DNA of 64,000 nt from Zoogloea oleivorans (GTDB lineage: Bacteria > Pseudomonadota > Gammaproteobacteria > Burkholderiales > Rhodocyclaceae). A program made the translations under genes and the position numbers. The first letter of the stretch is position 1. Each line of letters begins with the position of its first letter. Where the stretch lies: the NCBI RefSeq assembly GCF_008107625.1, contig NZ_SDKK01000004.1:59276-123275 (forward strand), given 5' to 3'. A model generated the notes under the pieces. The model worked only from the letters and a program-made list of their open reading frames with translations. It did no database searches and was not told the DNA's origin. Positions 1 through 64,000 of the stretch are shown here, in pieces.

Positions 1-2241
1 ACGCCCCGCGCCCGCGCCATGGCCGCCTTCGCCCGCCTCATCGCCGGCGACACCGACGCGGCCGCCACCGACTTCCAGAACGCCCTCGACAGCAACGACG
101 CCGAACCGCTGGCCCACTTCGGCCTTGGCCTCGCCCTGCTGCGCCAGGGCCACACCGAAGCCGGCCGCCGCGAAGTCGAAATCGCCGCCCTCCTCGACCC
201 CAGCAATGCCGAACTGCGCAGCTACCTCGGCCGCGCCTACATGGAAGAGGAGCGCAGCAAGGTGGCCGGCAGCCAGTTCGAGCTGGCCCGCCGCCTCGAC
301 CCGGCCTCGCCGACCCCGTGGTACTTCGATGCCTTCCGCAAGCTGCTTGATCGCGAACCCCTGGCGGCCATCCGCGACGGCGAACAAGCCGTTGCCCTCA
401 ACGACAACCGCGCCGTGCTCCGCGCCGGCACGCTGCTCGACCAGGACCGGGCCGCCCGCAGCGCCAGCCTCGGCGCCGCCTACCAGCAAGTCGGTTTTGC
501 CGCGCCGGCCCAGGTAGCCGCCATGCAGGCCCTCGACGACGACAATCAGAACGCCGCCGCCCATCGCCTGCTGGCCGACGCCTACGCCGACACCCCGCGC
601 TTTGAAGGCGCCCGCCTCAGCGAACTGCTGCAGGCCCAGTTACGCCAGCCCATCGGCCACTGGCCGCTGGCGCCGCAGTTCGTGATGCCGGCGATTCCCA
701 TGCTCGACGGGCCACGCGCAGTGTCGCCCGACGAAGCCACCGCCTTCTTCGACCGCAAGCCCACCCGCTTCGCCGCCTCCCTCGCCGGCGGCACCCGCGA
801 CACCCTGTCCGGCAGCTTCGTGGCGTCCCACGCCTGGGAGCGCGCCCAGCTGTCCATCGGTGCCTTCGACTACCGCGGCCGCAGCCTCGACCCCCGCGTT
901 GCCGACACCCACCTGGCCGGCAGCCGCATCGACGGCCAGTTCGCCCTCACCCCCCGCACCATGCTGCTGGCCGAAATGCGCCACACCGAGCGCAGCGGCG
1001 GCGACCAGAGCAAGAGCTTGTTCGACGGCGCCATCGGCACGCTGCAAAACGTGATCACCGACCTCGGCCGCATCGGCATCCGCCACGAGCTGGGCGCCGG
1101 CGAGGAGTTCATCGCCGAGGTGAATACGCGACGTATCCGAGAACGTGAGAAGGATCTCTTCCAGATCGACCCGCCGGGCATCGACATTGACTCGGACTAT
1201 CGCCTGCAACAGCGCAGCCGTGGCCTGTCGATGCTGTACTCGCTCCAACAGGAGCGGCTTGGCCTGGTCGCCGGCGCCAGCGCCTTCCGCCTGTCAGGCA
1301 CGCAGGACAACGTCTTCATGACCTCCCTGACGATGGACCGGAGCATTGTTCTGGACGTTACGACCTTTCCCACGGCCAAGCGCAAGAATGACCGGGACAC
1401 TGCCTTCAGCTACGGCCAATGGCGGATCAATCCGGCCATCATCGTTCACGGAGGTGCCGAATACGTGCGCCTGAACGACCTCGACCGCACCCAGACGGAG
1501 CGGGTCAACGGCAAGCTGGGCATCGTCGCCCGCCTCGCTACCGGCACCACCCTGCGGTCAGCCTTCTTCCAGGGCGTATCCGGCTCCAAGTACGACCGGG
1601 AGAGCCTCGCCCCGACCCAGTTCGCCGGCTTCAACCAGGTCTTCGACGACCCCACCGGCACCCGCTGGCGACGTGCCGCCATCGGCCTCGACCAGCGCTT
1701 CACCGGCGGCATCACGGCCGGCCTGGAAGCCTCCGGCCGCATTCTGCATGTACCCATGTTCAGCACGGGCAGCAACATGGAACTGGGACGCTGGAACGAA
1801 CAGTTGCACCGGGCGCATCTGTCTGTGCCCTTCGGGCAGAAAGTGGCCCTCAGCGCGGAATGGCGCCATGAAGCAACGCAGACCGAGGTCACCCCCGACT
1901 ACCGGGCCCTGCCCTACAAGGTCCGCACCGACCTCGTGCCCCTGCGCCTGTGGCTCAAGACCGGGCCCGCCGATGTACTCGTCGAAAACTGGGCCGTCCG
2001 CCAGCATGCTTCCCAGCTGGATGGCGCGGGCAGTGACCAGCGCGCCAGCAGCACTTTCTCGATGACCAACCTGCGCGTCTCCATGCCCATCGTGAGCAAT
2101 CGCCTGACCGCCACGCTGGGCCTCTACAACGTCTTCGACCGACAGTTCCGCTTCCACAACACCGACCTGAACGGCGACCCGAAAGTACCGCTGTTCTACC
2201 CGCAGCGCACCGCTCTGCTGCAGGGCCACTTCCGCTTCTGA
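1..2241 (+). CDS. TPR-containing outer-membrane beta-barrel protein (5' end missing)
   Basis: The frame is open from the first base, so the gene begins upstream of the window and only its last 746 codons are seen. The first ~220 visible residues are Ala/Leu-rich helical repeats of TPR type, followed by an Asp/Pro linker. From about residue 245 to the end there are alternating polar/aromatic strands, ending in a typical outer-membrane C-terminus (LYNVFDRQFRF near the end, final residue Phe). This suggests a periplasmic TPR part joined to a membrane barrel. The C-terminal strand pattern resembles TonB-dependent receptors, but no plug domain is visible. Substrate and partner are unknown. Confidence 0.75.
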   Translation, partial: TPRARAMAAFARLIAGDTDAAATDFQNALDSNDAEPLAHFGLGLALLRQGHTEAGRREVEIAALLDPSNAELRSYLGRAYMEEERSKVAGSQFELARRLDPASPTPWYFDAFRKLLDREPLAAIRDGEQAVALNDNRAVLRAGTLLDQDRAARSASLGAAYQQVGFAAPAQVAAMQALDDDNQNAAAHRLLADAYADTPRFEGARLSELLQAQLRQPIGHWPLAPQFVMPAIPMLDGPRAVSPDEATAFFDRKPTRFAASLAGGTRDTLSGSFVASHAWERAQLSIGAFDYRGRSLDPRVADTHLAGSRIDGQFALTPRTMLLAEMRHTERSGGDQSKSLFDGAIGTLQNVITDLGRIGIRHELGAGEEFIAEVNTRRIREREKDLFQIDPPGIDIDSDYRLQQRSRGLSMLYSLQQERLGLVAGASAFRLSGTQDNVFMTSLTMDRSIVLDVTTFPTAKRKNDRDTAFSYGQWRINPAIIVHGGAEYVRLNDLDRTQTERVNGKLGIVARLATGTTLRSAFFQGVSGSKYDRESLAPTQFAGFNQVFDDPTGTRWRRAAIGLDQRFTGGITAGLEASGRILHVPMFSTGSNMELGRWNEQLHRAHLSVPFGQKVALSAEWRHEATQTEVTPDYRALPYKVRTDLVPLRLWLKTGPADVLVENWAVRQHASQLDGAGSDQRASSTFSMTNLRVSMPIVSNRLTATLGLYNVFDRQFRFHNTDLNGDPKVPLFYPQRTALLQGHFRF

Positions 2242-2293
2242 GACACGGGGGGTTGCGGCTTAAAGACTTACAACCATGAGGAAATCTTCAAGC

Positions 2294-2710
2294 ATGAAGC
2301 AGTATCCGCGTCCCTCCCCCCTGCGTATCGCCCTGCTCGCCCTCGGCCTGCTGGCCGGCGCGACGCTGCAGGCCCCCGCCCACGCGGCGGCCGGCCTCGG
2401 GCAATTCACCCGGGGCGTCCTCGCTCCAGCCGACATCACCGGCGGCGTCATCTTTGGCAAAAACGGGGAAGTCATTCCCCTCGATGCCCGCGGCAAGCCC
2501 CTCAAGCCCTGCGTGATGTCGAGGGCGGGGCAGTCGCCCTCGGCGTCAAAGAAAACGTCCCTGCCGGAGTGCCAGCGCGGTGACGACGCCAAAGAGACGG
2601 ACGAAGACAAGCCCAGGGGCAGCGGCGTACCGTGCGCCGGCTTCTACATCATTTATGTGGGTGGTTTTCCCGTCAAAGTCTGGTACCCCACCGGCTGCAC
2701 ACCGCCGTAA
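2294..2710 (+). CDS. small secreted protein of unknown function
   Basis: 138 residues. A basic start (MKQYPRPSPLR) is followed by a hydrophobic stretch and an AHA-AAG cleavage region, a clear Sec signal peptide. The mature part is short, with a Lys/Asp/Glu-rich middle and a hydrophobic tail containing three Cys (CAGF and a final CTPP among them). I chose ATG 2294 because AGGAAA lies upstream; ATG 2276 is in frame but has no ribosome-binding site. It lies 52 bp after the barrel protein in the same direction and may be co-transcribed with it. I do not recognise the family. Confidence 0.6.
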   Translation: MKQYPRPSPLRIALLALGLLAGATLQAPAHAAAGLGQFTRGVLAPADITGGVIFGKNGEVIPLDARGKPLKPCVMSRAGQSPSASKKTSLPECQRGDDAKETDEDKPRGSGVPCAGFYIIYVGGFPVKVWYPTGCTPP

Positions 2711-2737
2711 GCCCGTTCCGATCATGGTCGGAGTCTG

Positions 2738-2773
2738 AAACGACAAGAGCCGCAATTGCGGCTCTTGTCGTTT
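2738..2773. terminator. perfect 36-bp palindrome, probable bidirectional terminator
   Basis: The sequence is a perfect inverted repeat. Its outer arm is AAACGACAAGAGCCGCAA and the other arm is its exact complement, ending in CGTTT. It lies between convergent genes (ends at 2710 on plus, 2792 on minus), which fits a shared terminator. Confidence 0.6.
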
Positions 2774-2791
2774 GCAAGGGAGCGGAGCGAG

Positions 2792-3004
2792 TCAGCTCGC
2801 GCGCGGCCCCGGGGCGAATTCATTGCAGTAACTGCGAATCTGCGACCACAGCACCTGCAGCAGGTCGATCTCGTCAGGCATGCTTTCCAGATCCATGTCG
2901 CGACTGACCTTGTCGCAGTCGAGCGTAGCCGCGCAACGGGGGCAAGGGTTGGCACAGGGCAGGCCGGGGCGGCTGGACTGGGGGGCGTTCGACGAGGCCA
3001 TCAT
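2792..3004 (-). CDS. small Cys-rich hypothetical protein
   Basis: 70 residues, preceded by a good ribosome-binding site (GGGAG six bases before the first ATG). Residues ~18-30 carry CANPCPRCAATLDC, which looks like a zinc-knuckle half-site and resembles the start of cysteine-rich CWC-type proteins, although the later CWC motif is absent. The rest is acidic and probably helical, with one further Cys. The gene stands alone, facing the palindrome at 2738-2773. Function unknown. Confidence 0.55.
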   Translation of the reverse strand: MMASSNAPQSSRPGLPCANPCPRCAATLDCDKVSRDMDLESMPDEIDLLQVLWSQIRSYCNEFAPGPRAS

Positions 3005-3160
3005 GTTTATCTCCCTGATGCGCAGACCACAAGAGCGGGGAAAAACGAAAACACCCGAACACTCGGTCTACGCTTCACAGCTTAGGGAAATTCGTCCACC
3101 CGCGAAGCCCGAAAGGTCACAGCCAGGGAGTGACGCCCGTCACTTTCCCGGCAACATGGC

Positions 3161-4234
3161 TTAACGCTGGATCAGGTAGGGCTTGAGCTTCAGCGTGGTG
3201 GCGATGCGCTCGGCGATGGAGCGGGCCTCCGGGGCCGACGGGAAAGGCCCCAGTTGAAGACGGTACTTGCCCTCGGACGCCAGCACGGACACCGACTCCT
3301 TGAGCCACTTGAGTTCGTGCTCGACAAAGCCCTTGAACTGCTCGGCGGTCAGCGGCGTGGCAAAGGCGCCCAGATGCAGAAAGACCTGCCCGCCCGGACG
3401 CTCCGTAGTCACCCGGGTGGGTTGCACACTGCTCGACACGGCGGCGAGCGGCGCGACGGACGGCACCACGGGTTCGGCGGCAGGCGCGCGGACGGCTTCG
3501 CTGACCACCGCCGCAGCGGGCACCGGAGTCGGCACCGAACGGTTGGCCAGCTGCACCGGCGCCGCCTTCAGCTTGCGCAGCGGCGGCACCGGCCGGCCGG
3601 GCTGCACGAAGGCAACCTCTTCCGGCAACACCAGCGCAACCTCCACGTTGGCCTGCCCCTGATCGACGTAGCCGAGCTTGTAAGCCGCGGCATAGGAGAG
3701 ATCAATGATGCGCCCTGCGTGGAAAGGCCCGCGATCGTTGATGCGGACCACGGCAGTACGACCGTTGGACAAGTTGGTGACGCGCACATAGCTGGGAATC
3801 GGCAGACTCGGGTGCGCGGCGGTCATGGCGTACATATCGTACGGATCGCCACTTGAAGTCTTGCGGCCGTGGAACATCTTGCCGTACCAGCTCGCCACGC
3901 CCTTCTCGCGGAAGGCACTCGACGCATTGCCCAGCATCACCCCACGGCCGAGGGAGTAATCACCCTTTTCGACGCGGGGCACCTCCAGCAAACCGGCCTG
4001 ATCGTCCTGGGTCGCATCCTCATCCTGCCCAGCATCAAACTGGAACAGGCTACGTGCCGGACGGACCGGTGGCTTGGCCTTGAGCCCTGCCCGCGACACG
4101 GGACGCAATTCAGCAGCCGGCAGCGCATCGGCCACCGGAAGCGAGGGCGTAGCGGCGCAAGCGGCCAGCAGGAGGGCACTACAGAGGGGCGCCAGCAGGG
4201 AGCCGGCGCGACGGAAGATCGCTACAGGGGTCAT
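3161..4234 (-). CDS. rlpA: septal-ring lytic transglycosylase RlpA with SPOR domain
   Basis: 357 residues. The N-terminus is a lipoprotein signal (LLLAACAA lipobox). The middle is a double-psi beta-barrel with the RlpA signature GVASWYGKMFHGRKTSSGD, the following MTAAHPSLP and the catalytic-region NDRGPF. The last ~75 residues form a SPOR domain that binds denuded septal peptidoglycan. RlpA cleaves glycan strands lacking stem peptides. ATG 4234 is preferred over TTG 4243 because AGGA sits nine bases before it. It is last in the mreB-to-rodA operon, 43 bp after rodA, a common arrangement in Gram-negatives. Confidence 0.93.
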   Translation of the reverse strand: MTPVAIFRRAGSLLAPLCSALLLAACAATPSLPVADALPAAELRPVSRAGLKAKPPVRPARSLFQFDAGQDEDATQDDQAGLLEVPRVEKGDYSLGRGVMLGNASSAFREKGVASWYGKMFHGRKTSSGDPYDMYAMTAAHPSLPIPSYVRVTNLSNGRTAVVRINDRGPFHAGRIIDLSYAAAYKLGYVDQGQANVEVALVLPEEVAFVQPGRPVPPLRKLKAAPVQLANRSVPTPVPAAAVVSEAVRAPAAEPVVPSVAPLAAVSSSVQPTRVTTERPGGQVFLHLGAFATPLTAEQFKGFVEHELKWLKESVSVLASEGKYRLQLGPFPSAPEARSIAERIATTLKLKPYLIQR

Positions 4235-4277
4235 GACGCTCAATCCTGTTCGGGCGCGCGCCTTGACGCGCGCGGGT

Positions 4278-5420
4278 TCAGGTACCTACCCGGCGTCGAT
4301 GGCGCTGGATGCTCATGAGCATGCCGACGCCAAGACACAGAGTAACGAGTGCAGTGCCACCGTAACTGACGAAGGGTAGCGGGACCCCGACAACGGGGAG
4401 AATTCCGCTCACCATGCCCATGTTCACAAACGCGTAGGTGAAGAAGATCAGCGTAAGGGCGCCAGCGAGAAGGCGCGAGAACAGGGTCGGGGCACCAGCG
4501 GCAATAAAAAGGCCGCGAAAAATCAACAGGATATAAAGTACCACGAGAAGCAGGGCACCGGCCAGCCCGAATTCTTCGGTGAGTACCGCAAAAATGAAGT
4601 CAGTGTGTCTTTCGGGCAGGAAGTCGAGGTGGGTCTGGGTCCCCTTGCCCCAGCCCTTGCCAACCACGCCACCCGAGCCGATGGCGATGGTGGACTGGAT
4701 GATGTGGAAACCCTTGCCCAGCGGGTCGGAAGTCGGGTCGAGCAGCGTACACACGCGGTGTCTCTGGTATTCCCGCATGCCGGGCCACTCGACGCCGGGC
4801 ATGCACAGGGAGTCGCCCATGGCGACGATGGCCCCGATGCCGACCACCCCGACCACCACCACCGGCAGAATCAGCCGCCAGGTCAGACCGGCAAAAAACA
4901 GCACGTAGAAACCCGACGCCGCCACCAGCAGCGCCGTACCCAGATCGGGCTGCTTGGCGATCAGGCCGACCGGCACCAGCAGCAAGGCAATCGCAATCAA
5001 AAAATCGCGGGCGCGGATCAGGCCTTCACGACTTTGAAAGTACCAGGCCAGCATCAGCGGCATGGATATCTTCATCAACTCCGAAGGCTGGATGCGCGCC
5101 ACACCAATGTTCAGCCAGCGTCGCGCGCCCTTCGACACATCGCCGAACAGGGCCACGCCGATCAGCAGCAGCACGCCAAGCACGTACAGCGGCAGCGCGA
5201 CGGTCATCATGCGCTGGGGTGGCACGCTGGCCGCAATCCACATCACTGCAAAGGCCACGCCAACGTTGAGCGCCAGGGTGTCGAGGCGCTCGGGCGAGGC
5301 GCTGACCATCACCACCGTCGAGAAGCCCAGGATGGCCATCACGATCAGGGTCAGCTGCCCATCCAGCGGCGACAGGATGCGCAGCAGCCACTTGCGTGGA
5401 TCAAAGCGGAAATCACTCAC
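4278..5420 (-). CDS. rodA: RodA, SEDS peptidoglycan glycosyltransferase
   Basis: 380 residues and about ten membrane segments; family hallmarks include the long periplasmic loop (GKGWGKGTQTHLDFLPERHTDF) and the C-terminal FVSYGGTALVTLC. SEDS proteins polymerise lipid II and act with PBP2 in the elongasome. The frame is open much further upstream, but the real start is GTG 5420, which overlaps the mrdA stop in GTGAGTGA and has GGGAG in front. This implies translational coupling with mrdA. Confidence 0.95.
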   Translation of the reverse strand: MSDFRFDPRKWLLRILSPLDGQLTLIVMAILGFSTVVMVSASPERLDTLALNVGVAFAVMWIAASVPPQRMMTVALPLYVLGVLLLIGVALFGDVSKGARRWLNIGVARIQPSELMKISMPLMLAWYFQSREGLIRARDFLIAIALLLVPVGLIAKQPDLGTALLVAASGFYVLFFAGLTWRLILPVVVVGVVGIGAIVAMGDSLCMPGVEWPGMREYQRHRVCTLLDPTSDPLGKGFHIIQSTIAIGSGGVVGKGWGKGTQTHLDFLPERHTDFIFAVLTEEFGLAGALLLVVLYILLIFRGLFIAAGAPTLFSRLLAGALTLIFFTYAFVNMGMVSGILPVVGVPLPFVSYGGTALVTLCLGVGMLMSIQRHRRRVGT

Positions 5421-7317
5421 CGGCGCCGTCTCCCGAGTTGCCTTCGGCGCCCGGATCTTCGGGAGCGATGCCGGCCGGCAGCTTGCCGAGCAGGTAGTAA
5501 TCGAGCACCGCCCGGGCGATCGGTGCCGCCGATTCGGCACCGAAGCCGCCGTTTTCGACCAGCACCGCGAGGGCGATGGTGGGCTTGTCGGCCGGCGCAA
5601 AGGCAATGAAGAGGGCGTGGTCGCGCAGGCGCTCGGTAATCCGCGACGAGTACTTGGCGCCCTTCAGGGAGTAAACCTGGGCCGTGCCGGTCTTGCCGGC
5701 AGACACATAAGGCGCCCCGGCAAAGGCGCGGGCCCCCGTGCCTTCGCGATTCACCCCGACCATCGAGCGGCGAATGGTTTCGATGTGCTCGGGCTTGATC
5801 GGAATGGTCTTGATCGGCTGCGGCTCGATCATGCGGCGGCTGCCGTCACTGGCGCTTTCGATGTACTTGACCAGGTGAGGCTTGAACATCACCCCACCCG
5901 CCGCCACGGTGGCCGTCGCGTGGGCCAGCTGGAGCATGGTGTAGGCGTTGTAACCCTGGCCGATGCCGATGGAGATCGTCTCGCCGCCAAACCACTTCTG
6001 CTGCTCGGGCTTCTTGAAACGGCGCTTCTTCCATTCGGGCGAAGGCAGGATGCCGCTGCTCTCCCCTTCGATGTCGATGCCGGTTTTGCTGCCGAAGCCG
6101 AACTCACCCATCGTCTGGGCGATCAGGTCGATCCCCATGTCGTTGGCGAGGCGGTAATAGTAGGTATCGCAGGAATGCACGATGGAACGGTACATATCCA
6201 CCGTACCGTGGCCGCCGACCTTGTCGTCACGAAAGTGATGGCCGCCGAAATCGAAGTAGCCGGGGTCGGAAATGGCCTGCGCGGGGGTGCGCTTGCCGCT
6301 CATCAGCGCCGCCAGTGCCATGAAGGGCTTGAAGGTGGAGCCCGGCGGATAGGCACCGTTGAGCGCGCGATTGACCATCGGATGGTCGGGGGAATTGTTC
6401 AGCTCGTCCCAGTCCTGCGGGGCAATGCCGTCCACGAACAGGTTGGGATCGAAAGTCGGCACCGATACCAGCGCCAGCACGCCACCGCTGCCCGGCTCGA
6501 TGGCCACCAGCGCGCCGCGCCGGTTGCCGAAGGCCTTCTCGACCACTTCCTGCAGCTTCAGGTCGAGGGTCAGCACCAGGTTGTTGCCCGGCGTGGCCGG
6601 CGTGCGCCGCAGGGCCCGCACCGCGCGGCCGCCGGAATCGACCTCGACCTCCTCGAAGCCGGTGGCACCGTGCAGCTCGCGCTCGTAGCTCTTCTCCAGG
6701 CCGGCCTTGCCGATGTGGTCGGTGCCCCGGTAGTTGGCGGTGTCCTCGCTATCCTCGATGCGCTCCAGGTCGCGATCGTTGATCCGGCCGATGTAGCCGA
6801 CGATATGGGAGCCGAAGCGCCCCATCGGATAATCGCGGAACAGGCGGGCCTTCAGTTCGACCCCCGGAAAGCGGTAGCGCTGGGCAATGAAGCGGGCGAC
6901 CTCTTCATCCGACAGGCGGTTGCGGATCGGCAGGGACTCGAAGCTCTTGCTCTCGTCCATCAGCTTCTTGAGGCGCTTGCGGTCCTTGGGCTGAATATCC
7001 ACCAGCGCGGACAGCGCCTCGATGGTGGCTTCGAGATCCGCCACCTTCGACGGCGTGATCTCCAGGGTGTAAGCCGAGTAGTTGCGCGCCAGCACCGTGC
7101 CGTTGCGATCCATGATCAGGCCCCGGTTGGGCACCACCGGCACCAGCGAGATGCGATTGTCCTCGGCCCGGGTCGAGTAATAGTCGAAACGCATCACCTG
7201 CAGGTAAAAGAAGCGCGCCGCCAGCAGGCCGAAGCACACCAGCGCCACCACGCCGGCCACCGCCAGGCGGCTGCGGAAGCGGGCGACTTCCTGCTCGGGT
7301 GTTCGGATGCCTTTCAA
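5413..7317 (-). CDS. mrdA: penicillin-binding protein 2 (PBP2)
   Basis: 634 residues. One N-terminal membrane segment follows a short cytoplasmic part, then a dimerisation domain (NRGLIMDRNGTVLA) and a transpeptidase domain with SxxK (GSTFKPF), SxN (SCDTYYY region) and KTG (AGKTGTAQV). It cross-links lateral-wall peptidoglycan together with RodA. The best start is TTG 7317, with GGAGG five to six bases upstream and 10 bp after the mreD stop; the longer open frame into mreD has no family resemblance. Operon: mreB-mreC-mreD-mrdA-rodA-rlpA. Confidence 0.94.
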   Translation of the reverse strand: MKGIRTPEQEVARFRSRLAVAGVVALVCFGLLAARFFYLQVMRFDYYSTRAEDNRISLVPVVPNRGLIMDRNGTVLARNYSAYTLEITPSKVADLEATIEALSALVDIQPKDRKRLKKLMDESKSFESLPIRNRLSDEEVARFIAQRYRFPGVELKARLFRDYPMGRFGSHIVGYIGRINDRDLERIEDSEDTANYRGTDHIGKAGLEKSYERELHGATGFEEVEVDSGGRAVRALRRTPATPGNNLVLTLDLKLQEVVEKAFGNRRGALVAIEPGSGGVLALVSVPTFDPNLFVDGIAPQDWDELNNSPDHPMVNRALNGAYPPGSTFKPFMALAALMSGKRTPAQAISDPGYFDFGGHHFRDDKVGGHGTVDMYRSIVHSCDTYYYRLANDMGIDLIAQTMGEFGFGSKTGIDIEGESSGILPSPEWKKRRFKKPEQQKWFGGETISIGIGQGYNAYTMLQLAHATATVAAGGVMFKPHLVKYIESASDGSRRMIEPQPIKTIPIKPEHIETIRRSMVGVNREGTGARAFAGAPYVSAGKTGTAQVYSLKGAKYSSRITERLRDHALFIAFAPADKPTIALAVLVENGGFGAESAAPIARAVLDYYLLGKLPAGIAPEDPGAEGNSGDGAGE

Positions 7318-7327
7318 GCGGCCTCCA

Positions 7328-7849
7328 CTAGATCGGTCGGTTCTCGTCCCGCTCCACAGGCTGATACTGGGGCAGCAGCAGCACGTAGTGCAGGGGAATC
7401 CACAACAGGGCACCGACAAAGCTGCCGAAGAACATCCACCAGCCCGGGAATTCGGCGCCGGCCAAAAGGCGCACGACAACCATCACCACCTGGGACATGA
7501 ACAGCAGCGGCAGCACATGCAGCGCCTGCTCCACCGGCGTAAACCACAACACCCGGCGCGACAGTTCGTTGGCCGCGTAAGCCAGCAGCACATAGGCCAG
7601 GGCATGCTGGCCGAGCGCCGCGCCCACGCCGATATCGGTCAGCAGGCCAAACAGGAAACCGGCGCCGATACCGATCTTGACCGGTTCGCGCACGCACCAG
7701 AAAGCCAGCACCAGCGCCACCACGTCAGGCACCCCCGGCAGATGGCCGGTCGGCACGTAATTGAGAAACAGGGCCAGGCCCAGAGTGGTGTAAACAAACC
7801 ACATCCTCACCGGGAGCAGGATGCGGCGTGAACTGTGAGTCGGTTGCAC
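7328..7849 (-). CDS. mreD: rod-shape-determining protein MreD
   Basis: 173 residues with five to six hydrophobic segments and the usual MreD pattern (GFLFGLLTDIGVGAALGQHALAY). It is an inner-membrane part of the elongasome linking MreC to the cytoskeleton. It starts 3 bp after mreC ends and stops 10 bp before mrdA, so it belongs to the same transcript. Confidence 0.93.
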   Translation of the reverse strand: MQPTHSSRRILLPVRMWFVYTTLGLALFLNYVPTGHLPGVPDVVALVLAFWCVREPVKIGIGAGFLFGLLTDIGVGAALGQHALAYVLLAYAANELSRRVLWFTPVEQALHVLPLLFMSQVVMVVVRLLAGAEFPGWWMFFGSFVGALLWIPLHYVLLLPQYQPVERDENRPI

Positions 7850-7852
7850 GGC

Positions 7853-8767
7853 TTACTCCTTGGCGGCCCGGGCCTTGCGACCCTTGGCAGGCTTGCCCGC
7901 AACCGGCTCGGGCTCGACGGGACGGGACATCAGGGTTTCCTGGTGCCCCAGTACCAGCACATGACTGAAGCGCTCGACACCGGCCGCCGGCAGGCACGGA
8001 ATGCGTGCAAAGGCCTGGGCCTGATCGCGCTCCACGCGGGCCACGGTCGCCACCGGCAGGCCCGCCAGGAACACTCCATCGAGACCGGACGTCACCACCC
8101 GGTCACCGGCCTGCACGTCGGCGTTGGCAGCCAGGTAGCGCAGCTCCATCAAGCCGTTGCCGGAACCGAAGAGCACCGCGCGCATGCCGCTGCGCACGAT
8201 CATCACCGGAATCGCCTGGTCCTTGTCGGTCAAGAGGGTCAGCTCGGACTGCATCGGAAAGACGCGGGTGATCTGGCCGATCACGCCAATGTCGTCCACC
8301 ACCGCCTGACCCGCCTCGATGCCGGCCTGGGCGCCCTTGTCGAGAATCACCTTGCGCGAGAACGGGTCTTTGGCGGTGTACATGATTTCGGCCACCACCG
8401 ACTTCACCGACTGCTTTTCACGGGCTTCGAGCAAGGCACGCAGATGGCGGTTCTCCTGCTCCAGCTGATCGAGGCGCAGCAGGCGTTCGGCGCCCTTCAA
8501 CTGGCGGGCCTTGAGATCCTTGTTCTCGATTTGCAGGCGCACCAGCGAAGCAAAATAGTCGGACGCATTGCGGACGAAATCGGCCGGCGAGGCAGCCGCC
8601 ATCTGCAGCGGATAGGCCAGCACCGACAGACCCTGCCGGAAACCGTCCAGGTAGCGCATGTTCAGATCGCTCACCAGCATGGCCAGCGAAACGGTCACGA
8701 AGAAGACGAGCTTGGCCAGCGGCGCAGGCCCGCGTTTGAAGAAGGGAGGAGGCGAATGGCCGGCCAA
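7853..8767 (-). CDS. mreC: rod-shape-determining protein MreC
   Basis: 304 residues. It has a short cytoplasmic N-terminus, one membrane segment (about 18-37), a coiled coil (about 75-115: ENKDLKARQLKGAERL and onward) and a beta-rich C-terminal domain with GDRVVTSGLDGVFLAGLPV. The tail is an Ala/Lys/Arg-rich extension. MreC organises PBP2 in the periplasm. A 114-bp gap separates it from mreB. Confidence 0.94.
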   Translation of the reverse strand: MAGHSPPPFFKRGPAPLAKLVFFVTVSLAMLVSDLNMRYLDGFRQGLSVLAYPLQMAAASPADFVRNASDYFASLVRLQIENKDLKARQLKGAERLLRLDQLEQENRHLRALLEAREKQSVKSVVAEIMYTAKDPFSRKVILDKGAQAGIEAGQAVVDDIGVIGQITRVFPMQSELTLLTDKDQAIPVMIVRSGMRAVLFGSGNGLMELRYLAANADVQAGDRVVTSGLDGVFLAGLPVATVARVERDQAQAFARIPCLPAAGVERFSHVLVLGHQETLMSRPVEPEPVAGKPAKGRKARAAKE

Positions 8768-8881
8768 GGTAGCGGCGTCTAGTTGATCAGCAAACAGCTG
8801 CGCCCGGGATGGGCCCGGGTCGCCGGCACGCGCGGCAGAACATACGGTTCACCGCGCACGCCTTCGCTGCAATGCCGACGC

Positions 8882-9994
<1,113 letters not shown>

Positions 9995-10033
9995 CTACAA
10001 ACCTTTGTCGTTTAAGCAACTTTGTAAATTGCC

Positions 10034-10321
10034 ATGTCACTTTCCCTCGACGAAGTCCGCCATATCGCCAAGCTCGCCCGCCTCGAACTCGCCGAGGGCG
10101 ACCTGGATGCCACGCAGGCCAAACTCAACGGAATTTTCGGCCTCATCGAGGAGATGCAGGCGGTCAATACCGACGGTGTGGAGCCCATGAGTCACCCCCA
10201 GGAACTCGCCCAGCGCCTGCGCGAAGACAAGGTCATCGAAACCGACCGCCGCGCCGCCTACCAGGCCATCGCCCCGCAGACCGAAGCCGGCTTGTACCTG
10301 GTTCCCCAGGTCATCGAATAA
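10034..10321 (+). CDS. gatC: Asp/Glu-tRNA amidotransferase subunit C
   Basis: 95 residues, typical GatC length. It has the starting helix ([12 protein letters not shown]) and the conserved end with R-DKV and YLVPQVIE. It stabilises GatA-GatB, which convert Glu-tRNAGln or Asp-tRNAAsn to the amidated forms. It heads the gatC-gatA-lipoprotein-gatB operon, divergent from mreB. A TATGAT hexamer at 9986-9991 could be its -10 box. Confidence 0.95.
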
Positions 10322-10382
10322 GCGGCAGCCCCCCATTCCGGCGCCGGCCCCGGCCGGTGCCCCTTACCTCGCCCCACGCACC

Positions 10383-11834
10383 ATGATCGACTCCAGCCTC
10401 AAAGAGATTGCCGCAGCACTCCGCGCGAAAACCGTCTCCGCCGTCGAACTCGCCACCGAGAGCCTCGCCCGCATCGAAGCCGGCAATCCGAAGATCAACG
10501 CCTTCGTCACCGTCGACCGCGACGGCGCCCTCGCTGCCGCCAAGGCAGCCGACGCGCGCCTGGCCGCCGGCCATGGCGGCCCGCTCACCGGCATTCCGCT
10601 GGCCCACAAGGACGTCTTCTGCACCGAAGGCGTGCTCACCACCTGCGGCTCGAAGATGCTGTCGAACTTCGTCAGCCCCTACGACGCCCACGTCGTCACC
10701 CTGCTCAAGGCCGCCGGCGCGGTGATGGTCGGCAAGACCAACATGGACGAGTTCGCGATGGGCTCCTCCAACGAGAACTCCCATTTCGGCCCAACCCGCA
10801 ACCCGTGGAACACCGACAAGGTGCCCGGCGGCTCCTCCGGCGGCTCGGCGGCGGCCGTGGCCGCGCGCATGGTGCCGATCGCCACCGGCACCGACACCGG
10901 CGGCTCGATCCGCCAGCCGGCGTCCCTGTGCGGCATCACCGGCATCAAGCCCACCTATGGCACCGTGTCGCGCTACGGCATGATCGCCTACGCCTCGTCG
11001 CTGGATCAGGGCGGCGCCTTTGGCCGCAGCGCCGAAGACTGCGCGCTGATGCTGTCGGCCATGAACGGCCACGACCCGCGCGACTCCACCAGCCTGGAGC
11101 GCGACACCGAGGACTACACCGCCGATCTGGCCCGGCCCCTGGCCGGCCTGCGCATCGGCCTGCCCACCGAATTCTTCGCCGACGGCATGTCCGATGACGT
11201 GCGCGCCGCCGTTGAAGCCGCGCTGGCCGAATACCGCAAACTCGGCGCCGTCACCGTTGACGTCAGCCTGCCCAACGCCCGCCTGGCCATCCCCGCCTAT
11301 TACGTGATCGCCCCGGCCGAAGCCAGCTCCAACCTCAGCCGTTTCGACGGCGTGCGCTACGGCCACCGGGCCGCCGAATACGGCGACCTCAACGACATGT
11401 ACTGCAAGAGCCGCGCGCAAGGCTTTGGCGCCGAAGTGAAGCGGCGCATTCTGGTGGGCACCTACGTGCTCTCCCACGGCTACTACGACGCCTACTACAT
11501 CAAGGCCCAGAAGCTGCGCCGCCTGATCGCCCAGGACTTCGCCGCCGCCTTTGCGCAGTGCGACGTGATCGCCGGCCCCACCTGCCCCACCGTGGCCTTC
11601 GGCATTGGCGAAAAGAGCAACGACCCGGTGCAGATGTACCTCGGCGACATCTACACCGTGGCCGTCAACCTGGCCGGCCTGCCCGCCCTGGCCCACCCGG
11701 CCGGTTTTGGCGCCGGCGGCATGCCCGTGGGCCTGCAGCTCATCGGCAACTACTTCGGCGAAGCGCGCCTACTGGGCGTGGCCCACCAGTTCCAGCAGAA
11801 CACCGACTGGCACGCCCGCAAACCGGCAGTGTGA
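10383..11834 (+). CDS. gatA: Asp/Glu-tRNA amidotransferase subunit A (amidase)
   Basis: 483 residues. It is an amidase-signature enzyme: catalytic Lys in [11 protein letters not shown], the Gly/Ser-rich [16 protein letters not shown], and the cis-Ser/Ser pair around [13 protein letters not shown]. It releases ammonia from glutamine for tRNA-linked transamidation. It lies 61 bp after gatC; its stop overlaps a possible GTG start of the next gene. Confidence 0.96.
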
Positions 11835-11842
11835 GCAGCACG

Positions 11843-12349
11843 ATGCGCCACCGTCTCATCCTCGGCAGCCTGCTGGCCGTGCTCGCCGGCTGTGCCAGCG
11901 TTGAACTGCCCCACCGGCCCGGCACCGGCACGCCGGCACAGCAGTCGGGCGGCAGCGTCGAGAAGCCGGCCAGCGAGTCCACCGGCCGCCTCAAGCCGAT
12001 GCCGCTGCGCACCTTCACGGTGAGCACCGAGTGCAAGTTCCGCGACGAAACCGGCAACTTCGGCAGCGCCAAGATCGACGTGCTCAATTCAAAAGTGCGC
12101 GCCCTCAACGTGGTGCTCACCATGCCGAAGCGCGGCGTGTGCCGCTACGATCTGGCCCAGTTCCGCCAGACCCAGGCCCTGCCGTCCATCGAGCTGACCG
12201 GCAACAAGAACTGCCGCATCCGCATGTGGGAACAGGGTGAGCAGATCACCGTGTCCTTCGCCGACTGCCACACCATGTGTTCCCCCAACAGCGCCCACGA
12301 CTACGTGTGGCCGCTGCTCATCGACAAGCCCACGGGCGAGTGCGATTGA
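11843..12349 (+). CDS. putative lipoprotein between gatA and gatB
   Basis: 168 residues. The N-terminus is a lipoprotein signal (ILGSLLAVLAGCAS; Cys about residue 15), then a Pro/Gly/Ser-rich linker and a ~100-residue C-terminal domain with six to seven Cys (TECKF, GVCRYD, NCRIRMWEQGEQI, DCHTMC, final GECD). The paired Cys suggest disulphides in the periplasm. ATG 11843 is taken as the start; GTG 11831, overlapping the gatA stop, is also in frame. No family recognised. Its place inside the gatCAB operon suggests only co-transcription. Confidence 0.75.
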   Translation: MRHRLILGSLLAVLAGCASVELPHRPGTGTPAQQSGGSVEKPASESTGRLKPMPLRTFTVSTECKFRDETGNFGSAKIDVLNSKVRALNVVLTMPKRGVCRYDLAQFRQTQALPSIELTGNKNCRIRMWEQGEQITVSFADCHTMCSPNSAHDYVWPLLIDKPTGECD

Positions 12350-12371
12350 CCGACTTAACTAGAGAGCCAAC

Positions 12372-13844
12372 ATGAGCAGAACCGACTGGGAAGTCGTCAT
12401 CGGGCTGGAAGTGCATACCCAGCTCAGCACGCAATCCAAGATTTTCTCCGGCGCCAGCATCGCCTTCGGGGCCGAGCCCAACGTGCAGGCCTGCGCGGTG
12501 GACATCGCCCTGCCCGGCGTACTGCCGGTGCTCAACAAGGGCGCCGTCGAGCGGGCCATCCGCTTCGGCCTCGCCGTGGGCGCCACCATCGCCCCCAAGA
12601 GCGTCTTTGCGCGCAAGAACTACTTCTACCCCGACCTCCCCAAGGGCTACCAGATCAGCCAGTACGAACTGCCCGTGGTGGTTGGCGGCCAGATCCACCT
12701 GCTGGTGCCCGACGGCAAGGGCGGCGCCTATGAAAAGGTCGTCAACCTGACCCGCGCCCACCTGGAGGAAGACGCCGGCAAGAGCCTGCACGAAGACTTC
12801 CACGGCATGACCGGCATCGACCTCAACCGCGCCGGCACGCCGCTCCTCGAGATCGTCTCCGAGCCCGAAATGAGCTCCTCCGCCGAAGCCGTCGCCTACG
12901 CCAAGGCCCTGCACGGCATCGTGCGCTGGATCGACATCTGCGACGGCAACATGCAGGAAGGCTCCTTCCGCTGCGACGCCAACGTGTCCGTGCGCCCCCG
13001 CGGCCAGAAGGAATTCGGCACCCGCCGCGAGATCAAGAACCTCAACAGCTTCCGCTTCATGCAGCAGGCCATCGACTACGAAATCCAGTGGCAGATCGAC
13101 CTCATCGAAGACGGCGGCAAGGTTCAGCAAGCCACCGTGCTGTTTGACTCCGACACCGGCGAAACCCGCGCCATGCGCAGCAAGGAAGACGCCCACGACT
13201 ACCGCTACTTCCCCGACCCCGACCTGCTGCCGCTGATCATCGACAGCGCCTGGATCGAACGCGTGAAGGGCGAGCTGCCCGAGCTGCCCGCCGCCCTGTC
13301 GGCCCGCTTCCAGAACGACTTCGGCCTGTCGATCTACGACGCCACCGCCCTCACCGCCAGCCGCGAAGTGTCCCAGTTCTACCTCGACACCGTCGCCGCC
13401 GCCGGCACCGCCAGCGCCAAGACCTGCGCCAACTGGGTCATGGGCGAAGTCGCCGCGCGCCTCAACAAGGCCGAACTCGACATCACCGCCAGCCCGGTAA
13501 GCGCCCTGCAACTGGCCGGCCTGGTGCAGCGCATCGCCGACAACACCATCTCCAATGCCATCGCCAAAAAGGTCTTCGACGCGCTGTGGAACAAGGAAGG
13601 TGGGGATGACGCAAACGCCGCCGACACCATCATCGAAACCCAGGGCCTCAAGCAGGTCACCGACTCCGGCGCCATCGAAGCCATCATCGACGAAGTCCTC
13701 GCCGCCAATCAAAAGTCGGTCGAGGAATTCCGCGCCGGCAAGGAAAAAGCCTTCAACGCCCTGGTCGGCCAGTGCATGAAAGCCTCCAAGGGCAAGGCCA
13801 ACCCGGCCCAGGTCAATGAAATCCTGAAGAAGAAACTCGGCTAA
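12372..13844 (+). CDS. gatB: Asp/Glu-tRNA amidotransferase subunit B
   Basis: 490 residues. It begins with the GatB signature [20 protein letters not shown] and has the kinase-like cradle domain with [15 protein letters not shown], the [17 protein letters not shown] block and a C-terminal YqeY-like tail for tRNA binding. It phosphorylates the misacylated tRNA and amidates it with ammonia from GatA. Last gene of the operon, followed by a strong terminator. Confidence 0.97.
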
Positions 13845-13865
13845 GGCCTCAGCGCCCCCCACCCC

Positions 13866-13899
13866 AACGGGCCGCCCCACCAGGGCCGGCCCGTTTTTT
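13866..13899 (+). terminator. rho-independent terminator after gatB
   Basis: A nine-base stem AACGGGCCG (13866-13874) pairs with CGGCCCGTT (13887-13895), followed by a T run to 13899. A REP element begins at the next base. Confidence 0.9.
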
Positions 13900-14011
13900 G
13901 TGGGTCGGACTTCAGTCCGACTCAAATCGCTGAACCCGTGCTGTCGGACTAAAGTCCGACCCACAGCAAATCCGCGCATCTCCCCTCGTGGGTCGGACTT
14001 CAGTCCGACTC
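13900..14011. repeat. REP/BIME-like palindromic repeats (one and a half units)
   Basis: The unit starts GTGGGTCGGACTTCAGTCCG. After about 20 bp it is followed by a near-complementary arm (GTCGGACTAAAGTCCGACCC). Each arm is itself a hairpin, so a unit can fold as two small hairpins or one long one. A second forward arm begins at 13988. The same family occurs at 17040-17371 and 20889-20910. Confidence 0.9.
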
Positions 14012-14180
14012 CCTACACAAAACCTTCTCCATACCCAACATTTCGACCCCCCATCGAAAGATCACCCCGCCCCCCTATCGGGCAATCAGACTGCCGCAAC
14101 ACATCAAAGGCCGGGCGCTTGACTCATCGGCCACTAGGCGTCGTTCAAAATATTACATAGACTTATGCCATTCGAACAAC
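14012..14180. other. relic copy of the AT-tract/AT-hook cassette found at 22.65-23.53 kb
   Basis: Three blocks match the later cassette in the same order. (1) ACAAAACC-TTCTCCATACCCA matches the array edge at 22648-22668. (2) GGGCAATCAGACTGCCGCA at about 14081-14099 matches the gene's stop region at 22946-22964. (3) AATATTACATAG-N2-TTATG at 14149-14167 matches its promoter. Almost all coding sequence and most of the array are missing, so this is a deletion relic or a minimal non-coding form. The rest of the 13845-14255 gap holds the gatB terminator and REP elements; I see nothing in 14181-14255 beyond the csgG-like leader. Confidence 0.6.
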
Positions 14181-14255
14181 ACAAACCCCTGCTTCCCAAT
14201 CCCGGTGCAATTCCCACTCCATGCAATTCAAACCAAAAACAGGAACTGACTATTC

Positions 14256-14942
14256 ATGAATAAATCCACTCTGCAAAAAAATCTGGCCGGCTGCATTCTT
14301 CTCGGCAGCACACTATTGATCACAGGCTGTGCCACGGAGCAGTCACGCACGCTGGAGGTGGCGAAGGTTGCATCGGCGGGCACCCATTACAACGGCGCAC
14401 GCAGTCTTATTGCAGTCGGCAAATTCGACAACCGTTCCAATTTCATGCGCGGCATTTTCAGCGACGGCGTCGACCGCCTGGGCAGCCAGGCCAAGACCAT
14501 CCTGATTACGCATCTCCAGCAAACGGGCCGTTTCAACGTGCTGGATCGCGACAATATGTCGGAGATCAAGCAGGAGGCGGGCTATGCAAAAACAACCCAG
14601 AACATCAAAGGGGCAACCTATGTGGTGACCGGCGACGTCACCGAATTCGGCCGGAAGGAAACCGGAGACAAGCAACTGTTTGGCCTCCTTGGACGCGGAA
14701 AGTCGCAGATTGCCTATGCAAAGGTTGGCCTGAACGTCGTGAACGTGCAGACCTCGGAAGTTGTTTTCTCCACCCAAGGCGCAGGGGAGTACAGCCTCGA
14801 CAGTCGGGAAGTCATCGGCTTTGGCGGGACTTCAAGCTACGACTCAACCCTGAATGGCAAGGTGATTGATTTGGCGATGCGTGAAGCCGTCAATAACCTC
14901 GTCAATGGCATTCAATCCGGCGCCTGGCAGCCCGGCCAATAA
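14256..14942 (+). CDS. CsgG/HfaB-family lipoprotein
   Basis: 228 residues with a lipoprotein signal (TLLITGCAT). The mature part follows the CsgG pattern: IAVGKFDNRSNF, LITHLQQTGRFNVLDRDNM, an ATYVVTGDVTEF strand and VNVQTSEVVFSTQGAGEY. CsgG-type proteins form outer-membrane export pores or lipoprotein assemblies. It is first of three consecutive lipoprotein genes (CsgG-like, DUF4810, DUF799), a set also found in Neisseria around GNA1162. No curli subunit gene is nearby, so curli secretion is not implied. AGGAAC lies 11 bases before the ATG. Confidence 0.85.
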   Translation: MNKSTLQKNLAGCILLGSTLLITGCATEQSRTLEVAKVASAGTHYNGARSLIAVGKFDNRSNFMRGIFSDGVDRLGSQAKTILITHLQQTGRFNVLDRDNMSEIKQEAGYAKTTQNIKGATYVVTGDVTEFGRKETGDKQLFGLLGRGKSQIAYAKVGLNVVNVQTSEVVFSTQGAGEYSLDSREVIGFGGTSSYDSTLNGKVIDLAMREAVNNLVNGIQSGAWQPGQ

Positions 14943-14964
14943 GGCTCACGACGGAAAATCGACT

Positions 14965-15333
14965 ATGAAACGCATTTCCTGTACACAAATGACGGCCCGC
15001 CTATCGATCGTGGGGGTGCTGTTGCTGTCGGGCTGCGCCACCAAGCCCCAGCCGCTTTACTACTGGGGTGACTATCAACCCCAGGTTTACGGACACTTCA
15101 CGAAAGACAAGTCTCCCGAGGAGCAGATTGCTGGCCTCGAGGCAGGGCTCCAAATCGCGCGCGCCAACGGCAAACCCGTAGCACCGGGCTACCTGGCGCA
15201 TCTGGGCATCCTGCATGCCCAGAGCGAGCGTCAAGATCAAATGCGCACGTATTTCGAGGCCGAAAAGACTCAGTACCCGGAAAGCACTGCGTACATTGAT
15301 TTCCTATTGCGCAAATTCAAACAACCACAATAA
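14965..15333 (+). CDS. DUF4810-family lipoprotein
   Basis: 122 residues with lipobox VLLLSGCAT. The following PLYYWGDYQPQVYGHF and the helical KSPEEQIAGLEAGLQIA through PPGYLAHLG-like region are the DUF4810 pattern. It starts 22 bp after the CsgG-like gene and ends 10 bp before the DUF799 gene, so the three are one operon. The family is thought to be an accessory outer-membrane-associated lipoprotein; its biochemical role is unknown. Confidence 0.85.
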   Translation: MKRISCTQMTARLSIVGVLLLSGCATKPQPLYYWGDYQPQVYGHFTKDKSPEEQIAGLEAGLQIARANGKPVAPGYLAHLGILHAQSERQDQMRTYFEAEKTQYPESTAYIDFLLRKFKQPQ

Positions 15334-15343
15334 GAGGCCGGGG

Positions 15344-16036
15344 ATGAGATTTGATATTTTGAATGCACGCTTGGTGAAAACCACGTGTACGACGATGCTG
15401 CTCGCGGCGCTGGTCACGGGGTGTGCCACACGCGGACAGCCTCACGACTATACGGCCTTCAAGCAAAGCCGCCCGACTTCCATTCTGGTGCTGCCGCCTC
15501 TCAACAACTCGCCAGACGTCGCCGCCACCTACAGCATGTTGTCGCAGGTCACGCAGCCACTGGCTGAATCCGGGTATTACGTTTTTCCCGTAAGCCTGGT
15601 GGATGAAACCTTTCGCCAGAACGGGTTGAGCAATCCCGCCGAGATTCACGGGGTCAAGCTTCAGAAATTGCGAGAAATTTTTGGCGCCGATTCCGCGCTG
15701 TATATAACCGTCAAGCAATACGGCACGAGTTATGCCGTGATCTCCAGTGAAAGCCGGGTTACAGCAGAAGCACGTCTGATAGACCTGCGGTCAGAACAGG
15801 TCTTGTGGTCGGGTTCAGCCACGGCGTCCAGCGCTGAAGGCCGCAATTCGAGCGGTGGTTTGGTCGGTTTGCTCGTCCAGGCGGCCATCAGCCAGATCGT
15901 TGAAAGCTCGACCAACCGGTCGCACCCGATTGCGGGTGTTGCCAGCTATCGCCTACTCGCCGCCGGCATGCCAAATGGCATGTTGTACGGCCCTCGGTCG
16001 CCGAAATACAAGACGGACGGCAACACTCAGCCCTGA
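15344..16036 (+). CDS. DUF799 (GNA1162-like) lipoprotein
   Basis: 230 residues with lipobox ALVTGCAT. The mature domain begins SRPTSILVLPPLNNSPDVAAT and includes GYYVFPVSLVDETFRQNGLSNP, characteristic of the DUF799/GNA1162 family, an alpha/beta fold related to TolB-like domains. ATG 15344 follows GAGGCCGGGG. It is the third gene of the lipoprotein operon. The three products probably form one envelope complex (inference from constant co-occurrence). Confidence 0.85.
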   Translation: MRFDILNARLVKTTCTTMLLAALVTGCATRGQPHDYTAFKQSRPTSILVLPPLNNSPDVAATYSMLSQVTQPLAESGYYVFPVSLVDETFRQNGLSNPAEIHGVKLQKLREIFGADSALYITVKQYGTSYAVISSESRVTAEARLIDLRSEQVLWSGSATASSAEGRNSSGGLVGLLVQAAISQIVESSTNRSHPIAGVASYRLLAAGMPNGMLYGPRSPKYKTDGNTQP

Positions 16037-16081
16037 GTGCCTTGACCAATCGGATCCTTGAATAGCGACACCTCGCCCGCC

Positions 16082-16963
16082 TCAGCCGTCGCCCCACGGC
16101 AAGGGCGGCGGCACCAGGCGGGGGGCGCGCCCGTCGCCGACCGGGCCGAAGCGGGGATCACCGCTGTTCCACTGACCTTGCGCTGCGGCGATGGCGGCCT
16201 TGCTGAAGCCGACGAAATTCCACCACATCAGGACCGGCTGCGCGAAAGGCTGGCCGCCGAGAAGCAGCACCTGGGCGCCGGCGCCCAGATTCAGGCGCAA
16301 GGCATCCCGGCCGCGGCCGAGGTAGGCGAATTCGTCGGCCCGGAAGCATTCTTCGCCAATGCCGACCTCCCCGGCCAGCGGCAGCAGTCCGTATTCAAAA
16401 TCGGGGGCCAGTTGCAGTTCGAGCGCCGTCGCCTCCGCGCAGGAAATGTCCATGCCGAGCAGCGGCGAATACAGGCGGGTCGGAGCGCTGCGCTCGCCGT
16501 AGCGGCCGGCCAGCAGGGTCAGTTGGGCACCGCCTTCCTGCCAGCGCGGCAGGTCGGGGTAATGCGCAAAATCCGGGGCGCAATCCTGTGCGTCGGGCGG
16601 CAGCGCAATCCACAGTTGCGCGGCGTGCAGTGCCTGCCCGTCGTGCAGCGAATCCTCGGTATGAACGATGCCCCGGCCGGCGGTCATCAGATTGACCTGA
16701 CCAGGGCGGATGACTTGTTCGTTGCCCAGGCTGTCGCGATGCAGGACCTCGCCCTCGATCAGCCAGGTGAAGGTTTGCAGCCCGATGTGCGGGTGGGCGC
16801 CAACGTGCATGCCGTGCCCCGGTGCAAAGGCAATCGGGCCGGCATGGTCGAGAAAGCACCAGGCACCGACCATGCGCTGCTGGCGACTGGGCAGGGAGCG
16901 ACGCACGAGCATGCCGTCGCCGAGGTCGGCACTGCGGGCTTCGATACGGACAATGGGGTTCAT
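16082..16963 (-). CDS. pirin family protein (bicupin)
   Basis: 293 residues. The N-terminal cupin has the pirin metal site: HPHIGLQTFTWLIEGEVLHRDS and GRGIVHTE, giving the His-His-His-Glu set. The C-terminal cupin is less conserved. Bacterial pirins can act as quercetin dioxygenases or bind partner enzymes; the substrate here is unknown. The start is ATG 16963 with GGAG six bases before it; the frame is open upstream only because it reads into the REP array. It is monocistronic and converges on the DUF799 gene. Confidence 0.9.
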   Translation of the reverse strand: MNPIVRIEARSADLGDGMLVRRSLPSRQQRMVGAWCFLDHAGPIAFAPGHGMHVGAHPHIGLQTFTWLIEGEVLHRDSLGNEQVIRPGQVNLMTAGRGIVHTEDSLHDGQALHAAQLWIALPPDAQDCAPDFAHYPDLPRWQEGGAQLTLLAGRYGERSAPTRLYSPLLGMDISCAEATALELQLAPDFEYGLLPLAGEVGIGEECFRADEFAYLGRGRDALRLNLGAGAQVLLLGGQPFAQPVLMWWNFVGFSKAAIAAAQGQWNSGDPRFGPVGDGRAPRLVPPPLPWGDG

Positions 16964-17039
16964 GGCGATCTCCTCGCAGATGGGTTTGGGAAATCTACGC
17001 TCAGGCGAAGACACGCACCAGAGGGGATGGCCACGCCCC

Positions 17040-17371
17040 GTGGGTCGGACTTCAGTCCGACTCAGATCGCGGAACCCGTGCTGTCGGACTAAAGTCCGAC
17101 CCACAGCAAAGCCACACATCGCCCCCTTGTGGGTCGGACTTCAGTCCGACTCAGATCGCTGAGCCCGTGCTGTCGGACTAAAGTCCGACCCACAGCAAAG
17201 CCACGCATCGACCCCTTGTGGGTCGGACTTCAGTCCGACTCAGGTCGCTGAACCCGTGCTGTCGGACTAAAGTCCGACCCACAGTAAATCCGCGCATCGC
17301 CCCCTTGTGGGTCGGACTTCAGTCCGACTCAGGTCGCGGAGCCCGTGCTGTCGGACTAAAGTCCGACCCAC
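17040..17371. repeat. tandem array of four 89-bp REP/BIME-like units
   Basis: Forward arms begin at 17040, 17129, 17218 and 17307, exactly 89 bp apart. Each unit contains GTGGGTCGGACTTCAGTCCG, a ~20-bp spacer with ATCGC-GAACCCGTG or close variants, the inverted arm, and a 24-bp linker AGCAAAGCCACRCATCG-CCCCTT. This fills most of the 16964-17430 gap; no gene is seen there. Such elements are normally mobilised in trans by a RAYT (TnpA-REP) transposase, which is not in the window. Confidence 0.92.
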
Positions 17372-17430
17372 GGTGATACCAAGATCGAGGGGGGATGCAG
17401 GAGCGACTTCAATTGCCCAGGGCGCGGGCC

Positions 17431-19251
17431 CTATTTAGCCCGGTCTTCCCAATCCACCCACTGCACCGAATGCGTCTCCAGATACCCGCCTACCGCTTCA
17501 CCCACCGTCGGAAAGAATATCTCTTCGCCCAGCTGGGCGAAGAGGCCGAATCGAATGAGCTTGTCCTTGACCGGATCCTTCATCTCGGCAAGGCACAGCC
17601 TGATCCCCGCAGCTTTCAGGGTTGCATCGAGTTCGGCGAGCATGTCGGCAGCGGTAACGTCCACGCTGGTCACCGGCTCGGCGGCGATGACCATCCAGCT
17701 TACGGGGGTCGGCGCCGCCGTCACGGCATCGAGGACGCGATTCTGAAACAACTCGGCATTGGCAAAAAACAGCGGCGCGTCCCAGCGAAACAAGACCAGG
17801 CCGGGGATGACGCGGGCGTCGGGATAACGGGTGATGTCGTGATAACCCTTGACGCCATCGGCCCGACCGAGGACGGCAGAATACGGGCCCCAGCCATCCC
17901 AAAGAAACTCGATCACAGCCATCACGATGGCCAGGCCGATACCCTCAATCGCGCCGAATACGGCAACCCCGGCAAGGCAGCCGATGGACAGCCAGAACTC
18001 CCAGCGTTGAATGCGGTAGATGCGGCGCAGGTCGGCAATCTCGATCAGACCAATCGCGGAGGCAATGACCACGGCCGCCAGCGTGGTCGTCGGCAAATTG
18101 TTGAGCAGATCGGGGGCAGTGACGAGCAGCGCGGCAACGCCCAGCGCACCGAACACACCAGACAATTGCGTCCTGGCGCCGGCCGCCTCGGCAACGGGCG
18201 TGCGCGAGGCACTCGCGCTGACCGGAAAGCCCTGGAACAGACCGGCGACAAGGTTGGCCACCCCCAAGCCCACCATCTCCTGATTCGGATCGACAAAGCT
18301 CCCGCTCTTGGCCGCATAGGTACGCGACAGCACGCTGGTGTCGGCAAACGACACCAGCGCAACGGCGACGCTGCCCAGCAGCACCGGAACGATGTCGGCA
18401 TAGCTGATCAAAGGAAACGAGAGGACAGGCAAGCCCTGGGGCAGCGACCCCAGCACCGCGACTCCGCTGCCCGCCGCGAGATCCATGGTGCCGGTGATGA
18501 TCGTGGCGCCCAGCACCGCAATCAGCACCCCCGGCAGACGCTGGCTGCGCTTGAGCAGCAGGATTACGGCCAGCGTAGCGACGCCCAGCGCCAGCGCGGT
18601 CCAGTTCGTCTTGCCGGCGAGCACCGCCGTACCGAATGCCCAGGCCTTGGCCATCAGACCATCGGCCTTGACCGAAAACCCGAACAGCGCCGGCAATTGG
18701 CTGATCACGACCGTCAGCGCAATACCGTTCATGTAGCCGTAGCGAATCGGTTTGGACAGCAGTTCGGTGACGAAGCCCAGGCGCGCGATGCCGGCCAGGA
18801 TGCATAACACGCCGGAAGTGACCGCCATCATCCCGGCCAACGCGACGGCACGCAGCGGATCGCCGCCCGAAAGCGGCAGAACAACCGCCAGAATGAGCGC
18901 AGCCAATGAGGAGTCCGGCCCCAGTACGAGGATTCGGCTGGGCCCCACCAAGGCATAGGCCAGCAAGGGAAAGATGGTCGCATAGAGGCCGTAGATGCCC
19001 GGCAGACCCGAGGCTACGGCATACGCAATACCCACCGGGACGAGTACGGTGGTGAGCACCAGCCCGGCCACGAGGTCATGGCGCAGCCACGCCGCTTCGT
19101 AGTGACGCAGAACGTACAGCCCCGGTAACCAGCGCAGCCAGGCCGCCTGATCCACAGCCATTTTCTGGCGCTGGATACGACCGGCTTCTGGCGGGGAACA
19201 CGAACGGGGCAAATCGGTCATTGGATAGGTGGTGGTTCGGCTCTTCTCCAC
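17431..19251 (-). CDS. SulP-family anion transporter with STAS domain
   Basis: 606 residues. About 11 membrane segments carry the SulP pattern (GLVLTTVLVPVGIAYAVASGLPGIYGLYA; FADTSVLSRTYAAKSG; QEMVGLGVANLVAGLFQGFPVSASASRT), followed by a C-terminal STAS domain (about 455-590). SulP members move sulfate, bicarbonate or carboxylates. It is divergent from a beta-carbonic anhydrase with only 67 bp between, which favours bicarbonate (inference). The start is uncertain: GTG 19251 is the longest, ATG 19221 is also possible, and neither has a clear ribosome-binding site. Confidence 0.88.
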   Translation of the reverse strand: MEKSRTTTYPMTDLPRSCSPPEAGRIQRQKMAVDQAAWLRWLPGLYVLRHYEAAWLRHDLVAGLVLTTVLVPVGIAYAVASGLPGIYGLYATIFPLLAYALVGPSRILVLGPDSSLAALILAVVLPLSGGDPLRAVALAGMMAVTSGVLCILAGIARLGFVTELLSKPIRYGYMNGIALTVVISQLPALFGFSVKADGLMAKAWAFGTAVLAGKTNWTALALGVATLAVILLLKRSQRLPGVLIAVLGATIITGTMDLAAGSGVAVLGSLPQGLPVLSFPLISYADIVPVLLGSVAVALVSFADTSVLSRTYAAKSGSFVDPNQEMVGLGVANLVAGLFQGFPVSASASRTPVAEAAGARTQLSGVFGALGVAALLVTAPDLLNNLPTTTLAAVVIASAIGLIEIADLRRIYRIQRWEFWLSIGCLAGVAVFGAIEGIGLAIVMAVIEFLWDGWGPYSAVLGRADGVKGYHDITRYPDARVIPGLVLFRWDAPLFFANAELFQNRVLDAVTAAPTPVSWMVIAAEPVTSVDVTAADMLAELDATLKAAGIRLCLAEMKDPVKDKLIRFGLFAQLGEEIFFPTVGEAVGGYLETHSVQWVDWEDRAK

Positions 19252-19318
19252 GCGGTGGATGTATGACTACAATCGCCACCGTCCGAAGTTTGTTTAATCC
19301 ATTGAAAAAAGATCAACC

Positions 19319-19954
19319 ATGCAGAAAATTATCGATGGCTTTCTGAAGTTCCAAAGCGACGTTTTTCCGGAGCGCTCGGACTTCTTCAAACAACTGGCGG
19401 GCGGGCAAAGCCCCAAGGCCTTGTTTGTCACCTGTTCCGACAGCCGGGTGGTACCTGAACTGCTGACCCAGCAAGAGCCCGGCGATCTCTTTGTGATCCG
19501 CAATGCCGGCAACATCGTTCCCTGCTACGGCCCCGAGCCGGGCGGGGTGTCGGCTACGGTGGAATACGCCGTTTCCGTGTTGAAAGTGACCGATATCGTT
19601 ATCTGCGGCCACTCCAATTGTGGCGCGATGGCGGCCATTTCCAGTTGCCAGTGCATCGATCACCTGCCGGCGGTTGCCCATTGGCTGCGTTATTCCGATA
19701 GCGCCAAGGCCATTGTCGCTGGCCGGGAATACGCAACGCAGCAGGAAAAGGCGGATGCCATGGTGCGTGAAAACGTGATCGCCCAACTGTCCAATATCCG
19801 CACCCATCCTTCCGTAGCGGTAGCCCTGTCGCAACACCGGCTGAATCTGCACGGCTGGGTATACGACATCGAAAAAGGCCACATTGACGCGCTGGACGGC
19901 CAAAGCATGGAGTTTGTGCTGCTCAGCGACAACCCCAACGTCAAGGCGACCTGA
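19319..19954 (+). CDS. can: beta-carbonic anhydrase
   Basis: 211 residues. The zinc ligands and partners of beta-class enzymes are all present: Cys39-x-Asp41-x-Arg43 (CSDSR) and His98-x-x-Cys101 (HSNCG). It interconverts CO2 and bicarbonate in the cytoplasm. Divergent from the SulP gene, so the pair probably supplies and equilibrates inorganic carbon together. The ATG lacks an obvious Shine-Dalgarno; GAAAAAAGAT is all that precedes it. Confidence 0.94.
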
Positions 19955-19973
19955 TACCGCTAAGTCGGCGTAG

Positions 19974-20300
19974 TCATCCCGCCAGCGCAGCTTCAAGCTG
20001 CGCCTTGTTCATCGCAGAACGCCCCTTGATACCGCGCTGACGGGCCTCGTTGCGAAGCTGAAGCACGGTTCGGCCACCCGGCCCCTGGTGGGAGCGCAAA
20101 CCGCCGCGCCGCGCCGAAGACATGTCGTTGATGGACGACGCGCTGGCGCTTACCGATTCACCGTGCTGCGCCCGTTCCTTATTGACCACCCGCGCCGCGA
20201 TCTCCTCGGCCAGAGACTCGGGCTTGCCGCTTTCAAGCAGGCTTTCCTTGATGTGGGCGTACTGACGTTCGCGCTTGGCGCTCCAGGCTTTTTGCGGCAT
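19974..20300 (-). CDS. small basic protein with Rho-N/SAP-like C-terminus
   Basis: 108 residues. The N-terminus (MPQKAWSAKRERQYAHIKESLLESG) and middle (AEEIAARVVNKERAQHGE) are typical of a small family often labelled 'plasmid stabilisation' or Rho-N-domain protein. The last ~35 residues (LQLRNEARQRGIKGRSAMNKAQLEAAL) form the Rho-N/SAP-like helix pair, a possible nucleic-acid-binding unit. Its stop lies 20 bp from the can stop (convergent), and it follows osmC by 3 bp, so it is probably co-transcribed with osmC under stress control. Confidence 0.75.
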   Translation of the reverse strand: MPQKAWSAKRERQYAHIKESLLESGKPESLAEEIAARVVNKERAQHGESVSASASSINDMSSARRGGLRSHQGPGGRTVLQLRNEARQRGIKGRSAMNKAQLEAALAG

Positions 20301-20303
20301 GGC

Positions 20304-20750
20304 TCATGCTCCCGCGTTGTCGAGCGTGGCCTGCAAGCTGATCTCGGCAACGCTTGCCAGCGCCTTCGACAGGGGGCAGTCGCGCTTGGCCGACGCGGCG
20401 ATCTCCTGGAAACGGGCTTCGTCAATGCCGGGCACGCTGGCCTTCAGCGTGAGGGCGATGCGGTCGATCACGAAGGCGTCGCCCTCAGGCACCAGGCGCA
20501 CGCTGGCCTGCGTATCCAATGAGCCGGTGGCAAAGCCGGCCTTGTCGCAGGCAAACGAAAACGCCATCGTGAAACACGCCGCATGCGCAGCGGCCAGTAT
20601 CTCTTCGGGGTTCGTCCCCTTGCGGTCGTCCTCGAAACGGCTGGCGAAGCCGTAGGGATAGCCCTGAAGGGCCCCGGTTTCGGTGCTGATCTGGCCCAGG
20701 CCCTTCTTGCCCGACCCTTCCCAATGCACGCTGGCGGTTTTTTCGCTCAT
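20304..20750 (-). CDS. osmC: OsmC family peroxiredoxin
   Basis: 148 residues. OsmC proteins reduce organic hydroperoxides with two Cys. Both are visible: AAAHAACFTMAFSFAC (first Cys) and SAKRDCPLSKAL (second). The start is ATG 20750, with GAAGGA nine bases before it; the upstream extension has no family match. It lies 3 bp before the Rho-N-like gene. Confidence 0.92.
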   Translation of the reverse strand: MSEKTASVHWEGSGKKGLGQISTETGALQGYPYGFASRFEDDRKGTNPEEILAAAHAACFTMAFSFACDKAGFATGSLDTQASVRLVPEGDAFVIDRIALTLKASVPGIDEARFQEIAASAKRDCPLSKALASVAEISLQATLDNAGA

Positions 20751-20888
20751 GACGGAATCCTTCAAAGGTGGTTTAAGGAGCCAGTCCATCGTCACGGCAA
20801 AAACCGGGCGGGTCTGTTGCTCAACACACAAAGCCCCGCTGCGCTCAACGGAAGGCCGACAAATCGCCTCTCCTCGCCCCATTCCCCT

Positions 20889-20910
20889 GTGGGTCGGACT
20901 TCAGTCCGAC
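20889..20910. repeat. single REP arm overlapping the fic stop codon
   Basis: GTGGGTCGGACTTCAGTCCG plus AC, identical to the forward arm of the arrays at 13900 and 17040. The minus-strand reading of this arm supplies the last two codons and the TGA stop of the fic gene. Confidence 0.88.
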
Positions 20911-22034
20911 ACCCCACGCTCCGCATACAAGGAATACGCACTGCTGCGCCCCCCGCCCGGAGTCTTGTGGAGGATGCCGAGGGCAATCAATTCGTTGATA
21001 TCGCGCAGCGCGGTGTCGGGCGAACACTTGGCAATGGCGGCCCATTTGCTGCTGCTGAGCTTGCCGTCAAAACCGTCGAGCAGGCGATTGAGCAACTTTG
21101 ACTGGCGCTCGTTGAGCGGCGTGCCCGCCCAGCGCTGCCAGAAGTGCGCCTTCATCAGCACCGCGTCCAGTGTGTGCTGGGCGCTGTCGACGGCGCGGAG
21201 CAATGTCTCCAGAAACCACGCCAGCCAGGCCGTGACGTCCAGCGTCGCCTTCTGGGTGTGCTCAAGGATGGCGTAATAGTCCTTGCGCTCCCGCTGGATC
21301 TGCGCCGACAGACTGTAAAAGCGCTGCGGGCTGCCATCGGCGCGGGCCAGAAGCCAGTCGCCCACTGCACGGGCAATGCGTCCATTGCCGTCATCGAAAG
21401 GGTGCAGCGTTACGAACCACAGATGGGCCAGCCCGGCCTTGAGCAGCAGAGGCTCGGGCGTGGTGCCGTTGGCCCATGCCAGAAAGCGGGCAATTTCGGC
21501 CGGCAATTGCGCAGCCGGCGGCGCTTCGAAATGAACACGCTGGCGATGCAGGGGGCCGGAAACCACCTGCATCGGGCCATTGGCATCATCGCGCCAGCCC
21601 CCCACACGGATGGGCGAAAGGCCGCTATAGCCCGTGGGAAACAAGGCCGCGTGCCAGCCGAACAAACGCGCCTCGGTTAGCGCCGCATCGCCCCGCCCGG
21701 TGGCGTCCAGCACCATCTCGACCACGCCCTCGACGTGACGGTCCACCGGCGCAAGCGCGCCAATATCCACCCCGAGCCGCCGCGCAATGGAAGAGCGCAC
21801 CGACTCGACCTTGAGCAGCTCGCCTTCTATCTCGCTGGTCCTGACCACGTCTTCGGTGAGGGCCGCCAGACTGGCCTGATCACGCAAGGCCAGGCCCACA
21901 TCGGCCAGACGCCCAAGCAACCGTCCCTGCGCGTGACTGACCTTGATCAAGGGGTCGGCAAGCGCCGCCAAGTCATAACGCCAAACCGGCCAGTCGGGCT
22001 CCTGCCACAGGTAAAGTTTATCTCCGCAATTCAT
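20901..22034 (-). CDS. Fic family protein, class II (self-inhibited)
   Basis: 377 residues. The N-terminal part has the inhibitory (S/T)xxxE(G/N) motif (TSEIEG, residues 66-71). The Fic core has the catalytic HPFDDGNGR, followed by a C-terminal winged-helix-like region (SSSKWAAIAKCSPDTALRDINELIALGILHK). Fic enzymes usually AMP-ylate Tyr/Thr/Ser of target proteins using ATP; the glutamate of the inhibitory helix restrains them. The winged helix may be regulatory. The gene ends inside a REP arm. It is followed upstream by a toxin-antitoxin pair in the same direction. Target unknown. Confidence 0.9.
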   Translation of the reverse strand: MNCGDKLYLWQEPDWPVWRYDLAALADPLIKVSHAQGRLLGRLADVGLALRDQASLAALTEDVVRTSEIEGELLKVESVRSSIARRLGVDIGALAPVDRHVEGVVEMVLDATGRGDAALTEARLFGWHAALFPTGYSGLSPIRVGGWRDDANGPMQVVSGPLHRQRVHFEAPPAAQLPAEIARFLAWANGTTPEPLLLKAGLAHLWFVTLHPFDDGNGRIARAVGDWLLARADGSPQRFYSLSAQIQRERKDYYAILEHTQKATLDVTAWLAWFLETLLRAVDSAQHTLDAVLMKAHFWQRWAGTPLNERQSKLLNRLLDGFDGKLSSSKWAAIAKCSPDTALRDINELIALGILHKTPGGGRSSAYSLYAERGVSD

Positions 22035-22079
22035 ACGGAGATTGTGCAGGGCAATCTCCGCAAGGACAAGCCCGGCCCC

Positions 22080-22361
22080 TCACCCCCGCTTGATGTCCCG
22101 ATAGAAATTCTCATGCGGCCCGACGGCTTCCAGATAAACCAGCCGAACCTCGTCATCGAGCGTATAGCCCAGCAAATAGAGCTGCCCCTGGCTACGAAAC
22201 TTGTAGACCAACAGATCCGCCAGATCGCCCTTCTTGCGCTCCCCTGCTCCCGGATTCGCAGCCACAGCGCCTACGGCTGAATCTACATCGGCGGCAACAT
22301 TGTCCTGCAGCTTCTTGTACTGCCTGGCAAAGCGGCGTGTTTGCCGCACCTCGTAACTCAT
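22080..22361 (-). CDS. RelE/ParE-type toxin
   Basis: 93 residues, with the family pattern: N-terminal MSYEVRQTRRFARQYKKLQDN, then DLLVYKFRSQGQLYLLGYTLDDEVRLVYLEAVGPHENFYRDIKR. The YKFR and HENFYRDIKR blocks are typical of ParE/RelE-like toxins. Its ATG overlaps the antitoxin stop by 4 bp (22358-22361), the usual antitoxin-first arrangement. Whether it attacks gyrase or mRNA cannot be told from the sequence. Confidence 0.88.
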   Translation of the reverse strand: MSYEVRQTRRFARQYKKLQDNVAADVDSAVGAVAANPGAGERKKGDLADLLVYKFRSQGQLYLLGYTLDDEVRLVYLEAVGPHENFYRDIKRG

Positions 22362-22591
22362 TTGGTACGGGGCCTCGGCACAAAGGGAGTCGTGTGCTCC
22401 CGGGGTTCAGCCATCGACATCAAGGACTCGGCAATGAAACTCACCGGCAAATCCGGGTTATCGAGGGCCGCGCGCCCGAGCCGGGCCCAGAACTCAACCT
22501 GACCCGCAATCGTCCGATGCTCGGCAGCCGCATCGGCTTTAGCCAGATCGTAAAGCGTTTGATCAATCCTGATCGACGTAGTGGCAGACAT
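22358..22591 (-). CDS. antitoxin partner of the RelE/ParE toxin
   Basis: 77 residues from ATG 22591, which has AGGAG seven bases upstream; an earlier in-frame start at 22609 lacks one. The N-terminus (SATTSIRIDQTLYDLAKADAA) has the ribbon-helix-helix pattern of ParD-like antitoxins. The rest (HRTIAGQVEFWARLGRAALDNPDL) resembles antitoxins of the ParD-like/TA-system VapB-like group. It should repress its own promoter, which lies at the edge of the phased AT array. Confidence 0.85.
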   Translation of the reverse strand: MSATTSIRIDQTLYDLAKADAAAEHRTIAGQVEFWARLGRAALDNPDLPVSFIAESLMSMAEPREHTTPFVPRPRTK

Positions 22592-22650
22592 GCAAGGCTC
22601 CTTTACCACATTTGTAGTAAACCAACTTTAGCACGCCCGACACCCCACGC

Positions 22651-22906
22651 AAAACCCCCTCCACACCCAAAAAAACGACCTCCCCCACCCAAAAATCCCC
22701 ACCGGCCGATAAAACATCCCGCTCCGCCGATAATAAATCCATCCCCCTCGGGGAAAAATCATGAGCCGGTCGGGATAAATCCATCCGCGCCGGGGATTTA
22801 ATATCAAAAATCATCGTTTAATCCCCACCCGCTCATATTAAATCCACGAAAATCGGGGAAAAAACGACGCCGCCGATAGATAAATCCCCGATTTTCATCC
22901 ATTAAT
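22651..22906. repeat. helically phased AT-tract array
   Basis: Sixteen short AT tracts (4-9 bp: AAAA, ATAAAT, ATTTAAT, AAAAAA and similar) lie in an otherwise GC-rich stretch. Their centres are near 652, 672, 693, 712, 735, 757, 778, 800, 809, 820, 840, 851, 862, 883, 893 and 904 (add 22000). All are close to multiples of 10.5 bp counted from the right end: 24 turns over about 251 bp. Such phasing predicts strong intrinsic curvature or stacked minor-groove sites on one face. A 12-bp inverted repeat (22848-22859 / 22885-22896) lies inside. It fills most of the 22592-22951 gap. Confidence 0.8.
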
Positions 22907-22951
22907 CCAGCACGGAGCACCAATCGGGCGCCCCGCCACCCCATCCGGCAA

Positions 22952-23419
22952 TCAGACTGCCGCAGCCGACGGCTTGCGCGGGCGCCCCGGGCTACGCACG
23001 GCCATCGCCTGCCGCAACTCATCCAGCCACTCGGCCTTGCCGTACATCTTCATCAGCGCATAGCCCTCCAGTGCCGCCGTAAAAATATCGCTGCCCAGCG
23101 CCAGCCCCGTGTCCTCCCCCTTCGCCAACACCCCGCGCAGCCGCACCAGGCGCTGCCGCAAGGCATCGAAAGCCGCAATGTCCTTGTGCATTTCGCCCAG
23201 ATAGAAAGTGGACGGCAGGATCTCCTGGTTCTGCTCCAGCACCAGCGCCGTCTGCCGACAGAATTGCTCCGACTTGTCACCCATCTTCGCCAGCCCCCGC
23301 ACCTCCTCGGTCGAAAGCGACAAGAAAGGCGCAAACACCTCCTCAATCGTGGCAATCGCCTGATCGAGCTTGGTGAGGGACTCGGCGGACAGTTCGAGGG
23401 AAATCAGGTTCTGGGACAT
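22952..23419 (-). CDS. AT-hook-tailed helical protein of unknown function
   Basis: 155 residues, largely helical: N-terminal LELSAESLTKLDQAIATIEEV, a central helix-rich part (GDKSEQFCRQTALVLEQNQEI) and a C-terminal LDELRQAMAVR followed by SPGRPRKPS. The last segment is an AT-hook core (GRP, residues 145-147, flanked by basic residues), a minor-groove AT-tract binder. The start ATG has GGAG eight bases upstream. A phased AT-tract array lies directly downstream, and a relic of the cassette at 14.0 kb. I do not recognise the main domain. DNA binding is inferred from the hook only. Confidence 0.8.
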   Translation of the reverse strand: MSQNLISLELSAESLTKLDQAIATIEEVFAPFLSLSTEEVRGLAKMGDKSEQFCRQTALVLEQNQEILPSTFYLGEMHKDIAAFDALRQRLVRLRGVLAKGEDTGLALGSDIFTAALEGYALMKMYGKAEWLDELRQAMAVRSPGRPRKPSAAAV

Positions 23420-23499
23420 GGCATCACTCCGGATAAGTAAATTGACTAAGGCGCCGGAAGCCGGGAGGCGAATCCACCCGGGCCTCGGCGCCGGGCGGA

Positions 23500-23529
23500 A
23501 TATTACATAGCGTTATGACAAAAGGGCAA
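23500..23529 (-). promoter_or_regulatory. promoter of the AT-hook gene, duplicated at 14150-14179
   Basis: Read on the minus strand: TTGCCC (-35), 18 bp, TAATAT (-10). The relic at 14150-14179 has TTGTTC, 18 bp, TAATAT, and shares the intervening CATAA-N2-CTATG. Conservation of the hexamers and of exact spacing between two otherwise diverged copies supports the call. It lies about 80 bp upstream of the ATG. The remainder of 23420-23669 has no other recognisable feature. Confidence 0.55.
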
Positions 23530-23669
23530 CATGCATTGCTCAACTACCCGAATCGGCGGCGTTTGAAAAGTGAACTATTACCAATCTGGCATTGGCAAGG
23601 CATGGGGGGCGAGGCGTAGGATTGGGGCCGGGCTGCGTAGCAGCAGGGGATAAGAGACAAGGGAGCACC

Positions 23670-24416
23670 ATGCAATCCGGCGCCATCCAACTATTGAAGA
23701 ATCATTTTGATGCGCTAAGCCAGCGCACCCCGGACGAGGACATTGAGTTCTGGTTTGCCCGGGACATCATGGAACCACTCGGATACGCCCGCTGGGAGAA
23801 CTTCCAGACCGCGATCAAGCGCGCCATTGATTCATGCAAAACAACGGGTTACGCGGCAGATGACCATTTTCGTGGCGTCACGAAAATGGTCAAACTTGGT
23901 AGCAGCGCCGAACGAGCGATTGATGACTTCATGCTCACCCGCTACGCCTGTTACCTGATCGCCCAGAACGGCGACCCGCGCAAGGAACCCATCGCTTTTG
24001 CCCAAAGCTACTTTGCCACCCAGACACGCAAGCAGGAACTGATCGAAGACCGCATGCGCCTGCAGGCCCGGCTGGATGCCCGCGGGCGCCTGCGTGAATC
24101 GGAAAAGACGCTTTCACAGAACATCTACGAACGTGGCGTCGACGATGCCGGATTCGGACGTATCCGTTCCAGGGGAGATGCGGCGCTCTTCGGCGGCCAT
24201 ACCACCCAGGCCATGAAAGACCGTTTCGGCATTACTAAAACCCGTCCCCTGGCCGACTTTCTGCCCACCCTGACCATTGCTGCAAAAAATCTGGCGACCG
24301 AGATCACCAATCACAAGGTCAGCCTTTGGCAGCAGACTCAGGTGACAACCACACCGATGTACTCCGCAATCAGAACGTCCCTAAGGGCACCTCGAATAAC
24401 CCGAGGTTTTCAGTAA
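23670..24416 (+). pseudogene. dinD: dinD (DNA-damage-inducible protein D), 3' end disrupted by IS5-family insertion
   Basis: The DinD-type N-terminal BRO-like domain and the rest are clear up to about residue 215 (FWFARDIMEPLGYARWENFQ; DDHFRGVTKMVKLGS; LTRYACYLIAQNGDPRKEPIA; FGGHTTQAMKDRFGI; LPTLTIAAKNLATEITN). Beyond that the family sequence is lost: the last residues are unlike DinD, and the frame runs into the IS and stops at 24416. Without the IS, the following DNA in another frame gives VPKLLSENRSGKRG and a stop, so a frameshift before the insertion is likely too. ATG 23670 follows GGGAG. No LexA box was seen upstream. Confidence 0.8.
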
Positions 24417-25663
24417 ATCCCACCGCGCAATGCTGATCACGATCGAATTCTGATCAGTTTCTTCGGCACATAACCGCCGTCGCCGGCAGCGCCGTCCCGT
24501 TTTTGCCTCGAATCGCCTCGGGCAGCGGCGATTCGGCCAATTTCTGGCGTCAGAAGGCCTCGATTCCGGCCTTCTGGAGATAGACCAGCCGCTTCAGGTT
24601 GTAGCAGGCCGCCATCATCGTCATCGCAAAGTTCGCGCGCGCCCGGCCGATGGTGCGCAGCAACTTGCCGCCCATCTGCTCGATGGCCCCGAACACGTGC
24701 TCGACCCGCGCACGCGTCTTGGCGATGCGCTTGTTGCGTCGCTGCTGGCAGTCGGACAGTGGCTTGTTGCGATGGCCCTTGCGTTGGATCTGGTTGCGGA
24801 AACCGTTTTCCTTCAGCCAGGCTTCCCGCTCCGCCGACGGATAGCCCCGGTCGGCATAGACGTCCCGGCTCGTGTTGGCCGTATCGAACACGTTGTCGAA
24901 GTGCTGGCTGTCGTGCGTGCTGGCCGTGTCGGTCTCGATCTTGCGGATGATCTTGTACTTCATGTCGACGTTGATGGAGAGCTTGTAGCCGAAGTGGCTC
25001 TTGCCGTGTTTCTTGGTCCAGGTGGCGTCGAGGTCCTTCTGGCGCCGCTTGGCGGGCTTCCAGGCGGCCGGCATCGCGCCTTGCTCAATCAACGCTTTCT
25101 CGCCCCGGCTGTTGTGCTGCTTGGGCGCAGGCACCAGGGTCGCGTCGATGATCTGACCACCGCGGGCGATGAAGCCCTTTTTGAGCAGCTGCGCCGAGAC
25201 GCCGTCGAACAACGCCTTTGCGCCGGCTTCGCCGATGCGGTTCTCGAAGGTCCACACCGTGGTGCGGTCGGGAATGTTCGTTGCGTTCGCCAGCCCGCAG
25301 AAGCGCTTGTAGCTCATGCGATCAAGCAGCTGGTACTCCATCTGCTCGTCCGACAGGTTGTACAGCCGCTTCAGGACCAGGATGCGCACCATCGTCTCGG
25401 TCGGGTACGGCGGGCGGCCACCCTGGGGGCTGACCGGCCGGGGCGCGATGCGATCGACCTCGGCCGCCAGCGCCACGAAGTCGATGTAGGACTCGATCTC
25501 GACCAGCGGATCGCCCAGGGTATCGATCTTCTTGCGGTGATGTTCGTCTGCGAACAGGTCGGTCTTGATGGCGCTGCGCGGTTTCATCGGAGTCGGCTCG
25601 GGGCGGATTCAGAACGATGCAATTTTATCAAGAGTGGGCGAGTCGAGGTTTTTCGAGGCGCCC
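24385..25663 (-). mobile_element. IS5-family insertion sequence, 1279 bp
   Basis: The ends are imperfect 17-bp inverted repeats: GGGCACCTCGAATAACC (24385-24401) and the complement of GGGCGCCTCGAAAAACC (25647-25663), 15 of 17 matching. They are flanked by the 4-bp direct repeat CTAA (24381-24384 and 25664-25667), matching the YTAR target preference of IS5. One transposase gene is inside, intact. The preserved target duplication suggests a fairly recent insertion. Confidence 0.93.
24550..25587 (-). CDS. IS5-family DDE transposase
   Basis: 345 residues. An N-terminal DUF772-type domain (GGRPPYPTETMVRILVLKRLYNLSDEQMEYQ) is followed by the DDE catalytic core: first Asp in IIDATLVPAP, second in VYADRGYPS, Glu in RARVEHVFGAIEQMGGK. 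It lies 76 bp from the right end and 165 bp from the left end of the element. It appears full length and may be active. Confidence 0.95.
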   Translation of the reverse strand: MKPRSAIKTDLFADEHHRKKIDTLGDPLVEIESYIDFVALAAEVDRIAPRPVSPQGGRPPYPTETMVRILVLKRLYNLSDEQMEYQLLDRMSYKRFCGLANATNIPDRTTVWTFENRIGEAGAKALFDGVSAQLLKKGFIARGGQIIDATLVPAPKQHNSRGEKALIEQGAMPAAWKPAKRRQKDLDATWTKKHGKSHFGYKLSINVDMKYKIIRKIETDTASTHDSQHFDNVFDTANTSRDVYADRGYPSAEREAWLKENGFRNQIQRKGHRNKPLSDCQQRRNKRIAKTRARVEHVFGAIEQMGGKLLRTIGRARANFAMTMMAACYNLKRLVYLQKAGIEAF

Positions 25664-25822
25664 CTAAGTTGTTGTCGGAAAATAGGAGTGGGAAGCGCGG
25701 CTGATCTGTACATGAATGGTGACTTATGCGAAGATTAAGGTAGATTCAGTGTACGTAAAGAAAATTATCAGAAAGCCTAAATTTGCATTCTTTAGTTCTC
25801 GTTAAAACGCATAGGAGAAGTG

Positions 25823-26026
25823 ATGATGGGAAGTTTAGATTTGACTTTTGAAGTTACCCAGAATGATATGACAGGTAAGACATATTCCGCGGGTTGTACA
25901 TCGGGAGGTTCGAGTGGCTGCTGCACCGCCATTTGTTCCGGGGGTTGTAAGTCCCGTATTGATCAAGCGTCTCAGGCTGCATGGGATCAATATCTGGAAG
26001 TTAATACTGGCTTACTGCAGTACTAA
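25823..26026 (+). CDS. Cys-rich peptide, putative RiPP precursor
   Basis: 67 residues with an ideal AGGAG five bases before ATG 25823. Layout: a polar N-terminal leader-like part (GSLDLTFEVTQNDMTGKTYS), a Cys/Gly/Ser block at 23-44 with Cys at 25, 33, 34, 38 and 42 (CTSGGSSGCCTAICSGGC), then a 23-residue C-terminal part ending in LLQY. The Cys/Ser/Thr/Gly block resembles core regions of heterocyclised or thioether peptides. Directly downstream are a terminator and two E1-like enzyme genes. No database family is recognised; a metal-binding or disulphide peptide is the main alternative. Confidence 0.7.
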   Translation: MMGSLDLTFEVTQNDMTGKTYSAGCTSGGSSGCCTAICSGGCKSRIDQASQAAWDQYLEVNTGLLQY

Positions 26027-26050
26027 TAAATTACCATTTACTATCAAAGG

Positions 26051-26078
26051 ACCGCTCTGTAAAAAGAGCGGTTTTTTT
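26051..26078 (+). terminator. intrinsic terminator/attenuator between peptide and first E1 gene
   Basis: Stem ACCGCTCT (26051-26058) pairs with AGAGCGGT (26065-26072), six-base loop, then seven T to 26078. The next base begins the ATG of the first E1-like gene. Partial read-through would make much more peptide than enzyme mRNA, a common layout for precursor peptides. Confidence 0.85.
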
Positions 26079-27209
26079 ATGCTCAACGAAACCTATAAAC
26101 TAAAAGAATCAATCGATGTGTTTGTCTCAGAAACCGAGTCTCCGGACAAAGTTTTAATTATCTTCCACAAAATGACTACGCGCGACAGAATTGAAATTAT
26201 TGCTGGAAAAGGAGTGGCAGAATTCTTGGCTTTGCTTGATGGAAAAACAACAACAGTAGATATTTTGAGTAAACTTGGTAATTTTGACAATGACTCAGCA
26301 GCCAGTTTAATTGAATTTCTTAGCAGTCAACGCTTGATAGTAAACTTCACGGAACGCCCTCCTGAAAACCAGAGATATAAGCGGCAGATAGCATATTTCG
26401 ATGATTTGATTTTAGACCGACCGGGGCACTCAACGCAGGAACAACTAAAAAGCAAGCATGTAACAATATTTGGATGTGGCGCAGTCGGAGGTTCTATTGC
26501 AGAGATTCTGGGGAGGGCGGGAGTGGGAGAGTTTTTACTGATCGATTACAAGCGAGTTGCAGAAGGAAATTTGGTGTGCGACACCTACTCAACGCGCAAA
26601 GATATAGGCAATTACAAAACTGACGTTTTAGCTGCCTTTCTGAATACTATCGACAGCAACATAAATATCTCCACCATCAACGAGCAGTTACTCCCCCACA
26701 CAGATCTATCATCATGGATTCCAAAAAATACAAGTTTGGTTATCAACACATGCGACGAACCTTACATTGGTCACACCTCACTGAAGATTGGAAGGCACTT
26801 ACATCAACAGGAGATTCCTTTTTATGTTGCAGGTGGTTTTGATGCCCACTTAATGAGCTCTGGCGAACTAATTTTCCCCCCTTTCACCCCCTGTATTGAT
26901 TGTGCACAAAAAACCTTCTCAGTCGCACTTGAAAACTGGAAGCCCACGTACTCCTCTATCGAGGACAGCGATGAGAATATTTCGTTTGAGACTACGAATA
27001 ACTATATCGCAGGAGGCTCTGGTGGATTTGTCGCACTGAGCGCCTTTTCGGCGAACTTGGCTTCATTGAGAATTCTAGAATTCATTTCCGGTGACTCATC
27101 CATTAATTTCAATACCGTCAGATATGAGTATCTAATCAACTCTGGATTCACGACCGAATTTGAGATGCAAAAACAGGAGAATTGTTGTGTTTGCAACGAC
27201 AAAATTTAG
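26079..27209 (+). CDS. RRE-like/E1 (ThiF-MoeB) fusion enzyme, first of two
   Basis: 376 residues. Residues 1-90 look like a PqqD/RRE-type winged helix (GKGVAEFLALLDGKTTTVDILSKL; LIEFLSSQRLIV). The E1 domain has the nucleotide loop GCGAVGG (132-138), Asp226 in NTCDEP, and two CxxC pairs (272-275 and 369-372), the structural zinc site. At the position of the SNxxRQ arginine motif it has GNLVCD (163-168), so the activating Arg seems lost. The start codon directly follows a terminator T-run and has no good ribosome-binding site. AT-rich, unlike the host. It overlaps the second E1 gene by 23 bp. Confidence 0.8.
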   Translation: MLNETYKLKESIDVFVSETESPDKVLIIFHKMTTRDRIEIIAGKGVAEFLALLDGKTTTVDILSKLGNFDNDSAASLIEFLSSQRLIVNFTERPPENQRYKRQIAYFDDLILDRPGHSTQEQLKSKHVTIFGCGAVGGSIAEILGRAGVGEFLLIDYKRVAEGNLVCDTYSTRKDIGNYKTDVLAAFLNTIDSNINISTINEQLLPHTDLSSWIPKNTSLVINTCDEPYIGHTSLKIGRHLHQQEIPFYVAGGFDAHLMSSGELIFPPFTPCIDCAQKTFSVALENWKPTYSSIEDSDENISFETTNNYIAGGSGGFVALSAFSANLASLRILEFISGDSSINFNTVRYEYLINSGFTTEFEMQKQENCCVCNDKI

Positions 27210-28287
27210 ACTTCGTCAAAGCATTGGCATTGTTGCCAATCAAAACACTATTGAATTTTTTCGGGCCAATACAAGAACTAGCGTTTCATTAAAAATGAAA
27301 CCTGACGGAGTCATTGATTTTCTACGGAACTTTAACGGAAAAAACTCTCTGGATTACATATGTCAGTTGCTTCCGAAAACTCCGCCCGATCAGATTGAAA
27401 AAATCGCTCTTTTTCTTCGTGATAACTTTGTCTTAATTGAACACGATCTAGATTACACCACGGAGTATATTTCATACTATTACCGACTATTAAATTTACT
27501 AGAAGATTTTTTCCATAGAACTAGCGATGTAATTGGTGCCCTCGAAAAAATCTCAAAATCACAGGTAGCCATTATTGGGCTTGGAGCCGTCGGAAGCCAT
27601 ATCTCCCTATATCTTGCAAGAGCTGGGGTTAAGAAATTTATCCTAGTTGATCCAGACAAGGTTGATGTCAGCAACATTCATCGACAAGCATACAGCGAGT
27701 CGAATATTGGAGAGTTAAAGACAACATGTTTGGAACGGAAAATCAAAGAAATTTCACCTCATGCGATAATCAAAAAAATAGAATACCCCCTTAATAAAGA
27801 TTTTTTTCTAAGCCAAGAATTCCCAACAGATGTTGATTTAATTATTAATTGCGCAGACGAACCCAGCGTTGATTACACAAGCTCCATTGTGTCTGAATAT
27901 GCCATGAGTCACACAATCCCTCATATTGTTGGCGGGGGCTACAACCTTCATCTAACCCTAATAGGGCAGACGATAATCCCATACGAAACAGCATGCTATA
28001 AATGTTTTGACTCAAAACTCACTGAAATCAACGCCATTGAGTTTCTTGGAATTAGGCGTCTAGATAGAGAAAATAGAAAGCTCGGTTCATTCTCCCCACT
28101 TTCTGGGATTGCTGCCAGCCTGGCTTCGCTTGATGCCATCAAGGTTATTGTTGGGGCAAATAACTTTCTGCTGCAGACGAATAAACGGATTGAGTTTAAT
28201 TCAAAAACAAAAACTTTTAATGCAATTGATGTCCCGAGGAATCCAGCATGCCCATGGTGTGCCACTAACCGACACTTAAAGAAGTAG
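27187..28287 (+). CDS. RRE-like/E1 (ThiF-MoeB) fusion enzyme, second of two
   Basis: 366 residues from GTG 27187, preceded by AGGAGA at seven bases. The N-terminal ~90 residues again look like a winged-helix/RRE domain (KMKPDGVIDFLRNFNGKNSLDYICQLL). The E1 domain carries all usual elements: GLGAVG (131-136), SNIHRQ (162-167, the conserved SNxxRQ), Asp225 in NCADEP, CxxC in ACYKCFD and CxxC in PACPWCATN near the end. It should adenylate a carboxylate, as MoeB, ThiF and MccB do. Probably the active subunit of a pair with the preceding protein (inference). Confidence 0.82.
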   Translation: MFATTKFRLRQSIGIVANQNTIEFFRANTRTSVSLKMKPDGVIDFLRNFNGKNSLDYICQLLPKTPPDQIEKIALFLRDNFVLIEHDLDYTTEYISYYYRLLNLLEDFFHRTSDVIGALEKISKSQVAIIGLGAVGSHISLYLARAGVKKFILVDPDKVDVSNIHRQAYSESNIGELKTTCLERKIKEISPHAIIKKIEYPLNKDFFLSQEFPTDVDLIINCADEPSVDYTSSIVSEYAMSHTIPHIVGGGYNLHLTLIGQTIIPYETACYKCFDSKLTEINAIEFLGIRRLDRENRKLGSFSPLSGIAASLASLDAIKVIVGANNFLLQTNKRIEFNSKTKTFNAIDVPRNPACPWCATNRHLKK

Positions 28288-28428
28288 CTGACTGCTGGGC
28301 ATGTACAAGCCTTTAGTGCTTTAGCGATCCAGGCCAAGGTCCATAACGTTGAATCATCAAACGAACGTCGGCATACAGGATCAAGGATCCGCTTGCACAA
28401 ATTAACGGATGGTAGAAGCAACTGTTAA

Positions 28429-28577
28429 CAGGGTGATGCAAAAGTAGAAATACAGACCCGAAAAAATATGACGACCTCTCAGAACAGCCTGTATGCCATT
28501 TTTTTCGAGGCGGTAGGGGTGAAGAGACCCCCGAAAACATCGTTTATGACGGCGCAAAATAGTTTTGCATCACCCTG
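28429..28577. mobile_element. 149-bp MITE-like element
   Basis: Perfect 15-bp terminal inverted repeats CAGGGTGATGCAAAA and TTTTGCATCACCCTG, flanked on both sides by TTAA (28425-28428, 28578-28581). No coding capacity. An internal imperfect inverted repeat lies around the A and T runs at about 28458-28510. It sits between the E1 cassette and the LysR gene. The remaining part of the 28288-28588 gap (28288-28424) holds nothing I recognise. Confidence 0.7.
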
Positions 28578-28588
28578 TTAAGTCCAAC

Positions 28589-29542
28589 TTAATGGTTCGA
28601 CAGGAGAGTTCCCGACAGCTCTCCTGCACCGCACCGCAGCTTGTCGGATATCGCTCCTCCCCCAAACACCCCCTCCAAATACCCCAACAACACCTTGATC
28701 CGTGCCGGCTGATACCTCCGGCTCGGATACGCCACATACAGCGGCGACGGCTCGCCCCGCGCATCCGGGAACAGATCCACCAGCCGCCCGGCTTGCAGAT
28801 CGCCCTCTACATCGAGCCGTGATTTGTAGGCGATGCCGTGGCCTTGCACGGCCCAGTGGCGCACCAGGGCGCCGTCGTCGGCGGCGCGGTCGCCGCTGAC
28901 GGTGACTTCGCGTTGCTGGCCTTGGTGGAAGAGGCGCCAGCGGTTGAACAGTTCGCCGTTGCGGTAGAAGCAGATGCAGTTGCGGCGGGCCAGTTCTTCA
29001 ACGCTGCCGGGCTGGCCATGGCGGGCGAGGTAGTCGGGCGAGGCGACGAGCACGCGGGTGTTGTCGCACAGCTTGCGGCCGATGAGGTTGGAGTCCTGCG
29101 AGAGGCCGTAGCGCAGGACGAGGTCGATGGGGTTGCGGTAGAGGTCGATGAGGCCGTCCGACAGGTGCATGACGAGGCGCAGTTGCGGGTGGCGCTGGCG
29201 GAAGGGTTCGAGCAGGGTGTCGAGGCGGTCGCGGCCGAGGTCGGAGGGCACGCCGAGGTGGATCTCGCCGGAGAGTTGTTCGCGCCCGGCCTTGAGGGCG
29301 GCGAGGCCTTCTTCGAGTACCTGTTGCGATTGCACGCAGCTGCCGAGAAAGTTCTCGCCGGCCTGGGTGAGGCGCAGGGAGCGCGTGGAGCGCTCGAAGA
29401 GCTGGCTGTCCACGCGCTTTTCGAGGCGCTTGAGGGCGGCGCTGGCGGCGGCCGGGCTCATGCCGAGGGTGCGGCCGGCGGCGCTGATGTTGCCCAGTTC
29501 GCTGACGCGGATGAAGAGCTGCACATCGGCAAAGTGGATCAT
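28589..29542 (-). CDS. LysR family transcriptional regulator
   Basis: 317 residues from ATG 29542 (TTG 29548 is also possible). N-terminal winged helix with the family pattern (FADVQLFIRVSELGNISAAGRTLGMSPAAASAALKRLEKRV), then a periplasmic-binding-like effector domain (GEIHLGVPSDLGRDRLDTLL and onward). It is divergent from an oxidoreductase gene with 102 bp between, the classical arrangement for a LysR regulator and its target. The stop is only 11 bp from the MITE-like element. Confidence 0.93.
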   Translation of the reverse strand: MIHFADVQLFIRVSELGNISAAGRTLGMSPAAASAALKRLEKRVDSQLFERSTRSLRLTQAGENFLGSCVQSQQVLEEGLAALKAGREQLSGEIHLGVPSDLGRDRLDTLLEPFRQRHPQLRLVMHLSDGLIDLYRNPIDLVLRYGLSQDSNLIGRKLCDNTRVLVASPDYLARHGQPGSVEELARRNCICFYRNGELFNRWRLFHQGQQREVTVSGDRAADDGALVRHWAVQGHGIAYKSRLDVEGDLQAGRLVDLFPDARGEPSPLYVAYPSRRYQPARIKVLLGYLEGVFGGGAISDKLRCGAGELSGTLLSNH

Positions 29543-29644
29543 TCTCAAAGCCTTTTTGATGGTTCATCAAAGTCTAGCCCAATTATCAAACGGGTCGCCG
29601 GGCGCCACACTGGCGGCCATCCCCCTTACCCAGGAATGCGCCCC

Positions 29645-30657
29645 ATGAAAGCCATTGGTTACAGCCAACCCGGTTCCATCGACCGGAACGATGCCCTGAT
29701 CGACATTGAACTGCCCCGCCCGGTGCCCAGCGGCCGCGACCTGCTGGTGGAGGTGCAGGCGGTGTCGGTGAATCCGGTGGATACCAAGGTGCGCCGCAGC
29801 GCTGCCCCGGCCGAGGGTGAATACAAGGTGCTGGGTTTTGATGCGGTGGGCGTGGTGCGCGAGGTGGGGCCGGACGTGCGCCTGTTTCGCCCCGGTGATG
29901 CGGTGTGGTACGCCGGCGCCATTGATCGCTCCGGCAGCAATGCGGAATTCCAGTTGGTGGATGAACGCCTCGTCGGCCGCAAGCCGACGACTTTGTCGGC
30001 AGCCGATGCGGCGGCCCTGCCGCTGACCGGCATTACCGCGTGGGAATTGCTGTTCGACCGCTTGCAGGTGCCGCTGGCCGGCCACGGGCGGCCGAGCACG
30101 CTGCTGATTGTGGGCGCGGCGGGCGGGGTGGGTTCGATCCTGATCCAGCTGGCCCGCCAGCGTACCGACCTTACCGTGGTGGCAACGGCGTCACGCCCGG
30201 AAAGCCGTGCGTGGGTGACACAGCTGGGCGCCCATCATGTCATCGACCACCGGGAGGCCTTTGCGCCGCAACTGGCGGCGCTCGATTTGCCGCCGGTGGA
30301 CCAGGTGATCAGCCTGACCCACACCGACAAGCACTTTGTGCAACTGGTGGATGTGCTCGCCCCGCAGGGCAAGCTGGCGCTGATCGACGACCCGGAGCTG
30401 ATCGACGTGCGCCTGCTCAAGCGCAAGAGCCTGAGCCTGCACTGGGAGCTGATGTTCACGCGCTCGCTGTTCCAGACGTCCGACATGGAGGCGCAGCACC
30501 GTTTGCTGAACGCGCTGGCCGATCTGGTGGACCAGGGGGCGGTGCGCAGCACGGCGCAGGTGCATCTGGGTTTGATCAACGCGGCCAACCTGCGCGCAGC
30601 CCATGCGCTGGCCGAGAGCGGCACGGCGCTGGGCAAGATTGTGCTGGAGGGCTTTAA

Positions 30658-30661
<4 letters not shown>
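29645..30661 (+). CDS. MDR-superfamily NADPH:quinone/zinc-free alcohol dehydrogenase-like oxidoreductase
   Basis: 338 residues. A GroES-like N-domain ([34 protein letters not shown]) is followed by a Rossmann domain with [20 protein letters not shown]. The zinc ligands of true alcohol dehydrogenases are absent, placing it with QOR/zinc-type 'YhdH-like' reductases. Likely reduces quinones or enones with NADPH. ATG 29645 chosen; probably controlled by the divergent LysR. Its stop overlaps the stop of the following convergent kinase gene by 4 bp (TTAATTAA). Confidence 0.9.
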
Positions 30662-36249
<5,588 letters not shown>

Positions 36250-36421
36250 TGCCGTACCGGATCGCTATTCACCAAGGATGGTCGGTGGATGGTAAGCCGA
36301 AGACGCCCGCTTTTCCACGCGACCCGACAGAAAGGCGCGCCAGATATGCACAAAGACCCCCTTGCGAAACCTCGCCAGACCTTCCATGATTAAACATCGA
36401 AGCCACTCCGGAGAGCCCGCC

Positions 36422-36556
36422 ATGATCCGTAAAATCGCCCTCTTTCTCGCTCTTGCCCTCGGCTTTGCCGCTGGCGCCCAGGCCTGTGGCGAAAACGCCG
36501 CCAAGCACACCAAACCGGACATGAGCAAGCCAGCCGCCCCCAAGACGGCGACCTGA
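36422..36556 (+). CDS. 44-residue secreted peptide
   Basis: MIRKIALFLALALGFAAGAQA is a textbook signal peptide. The mature ~23 residues (CGENAAKHTKPDMSKPAAP) are basic and Pro-rich, with one Cys as the first or second residue. GGAG lies eight bases before ATG 36422. It is followed 15 bp later by a strong terminator, so it is a monocistronic small gene. An earlier in-frame ATG (36386) is less likely. No family recognised. Confidence 0.6.
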   Translation: MIRKIALFLALALGFAAGAQACGENAAKHTKPDMSKPAAPKTAT

Positions 36557-36571
36557 CCGGAAAACTCAGTC

Positions 36572-36595
36572 AAGGGCGTATAGACGCCCTTTTTT
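36572..36595 (+). terminator. rho-independent terminator
   Basis: AAGGGCGT (36572-36579), four-base loop, ACGCCCTT (36584-36591), T-run to 36595. Ends the small secreted-peptide transcript. Confidence 0.9.
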
Positions 36596-36639
36596 GTACC
36601 TGTTCCCGCATCCCCCAAATAACCCCAAAGGAGACAAAG

Positions 36640-37074
36640 ATGCCCAACAGAACCCTGCGTCAGGTCATTGAAGGCCAGACCATCACTTCCGCCCTCGCCG
36701 ACACCTCGGTACGCGCGGCGGCTGTCGCCATGGCCAACCAGCAAGTCGGTGCCATCCTGGTGGTGGACGACAAGGGCCTGCTCACCGGCCTGTTCACCGA
36801 ACGCGACGTGCTCAACCGGGTCGTCGCCAAGGGGCTCGATCCGGACAAGACCCCGCTCTCCGCGGTGATGACCGAGAAACTGCTCACGGCAACCGCCGAC
36901 AAGCCCCTCTCCCACGCCCTGCACATGATGTTCGAAGGCGGCTTCCGCCACGTGCCGGTCGTGGAAAATGGCAAGCCGGTCGGGATGGTTTCGGCGCGCA
37001 ACGCGCTGGGCCTGGAAATCTGCCAGTTCGAAAAGGAACTCAAGGAGCGCGACCACATCGCCGAGATTCTCTAA
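36640..37074 (+). CDS. two-CBS-domain protein
   Basis: 144 residues, made of two CBS motifs (about 18-70 and 78-135; VGAILVVDDKGLLTGLFTERDV and FRHVPVVENGKPVGMVSARNAL). CBS pairs bind adenosine nucleotides and sense energy state. No attached effector domain, so the partner is unknown. AAAGGAG nine bases before the ATG. It has its own upstream and downstream terminators. Confidence 0.92.
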   Translation: MPNRTLRQVIEGQTITSALADTSVRAAAVAMANQQVGAILVVDDKGLLTGLFTERDVLNRVVAKGLDPDKTPLSAVMTEKLLTATADKPLSHALHMMFEGGFRHVPVVENGKPVGMVSARNALGLEICQFEKELKERDHIAEIL

Positions 37075-37105
37075 GCATCGAGCGCCCACGCGACTGTCGT
37101 AACGG

Positions 37106-37126
37106 AAAGCCCCGCGAGGGGCTTTT
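37106..37126 (+). terminator. rho-independent terminator after CBS gene
   Basis: AAAGCCCC (37106-37113), GCGA loop, GGGGCTTT (37118-37125), short T-run. It separates the CBS gene from the riboflavin operon. Confidence 0.85.
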
Positions 37127-37210
37127 CTCTTGTCGGGCCGGCCGCACAAACCGCCAGCCCCGGCCGGAAATCGCCTAAAATCGCGTTTTCCCTCGAAAAG
37201 CGCCCATCCC

Positions 37211-37822
37211 ATGTTCTCCGGAATCGTTGCCGCCACCGGCCGCATCCTGAGCGTGTCGCCTCTTGAAGACGGCGTGCGCCTCACGGTAGATGTCGGTGCC
37301 CTCGACCTGGACGATGTCCAGCTCGGCGACAGCATCGCCAACAGCGGCGTATGCCTCACGGTGGTTGCCCTCGATGGCAACACTGTCCAGTTCGACGTGT
37401 CCCGCGAAACCCTCAACTGCACCGTCGGCCTCGACGCGCCCGCCGAGGTGAACCTCGAAAAGGCCCTGCGCCTGGCCGACCGCCTCGGTGGCCACCTGGT
37501 CACCGGCCACGTGGACGGTATCGGCGAAGTCGTGAAGTTCGCGCCCGTCGGCGAAAGCCACGAGCTCGTCATCCGCGCCCCCGCCGCCCTCGCCGGCTAC
37601 ATCGCCAAAAAAGGCTCGGTCACCATCGACGGCGTCAGCCTCACGGTGAACTGGGTCGACGGCCGCGAGTTCTCGATCAATCTGATCCCCCACACCGTCC
37701 AGGTCACCACCCTCAAGCGCCTCGCCGCCGGCAGCACCGTGAACCTGGAAATCGACCTTATCGCCCGCTACGTGGAACGCATGCAAGCCTGGCGTGACAC
37801 TGGCGAAGGAGCAAACGCATGA
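37211..37822 (+). CDS. ribE: riboflavin synthase alpha chain
   Basis: 203 residues. It has the two lumazine-binding repeats (MFSGIVAATGRI ... GVCLTVV; GGHLVTGHVDGIGEV ... GVSLTVN). It dismutates two 6,7-dimethyl-8-ribityllumazine to riboflavin. First of the run ribE-ribBA-ribH-nusB-thiL-pgpA-cinA; its stop overlaps the ribBA start (ATGA). ribD, often just upstream in related genomes, is not present here. No FMN riboswitch was recognised in the leader. Confidence 0.96.
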   Translation: MFSGIVAATGRILSVSPLEDGVRLTVDVGALDLDDVQLGDSIANSGVCLTVVALDGNTVQFDVSRETLNCTVGLDAPAEVNLEKALRLADRLGGHLVTGHVDGIGEVVKFAPVGESHELVIRAPAALAGYIAKKGSVTIDGVSLTVNWVDGREFSINLIPHTVQVTTLKRLAAGSTVNLEIDLIARYVERMQAWRDTGEGANA

Positions 37823-38916
37823 GCGCACTGGCCCCCATTCAGGAAATCATCGCCGACATCAAGGCCGGCAAGATGGTCATCCTCGTGGACGAGGAAGACC
37901 GCGAGAACGAAGGCGACATCGTCATCGCCGCCGAGTACATCACGCCTGAAGCCATCAACTTCATGGCCAAGCACGCCCGCGGCCTGATCTGCCTGACCCT
38001 CACCGAGGAGCGTTGTCGCCAGCTGGGCATCAACCACATGGCGCGCGACAACCGCAGCCAGTTCAGCACCGCCTTCACGGTGTCGATCGAAGCGGCCGAG
38101 GGCGTTACCACCGGCATCTCCGCCGCCGACCGCTCGCGCACCGTGCAGGCCGCCGTGGCCCGCCACGCCAAGGCCAGCGACATCGTCCAGCCGGGCCACA
38201 TCTTCCCGATCATGGCCAAGCCGGGCGGCGTGCTGATCCGCGCCGGCCACACCGAAGCCGGCTGCGACCTGGCCGGCATCGCCGGGCTGGAACCCGCCTC
38301 GGTGATCTGCGAGATCATGAACGACGACGGCACCATGGCGCGCCTGCCCGAACTGATCGAGTTCGCCCAGCTCCACGGCCTCAAGATCGGTGCCATCCGC
38401 GATCTCATCGAGTACCGCGCGCGCACCGAAAAGCTGGTCGAGAAGGTCAGCGAGAAGACTGTCGACACCGCGTACGGCCCGTTTCGCCTGTCCGCCTTCG
38501 AAGACAAGACCTCCGGCGAAGTGCATCTCGCCATGGCCTATGGCGACATCCAGCCTGACGTGGACACCCTGGTCCGCGTGCATGAACCCGTCTCTGTACT
38601 CGACTTCCTCGATCCGAGCAGCGGTCGCCACAGCTTCCCCGTCGATGCCGCCCTCAAGCGCATCGCCGAGCACGGCCACGGCGTCATCGTGCTGCTCTAC
38701 CGCCCGCAGACCGGCCAGGACCTCCTCGCCCAGCTGTCCGGCGACAACGCCAACCTTCCGGCCCAGAAATGGGATCCGCGCCTGTTCGGCATCGGCGCCC
38801 AGATTCTCGCCGGGCTCAACGTCGGCAGAATGAAGATCCTCGCCAGCCCGCGCAAGATTTCCAGCATGGCCGGTTTCGGCCTGACCGTCGTCGGCCACGT
38901 CGCCCCCGACGCCTGA
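37819..38916 (+). CDS. ribBA: DHBP synthase fused to degenerate GTP cyclohydrolase II domain
   Basis: 365 residues. The N-terminal ~200 residues are a complete 3,4-dihydroxy-2-butanone-4-phosphate synthase ([32 protein letters not shown]). The C-terminal part aligns to GTP cyclohydrolase II, but the zinc-binding Cys cluster (normally SECLTGDVFGSLRCDCG) is replaced by [18 protein letters not shown], so that activity should be absent. Such hybrids are known in betaproteobacteria, where a separate RibA exists. Starts in ATGA overlap with ribE. Confidence 0.94.
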
Positions 38917-38944
38917 GCCCCAGAACATCCCACCAGGACACCCC

Positions 38945-39415
38945 ATGCCCCGTTACGACAACATCCCTGAAATCGCCCCCAGCCTCGACGGCAGCGGCCT
39001 CCGCATCGGCGTCGTCATGTGCCGCTTCAACCTCGACGTCTGCGAAGGCCTGCTGTCGTCGTGCACCGCCGAACTGCAGCGCCTCGGCGTTGCCGCCGAC
39101 GCGATCACCATCGCCACCGTGCCGGGCGCCCTCGAAGCTCCCCTCACGCTGCAGACCATGGCCAAGAGCGGCCGCTTCGACGCCCTGGTTGCCCTCGGTG
39201 CGGTGATCCGCGGTGAGACCTACCACTTCGAGCTGGTCTCCAACGAACAGGGCGCCGGCATCACCCGCGTGACCCTCGACACCGGCGTGCCCATCGCCAA
39301 CGGCATCCTCACCACCGAGGACGACGACCAGGCCCTGGCCCGCATGCAGGTGAAGGGTGCCGACTGCGCCCAGGCGGCCGTCGAAATGGCCCGTTTGCTG
39401 AAGGCCCTGGGATGA
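38945..39415 (+). CDS. ribH: 6,7-dimethyl-8-ribityllumazine synthase
   Basis: 156 residues. Family motifs: [14 protein letters not shown] (substrate-binding start), [27 protein letters not shown] and [14 protein letters not shown]. It condenses DHBP with the pyrimidine precursor in riboflavin synthesis, usually as a pentamer or icosahedral shell. Its stop overlaps the nusB start by 4 bp (ATGA). Confidence 0.96.
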
Positions 39416-39891
39416 GCGCCGCCATCAAGTCCCCCCGCCGCCGCGCCCGCGAATTCGCTCTGCAGGGCGTTTACCAGTGGCTGCTGAGCCAGGCCGCCCT
39501 CACCACCATCGAAAGCCAGCTCGGCGATGTCGGCGGTTTCGACAAGTGCGACCGGGAACTCTTCCTGGGCCTCTTGCGCGGCACCGTCAGCAATGCCGGC
39601 GACCTGCACATCGCCTTCGCCCCTTACATCGACCGCCCGCTCAACGAGCTGTCGCCGATCGAGCGCGGCATCCTGCTGATCTCCACCTTTGAACTGCTGC
39701 ATCGCCCCGAGACCCCGTACCGGGTCATCATCAACGAGGCCATTGAACTGGCCAAGGGCTACGGTGGCACCGACGGGCACAAGTTCGTCAACGGTGTGCT
39801 CGACAAGCTGGCAGCCCAGGTTCGTGCCGATGAAGTGGAAGCCAACGCCCAGCAACGCCGCGCCGCCCGCAACGGCGACCAGCAAGCCTGA
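39412..39891 (+). CDS. nusB: transcription antitermination factor NusB
   Basis: 159 residues, helical NusB fold ([74 protein letters not shown]). It binds boxA RNA with NusE for rRNA antitermination. Coupled to ribH, the usual ribH-nusB order. Confidence 0.95.
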
Positions 39892-39925
39892 TCTTTCCCC
39901 CCTCACCGTCGGACCTCGCCGCGCA

Positions 39926-40894
39926 ATGTCCTCCGAGTTCGCCCTGATCCGCCGGTATTTCACCCGCCCGCCCCGCCACACCGACCTGGCGGTGGGCGAC
40001 GACGCGGCGCTGATTCGCCCCGGCCCCGGCATGCAGCTGGCCATCTCCACCGACATGCTGGTGGCCGGCACGCATTTCTTCGCCGATACCGACCCGGAAG
40101 GACTCGGCTGGAAAACCCTCGCGGTGAATGTCTCCGACATTGCCGCGATGGGCGCCCGGCCGCGCTGGGTGGTTCTGGCGGCCTGCCTGCCAGCCGCTGA
40201 CGAAGCCTGGATCGCCGCCTTCGCCAGGGGTTTCTTCGCTTGCTGCGAGGCCTTCGAGATCGACGCCATCGGTGGTGACACCACCCGCGGCCCGCTCAAT
40301 CTGTGCCCGACCATCTTCGGCGAAGTGCCTACCGGCGCGGCCGTCACCCGCTCCGGCGCCCGTCCGGGCGACGACCTGTGGGTGTCCGGTGCGCCCGGCC
40401 GCGCAGCCCTCGGCCTGGCCCATCTGCGCGGTGAAGTCGTGCTGACCCCGGCCTGGCGCGACGACTGCCTCGCCGCCCTGCACCGTCCGCAGCCCCGCGT
40501 CGCCCTCGGCCTGGCCCTGCGTGGCCTGGCCACCGCCATGCTCGACGTCTCCGACGGGCTGCTTGGCGATCTGAACCACATTCTCGAACTGTCCCGCGTC
40601 GGCGCGGTGGTGGACGAAGCCGCCCTGCCCCTCGCCGCGCTGCTGGAAGCCTGCGGCGACCCGGTCCGCGCCGTGCGTGCGTGCACTTCCGGCGGCGACG
40701 ATTACGAACTGCTGTTCGCCGCTCCCGCCGACCGGCGCACCGATGTGGCCGACCTGTCGGCCCGCCTCGACCTGCCGCTGCACCGCATCGGCTACTTCAC
40801 CGACACTGCCGAAGCCCTGCAACTGCGTGGCCACGACGGCCGCCTGCATACCGTATCCGCCAACGGCTACGACCACTTCGGCCAGGGCGCATGA
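39926..40894 (+). CDS. thiL: thiamine-monophosphate kinase
   Basis: 322 residues. It has the ThiL pattern: EFALIRRYF, VGDDAALI (Asp pair for Mg), STDMLVAGTHF, VNVSDIAAMGARPRW, GGDTTRGP, DVSDGLLGDL and SGGDDYELLF. It makes thiamine diphosphate from thiamine monophosphate and ATP. ATG 39926; the stop overlaps the pgpA start (ATGA). Confidence 0.95.
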   Translation: MSSEFALIRRYFTRPPRHTDLAVGDDAALIRPGPGMQLAISTDMLVAGTHFFADTDPEGLGWKTLAVNVSDIAAMGARPRWVVLAACLPAADEAWIAAFARGFFACCEAFEIDAIGGDTTRGPLNLCPTIFGEVPTGAAVTRSGARPGDDLWVSGAPGRAALGLAHLRGEVVLTPAWRDDCLAALHRPQPRVALGLALRGLATAMLDVSDGLLGDLNHILELSRVGAVVDEAALPLAALLEACGDPVRAVRACTSGGDDYELLFAAPADRRTDVADLSARLDLPLHRIGYFTDTAEALQLRGHDGRLHTVSANGYDHFGQGA

Positions 40895-41370
40895 AACCCA
40901 ACCTCCGCTTCCTGCTCTCCGACCCGGCCCATTTTGTCGCCCTCGGATTCGGCTCCGGCCTCTGGCCGAAGGGCCCCGGCACCGCCGGCACACTGGCCGG
41001 CTGGCTGCTTTTCCCGTTCATCCGGGCGCCACTGTCCGAGCCGCTGTTCGCCGGCCTGCTGATCGCCAGCTTCCTGTTCGGCATCCTGGCCTGCGAACGC
41101 ACCGGACGCTCCCTCGGCGTGTCCGACCCCGGCTGCATCGTGTGGGATGAAATCGTCGCCATCTGGCTGGTCCTGTGGCTGACCCCCGACACGCTGCTGT
41201 GGCAGGCCGTCGCCTTCGGCCTGTTCCGCTTCTTCGACATCGTCAAGCCGCAGCCCATCCGCTGGGTGGATGCGCACGCCCACGGCGGCTTCGGGGTGAT
41301 GATCGACGACATCCTGGCGGCTGGCTACACCCTCGTGGTGCTGGCGCTTCTCGTGAGATTCTTCGGCTGA
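40891..41370 (+). CDS. pgpA: phosphatidylglycerophosphatase A
   Basis: 159 residues, with the family pattern GFGSGLWPKGPGTAGTLAG, IVWDEIVAIWL and FDIVKPQPIRWVD; three to four membrane segments. It dephosphorylates phosphatidylglycerol phosphate in the inner membrane. Its stop overlaps the cinA start (TGATG). Confidence 0.95.
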   Translation: MKPNLRFLLSDPAHFVALGFGSGLWPKGPGTAGTLAGWLLFPFIRAPLSEPLFAGLLIASFLFGILACERTGRSLGVSDPGCIVWDEIVAIWLVLWLTPDTLLWQAVAFGLFRFFDIVKPQPIRWVDAHAHGGFGVMIDDILAAGYTLVVLALLVRFFG

Positions 41371-41855
41371 TGGACGCACAACTCGACACCCTCTCCCGCC
41401 AGATTGGCGAACACCTCGCCACCCATGGCTGGCGCCTCGCCACGGCCGAATCGTGCACCGGCGGCTGGGTCGCCGAGGTGGTCACCGCCACCGCCGGCAG
41501 CTCGGGCTGGTTCGACTGCGGCTTCATCACCTATTCCAACGATGCCAAGTGCGCCCTGCTGGGCGTCTCGCCGATGACCCTCGCCCGCTACGGTGCGGTC
41601 AGCGAGCAAACCACCGCGGCAATGGCCAAAGGCACCCTGGAGCGTTCGGAAGCCGACATTTCCCTGTCCATCTCCGGCATTGCCGGCCCGGGCGGCGGAT
41701 CGAAGGACAAACCGGTCGGCACCGTGTGCTTCGGCTGGGCGCGCAGCGGCGAAGCGCCCCAGACAGCCACCTGTCATTTCACCGGCGACCGGGAGGCTGT
41801 GCGGCGCCAGGCCGTCATCTTCGCCCTTGAAGAAATCCTCCGCCGCTACCCCTGA
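41370..41855 (+). CDS. pncC: CinA C-terminal-domain nicotinamide-nucleotide amidase
   Basis: 161 residues, only the C-terminal CinA domain: TAESCTGGW, GFITYSNDAK, ISGIAGPGGG. This form deamidates NMN in pyridine nucleotide recycling. It lies just before recA, as CinA genes often do, but with an independent SOS-type recA promoter in between. Confidence 0.92.
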   Translation: MDAQLDTLSRQIGEHLATHGWRLATAESCTGGWVAEVVTATAGSSGWFDCGFITYSNDAKCALLGVSPMTLARYGAVSEQTTAAMAKGTLERSEADISLSISGIAGPGGGSKDKPVGTVCFGWARSGEAPQTATCHFTGDREAVRRQAVIFALEEILRRYP

Positions 41856-41906
41856 CAGACAGGCAAAATCCGGGATTGGCCGATTTGAGTGGACCTGCGA
41901 CAGAAG

Positions 41907-41922
41907 CTGTATAAAATAACAG
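41907..41922 (+). promoter_or_regulatory. LexA (SOS) box of recA
   Basis: CTGTATAAAATAACAG matches CTGT-N8-ACAG, 109 bp before the recA ATG. The AT-rich spacer is typical. It implies damage-induced recA expression. Confidence 0.9.
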
Positions 41923-42031
41923 CTATCGCGCCGCTCAGCCCCATCGGAAAAAGGCTATCAGCACGCGCGTCCACCCGCACGCAAACTCTGTGCCATAATT
42001 CCAAAAACCCTGTTTTAAAGGATCAAGACAA

Positions 42032-43069
42032 ATGGATGACAACAAAGCCAAGGCCCTCGCCGCTGCGCTTTCGCAGATCGAAAAGCAGTTCGGCAAGGGC
42101 TCGATCATGCGCCTCGGCGACGGCGAGGTCGAAAGCGACATCCAGGCCGTCTCCACCGGCTCCCTGGGCCTCGACATTGCCCTCGGCATCGGCGGCCTGC
42201 CGCGCGGCCGGGTCGTTGAAGTCTACGGACCGGAATCCTCCGGCAAGACCACGCTGACCCTCCAGGTCATCGCCGAAATGCAGAAGCTCGGTGGCACCGC
42301 GGCCTTCATCGACGCAGAACACGCCCTTGACGTGACCTACGCCCAGAAGCTCGGCGTGAACGTCGGCGAACTGCTCATTTCGCAGCCCGATACCGGCGAA
42401 CAGGCCCTCGAAATCGCCGACATGCTGGTCCGTTCCGGCGGTGTGGATATAGTCGTCATCGACTCGGTGGCAGCCCTCACCCCGAAGGCCGAAATCGAAG
42501 GCGAGATGGGCGATCAGCTCCCCGGCCTGCAGGCCCGCCTGATGTCGCAGGCCTTGCGCAAGCTCACCGCCAACATCAAGCGCACCAACACGCTGGTCAT
42601 CTTCATCAACCAGATCCGCATGAAGATCGGCGTGATGTTCGGCAGCCCGGAAACCACCACCGGCGGCAACGCGCTGAAGTTCTACGCCTCCGTGCGCCTC
42701 GACATCCGCCGCATCGGCACGATCAAGAAGAACGACGAAGTGATCGGCTCCGAAACCAAGGTCAAGGTCGTCAAGAACAAGGTCGCCCCGCCGTTCCGCG
42801 AAGCCATTTTCGACATCCTGTACGGCGAAGGCACTTCCCGCGAGGGCGAGATCATCGACCTCGGCGTGGTGCACAAATTCGTGGACAAGTCCGGTGCCTG
42901 GTACGCCTACAACGGCGAGAAGATCGGCCAGGGCAAGGACAACTCGCGGGAATACCTGAAGGCCAATCCGCACATCGCCCGCGAGATTGAAAACAAGATC
43001 CGCGTCGCCACCGGACTGCCCGAAATGGCCGTTGTTCTGGCGCCGGTGGTGGCCGCCAGCGCGGCCTGA
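42032..43069 (+). CDS. recA: recombinase RecA
   Basis: 345 residues. Walker [10 protein letters not shown], Walker [10 protein letters not shown], loop regions ([31 protein letters not shown]) and C-terminal domain are complete. It carries out strand exchange and activates LexA self-cleavage. AAAGGATC precedes the ATG. It is followed 32 bp later by recX. Confidence 0.98.
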
Positions 43070-43101
43070 AGCCCCCGGCAGGCAGAAGCAGGACACCCGG
43101 A

Positions 43102-43551
43102 ATGGCCATGAACATGCACGACCGGGCCCTGCGCTGCCTCGCCATGCGGGAACACTCCCGCACCGAACTGGCCCGCAAGCTGGGGCCACTCGGCACCGAA
43201 GACGAGGTCAACGCCGAGCTGGACCGACTGGTCGAGCTCGGTTTGCTTTCCGATGCCCGCTTTGCCGAGGCTTTCGTGCGCACCAAGGCCCGCCGCTTTG
43301 GCGCCACCCGTTTGCGCAGCGAACTGGCGCAACGCGGCGTCAGTGCGGCACTGATCGGCGAGGCCATCGAGGAAAGCTGCGGCGACAGCGAACTGGCACG
43401 CGCCAGGGACGTGTACCGCCGAAAGTTCGCCACGACACCCGCAGACGCGCGAGAATGGGCAAAACAGGCGAGATTCCTTCAAGGCCGCGGCTTTTCAACC
43501 GATATCATTCGTAGAGTCCTGAAAGAACAACCCGGCGATGAGCCTGCTTAA
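43102..43551 (+). CDS. recX: RecA regulator RecX
   Basis: 149 residues, three-helix repeats typical of RecX ([68 protein letters not shown]). It caps or inhibits RecA filaments. Its end overlaps the lptB start by 14 bp. Confidence 0.93.
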
Positions 43552-44260
43552 AGTCAGCAACCTGCGCAAGAAGTACAAGGCCCGCACCGTCGTTCACGAC
43601 GTCTCTTTTGACGTCGGCAGCGGCGAAGTCGTCGGCCTTCTCGGCCCCAATGGCGCCGGCAAAACTACCTGCTTCTACATGATCGTCGGCCTGGTGGCTG
43701 CCGACGGCGGCGAGATCACGCTGGACGACCAGGTGCTCACCCACCGGCCGATCCACCAGCGCGCGCGCATGGGCCTGTCTTACCTGCCCCAGGAAATGAG
43801 CGTATTCCGCCGCCTCACGGTGGCCGAGAACATCCAGGCGGTGCTGGAACTGCAAAAGCTTTCCCGCGCCCAGATCGGCGAACGCCTCGAAGAACTGCTC
43901 AACGAACTCGGCATCGAGCACCTGCGCGACAGCACCGCGATTTCCCTGTCGGGTGGCGAACGCCGCCGCTGCGAGATCGCCCGCGCCCTGGCCACCGATC
44001 CGCGGCTGATCCTCCTCGACGAACCTTTCGCCGGCGTCGATCCGATCGCCGTCATCGACATCCAGAAGATCATCCGCTTCCTGAAAGACAAGGGTATCGG
44101 CGTCCTCATCACCGATCACAACGTCCGCGAAACCCTCGGCATCTGCGACCGCGCCTTCATCATCAACGCCGGCGAAGTGCTGGCCAGCGGCCGGCCCGAG
44201 GAAATCGTCCACAACGAACAGGTCCGTCAGGTCTACCTCGGCGAGCATTTCCGGCTCTAA
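43538..44260 (+). CDS. lptB: LPS export ABC transporter ATP-binding protein
   Basis: 240 residues. Walker [14 protein letters not shown]-loop [12 protein letters not shown], signature [15 protein letters not shown], Walker [14 protein letters not shown]. With LptFG it powers lipopolysaccharide extraction from the inner membrane. In most proteobacteria lptC-lptA precede it; here recX does. rpoN follows, as usual. Confidence 0.96.
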
Positions 44261-44275
44261 GGTCTCACACGACTC

Positions 44276-45739
44276 ATGAAGCCCAGCCTCCAGCTCAAAC
44301 TCTCCCAGCATCTCGCGCTGACGCCGCAACTGCAGCAGTCCATCAAGCTGCTGCAGTTATCGACCCTCGAGCTCAACCAGGAGATCGAGAAGATCCTTCT
44401 GGAAAACCCGATGCTCGAGCGCGAGGAACCCGAAGGTGATCTCGGCTCCTCACGCGTCGAAGCCCCCAGCCCGATGGCGCCGGCAGGCAGTGAGGCGGCC
44501 CATGAGCGGGATCAGGAGCAATCCCGCGAGTCCGACCGAGAACGTGAGCCCGACCGGGATTTCGACAACAGCGGCGAGGCGGGCGAATGGATGGCCGCCG
44601 GCAGCGGTGGCAACCAGCGTGACGATGACGATGATTCCGACTTCCAGGAGTTCCAGGCGGCCGTCCCGTCCCTGCGCGACCACCTGGACGCCCAGATCTC
44701 GCTGACCCCCCTTTCCGACCGGGACCGGGCGCTGGTGCGCTTTCTGGTCGAAGCCCTCGATGACGATGGCTACCTGAGCCAGGATCTTGAAGACCTGCTG
44801 CCCCTGCTGCCGCCCGAGCTGGAATTCGAGCTGGACGATCTCACCATCGCCTTGCGCCAGATCCAGAGCCTCGACCCGGCCGGCATCGGCGCCCAGGACG
44901 TCAGCCAGTGCCTGGCCCTGCAGTTGCGCGCCCAGCCGCCCAGTGACGAACGCGACCTGGCCATCGCCATCGTTTCCTCGCATCTCGAACTGCTGGCCGC
45001 CCGCGATTTTCTCAAGCTCAAGCGGGCCCTGCACTGCAACGACGACGCCCTGCGCGAGGCCCACGGCCTGATCCTCGGCCTGAATCCCCGGCCGGGTGCC
45101 CAGTTCTCGCAGGCCGACACCCGCTACGTCGTACCCGATGTGGTGGTACGCAAGATCCGCAGCAACTGGGTCGTGAATCTGAACCCGGATGCCATGCCGC
45201 GCCTGCGTATCAACCAGCTTTACGCCCAGATCCTCCGCGACAACCGCGGTGCCAGCGGCTCCCTGTCCAGCCACCTGCAGGAAGCCCGCTGGCTGATCAA
45301 GAATGTGCAGCAGCGCTTCGATACCATCCAGCGCGTTTCGCAAGCCATCGTTGACCGCCAGCGCCAGTTCTTCGATTATGGCGAGGTGGCAATGCGCCCG
45401 CTTACCCTGCGGGAGATCGCCGAGCAGCTGGATCTACACGAATCCACAGTCTCGCGGGTGACCACCCAAAAGTACATGGCCACGCCGCGAGGCATTTTCG
45501 AGTTTAAATATTTTTTCGGCAGTCACGTCGCCACCGACACCGGTGGTGCGGCTTCCTCGACGGCGATTCGGGCGCTGATTCGCCAGCTAGTAGCCGCAGA
45601 AGACAAGAAAAAACCCTTGTCCGACGCGAAGATTGCCGAGTTGTTGGGCCAGCAGGGCATCGTGGTCGCTCGCCGGACGATTGCAAAGTACCGCGAGTCC
45701 CTCGATATCCCGCCGGTCAGTCTGCGTAAATCCATCTGA
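44276..45739 (+). CDS. rpoN: RNA polymerase sigma-54
   Basis: 487 residues. Region I Q-rich helices (LSQHLALTPQLQQSIKLLQLS), an acidic region II (about 60-125), core-binding region, helix-turn-helix (LTLREIAEQLDLHESTVSRVT) and the RpoN box (ARRTIAKYRESL). It needs AAA+ activators. Followed by hpf, ptsN and hprK, the conserved rpoN cluster. Confidence 0.97.
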   Translation: MKPSLQLKLSQHLALTPQLQQSIKLLQLSTLELNQEIEKILLENPMLEREEPEGDLGSSRVEAPSPMAPAGSEAAHERDQEQSRESDREREPDRDFDNSGEAGEWMAAGSGGNQRDDDDDSDFQEFQAAVPSLRDHLDAQISLTPLSDRDRALVRFLVEALDDDGYLSQDLEDLLPLLPPELEFELDDLTIALRQIQSLDPAGIGAQDVSQCLALQLRAQPPSDERDLAIAIVSSHLELLAARDFLKLKRALHCNDDALREAHGLILGLNPRPGAQFSQADTRYVVPDVVVRKIRSNWVVNLNPDAMPRLRINQLYAQILRDNRGASGSLSSHLQEARWLIKNVQQRFDTIQRVSQAIVDRQRQFFDYGEVAMRPLTLREIAEQLDLHESTVSRVTTQKYMATPRGIFEFKYFFGSHVATDTGGAASSTAIRALIRQLVAAEDKKKPLSDAKIAELLGQQGIVVARRTIAKYRESLDIPPVSLRKSI

Positions 45740-45755
45740 CAGAAAGGTAACAACC

Positions 45756-46079
45756 ATGAACCTCAACATCACGGGGCATCACGTCGAAGTTACGCCGGCC
45801 ATCCGCGAATACGTCACGACCAAGCTCGATCGCGTAATCCGCCACTTCGACAACGTCACCAGCGTAGCCGTGATCCTCTCGGTTGAAAAGCTGCGTCAAA
45901 AGGCCGAAGTGACCGTTCATGTCCGCGGCAAGGATATCTTCGTTGAGAACGAAGATACCGACATGTATGCGGCTATCGACGCCCTGATCGACAAGCTGGA
46001 CCGTCAAGTTCTGAAGTACAAGGACAAGATCTCCGATCACGGCCACGACTCGGTCAAGCACCACGTTGCCGAATCCTGA
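45756..46079 (+). CDS. hpf: ribosome hibernation promoting factor (short HPF)
   Basis: 107 residues. Family pattern: MNLNITGHHVEVTPAIREYV, HFDNVTSV, VHVRGKDIFVENEDTDMYAAIDALIDKLDRQVLKYKDK. It binds the 30S decoding region and helps form inactive 100S ribosomes. AAAGG lies nine bases before ATG 45756, 16 bp after rpoN. Confidence 0.95.
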   Translation: MNLNITGHHVEVTPAIREYVTTKLDRVIRHFDNVTSVAVILSVEKLRQKAEVTVHVRGKDIFVENEDTDMYAAIDALIDKLDRQVLKYKDKISDHGHDSVKHHVAES

Positions 46080-46123
46080 TCGTCGGCACTAAGTAATCCC
46101 GTTTTCCCCGGGACCGTTGTGGC

Positions 46124-46129
46124 TATAAT
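46124..46129 (+). promoter_or_regulatory. probable -10 box upstream of ptsN
   Basis: A perfect TATAAT in the hpf-ptsN gap, 109 bp before the ptsN ATG. No good -35 is seen (TTTTCC at about 16 bp), so it is only a candidate. Confidence 0.4.
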
Positions 46130-46237
46130 GCGCCCCAATTGACACAACGGCCCCGGCGGCATCTGTCCCCGGATCTTCCAGAATCACCTTCACCGGAAAC
46201 CTGTGTCGGTCCACTCCGAGCGCAGGAGAGTCCACCC

Positions 46238-46723
46238 ATGAATCTCATCGCCAAATTATTGCCGCCAGCCAATGTGGTCGTCGGCCTCGAGGCGAGCAGC
46301 AAGAAGCGCGCTTTCGAGCAAGCGGGTCTGCTGTTCGAGAACAACCACGGCATTGGTCGCAGCGTCGTCTTCGACAGTCTGTTTGCCCGCGAAAAGCTCG
46401 GCTCGACCGGCCTTGGCCAGGGTATCGCCATCCCCCACGGCCGCATCAAGGGCCTCAAGGACGCGCTGGGCGCCTTCATTCGCCTCTCCGAGCCGGTTCC
46501 CTTCGACGCTCCCGACGGCCGTCCTGTGTCTCTGCTCTTCGTACTGCTGGTGCCCGAGCAGGCCAATGAGCACCACCTCCAGCTTCTTTCCGAACTCGCC
46601 CAGATGTTCAGCGACCGTTCCTTCCGCGAACAGCTCATGAGCGCCCCCGATGCACTGGCGGCCCATGCCCTCTTCGCCCACTGGGGCAGCGATGCGTCAG
46701 ACAACGGTAACGCGACTCTTTGA
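46238..46723 (+). CDS. ptsN: nitrogen-PTS EIIA protein
   Basis: 161 residues from ATG 46238 (AGGAGAG seven bases upstream). The phospho-accepting His67 is in GIAIPHGRIKG; the rest fits EIIA-Ntr. It regulates potassium transport, sigma-54-linked functions and carbon storage by its phosphorylation state. It overlaps hprK by 32 bp. Confidence 0.95.
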   Translation: MNLIAKLLPPANVVVGLEASSKKRAFEQAGLLFENNHGIGRSVVFDSLFAREKLGSTGLGQGIAIPHGRIKGLKDALGAFIRLSEPVPFDAPDGRPVSLLFVLLVPEQANEHHLQLLSELAQMFSDRSFREQLMSAPDALAAHALFAHWGSDASDNGNATL

Positions 46724-47627
46724 CGACAATCTGGAACGCCTGAGGCTGCGCCACATCTGTGGCAGCCTCGACACCCGCATTGCCGTTTCCGAAGACCGCA
46801 TCTGGCCGGCCGACATGGTGGGTCACCTGAACCTGATTCACCCCGACCGGCTGCAGATCCTCGGCTCCTCGGAGCTGGCCTGGGCCCGTCGGCAGACCCG
46901 CGAAAAGGTCATCCATCACGTCCGGGAGATCCTCTCCTACGCGCCGCCAGCCCTCATCGTGGCTGACGACGAAGACATCCCGAGCATGATCCGCACGCTG
47001 TGTGCCAACCATGATGTGGCACTGTTTGCGAGCCCCCTGCCTTCCGCCAACGTCATCGACCTGCTGCGCAACTACCTGTCGCGCAAACTGGCCGAACGGG
47101 TGGCCCTGCACGGTGTGCTGATGGACGTGCTGGGTGTCGGCGTGTTCATCACCGGCGATTCCGGTGCCGGCAAGTCGGAACTGGCGCTGGAACTGATCTC
47201 CCGCGGACACGGTCTGGTCGCCGACGACATCGTCGAGTTTTCACGCATCGCCCCGACCGTTCTCGAAGGACGCTGCCCGGCGCTGCTACAGGACGTCATC
47301 GAGGTGCGCGGCCTGGGCATCCTCAACATTCGCACCATCTTCGGCGAGACCGCCTGCCGGCGAAAGATGAAGCTCAAGCTCATCGTACATCTGCAGCGAC
47401 GCCAGCCGGGCCAGGAAGACCCTCTGCGCCTGACTCTCGACGGGGAGCAGCAGCAGGTTCTCAGTGTACCGATCCGGCGAGTCGTGCTCCCTGTGGCGGC
47501 CGGTCGCAACCTGGCGGTACTGCTCGAAGCAGCGGTGCGCTCCACCATCCTGCTGCTGCGCGGCATCGACTCGACCCAGGAATTCGTCGACCGCCAGCGT
47601 CAGGCCATGGAGGACGGCGGCTTTTAA
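46692..47627 (+). CDS. hprK: HPr kinase/phosphorylase
   Basis: 311 residues. P-loop GDSGAGKSELALELI and the HprK signature EVRGLGILNIRTIFGE. It phosphorylates or dephosphorylates Ser of HPr/NPr. In betaproteobacteria it sits with ptsN in the rpoN cluster, as here. The rest of the nitrogen-PTS chain is not in the window. Confidence 0.95.
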   Translation: MRQTTVTRLFDDNLERLRLRHICGSLDTRIAVSEDRIWPADMVGHLNLIHPDRLQILGSSELAWARRQTREKVIHHVREILSYAPPALIVADDEDIPSMIRTLCANHDVALFASPLPSANVIDLLRNYLSRKLAERVALHGVLMDVLGVGVFITGDSGAGKSELALELISRGHGLVADDIVEFSRIAPTVLEGRCPALLQDVIEVRGLGILNIRTIFGETACRRKMKLKLIVHLQRRQPGQEDPLRLTLDGEQQQVLSVPIRRVVLPVAAGRNLAVLLEAAVRSTILLLRGIDSTQEFVDRQRQAMEDGGF

Positions 47628-47761
47628 GCCAGCCGAAACACAAAGCTGCAAAATTGTGTGCGCTGGCGGGCGATTATCCCGGCCCCCGTCAACGGATTGC
47701 CGGCGGCTCCGTTTATGATGCAGTTGCAGTCCCGAAACCCGCCCATACGAGGAGTGGCCAG

Positions 47762-48049
47762 ATGAAAAAAATGATCCTGAGCGTTGCCGTTTCCCTGTTT
47801 GCCGCCAGCCTGGCACCCGCGGCGTTCGCCGCCGGCAGCCAACAGAACAAGATGAAGGAATGCAATGCGTCTGCCACCGACAAGAAGGGCGATGAGCGCA
47901 AGGCCTTCATGAAGGAATGCCTGTCTGCCAAACCGGCACCCAAGAGCACCCAGCAGGAGAAGATGAAGTCCTGTAACAAGGAAGCCGGTGAAAAGGCGCT
48001 GAAGGGCGATGAGCGCAAGCAGTTCATGAGCAGTTGCCTGAAGGGCTGA
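47762..48049 (+). CDS. PsiF-repeat secreted protein
   Basis: 95 residues: signal peptide (KKMILSVAVSLFAASLAPAAFA), then two PsiF repeats, KMKECNASATDKKGDERKAF and KMKSCNKEAGEKALKGDERK, each with two Cys (MKECLS, MSSCLK end the repeats). E. coli PsiF is phosphate-starvation inducible; its role is unknown. Monocistronic, with a strong terminator. Confidence 0.9.
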   Translation: MKKMILSVAVSLFAASLAPAAFAAGSQQNKMKECNASATDKKGDERKAFMKECLSAKPAPKSTQQEKMKSCNKEAGEKALKGDERKQFMSSCLKG

Positions 48050-48069
48050 CCCGCGTCAGCCTCAGCAGA

Positions 48070-48099
48070 TGAAAGGGCCGCAGATGCGGCCCTTTTTCA
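48070..48099 (+). terminator. rho-independent terminator after psiF-like gene
   Basis: ATGAAAGGGCCGC, AGAT loop, GCGGCCCTTTTTCAT: a ten-base stem (48072-48081 with 48086-48095) plus T-run. It also separates the convergent FHA gene. Confidence 0.92.
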
Positions 48100-48116
48100 T
48101 GCATGCCCGCCCCCGC

Positions 48117-48980
48117 TCAATCGAGGGCGAAGGCCACCGCGTCCGACATGTTGTCGGCCACCGAGAAGCCGCAGCCGATGTGCCCCTTTTCAGCGAGGAT
48201 GAACTCCTCCCGCTTGATGCAGTGCTCCGGGCTGCCTTCTTCAAGAAGAAAGGTGCCATTGGTACTGGAATCGGTCAGATAAAAGAGTCCGTTGCGCAGT
48301 TCGATGCGGGCATGCTGCCGCGACACCCGGGGGTCGGCGACGGCGATGTCGTTGCCGGTCTCCCGCCCGAACAGCAGGGTCGGGTGGGCACTGTCGATCG
48401 TCCAGCCCTGACCGCGAAAACTTACCCGCATCTGGCGCTGGGCCTGAATGGCCTCCTGGCGCAATTCAGCGGGGGTAGGCGGGGGTGCTTCGCCCAGTTC
48501 CAGCACCGGAAACGGCACATTGCCGGTGGACTCGGCGAGGCGCCCGAGCAGCCGGCGCATGGAAGGTGACAGCACCTCGCTGAGGTTCTCGGAAACCCCG
48601 ATGGTGTCGGGATTGTGGCTATCGACGAGCCTGGCGGCGAGCTTCTCGACGTCCTCGTCGGCTTCCTCGGCCTCCGATTCAAGGACCACCCCCGCCCGCA
48701 GGACCAGCTTGATGCCGCTCATGGGCGGCAACGCACGGACCCGCTCGCGCATCTCGCGCGCCGCCAGCAGGGCTGAATCGGCGTCGGGAAAACGTGCCAC
48801 CAGCACGTCCGGGCGAACCATCAACTCGCTGGCCGAATAAGCCTCGGCACACCGTGACATGCGGTTCAGGCAACGCTCAACGGCATACCCGGCTTCCGCT
48901 TCACCCAGCTTGTCGGCAAGCCGCATCCCGCCAGCAACATCAGCGTACAAAAGGCAGCGGGTTTGGACACGCTCATTCAT
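48117..48980 (-). CDS. cyclase-like domain plus FHA domain protein
   Basis: 287 residues from ATG 48980 (GGAG ten bases upstream; the open frame continues further but reads antisense to ttcA's end). The N-terminal ~170 residues resemble a class III nucleotide cyclase fold (CLLYADVAGGMRLADKLGEAEA; ARFPDADSALLAAREMRERV), with one metal Asp but an incomplete second site, so activity is doubtful. The C-terminal FHA domain (LLFGRETGNDIAVADPRVSRQHARIEL; SSTNGTF) binds phosphothreonine. Probably a signalling adaptor. Confidence 0.85.
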   Translation of the reverse strand: MNERVQTRCLLYADVAGGMRLADKLGEAEAGYAVERCLNRMSRCAEAYSASELMVRPDVLVARFPDADSALLAAREMRERVRALPPMSGIKLVLRAGVVLESEAEEADEDVEKLAARLVDSHNPDTIGVSENLSEVLSPSMRRLLGRLAESTGNVPFPVLELGEAPPPTPAELRQEAIQAQRQMRVSFRGQGWTIDSAHPTLLFGRETGNDIAVADPRVSRQHARIELRNGLFYLTDSSTNGTFLLEEGSPEHCIKREEFILAEKGHIGCGFSVADNMSDAVAFALD

Positions 48981-49077
48981 TCTCACGGACTCCGACAAAA
49001 CTTGACGACTCATCCGGGGTGGCGGCGACTTGCTCCGGGGTATCTCGGCGGCGATGGGGCGGGAGGAAGACTCAATA

Positions 49078-50013
49078 CTAGCTTCTCCATATCCCGATCG
49101 GAATGGCCGATGCATCCGGCTGTTCGACCGGAAGCTCGGGGGTATCGAAAACAATGTCGCCCTGATCCACTTTAGTACCGGACGACACATTTCGAAAATC
49201 AAACAGGCTGCTGTCTGCCAGATGCGACGGCACAACATTTTTGAGCGCGGTGGCGATGGACACGATGCGCCCGGGAAAGCGGGTATCCCAATCTCTCAGC
49301 ATGGTCTTGATGTGCTTGCGCTGGGCGTTTTCCTGGCTACCACACAGGTTGCACGGGATGATCGGGTATTCCATACCACGCGCAAAGCGCTCGATGTCCT
49401 TCTCGGCGCAGTAGGCCAGTGGCCGGATCACCACGTTCTCACCGTCATCGCTGACCAGCTTGGGGGGCATCGACTTGATCTTGCCGCCGAAGAACATGTT
49501 CAGGAAAAGGGTCTCGATCATGTCATCGCGATGGTGGCCAAGAGCGATCTTGGTCGCGCCGAGCTCCTTCGCGGTGCGGTAAATGATGCCCCGGCGCAGG
49601 CGAGAACACAGGGAACAAGTTGTCTTCCCCTCCGGTATTTTGTCCTTGACGATCGCGTAGGTATTCTCGGTAACGATCTTGTATTCGACGCCGATGGACT
49701 CGAAGTAGGCCGGCAGGATCTCGTCGGGGAAACCGGGCTGCTTCTGGTCGAGGTTCATCGCCACGATGCGGAAGTCGACCGGTGCGCGCTCCCGCAGGGC
49801 CAGCAGGATCGACAGCAGCGTGAAGGAATCCTTGCCGCCGGAGATGCAGACCATGACGACATCACCATCGGCAATCATCCCGTAATCGCCAATGGCTTCG
49901 CCCACCTTCCGCTCAAGATGCTTCTTGAGCCGCAGGAAGGTATTCGAAAAACGGGACTCCTTTTCGGGGAGGTCGGTCGCAGACCGGGCGGGAGAGGCCA
50001 CTACGTGTTCCAT
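49078..50013 (-). CDS. ttcA: tRNA 2-thiocytidine synthetase TtcA
   Basis: 311 residues. PP-loop [24 protein letters not shown] and CNLCGSQ, the Cys pairs that hold the Fe-S cluster. It thiolates C32 of some tRNAs using ATP and cysteine-derived sulfur. Neighbours an SDR and a MidA-type gene, a common betaproteobacterial order. Confidence 0.95.
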
Positions 50014-50081
50014 GTCGTTTCAATGTCCGGTGATTATAGTCCGGTCGAATATCTGCAAGACCGGCACAAATGTTAAATACG

Positions 50082-50831
50082 TTATAAGTGGGCGCTGCGC
50101 CCGCCATCGACCGGAATGATCTGACCGGTGATGTAAGGTGCATCGAACAGCAGGAAGCGCACCGTGCGGGCGATGTCCGATGGCGCGCCGATACGCCCGA
50201 GCAGGGTATGGGCGACGATGGCCTGGCGCTCAGCCGCAGGAAACTGGCCGTCATCCGGCCATTCGATCGCGCCGGGCGCCACTCCGTTCACCCGCACTTC
50301 CGGTGCCAGCTCCAGCGCCAGCGCCCGGGTCAAACCGAGCAGGCCGGCCTTGGCAGCACAATACAGGGGGTAACCCTTCAGCGGCCGCTCCGCATGGATG
50401 TCCACGATGTTGATGATCGCCCCGCCGCCAAGCTTCAGGTGCGGCGCCGCGGCCTGGGAAAGAAACAGCGGCGCTTTCAGATTGGACCCCATGAGATCCA
50501 GCCATGCGGCATCGTCGATTTGCCCGAGGGCCGTCGGAAAAAAACTCGACGCATTATTTACAAGACCATCCAGCCGCCCGAATCGTTCCACCACGGCGCT
50601 CACCAGGCCGGGCAGGCTGGCACTATCGAGCAGGTCGGCCTGGAAGATCGCCGCCGATCCCGGGCGCATCCCGTTGAGGTCGGCGGCCAGCGCTTCCGCG
50701 TCGCTGCGGGAGCTGCGGAAATGCAGCGCAACCCGCGCACCGGCGGCCTGTAGCTGGCGCGCGATTTCGGCACCGACGCGCCGGGCAGCACCGGTGACAA
50801 GGACAACCGGGGCCATCGATTCTTGATTCAT
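50082..50831 (-). CDS. SDR family oxidoreductase, pteridine-reductase-like
   Basis: 249 residues. NADPH motif TGAARRVGAEIARQL (the Arg pair favours NADPH), NNASSFFP, catalytic Tyr/Lys in YPLYCAAKAGLLG, and GVAPGAIEWP. The TGxxxRxG form and context (beside ttcA, divergent from a MidA-type methyltransferase) match the pteridine reductases/FolM group that reduce dihydropterins. An alternative start is Met at 50816. Confidence 0.85.
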   Translation of the reverse strand: MNQESMAPVVLVTGAARRVGAEIARQLQAAGARVALHFRSSRSDAEALAADLNGMRPGSAAIFQADLLDSASLPGLVSAVVERFGRLDGLVNNASSFFPTALGQIDDAAWLDLMGSNLKAPLFLSQAAAPHLKLGGGAIINIVDIHAERPLKGYPLYCAAKAGLLGLTRALALELAPEVRVNGVAPGAIEWPDDGQFPAAERQAIVAHTLLGRIGAPSDIARTVRFLLFDAPYITGQIIPVDGGRSAHL

Positions 50832-50941
50832 GAATGCCTGGGTGATCTGAAACGGAGAGCGTAATCATACGGTGCCTGAAGCCTCGCCGGTGCACTGCAG
50901 CGGACGGGTAAAATGCACACTTTTCCCTTTCCGTGACGGCC

Positions 50942-52102
50942 ATGAACCTCCCCCAGCCCTCCCCCGACGCCCTCGAACAGAGCGGGCGCCTCGTCACCCG
51001 CCTGCGCAGCCTGATTGACGCGCAGGGAGGCTGGATTTCCTTCGCTACTTATATGGCAGAAGCGCTCTACGCGCCGGGCCTCGGTTACTACAGTGGCGGC
51101 GCCCGCAAGTTCGGGCCCGGCGGCGACTTCATCACCGCCCCCGAACTGACGCCCCTGTTCGGCCAGGCCCTCGCCACGCAGGTCCAGCAGATCATGGAAT
51201 TGTCCGCCCCGTACATCATCGAGGCCGGCGCCGGCACCGGCCTGCTGGCCGCCGATTTACTGCTCGAACTGGAACATCGCGGCGCCCTGCCCGAGAGCTA
51301 TGCCATCCTCGAAGTATCCGGTGAGCTGCGTGAACGCCAGTTCGACACCCTCGCCGCCAAGGCCCCCCACCTGGCCTCGCGGGTCAGCTGGCTGGACGAC
51401 CTGCCCAAACAGTTCTCCGGCGCCATCGTCGCCAACGAGGTACTCGACGTGATGCCGGTGCACCTGATCGCCTGGCGGCCGGACGGAATCTTCGAGCGTG
51501 GCGTGGCGGTGGATGCGGAAGGCGGCTTCGTGTGGGCCGACCGGCCGGTTGCCGGCAAGGTCGCCGAAGCCGCCGCCGCCCTCGACATTCCGCTGCCCGA
51601 AGAAGGCGAATACGTGAGCGAGCTGAACCTCGCCGGCCGGGCCTGGATCGGCGAGCTGGCGGCGGGTCTGACACACGGTGCCATGCTGCTGGTGGACTAC
51701 GGCTACCCGCGGGCCGAGTACTACCTGGGCAGCCGCAGCACCGGCACGCTGATGTGCTACTTCCGCCACCACGCCCACGCCGATCCCTTCCTGTGGCCGG
51801 GGCTCAACGACATCACCGCGTTTGTGGATTTCACCGCAGCCGCCGAAGCCGGCTTCGAGGCGGGGCTGGACGTGCTCGGCTACACCGACCAGGCCAACCT
51901 GCTCTACAACTGCGGTGTGCTGGCCTGCCTGGCGCGGCGTGCGCCGGAAGACAGTGTCGACTACATTCGCGCCGCCAAGGCCGTCCAGCGCCTCACCGGG
52001 CCGCACGAAATGGGCGAACTGTTCAAGGTCATCGCGATGGGCAAGGGTATCGAGCAGCCGCTGATCGGTTTCCTGCGGGGCGACCGGCTGCACACGCTGT
52101 AA
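50942..52102 (+). CDS. SAM-dependent methyltransferase, MidA/NDUFAF7 family
   Basis: 386 residues from ATG 50942. Signature: ALYAPGLGYYSGGARKFGPGGDFITAPELTPLFG, SAM motif IIEAGAGTGLLAADLL, NEVLDVMPVH, LVDYGYPRAEYY and MCYFRHHAHADPFLWPGLNDIT. Mitochondrial members methylate an Arg of complex I NDUFS2; bacterial ones are little studied. A terminator follows. Confidence 0.9.
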   Translation: MNLPQPSPDALEQSGRLVTRLRSLIDAQGGWISFATYMAEALYAPGLGYYSGGARKFGPGGDFITAPELTPLFGQALATQVQQIMELSAPYIIEAGAGTGLLAADLLLELEHRGALPESYAILEVSGELRERQFDTLAAKAPHLASRVSWLDDLPKQFSGAIVANEVLDVMPVHLIAWRPDGIFERGVAVDAEGGFVWADRPVAGKVAEAAAALDIPLPEEGEYVSELNLAGRAWIGELAAGLTHGAMLLVDYGYPRAEYYLGSRSTGTLMCYFRHHAHADPFLWPGLNDITAFVDFTAAAEAGFEAGLDVLGYTDQANLLYNCGVLACLARRAPEDSVDYIRAAKAVQRLTGPHEMGELFKVIAMGKGIEQPLIGFLRGDRLHTL

Positions 52103-52125
52103 GCGGGGCCCCGGCCGGCCAAATA

Positions 52126-52162
52126 AAAAGGGCCTGCCGGCGCAAACCGGCAGGCCCTTTTC
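52126..52162 (+). terminator. rho-independent terminator between convergent genes
   Basis: Fifteen-base stem AAAAGGGCCTGCCGG / CCGGCAGGCCCTTTT (52126-52140 and 52147-52161), six-base loop. Its A and T flanks let it work on both strands, for the MidA-type gene and the small gene at 52175. Confidence 0.93.
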
Positions 52163-52174
52163 CATCCTGAGGAA

Positions 52175-52393
52175 TTACTCCTGAAAACGATACACCGCGC
52201 TCAGGAATGCATCGACATCGGTCGGAATGAAGTGCTGCTCCTGGCTGGTGACAGGAATCTCCTGCAAACCAAGGGCAAGCTCCTGCGGCAGCAGATTGGC
52301 GTTCAGCACCTCGTCGCCATACGTCTGACCGGCATCGCTTTGCGGATCGTCGTAGATCCGTGCTCCGCTTTCCATTTCCATGCTGATCACCAT
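52175..52393 (-). CDS. small acidic hypothetical protein
   Basis: 72 residues, acidic, no signal or membrane segment (MVISMEMESGARIYDDPQS ... FIPTDVDAFLSAVYRFQE). A very good GGAGG lies six bases before the ATG, and a bidirectional terminator is just downstream, so it is probably expressed. No family recognised. Of the 199 bp up to the next gene, only the leader is apparent. Confidence 0.65.
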   Translation of the reverse strand: MVISMEMESGARIYDDPQSDAGQTYGDEVLNANLLPQELALGLQEIPVTSQEQHFIPTDVDAFLSAVYRFQE

Positions 52394-52592
52394 TTCGGCC
52401 TCCGTTGCGGGGAAAGTAAAATCAGCCCGCTGATGTTTCTAACGGCTGCAGCCGCCAAAGGTTGAAGGGAAGCCAGCCAGGGAGCCCGCATTTCAGGCGC
52501 TCCGTGGCGCTGCTTGCATGATTCAAGAATGGTCCACCGCCAGGCAGGCCGCAATGACGGACTTCACACGCGGCGCGGTTTATTCCCCTTGC

Positions 52593-53396
52593 TCACAAGT
52601 CCTGACTTTTCAGCCAGTCGATGACCGGCTCCGCAGCGATGCGCCAGTCCGACTCCATCATCATGCCGTGACCAAGGCCGGGCAGAATCTTGGCCGGGAC
52701 ACCGTAAGTCCGGGCAGTCATTTTCACTTGGTCCGGCGGAATCAGCACGTCGTGCTCGGCACCCAGCACCAGCATCGGCGGCAAGGTCATGCGCGACAGA
52801 GAAGGCAGCGCAAACAGCGACATGTCCCAGATTGCCCGGTGGGACTCGGGCTGGCACAGGTGGTAGTAACGCTGCAGGCGCGCAGGCTCGATGGTCTCGT
52901 AGAACATCGCATCGCGCAGGGTGTCCATCTGCGGCTGGCCGCCGCCCATGATGCTGTTCAGGTCGCCAAGCAGGTGCGGCTTGGCAAAGGCCAGGCCAAA
53001 AGCGGAACCAAGCAGGCCCTGCGGCGGCACCGAGGACATCAGCACCACACCCGGCGCGGTGTGCTCTTCGAGGTATTTCTGGATCACCATGCCGCCCATG
53101 GAATGGCCGATCAGCACCGGAGGAACCGGCAGCCTGGCAACCACCTCGGCCACGTCATTGACGTAATCGGCGATCGAAAAGGTATCCAGATAGACCCGCC
53201 CACGGCTCTTGCCGTGACCGGACAGGGAAACGGCATACGCGGCGTACCCCTGTTCCGCAAAATGGTTGAGGAAAAATTCGTCCCAACACCAGGCGCCGGT
53301 ATAGGCACCATGGATGAACAGCAGCGGGGTTTCGTGGGCCGGCCCCGAGGGCGTGCGGCACAGGACTTCCAGATCGCCGAAACGGGCTCGGTTCAT
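52593..53396 (-). CDS. alpha/beta hydrolase
   Basis: 267 residues from ATG 53396 (GGGAG eight bases upstream). Oxyanion region HGAYTGAWCWDEFFLNHFAEQGY, nucleophile elbow GHSMGG, acid in the AEHDVLIPPD region and catalytic His in LGHGMMMESDW. Cytoplasmic esterase/lipase-type enzyme of unknown substrate. Monocistronic. Confidence 0.88.
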   Translation of the reverse strand: MNRARFGDLEVLCRTPSGPAHETPLLFIHGAYTGAWCWDEFFLNHFAEQGYAAYAVSLSGHGKSRGRVYLDTFSIADYVNDVAEVVARLPVPPVLIGHSMGGMVIQKYLEEHTAPGVVLMSSVPPQGLLGSAFGLAFAKPHLLGDLNSIMGGGQPQMDTLRDAMFYETIEPARLQRYYHLCQPESHRAIWDMSLFALPSLSRMTLPPMLVLGAEHDVLIPPDQVKMTARTYGVPAKILPGLGHGMMMESDWRIAAEPVIDWLKSQDL

Positions 53397-53581
53397 GCGC
53401 AGGCTCCCGGGAGGAACCAACGCGGACAGGCGGGAATCAGGGGCATGGGCTGTGCGATGGATTTGTTTTGTTGTAATCGCAGAACTTACAGCACCCCACC
53501 CCAGGAAGAAAGCGAAAAACGCGCCGGTCGGGCCGGATCCGGGTTTAAATCCGTCCTTTCAATACCTGCAGGTAAAGGCTG

Positions 53582-53779
53582 ATGCTCAAGTGGTTGCTGG
53601 CCATCGTGGTGCTGGCGGTGATTTCCGGGTTCGGGTCGAACCTGTCGCTGAAGCGCTGGCGTATCGGGCACCTGCCCGGCGACCTGCATTTCGACATCTG
53701 GGGGCGCCACATCCACATACCGTTCACCAGCACCCTGCTCATGTCGCTGGCCGTGTGGCTGCTGGTGCGCTGGTTCTGA
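53582..53779 (+). CDS. DUF2905 small membrane protein
   Basis: 65 residues with two membrane segments (LKWLLAIVVLAVISGF and STLLMSLAVWLLVRWF) around the DUF2905 core IGHLPGDLHFDIWGRHIHIPFT. Function unknown. Its stop is 3 bp from the stop of the convergent PBP1C-like gene. Confidence 0.88.
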   Translation: MLKWLLAIVVLAVISGFGSNLSLKRWRIGHLPGDLHFDIWGRHIHIPFTSTLLMSLAVWLLVRWF

Positions 53780-53782
53780 GGC

Positions 53783-55786
53783 TTATTCGAGCGGCGCGCG
53801 CACCGCAAAGATCACGCTGTCGAGGATCTGCCCCTCGGCCGACATCAGTTCCAGCACATGGCGCCCGGCTACCGGCCGCCAGGTCACCCGACTGCCGCTC
53901 CCGTTGCCGATCTTTTCACCGTTGAGACGCCACCAGGCACCAGCGGGCGCGTGGGCGGAATCGAAATAGACGCGAAAGGCCGCGTCGTCGGCAAGCGCCA
54001 TCGCATCCACCAGTGCTCCGTTGGCGGGCTGGGCGATACGCGGCAGGGTACGCGGCACGGCCACCCGCTCGGTTTCCGTGCCGCGGATGAACCACTCCCG
54101 GCGGGCGCCCTCCACCGGCGGCTCGAACACCACCAGACTCGACACCACGCCCGGCGGCGGAGCCGGACGAACAGCCACCTGGCTGCGCTGCAGGCTGCGC
54201 AGAATTTCGTGCCAGGCCAAGCCAGCCGAGGCCGACATGCCACGCCCACCGGCGGTCCACAGGGCCAGCGTGAAACGGTCCGAGAAGCCGGCGCTGAGAG
54301 ACTCCCGTCCGTCCGGAACATACTGGCGGAAGACGAAGAACTGGAGATTTCCATCCACCTCCTGCTCGGCCAGGATATCGCCGACGATGAAAGCCGCCTC
54401 CGGTTTGAGCAGACGACGGGCAACCCGCTCCGGCCCGGGCAGAAAGCGTGGCGCCTGCCAGTTACCGCCCACTGCCAGGCTGCGATACAGCCCGGCCAGT
54501 TGCGGCAAACCGAGATCCGGCAGGCCGCCCCGGGGCGTCTCCACCTCGGCCACACGCAGGCGCTCGGCAAACCCGTCGCCCAGCAAACGTCCGACCGTAA
54601 CGGCCGGATCACTCAGGCTTTCGGCCAGGGCATGCCGGGTACTCACCCACATGCGCTCATCGGGCAAAGTTGGCGCATGGTTGGCCAACGGCTCTTCGAG
54701 CAGACTGGCAGCCGTCAGCAGACGCCGCTCCAGCGCCAGCCCGTAGGCGAGCGGCTGCAACAGGTTGCCAACACTGCGCAACATGACGGCCTGATCCGGC
54801 AGGGCCGCATCGGGCGCTCCCGCGTAAGCCAGCACATCGCCGCTGGCATTATCGATGACCACCGCCGCCGCCTCACCGGTCCCAAGCCGGCGCAGGGCGG
54901 TGGTGACGATGCGCTGGGCGTCCGCATCCAGGGTCGTGACCACCCGCTCGCCGGCCTGCTGGAGCAGGAAGCGGGCCGCATGCGGCGCCAGCTCCCAGCG
55001 CGGGCCGGTCTGCTGGCGATCGAGATTGTTGAGGGCCAGGCGCTGGGCCGGCGCACAAGCCCCGGGCGCGTTGATGCGCTCGGCCAGCACGCAAGCCCGG
55101 TGCGCCACCACATCCGGCTTGGCGTTGGGGCCGCGCAGCAGCACCGAGAGGAGAATCGCCTCGGGTCGTCCGAGTTCTGCCGGGGTCTTGCCGAAGAGCG
55201 CACGGGAGGCCGCATGGACGCCCTGCAGATCACCGCGGAAGGGCGCCAGGTTGAGGTAGGCCTCGAGGATCTGCTCCTTGGTCCAGCGCGCTTCGAGGGC
55301 CTGGGCGGCCAGGGCCTGATCCCATTTCTGGCCGAAGGAGCGGCGTGGCATGCCATTCCGGCCGAGGGCCAGCTCAGGATCGAGCAAACCCGCCAGTTGC
55401 ATCGAAAGGGTGGACGCACCGCGTTTGCGGTCGTACCACAGGTTGTGCCACAGGGAGCCGGCGAAAGCCCGCCAATCCACGCCGGAATGCTCGAAGAAGC
55501 GCTTGTCCTCGGCGGTCAGCAAGGCTTCCTTGAGAGCCGGCGACAGAGTATGCAGGCCGACCCACTCCAGCCGCCGCACCCGGTTGTCGAGGCGTTTTTC
55601 GGCCAGCGGCGTGCCATCGCGGGCGAGCAAAACGGCCACCGACGGCGTCGCCCCGGCCTTGACCTCGGCGAAGGCCGGAACCGGCTGGTTGGCGTCGGCA
55701 GACGACACGGCGCCAATGAGGCTCGCCACCAGGGCGAGGCGCCGGACAAGGGGGAAAAGCGCGGAAAATTCTCGGGTCGGACACAT
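53783..55786 (-). CDS. pbpC: PBP1C-like protein with inactive-looking transpeptidase domain
   Basis: 667 residues from ATG 55786. The GT51 glycosyltransferase domain is intact (TAEDKRFFEHSGVDWRAF; KRGASTLSMQLAGLL). The C-terminal half aligns to PBP1C transpeptidase, but its motifs are degenerate: the SxxK position reads NLLQ (in RSVGNLLQPLAYG, expected GSTLKP), SxN reads SLSD, and no KTG is found. A C-terminal PBP1C-tail (from about 570) follows. It probably polymerises glycan without cross-linking or acts as a sensor. The open frame upstream of 55786 is antisense to cca and not part of it. Confidence 0.85.
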   Translation of the reverse strand: MCPTREFSALFPLVRRLALVASLIGAVSSADANQPVPAFAEVKAGATPSVAVLLARDGTPLAEKRLDNRVRRLEWVGLHTLSPALKEALLTAEDKRFFEHSGVDWRAFAGSLWHNLWYDRKRGASTLSMQLAGLLDPELALGRNGMPRRSFGQKWDQALAAQALEARWTKEQILEAYLNLAPFRGDLQGVHAASRALFGKTPAELGRPEAILLSVLLRGPNAKPDVVAHRACVLAERINAPGACAPAQRLALNNLDRQQTGPRWELAPHAARFLLQQAGERVVTTLDADAQRIVTTALRRLGTGEAAAVVIDNASGDVLAYAGAPDAALPDQAVMLRSVGNLLQPLAYGLALERRLLTAASLLEEPLANHAPTLPDERMWVSTRHALAESLSDPAVTVGRLLGDGFAERLRVAEVETPRGGLPDLGLPQLAGLYRSLAVGGNWQAPRFLPGPERVARRLLKPEAAFIVGDILAEQEVDGNLQFFVFRQYVPDGRESLSAGFSDRFTLALWTAGGRGMSASAGLAWHEILRSLQRSQVAVRPAPPPGVVSSLVVFEPPVEGARREWFIRGTETERVAVPRTLPRIAQPANGALVDAMALADDAAFRVYFDSAHAPAGAWWRLNGEKIGNGSGSRVTWRPVAGRHVLELMSAEGQILDSVIFAVRAPLE

Positions 55787-55832
55787 GACTGGGCGGCATT
55801 GTATGCCGCAAGCCCACAGGCCAGACGTGGGA

Positions 55833-57098
55833 TTACTGACGGGTATTGCTACAAGAAGTGTCAAGAATGGTGTCGCCATCGGCCGCCGGGCGCGCCAGCA
55901 CCTTGACGGCCGCCACCCGGGCCGCATGGACCTCGGCCGGAATGCGCGATTTGTCCTCCAGCGCCCGGGCGATGGCCCCCGCATCCACACCACGCACCGC
56001 CGCCAGCGCGGCGAGCAGGCGCTCCCGCTGGGGGTAGGGACGCGTCTCGTAACCGGTGCGGCCATGGAAATCGCAGGCACAGGCGTCGAGCAGGGCGCCA
56101 AAGCGTTCCGGCCGACGCAGGCCGTCGCAGCGCTCGATGAGCTTGACGACGGTTTCCGGACGCAGCACCAGGCCCTGATGCACGATGCCGTGCTCGCGGG
56201 CCACCATCACGGCCAGATCGCGGCAATCTGCCGGGCTCTTGAGACGCTCGCCGACCTGGCGGGCGAGCCCTTCGCTGGCCGCCTCGTGGCCGTAGTGATG
56301 GGGCAGCACGTGGGCCGGCGTGACGCCCTTGCCCAGGTCATGCAGCAGACAGGCGAAGCGCACTGGCAGCGGCTGCTTGGTGGCCGCCGCCTGGTCGATG
56401 ACCAGCAGTTGATGCACACCGGTATCCACTTCCGGGTGATATTGCGGCGGCTGGGGCACACCGAACAGGCAGTCCAGCTCCGGCAGAAGGCGCGCCAGCG
56501 CGCCGCAATCGCGCAGCACCTCGATCATCCGCGACGGTCGGGCTTCCATCAGGCCACGGGCAATTTCCTGCCACACGCGCTCGGGCACCAAGGCGTCCAC
56601 CTCGCCGTTGGCAACCATGCCGCGCATCAGCTCAAGGGTTTCCGGCGCCACCGAAAAATCGGCGAAACGTGCGGCAAAGCGCGCCAGGCGCAGGATGCGC
56701 ACCGGATCTTCGGCGAAGGCCGGACTGACGTGGCGAAACACCCGCAGGGCCAGATCCTGCCGGCCGCCGCAGGGGTCGATCAACGCGCCATCCTCGCCGC
56801 GGGCAATGGCGTTGATGGTCAAATCGCGGCGGATCAGGTCTTCTTCCAGTGTCACCGACGTATCGGTGTGAAAGACGAAGCCGGCATAGCCGGGGGCCGT
56901 CTTGCGTTCGGTACGCGCCAGCGCGTACTCCTCATGGGTTTTCGGGTGCAGGAAGACCGGAAAATCCTTGCCGACCGGCTTGTAGCCCTCGGCAAGGAGC
57001 GCTTCCGGGGTGGCGCCGACGACGACCCAGTCCCGGTCCTTGACCGGCAGACCGAGGAGTTCGTCGCGAATGGCACCACCGACGCAATAGATTTTCAT
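55833..57098 (-). CDS. cca: CCA-adding tRNA nucleotidyltransferase (multifunctional)
   Basis: 421 residues. Class II pattern: [54 protein letters not shown], and a C-terminal HD domain ([21 protein letters not shown]-type His/Asp set). It adds and repairs the 3' CCA of tRNAs. Its start overlaps the stop of the upstream gene by 4 bp. Confidence 0.95.
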
Positions 57099-58048
57099 GG
57101 ACGACGTAGTTGGTAGGAATCGAAGCGGCCGCGCTTGTTGGCGCTGCCGAGATAAGCCGGGGCAATGGTTTCAAGGGAAGTCGGCTGCCGGCCCCAGGGC
57201 TGCGCCGGGCCGCTGGCGACATTGTCGGCGCGCATCGAACGCACGTTGTCGCGGCTCATCAGCGGGCCGGGCAGACACTCGAGAACCCTGGCCTGCAACA
57301 TCGCCAAGCCTTCCGGCAGCGGGATGACCGGACGCGGATGCCCCGTTACTTCGCCCACATACTTGACCAGTTCCTTCAATGTGTACTGGCGCGGGCCGGC
57401 CACATCGTAGGTCTGGCCAAGCGCATCGGGGCGGGTCAGGGCTTCGGCCACGATATTGGCCACGTCCTCCACATACACCGGCTGGAAGCGCGCACCGGCA
57501 CCGCCAAGGGGCAGCAGCGGGAAGGTTTTGAGGAGGCCGGCGAAGAGATTCAGGAAGCTGTCGCCGGCACCGAAGATCACCGACGGACGCAAGATGGTCC
57601 AGCCCACATCGGGCGACGCCGCCCGGATCGCCGCCTCGCCGGCAGCCTTGGAGCGCTGGTATTCGGACGGTCCGCTGGCATCGGCCCCCAGCGCGCTGAT
57701 GTGCACGATCCTCGTCACACCGGCCTTGCGCGCGGCCGCAACAATACGGGTCGGCAAATCCACATGAGCACGGGCAAAATCGGCGCCGTAGGGCGTGCCG
57801 GAACGGGAATGCAGCACACCTACCAGGCTGACCACCGCATCCACGCCTGTCATCAAGCGCTCGAGCGTGGCCGGCTCGAAAACATCGGCTTCGACAAGTT
57901 CGACAGTCGGCAGGGACAGCAGGTGGCGGACGCGATCCCGGCGGCGGGTCGGAATCAGCAGGGCAATACCGTCACGGGCCAAACGAGCGGCAACGGCGGT
58001 GCCGACAAAACCGCTGCCGCCAATGATGAGAACCTTGCGGATGGACAT
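57095..58048 (-). CDS. atypical SDR, complex I NDUFA9-like
   Basis: 317 residues. Rossmann start [43 protein letters not shown] and [21 protein letters not shown], typical of NDUFA9-subfamily NAD(P)H-binding proteins often found in betaproteobacteria beside cca. The catalytic Tyr/Lys are present in modified form. Function unclear; it may bind NADPH in quinone or complex I maintenance. Confidence 0.88.
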
Positions 58049-58115
58049 GGTGATTTACCGGTAGAGGGATGTCTTACAGACGCTGCTGCCGGCAGACAAT
58101 TCCCCGGCAACCTGA

Positions 58116-60080
58116 TTACTCTTCGAGACCGGCCCCCGGCGCCGGACTGCCAAGACCCGCCGTGCTGCCGTCGCTTGCCGCAATGGTGCCCAGGCGGGCC
58201 TTCAGGGACGGCGCGCGGCCTTCGAGAAGGGCAGTGTAGATGATCGTATTGGCCATCACCTTCTTCACGTAGTCGCGGGTTTCGTTGAAGGGAATGCTTT
58301 CGGCGTACACCGCGCCCTCGAGGGGCTTGCTGTCCTTCCAGCGCTTGGCCCGGCCGGGGCCGGCGTTATAGGCGGCGGAGGCCAGCACCGGGTGGTTGTC
58401 GAGGCCTTCGAGGACCATCCGCATGTAAGTGGTGCCGAGCATCACATTGGTGTCCGGATCCTGCAGCCAGCCGGCGTTATAGCCCTTCATGCCGAGCTTG
58501 CCGGCGACCCACTGGCCGGTGGCGGGCATGACCTGCATGAGGCCCTGGGCGCCCACCCCGGAACGGGCGGCAGTGACGAAGCGGCTTTCCTGGCGCATCA
58601 GACCATACACCCAGCCGGTGTCGAGGGCACGGTTCTTGGCGTTGGGCTCGATCCGGTCGCGGTACGGAGCCAGGTAGCGCAGGCTGTAGTCGTGCTCGTC
58701 GCGGGTCTTGTCGGCGGCGTTGATGGCCCGGTCGTAAATGCCGAGTTGCTGGGCGAACTGGGCGGCGGCGAGCAGGAAACGGTCATCGCGGTTGCGCAGG
58801 GTCCAGTTCCATTCGCGGGTGCCTTCGGTGCGCATGTCGAGGCGAAACAGGGCCAGGGCCCGCTGCACGCCGGGGGTCTGGCGGATGATCTCGGCTTCGT
58901 CGCTGCTGGTGGCACGGGCCTTCCTGGGCAGCGTGAAGGTGCGGCCGAGTTCCTCGTCGGCAAGAATGCTGTAGAAGGTCGGATGGCCGGCAATGCGCTC
59001 GAACTCCTTGCGCGACGCCTCCCGGTTGCCGAGCGCCAGCTGGGCGCGGCCGAGCCAGTAAGTCCAGTCGGGCAGCTCGCGCTGGGCCGGCGGCATCGCT
59101 TCGACGGCGGTCCGGACGGCACGCCAGTCGCCGGCGCGCAGGGCCGCACGGACGCGCCAGGCGGCCTGTTCTTCGGACATGGGCGTATCGCCGGCGGCCT
59201 TGAACCAGGCGTTGGCGTCGGGCATCAGCTTGGTTGCGGCCTGCCAGGCGATCTGGCCGAGGGCGTAGCTGCGGTCGGCCGCTGACAGCCGATCGTTCAG
59301 GCCCAGATAGCGGATATAGGCGCCCTGCGGGTCGTCCCGGGCCAGGCGGGCGATGGCGATCAGCACCAGCTCGCGGCCCTGCCGGCTGGCGGCAAAGTTG
59401 GCGGGCAGGCGGTCGAGGTAGGTGGACGGGTTGGTGCTGGCCTTGTCCAGGTCGGACGGGCCGATCAGCTGCTCGGCGGGCAGCCAGGCAGCCACGGCAC
59501 GGGCGCCGGTGACGCGCTTGGCTTCCATCAGGCGGCGCACACGCGACCAGATTTCATCGGGGCTGACGCGGGCTTCCTGCACCAGGGCACGCAGCACCGG
59601 AATACAGCTTTCCGGCGTATCCACCAGGGAGAACCACAAGGGCCGGATCTCTTCCAGCAGCGCCGGATCGCCGTTGCTCAGGCGGGCCTGGTAGTGGTAA
59701 CAGCGCAGGTCCTGCTCGGGCTGCTCCATGTTCGGATATTCGGCCGCCAGGGTGCTCCAGTCGGCCCGCTTGCCCAGGCTACGCAGCCATTCACCACGCA
59801 ATTTCTCGGCCAGCCAGCTGCCGCTGTTGCGCTGCAAGAACTCACGGATGCGGGAAAAGTCGGCATCGCCGTTGCGGGCGACAAGGTTGGACAGCGCCCA
59901 GTATTCGGGATAGATGTCGAGCACATGGCCGGTCGGCGGGGCGTTCTGGGCGAGGCGGTGGCGATCGCCGCTGCGCGCCGCGTCCTTGGACAGCAGGATG
60001 CGTTCGTCACCGGGATCGCCGCCTGCCGGCAAGGCCATCCACAACACTGCCGCCAGCACGGCCAACACGCTATTCTTCAT
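58116..60080 (-). CDS. slt: soluble lytic murein transglycosylase (Slt family)
   Basis: 654 residues from ATG 60080. Signal peptide (MKNSVLAVLAAVLWMALPAGG), a long helical superhelix, then the SLT domain with GLMRQESRFVTAARSGVGAQGLMQVMPAT (catalytic Glu in RQES) and AAYNAGPGRAKRW. It cleaves glycan to 1,6-anhydro products in the periplasm. The open frame beyond 60080 is antisense to the 5-FCL gene. It starts 40 bp from the divergent 5-FCL gene. Confidence 0.93.
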   Translation of the reverse strand: MKNSVLAVLAAVLWMALPAGGDPGDERILLSKDAARSGDRHRLAQNAPPTGHVLDIYPEYWALSNLVARNGDADFSRIREFLQRNSGSWLAEKLRGEWLRSLGKRADWSTLAAEYPNMEQPEQDLRCYHYQARLSNGDPALLEEIRPLWFSLVDTPESCIPVLRALVQEARVSPDEIWSRVRRLMEAKRVTGARAVAAWLPAEQLIGPSDLDKASTNPSTYLDRLPANFAASRQGRELVLIAIARLARDDPQGAYIRYLGLNDRLSAADRSYALGQIAWQAATKLMPDANAWFKAAGDTPMSEEQAAWRVRAALRAGDWRAVRTAVEAMPPAQRELPDWTYWLGRAQLALGNREASRKEFERIAGHPTFYSILADEELGRTFTLPRKARATSSDEAEIIRQTPGVQRALALFRLDMRTEGTREWNWTLRNRDDRFLLAAAQFAQQLGIYDRAINAADKTRDEHDYSLRYLAPYRDRIEPNAKNRALDTGWVYGLMRQESRFVTAARSGVGAQGLMQVMPATGQWVAGKLGMKGYNAGWLQDPDTNVMLGTTYMRMVLEGLDNHPVLASAAYNAGPGRAKRWKDSKPLEGAVYAESIPFNETRDYVKKVMANTIIYTALLEGRAPSLKARLGTIAASDGSTAGLGSPAPGAGLEE

Positions 60081-60120
60081 TGCTTTACGTTCCGCCAAAA
60101 TGCCGCCGGAGAATAGCACA

Positions 60121-60750
60121 GTGAATTCCCCCCTCCCCCGTCCCGCAGCCGATTCCGGCGGCGAAATTGCTGCGCTGCGAAAAAATCTCCGCAACGCTCG
60201 CATCGCAGCCCGTGAACAGCTCCCCGCCGCCGAGCGCCAGGCGCTCACCGCGCGCATCGAAGCGCACCTGGACGCCCTCCTCGCCCGCCTCGCGCCAACG
60301 CGCCTGGCCTTCTGCTGGCCGTGGCGCAACGAGGTGGATCTGGTGCCGTGGATGAATCGCTGGCTGGCCGCCGATGCAACGCGCCGGGCGGCTCTGCCGG
60401 TGGTGCGCAATCCTGGCCAGCCGATGGCGTTCCTGCGCTGGACGCCCGATGCAGCCATGGACACGGACCACCACGACATCCCGATCCCGGCCGATGGCGA
60501 GCGCCTCGAGCCGGACCTGATCCTGGTACCCCTGAATGTCTTCGATGCGGCGGGTTATCGGCTTGGCTACGGTGGCGGCTATTTCGACCGCACGCTGGCG
60601 GCGCTGGACCCGCTACCCGTGTGCGTCGGCGTGGCCTTCGAGCTGGCCCGCACCGAAACGGTCTATCCCCAGCCCCACGACCAGCCGATGGACTGGATCG
60701 TGACCGAGGCCGGGGCGGCGCAGGCGACGGGCAGAACGCTCAGCGCGTAA
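60121..60750 (+). CDS. 5-formyltetrahydrofolate cyclo-ligase
   Basis: 209 residues from GTG 60121, with GGAGA nine bases upstream; ATG 60100 is possible but lacks one. Family marks: IAALRKNLRNARIAAREQL, LVPLNVFDAAGYRLGYGGGYFDRTLA and the final phosphate-binding region. It converts 5-formyl-THF to 5,10-methenyl-THF. Its end overlaps the convergent oxyR by 11 bp. A 6S RNA, often upstream of this gene, was not identified: only 40 bp separate it from slt. Confidence 0.9.
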   Translation: MNSPLPRPAADSGGEIAALRKNLRNARIAAREQLPAAERQALTARIEAHLDALLARLAPTRLAFCWPWRNEVDLVPWMNRWLAADATRRAALPVVRNPGQPMAFLRWTPDAAMDTDHHDIPIPADGERLEPDLILVPLNVFDAAGYRLGYGGGYFDRTLAALDPLPVCVGVAFELARTETVYPQPHDQPMDWIVTEAGAAQATGRTLSA

Positions 60751-61657
60751 CCGGACGCACGCCCGGCAGCGGACTGCCGAGGATCGCCGAACGGATCACG
60801 TCGATGGCGCCACTGCGCGGGTAGGTAACGCGCCACGCCAGGGCGATGCGGCGGAAGGGTTCCGGCGCCTCGAAGGGGCGCACGGTGAGCAGGGGATTGC
60901 CGTCGGGCAGCGGGTCGGCCGCGCTGCTCGGCAGCACGGTAATGCCGGCGCCGGTGGCCACCATGTGGCGAATGGTTTCGAGGGAGCTGCCTTCGAGGGT
61001 GCGTTGCAGGCCTTCACCGCTACGGCACAGGGGACAGACTTCGAGCACCTGGTCACGGAAGCAGTTGCCGGCGCCCAGCAGCAGCAGCGGCGCTTCGGCG
61101 AGGCGCTTGGCAGAGATGGACGCTTCCTGCTCCCAGGCATGCCCGGCAGGCATCAGCACCCGGAAAGGCTCGTCATAGACGGCCTGAGTGACGATACCCG
61201 GCTCCTCGAAGGGCAGCGCCACGACGATCACGTCCAGATCGCCACGCTTGAGGGATTCGGCCAGCCGGACCGTGTAGTTTTCCTGAATCAGCAAGGGCAT
61301 CGACGGTGCTGCCGCATGAACCCGCGGAATCAGGTGCGGCAACAGGTAAGGCCCGATGGTGTAGATCACGCCCAGCTTGAGGGGGCCGGACAGGGGGTCG
61401 CGGCCGGCGGTGGCAAGCTCCTTGATCTGGCCGGCTTCGAGCAGCACCTTTTCGGCCTGGGCCACGATGCGCGCGCCGATGTCGGTGATTTTCACGTCGG
61501 CTGCGCTGCGCTCGAAGAGCGTCACCGCCAGCTCGTCCTCGAGCTTCTTGATGGCCACGGAGAGGGTTGGCTGGCTCACGTTGCAGCGTTCGGCGGCATG
61601 CCCGAAATGCCGTTCACGGGCCAGCGCAACAAGGTAGCGAAGATCGGTCAGCGTCAT
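60740..61657 (-). CDS. oxyR: hydrogen peroxide sensor OxyR
   Basis: 305 residues from ATG 61657. LysR-type winged helix (DLRYLVALARERHFGHAAERCNVSQPTLSVAIKKLE) and effector domain with the redox Cys at 199 and 208 (GAGNCFRDQVLEVC), the same numbers as E. coli OxyR. It activates peroxide-defence genes on disulphide formation. osmC at 20.3 kb could be in its regulon (inference). Confidence 0.95.
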   Translation of the reverse strand: MTLTDLRYLVALARERHFGHAAERCNVSQPTLSVAIKKLEDELAVTLFERSAADVKITDIGARIVAQAEKVLLEAGQIKELATAGRDPLSGPLKLGVIYTIGPYLLPHLIPRVHAAAPSMPLLIQENYTVRLAESLKRGDLDVIVVALPFEEPGIVTQAVYDEPFRVLMPAGHAWEQEASISAKRLAEAPLLLLGAGNCFRDQVLEVCPLCRSGEGLQRTLEGSSLETIRHMVATGAGITVLPSSAADPLPDGNPLLTVRPFEAPEPFRRIALAWRVTYPRSGAIDVIRSAILGSPLPGVRPVTR

Positions 61658-61852
61658 CGGGAACACCCTCAGCAACGATAGTGATTAACTATACAACGCT
61701 GGCGAGGAAAGGGGCATTTTCCCTTCGCCCGAGACGACTTGGCAGCACCTTGCAAGCGGCAAAAGCATCCCCATCTTTGTAAGCGTTTGTTCAAGCAAGG
61801 AACATGACGCCAGGGACGGCGTCGATAGTCTGGTGAAAAACAGGAGTAACGC

Positions 61853-63367
61853 ATGAAACCTGCCGTGTTGAAATCGACCCTCGCCTTCTCCGCCATCGTC
61901 CTCGCCGTTTCCGGCTGCCTGCAGGACGGCGGAGCCATCTCCCCCTCCCATGCCGGCAACGCCAGCATCGCGCCCGCCGTGGCGCCGGCAGCCGCACCGG
62001 TCACGACCAACCGCTACGGCCTGCCTGACTTTTCGGGCCTGGTGGAACAGGTCGGCCCGGCGGTGGTAAATATCAGCGTCACCCAGAAACGCCCCCGTGG
62101 CGGTGCCACGGCAGGCGAGGATCCTTTTGCCGGCGATCCGTTCTACGATTTCCTGCGCCGCTACGGCGTGCCCATTCCCGGCATGCCGGGCAACGGCAAC
62201 GGGGGTGGCGGACGCGCACCCGAGCAGATCCAGCAAGGCGTCGGCTCGGGTTTCATCGTCAGTTCCGACGGCTTCGTGCTGACCAACGCCCACGTGGTGG
62301 ACGGCGCCACCGAGGTCACCGTCCGGCTCACCGACAAGCGCGAATTCAAGGCCCGGGTCGTCGGCGTGGACAAGCGCACCGACGTGGCCCTGCTGAAGAT
62401 CGATGCCACCGGCCTGCCGGCGGTGAAGACCGGTGACGCCGAACACAGCAAGGTCGGCGAATGGGTTGTCGCCATGGGCTCGCCCTTCGGCTTCGACAAC
62501 ACGGTGACCGCCGGCATCATCAGCGCCAAGGCGCGCCGCCTGCCGGACGAAACCTACGTGCCCTTCATCCAGACCGACGTGGCCATCAACCCGGGCAACT
62601 CCGGCGGCCCGCTGTTCAACCTGGCCGGTGAAGTAATTGGCATCAACTCGCAGATTTACTCCCGCTCCGGCGGCTTCATGGGCATCTCCTTCGCGATTCC
62701 CATCGACGTGGCGATGAAGGTCAAGGACCAGCTGCAGAAGTACGGCAAGGTCTCCCGCGGCCGCCTCGGTGTGACGATTCAGGGACTCGATACGGAGCTC
62801 GCCCAGAACTTCGGCCTCGACAAGCCGGCCGGCGCCCTGATCGCCAACGTGGAAAGCGGCTCCCCGGCCGAAAAGGCAGGCCTCCAGTCGGGTGACGTGG
62901 TTCTCGGCGTAAATGGCCAGAAGGTGGCCGACTCCGCCGACCTGCCACGCATCATCGGCGACCAGAAACCCGGCAGCGTGGTGCGCCTGTCGATCTGGCG
63001 CGAACGCAAGACCCGCGAGCTCAACGTGACCCTGGGTGAACAGGCCGGCGAGAAGACCCTCGCTGCCAGTCCCGAGCGCAAGAGCGGCGAGAGTGCCAGC
63101 AGCAAGCTGGGCCTGACCGGACGTGCCCTGACGGCGCAGGAAGCATCCCGCCTCGGCGTTCCCGGTGGCGTGCTCGTGGAAAGCGCCAGCGGCCCTTCGG
63201 CCAAAGCCGGATTGCAGCCCGGTGACGTCATCCTCGGCATCAACAACCAGGTCATCGGCACGGTCGAGCAGTTCCGCAAACTCCTCGAGGCGGCCGGCAA
63301 CCGCTTCGCCCTGCTCGTGCAACGCGGGGATAGCCGGATCTTCGTGGCAGTGCGCATGGGGCAATGA
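61853..63367 (+). CDS. degP: DegP/HtrA-type periplasmic serine protease
   Basis: 504 residues. N-terminal lipobox-like VSGC (Cys22) suggests a lipid anchor. Trypsin-like domain with His147 (TNAHVVD), Asp177 (RTDVALLK) and Ser250 (GNSGGPLF); two PDZ domains (about 300-390 and 405-500). A Gly/Asn-rich loop (113-122) lies near the LA loop. It degrades or refolds misfolded envelope proteins. The closest subgroup is MucD/DegQ-like. It sits 195 bp from the divergent oxyR; no clear promoter box seen in that gap. Confidence 0.95.
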   Translation: MKPAVLKSTLAFSAIVLAVSGCLQDGGAISPSHAGNASIAPAVAPAAAPVTTNRYGLPDFSGLVEQVGPAVVNISVTQKRPRGGATAGEDPFAGDPFYDFLRRYGVPIPGMPGNGNGGGGRAPEQIQQGVGSGFIVSSDGFVLTNAHVVDGATEVTVRLTDKREFKARVVGVDKRTDVALLKIDATGLPAVKTGDAEHSKVGEWVVAMGSPFGFDNTVTAGIISAKARRLPDETYVPFIQTDVAINPGNSGGPLFNLAGEVIGINSQIYSRSGGFMGISFAIPIDVAMKVKDQLQKYGKVSRGRLGVTIQGLDTELAQNFGLDKPAGALIANVESGSPAEKAGLQSGDVVLGVNGQKVADSADLPRIIGDQKPGSVVRLSIWRERKTRELNVTLGEQAGEKTLAASPERKSGESASSKLGLTGRALTAQEASRLGVPGGVLVESASGPSAKAGLQPGDVILGINNQVIGTVEQFRKLLEAAGNRFALLVQRGDSRIFVAVRMGQ

Positions 63368-63370
63368 CAA

Positions 63371-63406
63371 ATGGGCCTGTGAAAATATGCAAAATCACAG
63401 GCCCAT
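63371..63406 (+). terminator. hairpin after degP
   Basis: A 12-base perfect stem ATGGGCCTGTGA (63371-63382) pairs with TCACAGGCCCAT (63395-63406). There is no T-run, so termination may be weak or it may protect the 3' end. Confidence 0.55.
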
Positions 63407-63556
63407 CCATTCTTTAGCGAATTAAGTCACTGTTTAGAGAAAAAAAATTACGTAATAGGGTGCAAGCGGGGTAGTTATAATTGGCAGAAAAAGCGGGGTT
63501 AGCATGTGCCAGTCTTTGGGAGCCCCCCGTCTCAGACCATAACAAAAAGTCACTCG

Positions 63557-64000
63557 ATGTTCTTGCTGCTGTCCAGGCAGGCTCTGCTTGTTGCGCTGGC
63601 GGGCCTCCTGCCAATTAACGCTGCCCTTGGTGCCGACCCTTTTCGGGCTGACGGCGCCGAATCGCCTTTTTTCGAAGAGCTTCCTACTGTCCTGTCCGCT
63701 TCCCGCCTGCCCCAGGTGCTCAACGAAGCACCGGGGGCGGTAACCATCCTCGACCGCGAACTGATCCGCGCCACCGGCTACCGGGATGTAGCCCGCCTGC
63801 TACGCCTGGTGCCCGGCATGCAGGTCGGCCAGGAGCGCGGGCACGCACAGTGGGTCACCTATCACGGCCTCGGCAGCGACTACCCGACCGAAATCCAGGT
63901 ACTCATCGACGGACGCTCGGTGTATGCGCCAAGCTCGTTCGGCGGCGTCGACTGGTCGGCCCTGCCGCTCACCATCCAGGAAATCGAACGCATCGAGGTC
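63557..64000 (+). CDS. TonB-dependent receptor, N-terminal part (runs off window)
   Basis: 148 codons visible. Signal peptide (MFLLLSRQALLVALAGLLPINAALGA), then the plug domain: LPTVLSASRLPQVLNEAPGAVTILDRELIRATGYRDVARLLRLVPGMQV, VLIDGRSVYAP and IQEIERIEV. The plug without an obvious TonB box resembles vitamin B12/siderophore or colicin-I-type receptors. Substrate unknown. The leader (63407-63556) is AT-rich with a TATAAT at 63476-63481. Confidence 0.9.
   Translation, partial: MFLLLSRQALLVALAGLLPINAALGADPFRADGAESPFFEELPTVLSASRLPQVLNEAPGAVTILDRELIRATGYRDVARLLRLVPGMQVGQERGHAQWVTYHGLGSDYPTEIQVLIDGRSVYAPSSFGGVDWSALPLTIQEIERIEV

Follow-up and report, generated by a model that had tools for sequence, protein, structure and literature searches.

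A cysteine-rich peptide gene beside two tandem E1-like enzyme genes in Zoogloea oleivorans: an apparently little-known kind of modified-peptide pathway

The window, a stretch of 64,000 nucleotides from Zoogloea oleivorans, carries a compact cluster in which the gene for a small peptide with the segment CTSGGSSGCCTAICSGGC, five cysteines within 18 residues, is followed by two overlapping genes for E1-like enzymes, here called E1a and E1b. The same three genes stand in the same order at seven other loci (8/8 with the window), namely on Acinetobacter and Moraxella plasmids and in five genomes of the window's phylum, and together they apparently form a little-known kind of modified-peptide pathway. 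The reading of the locus as a RiPP cluster largely holds, and we regard a RiPP-type relation between precursor and enzymes as very probable. With the linkage left aside, we slightly favor an outline in which E1b is catalytic, E1a is its partner and the product is directed at DNA. Full-text literature searches returned no description, by title or abstract, of a paired-E1 peptide system.

Table 1. Features of the cluster and its surroundings, in positions of the window
Feature	Position	Strand	Description
Precursor peptide gene	25823..26026	+	67 aa, ATG 25823, stop ends 26026
Terminator/attenuator-like hairpin	26046..26077 (approx.)	+	T run up to ATG of E1a
E1a	26079..27209	+	376 aa; N-terminal RRE-like domain (topology only) + ThiF domain
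E1b	27187..28287	+	366 aa; N-terminal RRE-like domain (topology only) + ThiF domain
Low-G+C island	25700..28420	.	G+C 0.38-0.48 per 500 bases; other 20-34 kb blocks 0.54-0.70

The first-pass annotation had described a 67-residue peptide with five Cys in 18 residues, a terminator-like hairpin and two overlapping E1 genes, all of which were confirmed, as were the ThiF domains and zinc CxxC pairs: both enzymes match the Pfam ThiF model (E1a 1.2e-26, E1b 1.5e-41) and each has two zinc-type CxxC pairs. An SD-like AGGAG lies just 5' of the precursor ATG, and an alternative GTG start at 25820 would give a precursor of 68 aa. The hairpin, with a predicted energy of -18.3 kcal/mol, falls in the 52-nt gap between precursor and E1a. 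Six relatives also have a hairpin here and the seventh (G107) has a weaker fold, while the T run abuts the E1a ATG at 3/8 loci only. E1a and E1b overlap by 23 nt. Because its G+C is lower than that of the other blocks of 20-34 kb, the island was probably acquired. A transposase gene lies upstream of the locus and an inverted repeat downstream.

The recurrence of the trio, on which the earlier proposal depended, was thus seen with the gene order kept, and the peptide, whose absence beside E1 homologues would have spoken against that proposal, is present at 7/7 other loci with both E1s. One of these loci (G1371) was found through the E1a profile, and its peptide and UvrA-like gene were noticed only afterwards. 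All 17 other members of G107's family lack the trio, which marks the gene set as rare. A DNA-level search of E. coli genomes with the G200 and G1077 loci gave no match. Weak single matches were seen in G1130 (with two stops), G1119 and G913, and also in G676 and G754 (256-aa frames). Two candidates from a scan of genome contigs, L006 and L007, were rejected as relatives of the pair, as their translations look TcdA-/MoeB-type, and served solely as alignment rows and outgroups. A protease or transporter common to the loci was not seen when annotations and translations were read. Both E1s match phrog_19840, a PHROGs family of unknown function (4.8e-15 and 4.1e-33). A phage origin was considered and rejected: three viral scans gave no relative, the fourth gave one partial ThiF-type match (L049), and phage records compared with the G1077 E1a gave 9 records with a cover of at most 47%. 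A defence system was also rejected, the PADLOC matches being domain-level.

The precursors are between 63 and 72 aa long at the eight loci. For G1371 an inner ATG is taken as the start, giving 64 aa; in the ORF list its frame starts at a preceding ATG and encodes 87 aa. In the window the peptide consists of a strand-like N-terminal LDLTFEV, the Cys block, a variable linker and a C-terminal block from W54 to QY67. Besides Met 1, the residues C25, S31, C33, C34, C38, W54, L58, N61, G63, Q66 and Y67 are invariant in 8/8 precursors; C42 is not. The linker before the Trp varies from 12 to 20 residues, but the C-terminal block is fixed, with 14 residues from the Trp to the last residue and QY at the end in every precursor. 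A profile of the seven other precursors ranked the window peptide first, at E 1.2e-20, among 1,039 six-frame segments, the second of which reached 0.045, with little change when G1371, G107 or both were left out (E 1.3e-19, 2.9e-20 and 4.9e-21), and the best of 2,000 shuffled controls scored 13.6 bits against 69.8 for the window peptide. The expected variable Cys core was not borne out: the Cys block, with four Cys kept in 8/8, and the C-terminus are both conserved, and the dN/dS of the precursor is 0.105 for the one pair compared (G200 vs G1036).

The same pair of genomes indicates purifying selection on both enzymes (dN/dS 0.075 for E1a and 0.078 for E1b), which differ in their active sites. 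E1b keeps the ATP/Mg residues R166, K178 and D224 together with the GxGxxG loop in 8/8, and these residues align with R182, K195 and D239 of the MccB copy; the E. coli MccB-like locus used for comparison is one that we take to be MccB from its gene content. The ATP site of E1a is eroded: Thr replaces the third loop Gly in 3/8, the Asn of NxxR is altered in 3/8, and the Gln after the NxxR Arg is altered in 8/8 E1a compared with 1/8 E1b. The window copy alone has the changes R167C and H168D. E1a retains its zinc-type Cys and the RYxRQ motif. Because the ATP-site Lys and Asp (K180 and D226 equivalents) are kept in 8/8 and the Arg in 7/8, the exception being the window, E1a may be active outside the window. 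In the tree E1a and E1b form two clades (the support for the E1b clade including G107 is just 65%), and because these branch in a similar order the pair is old. The residue pattern, intact in E1b and eroded in E1a, and the similar trees favor a heterodimer, probably one in which E1b is the catalytic member.

The winged-helix/RRE-like N-terminal domain that had been proposed for both enzymes has support only from the topology of low-confidence models (four strands then three helices, pLDDT 56 and 63), and an RRE has three strands. The two N-terminal regions match each other (97.6%), but their profiles gave non-significant values against one MccB N-terminal region (E 0.014 and 0.22), and the best match of the E1b region among solved structures had an E of 0.096.

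From homology, gene order, conservation and residue patterns we infer the chemistry, the heterodimer and the target as follows. A Cys-rich precursor of 63-72 aa would be modified by an E1/ThiF-like pair, probably an unequal heterodimer. E1b would bind ATP and adenylate a carboxylate, most likely that of the precursor's C-terminal Tyr, a site of activation that we consider fairly likely. E1a, with its eroded ATP site, would be the partner that supplies a precursor-binding domain, an arginine finger and a scaffold. The activated carboxylate could then react with a nucleophile inside the precursor. The likeliest candidate is the thiol of one of the four invariant Cys, which would give a macrothiolactone. 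The assignment to Cys is tentative, and the indole of the invariant Trp or another group is an alternative; the outcome of the activation would be cyclization or ligation. The target of the product would be DNA. Where the cluster is complete, the next gene encodes the UvrA-like protein, which would protect the producer.

The retained Lys and Asp of E1a also bear on a different possibility, that both enzymes are catalytic and make two rings, E1b acting at the C-terminus and E1a at the acid (D or E) that immediately follows the Trp, at position 13 from the end, in 8/8 precursors. PMC12250964 describes PaaA as modifying Glu side chains, which would be a precedent. With the loop Gly replaced by Thr in 3/8 and the Arg by Cys in the window, we consider two catalytic enzymes improbable.

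MccB is the nearest solved relative of E1a and E1b by sequence and fold (Foldseek E 2.8e-17 and 5.8e-15; whole-chain TM 0.54 and 0.50, for low-confidence models), and the precursor C-terminus is fixed. Both points would suit a pathway of the microcin C type, in which E1b joins a nucleotide to the C-terminus and so makes a Trojan-horse peptide-nucleotide. This is very unlikely, as the C-terminus is Tyr and not Asn, the precursor has 63-72 aa compared with 7, the companion genes of the E. coli MccB-like gene were not seen at the loci by annotation or translation, and MccB is a homodimer according to PMC12250964. The fixed C-terminus and the unequal pair would also be compatible with a ubiquitin-like system, in which an E1 heterodimer like AOS1/UBA2 couples the C-terminus of the small protein to proteins of the cell, and PADLOC E1-E2 models do match the ThiF domain. 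The chance of this is slight: an E2, protease or JAB gene was not seen beside the trio in annotations and translations, the precursor ends in QY rather than GG, the nearest solved relative is MccB, and four invariant Cys are not a known feature of ubiquitin-like modifiers.

The substrate is Cys-rich and a SagC-type model (TIGR03603) matches both E1s, at 33.9 and 22.7 bits compared with a cut-off of 187.65, so we also weighed a TOMM-type azoline or azole pathway in which the E1s merely dock the precursor to a YcaO encoded elsewhere. The first-pass annotation had seen no YcaO in the cluster, and this holds for the window's genome (G000) and the five relatives of its phylum, none of which has one on the cluster's contig. 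Elsewhere the window's genome has two YcaO genes, and 3/5 relatives have one over the cut-off, always on another contig, but the other two, G1371 (completeness 99%) and G107 (a draft of 91% completeness), have no match anywhere in the genome. We reject a distant YcaO on this distribution and consider the docking role quite improbable: the complete ATP site of E1b would be unexpected for a mere dock, and according to PMC12150305 ThiFs beside YcaO are docking domains only.

The cluster in most relatives holds one more gene. A UvrA-like ATPase gene lies 3' of E1b in 6/6 relatives whose contig continues, and because of it the earlier description of an E1-pair-only pathway is wrong for the family, in which the UvrA-like gene is a fourth member. 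These proteins contain PF17755 but not the UvrB-interaction domain PF17760 at E 1e-5 (6/6 relatives), compared with the genome's own 941-aa UvrA, which has both (PF17760 at 2.3e-35), and their dN/dS is 0.078 (G200 vs G1036). A DNA-directed product is on balance likely. By itself the UvrA-like gene is poor evidence for a DNA target, because such proteins are also encoded by plasmids that have no E1 pair; plasmid matches come to 774 records, and among the 40 matches listed identity is mostly about 30%. Named clusters with UvrA-like self-resistance (echinomycin, daunorubicin, mithramycin) are non-ribosomal. In PMC10413001, which covers 642 actinobacterial clusters located up to 40 kb from uvrA or uvrA-like genes, a RiPP class is listed but is not studied. 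Mentions of UvrA in two RiPP papers proved irrelevant.

The window locus has no UvrA-like gene after E1b, and the best match in the genome is a 35%-identical piece. Because the precursor and enzymes are kept and this gene is missing, the window copy is a partial one that may be silent or non-toxic. It might even be a defunct remnant of a cluster of this kind, with the two E1a changes unique to it and the neighboring transposase gene and inverted repeat pointing the same way. We think this unlikely, since all three frames are open and, over positions invariant in the other six loci with G107 left out, the window E1a breaks 4/101 (range 0-26) and E1b 7/107 (range 0-16). The window precursor breaks 4/21, the joint highest count with G1371.

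ThiF-like enzymes are a young and expanding source of peptide chemistry. A two-enzyme version with an eroded partner would show how E1 heterodimers can arise, and the UvrA-like neighbor points to DNA as the target of a ribosomal peptide, one that few RiPPs are known to reach. With its three or four genes the system is small enough for separate tests of precursor, enzymes and protection, in vitro or in a laboratory strain.

Among known systems the trio resembles the RiPPs of ThiF-like adenylyltransferases (TLAT; MccB, PaaA, GrcB, EnfB, IndF), sharing with them a small peptide gene, the lack of a YcaO, a ThiF domain and conserved ATP-site Arg, Lys and Asp; the precursor-binding N-terminal domain of those enzymes is here a low-confidence prediction. 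An adjoining conserved precursor gene is found at 8/8 loci, and the three residues in E1b 8/8, the Arg of E1a in 7/8. It differs in its precursor, which is longer, has four invariant Cys and ends in a fixed block of 14 residues, in the UvrA-like fourth gene of the relatives and in its two tandem unequal enzymes, whereas the five pathways are each described with one ThiF-like enzyme, and PMC12250964 describes MccB and PaaA as homodimers. The invariant Cys and Trp would permit attack on the activated carboxylate as in the GrcB thiolactone or the IndF indolylamide, but our linkage is a proposal, and a radical-SAM enzyme, protease and transporter were not seen beside the trio. The proposed role of E1a resembles the E1-like/Ocin-ThiF precursor-binding scaffolds TclI, HcaF and McbB of TOMM pathways, whose partner is a YcaO; here it is apparently a second, intact E1. 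Like Ecm16 and DrrC, the UvrA-like proteins are relatives of UvrA with a DNA-binding insertion and no UvrB-interaction match, encoded beside biosynthetic genes; this applies to the relatives and not to the window copy, which lacks the gene. It is conceivable, though somewhat doubtful, that the trio represents a class of DNA-binding or DNA-damaging ribosomal peptides made by an obligate pseudo-E1/E1 heterodimer, with the producer shielded by a UvrA-like ATPase. The pair would then parallel AOS1-UBA2, the unequal E1s of eukaryotes, and the protection would be as in the producers of echinomycin and daunorubicin.

The coordinates 25823–28287 that the first-pass annotation gave for the cassette are correct. 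The open reading frames of the two ThiF-domain proteins, E1a and E1b, share 23 nt. The G+C content of this three-gene island is 0.38–0.48, against 0.54–0.70 in the remaining 500-base blocks between 20 and 34 kb, so the trio was probably acquired. A transposase gene that looks IS5-like from its sequence lies upstream; the arrival of the island, or its trimming, may be due to it. The gap between the peptide and E1a genes also folds in the relatives, at −13.9 to −19.4 kcal/mol in six and more weakly, at −10.0, in the seventh, G107 (values with no shuffle control). The T run abuts the start codon at three of eight loci (window, Acinetobacter and G1371).

Locations of the features discussed; positions without a record name are those of the window
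Feature	Location	Description
Transposase gene	24550–25587 (−)	Putatively IS5-like
Precursor peptide gene	25823–26026 (+)	ORF, 67 aa, five Cys within 18 residues
Hairpin between peptide and E1a genes		−18.3 kcal/mol; T run stops at E1a start codon
E1a	26079–27209 (+)	ThiF-domain protein
E1b	27187–28287 (+)	ThiF-domain protein
157-base element	28425–28581	After E1b; 22-nt inverted ends (95% complementary)
1,934-aa frame	Window's genome (G000), C38:16416–21785 (L061)	On the window's contig, ~63 kb before the trio
pXBB1-8 region	L008 1–7040	Acinetobacter plasmid; BREX-annotated genes just before the cluster
Mobilisation-like genes	L038 11891–13514	After G200 cluster
Lone ThiF enzyme region	L010 1957–4415	Lactiplantibacillus plantarum plasmid
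ThiF-type stretch	L066 564–1040	Moraxella phage Mcat22; unannotated
E1a-like frame	G1130, C7:171047–171736	Two in-frame stops

The first-pass annotation named recurrence of the peptide with the E1 pair in other genomes as support, and this was found: at all seven loci besides the window the E1a and E1b genes are preceded by one for the peptide, in the same order. When 72,556 plasmid records were searched by tblastn with both E1 proteins, two exceeded 50% identity to both over almost the full length: the Acinetobacter johnsonii plasmid pXBB1-8, at 53 and 54%, and the Moraxella osloensis plasmid pNP7-2, at 51 and 50%. In both records a small hypothetical protein is annotated immediately upstream of the pair. 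Relatives in genomes were sought with E1a alignments. Matches came from three of 398 genomes in a phylum sample (G200, G107 and the window's own), six of 392 genomes from G200's family (including G200, G1036 and G1077; the other three weak and single), and two of 345 in its order (G200 and G1371). The window's genome alone matched strongly in its order (399 genomes, with two further weak, single matches), its family (249) and its genus (23 including itself), and in G107's family the match was one of 18, with none in the 17 other members. The gene set is therefore rare and patchy in distribution. The cleanest test of the trio is G1371, because the enzyme profile found this locus before its peptide was sought; its precursor is counted as 64 aa from an inner ATG of an ORF that spans 87 aa in full.

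On pXBB1-8 the cluster comes right behind a gene set with the annotation of a BREX phage-defence system. Genes resembling mobilisation proteins follow the G200 cluster, which suggests that it is part of a mobilisable element, and G1130, related to G200, carries the interrupted E1a-like frame listed in the table.

When a profile built from the seven non-window precursors was run against all 1,039 six-frame window segments of at least 30 aa, the window peptide ranked first (E 1.2e-20; runner-up 0.045) and scored 69.8 bits, compared with at most 13.6 among 2,000 shuffles of it. Its E value was 1.3e-19 without G1371 in the profile, 2.9e-20 without G107 and 4.9e-21 without both. For the pair G200 and G1036, simple counting gives dN/dS values of 0.105 (precursor, 71 codons), 0.075 (E1a) and 0.078 (E1b and the UvrA-like gene alike), at dS 0.9–1.9; the other pairs tried are near or beyond saturation. 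In the window peptide's numbering, C25, S31, C33, C34, C38, W54, L58, N61, G63, Q66 and Y67 are invariant in all eight precursors besides Met 1; C42, the window's fifth Cys, is not common to all. The stretch from Cys block to Trp varies between 12 and 20 residues, an acidic residue always follows the Trp directly, and Trp to the final residue is 14 residues in every case. Six precursors begin with a part in which hydrophobic residues alternate (LDLSFEVV-like), whereas G1371 and G107 diverge there. A C-terminus fixed to its last residue, beside a carboxylate-activating class of enzyme, suggests the C-terminal carboxylate as the modification site.

Among solved structures, E1a and E1b are both closest to MccB (E 2.2e-16 and 1.4e-27 by phmmer; E1b profile 5.1e-41), and PaaA is a further match. 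Zinc-type Cys pairs are kept in all 16 E1a and E1b proteins. The motif R[YF]xRQ is found in seven of eight E1a and no E1b, and its second Arg, which we take to be the trans-acting finger known from MoeB, falls in one alignment column shared by all 16. Residues were compared in an alignment of eight E1a, eight E1b and four reference E1s. E1b keeps GxGxxG, the Asn and Arg of NxxR, Lys and Asp throughout, and the Gln after Arg in 7/8. E1a keeps Lys and Asp throughout; Thr replaces the third Gly in three of eight, Asn is changed in three and Gln in all, and the Arg of NxxR is Cys in the window alone. The ATP/Mg residues given for EnfB in PMC12250964, R167, K180 and D225, would on our reading of the motif be among the columns compared.

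With a TcdA-type sequence as the root, the maximum-likelihood tree gives the E1a clade 100% support, the E1b clade 97% without G107 and 65% with it, and the grouping of E1b with MccB and the L. plantarum enzyme 91%. The two clades have similar internal branching orders, with weak inner support. The tree thus speaks for an old pair, not one recently duplicated, and places E1b nearer than E1a to the single-enzyme RiPP E1s. The L. plantarum enzyme (34% to E1b) adjoins an MFS transporter and joins an MccB-like protein in the tree with 86% support. ThiF-type stretches that carry no annotation in Moraxella phages Mcat22 and Mcat17 are 28–29% identical to E1a of G1077. Both E1s match phrog_19840, a PHROGs phage family of unknown function (E1b 4.1e-33, residues 80–359), so phages, too, may carry lone E1-like enzymes of this type.

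Built on an alignment of four rows, the AlphaFold models are weak, with mean pLDDT of 56.0 (E1b) and 63.3 (E1a); both have four strands then three helices at the N-terminus. The N-terminal profiles match each other (97.6%); neither matched the N-terminus of one MccB, and that of E1b matched no solved structure (best E 0.096). The predicted domains are likely RiPP recognition elements (RREs).

The window's genome has two YcaO genes, both elsewhere than the trio. Among five relative genomes YcaO passes the cut-off in three, never on the cluster's contig, and is missing from two, one a 91% complete draft; a YcaO-dependent pathway is therefore unlikely.

In relatives the cluster has a fourth member. 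At all six non-window loci where the contig continues (Acinetobacter, Moraxella, G200, G1036, G1077 and G1371), the gene that immediately follows E1b, at a distance of −29 to +8 nt, encodes a UvrA-like protein of 706–727 aa; the contig of G107 ends. All six contain the UvrA DNA-binding domain PF17755, and PF17760, presumably the UvrB-binding region, was found in none at E 1e-5; the window genome's own 941-aa UvrA has both. PDB matches include 7sh1, which we take to be the structure of Ecm16. There is a hint here of a DNA-directed product. In the window, the stretch from E1b to the gene that follows it contains no UvrA-like match, and the window copy of the cluster is incomplete. Matches elsewhere in its genome are 30–45%-identity pieces in UvrA and the 1,934-aa frame, plus ABC-type fragments; the frame, with several UvrA-type ATPase matches, is apparently a double-length UvrA. 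The 157-base element, single-copy in this genome, lies near the UvrA-like gene's place in relatives.

The paired-E1 cluster is a real, conserved subfamily of ThiF-like RiPP pathways. E1b would adenylate a carboxylate of the precursor, partnered by E1a; any mechanism beyond that is speculation. We put the full outline, a RiPP with catalytic E1b, partner E1a and a DNA-directed product, at slightly better than even. It is less firm because in the E1a proteins of the other loci most ATP residues are kept and because RiPP clusters near uvrA-like genes were tallied earlier, this one apparently not among them. In PMC10413001, uvrA-like genes served to find clusters for DNA-binding compounds, and 642 actinobacterial clusters lay no more than 40 kb from a uvrA or uvrA-like gene, with RiPPs one of eight classes, counted without further study there. 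Among the matches listed by full-text searches, which covered few subscription papers, none reports, in its title or the start of its abstract, a pair of ThiF enzymes with a precursor of this kind or a ThiF RiPP cluster that includes a UvrA-like gene. The 2025 review (PMC12250964) uses neither "heterodimer" nor "UvrA", and a 2025 RRE paper mentions neither UvrA nor tandem. The subfamily is apparently undescribed so far, and its clusters may be unlabelled nodes in the network of 27,400 RRE–ThiF candidates reported by the IndF paper (PMC12150305).
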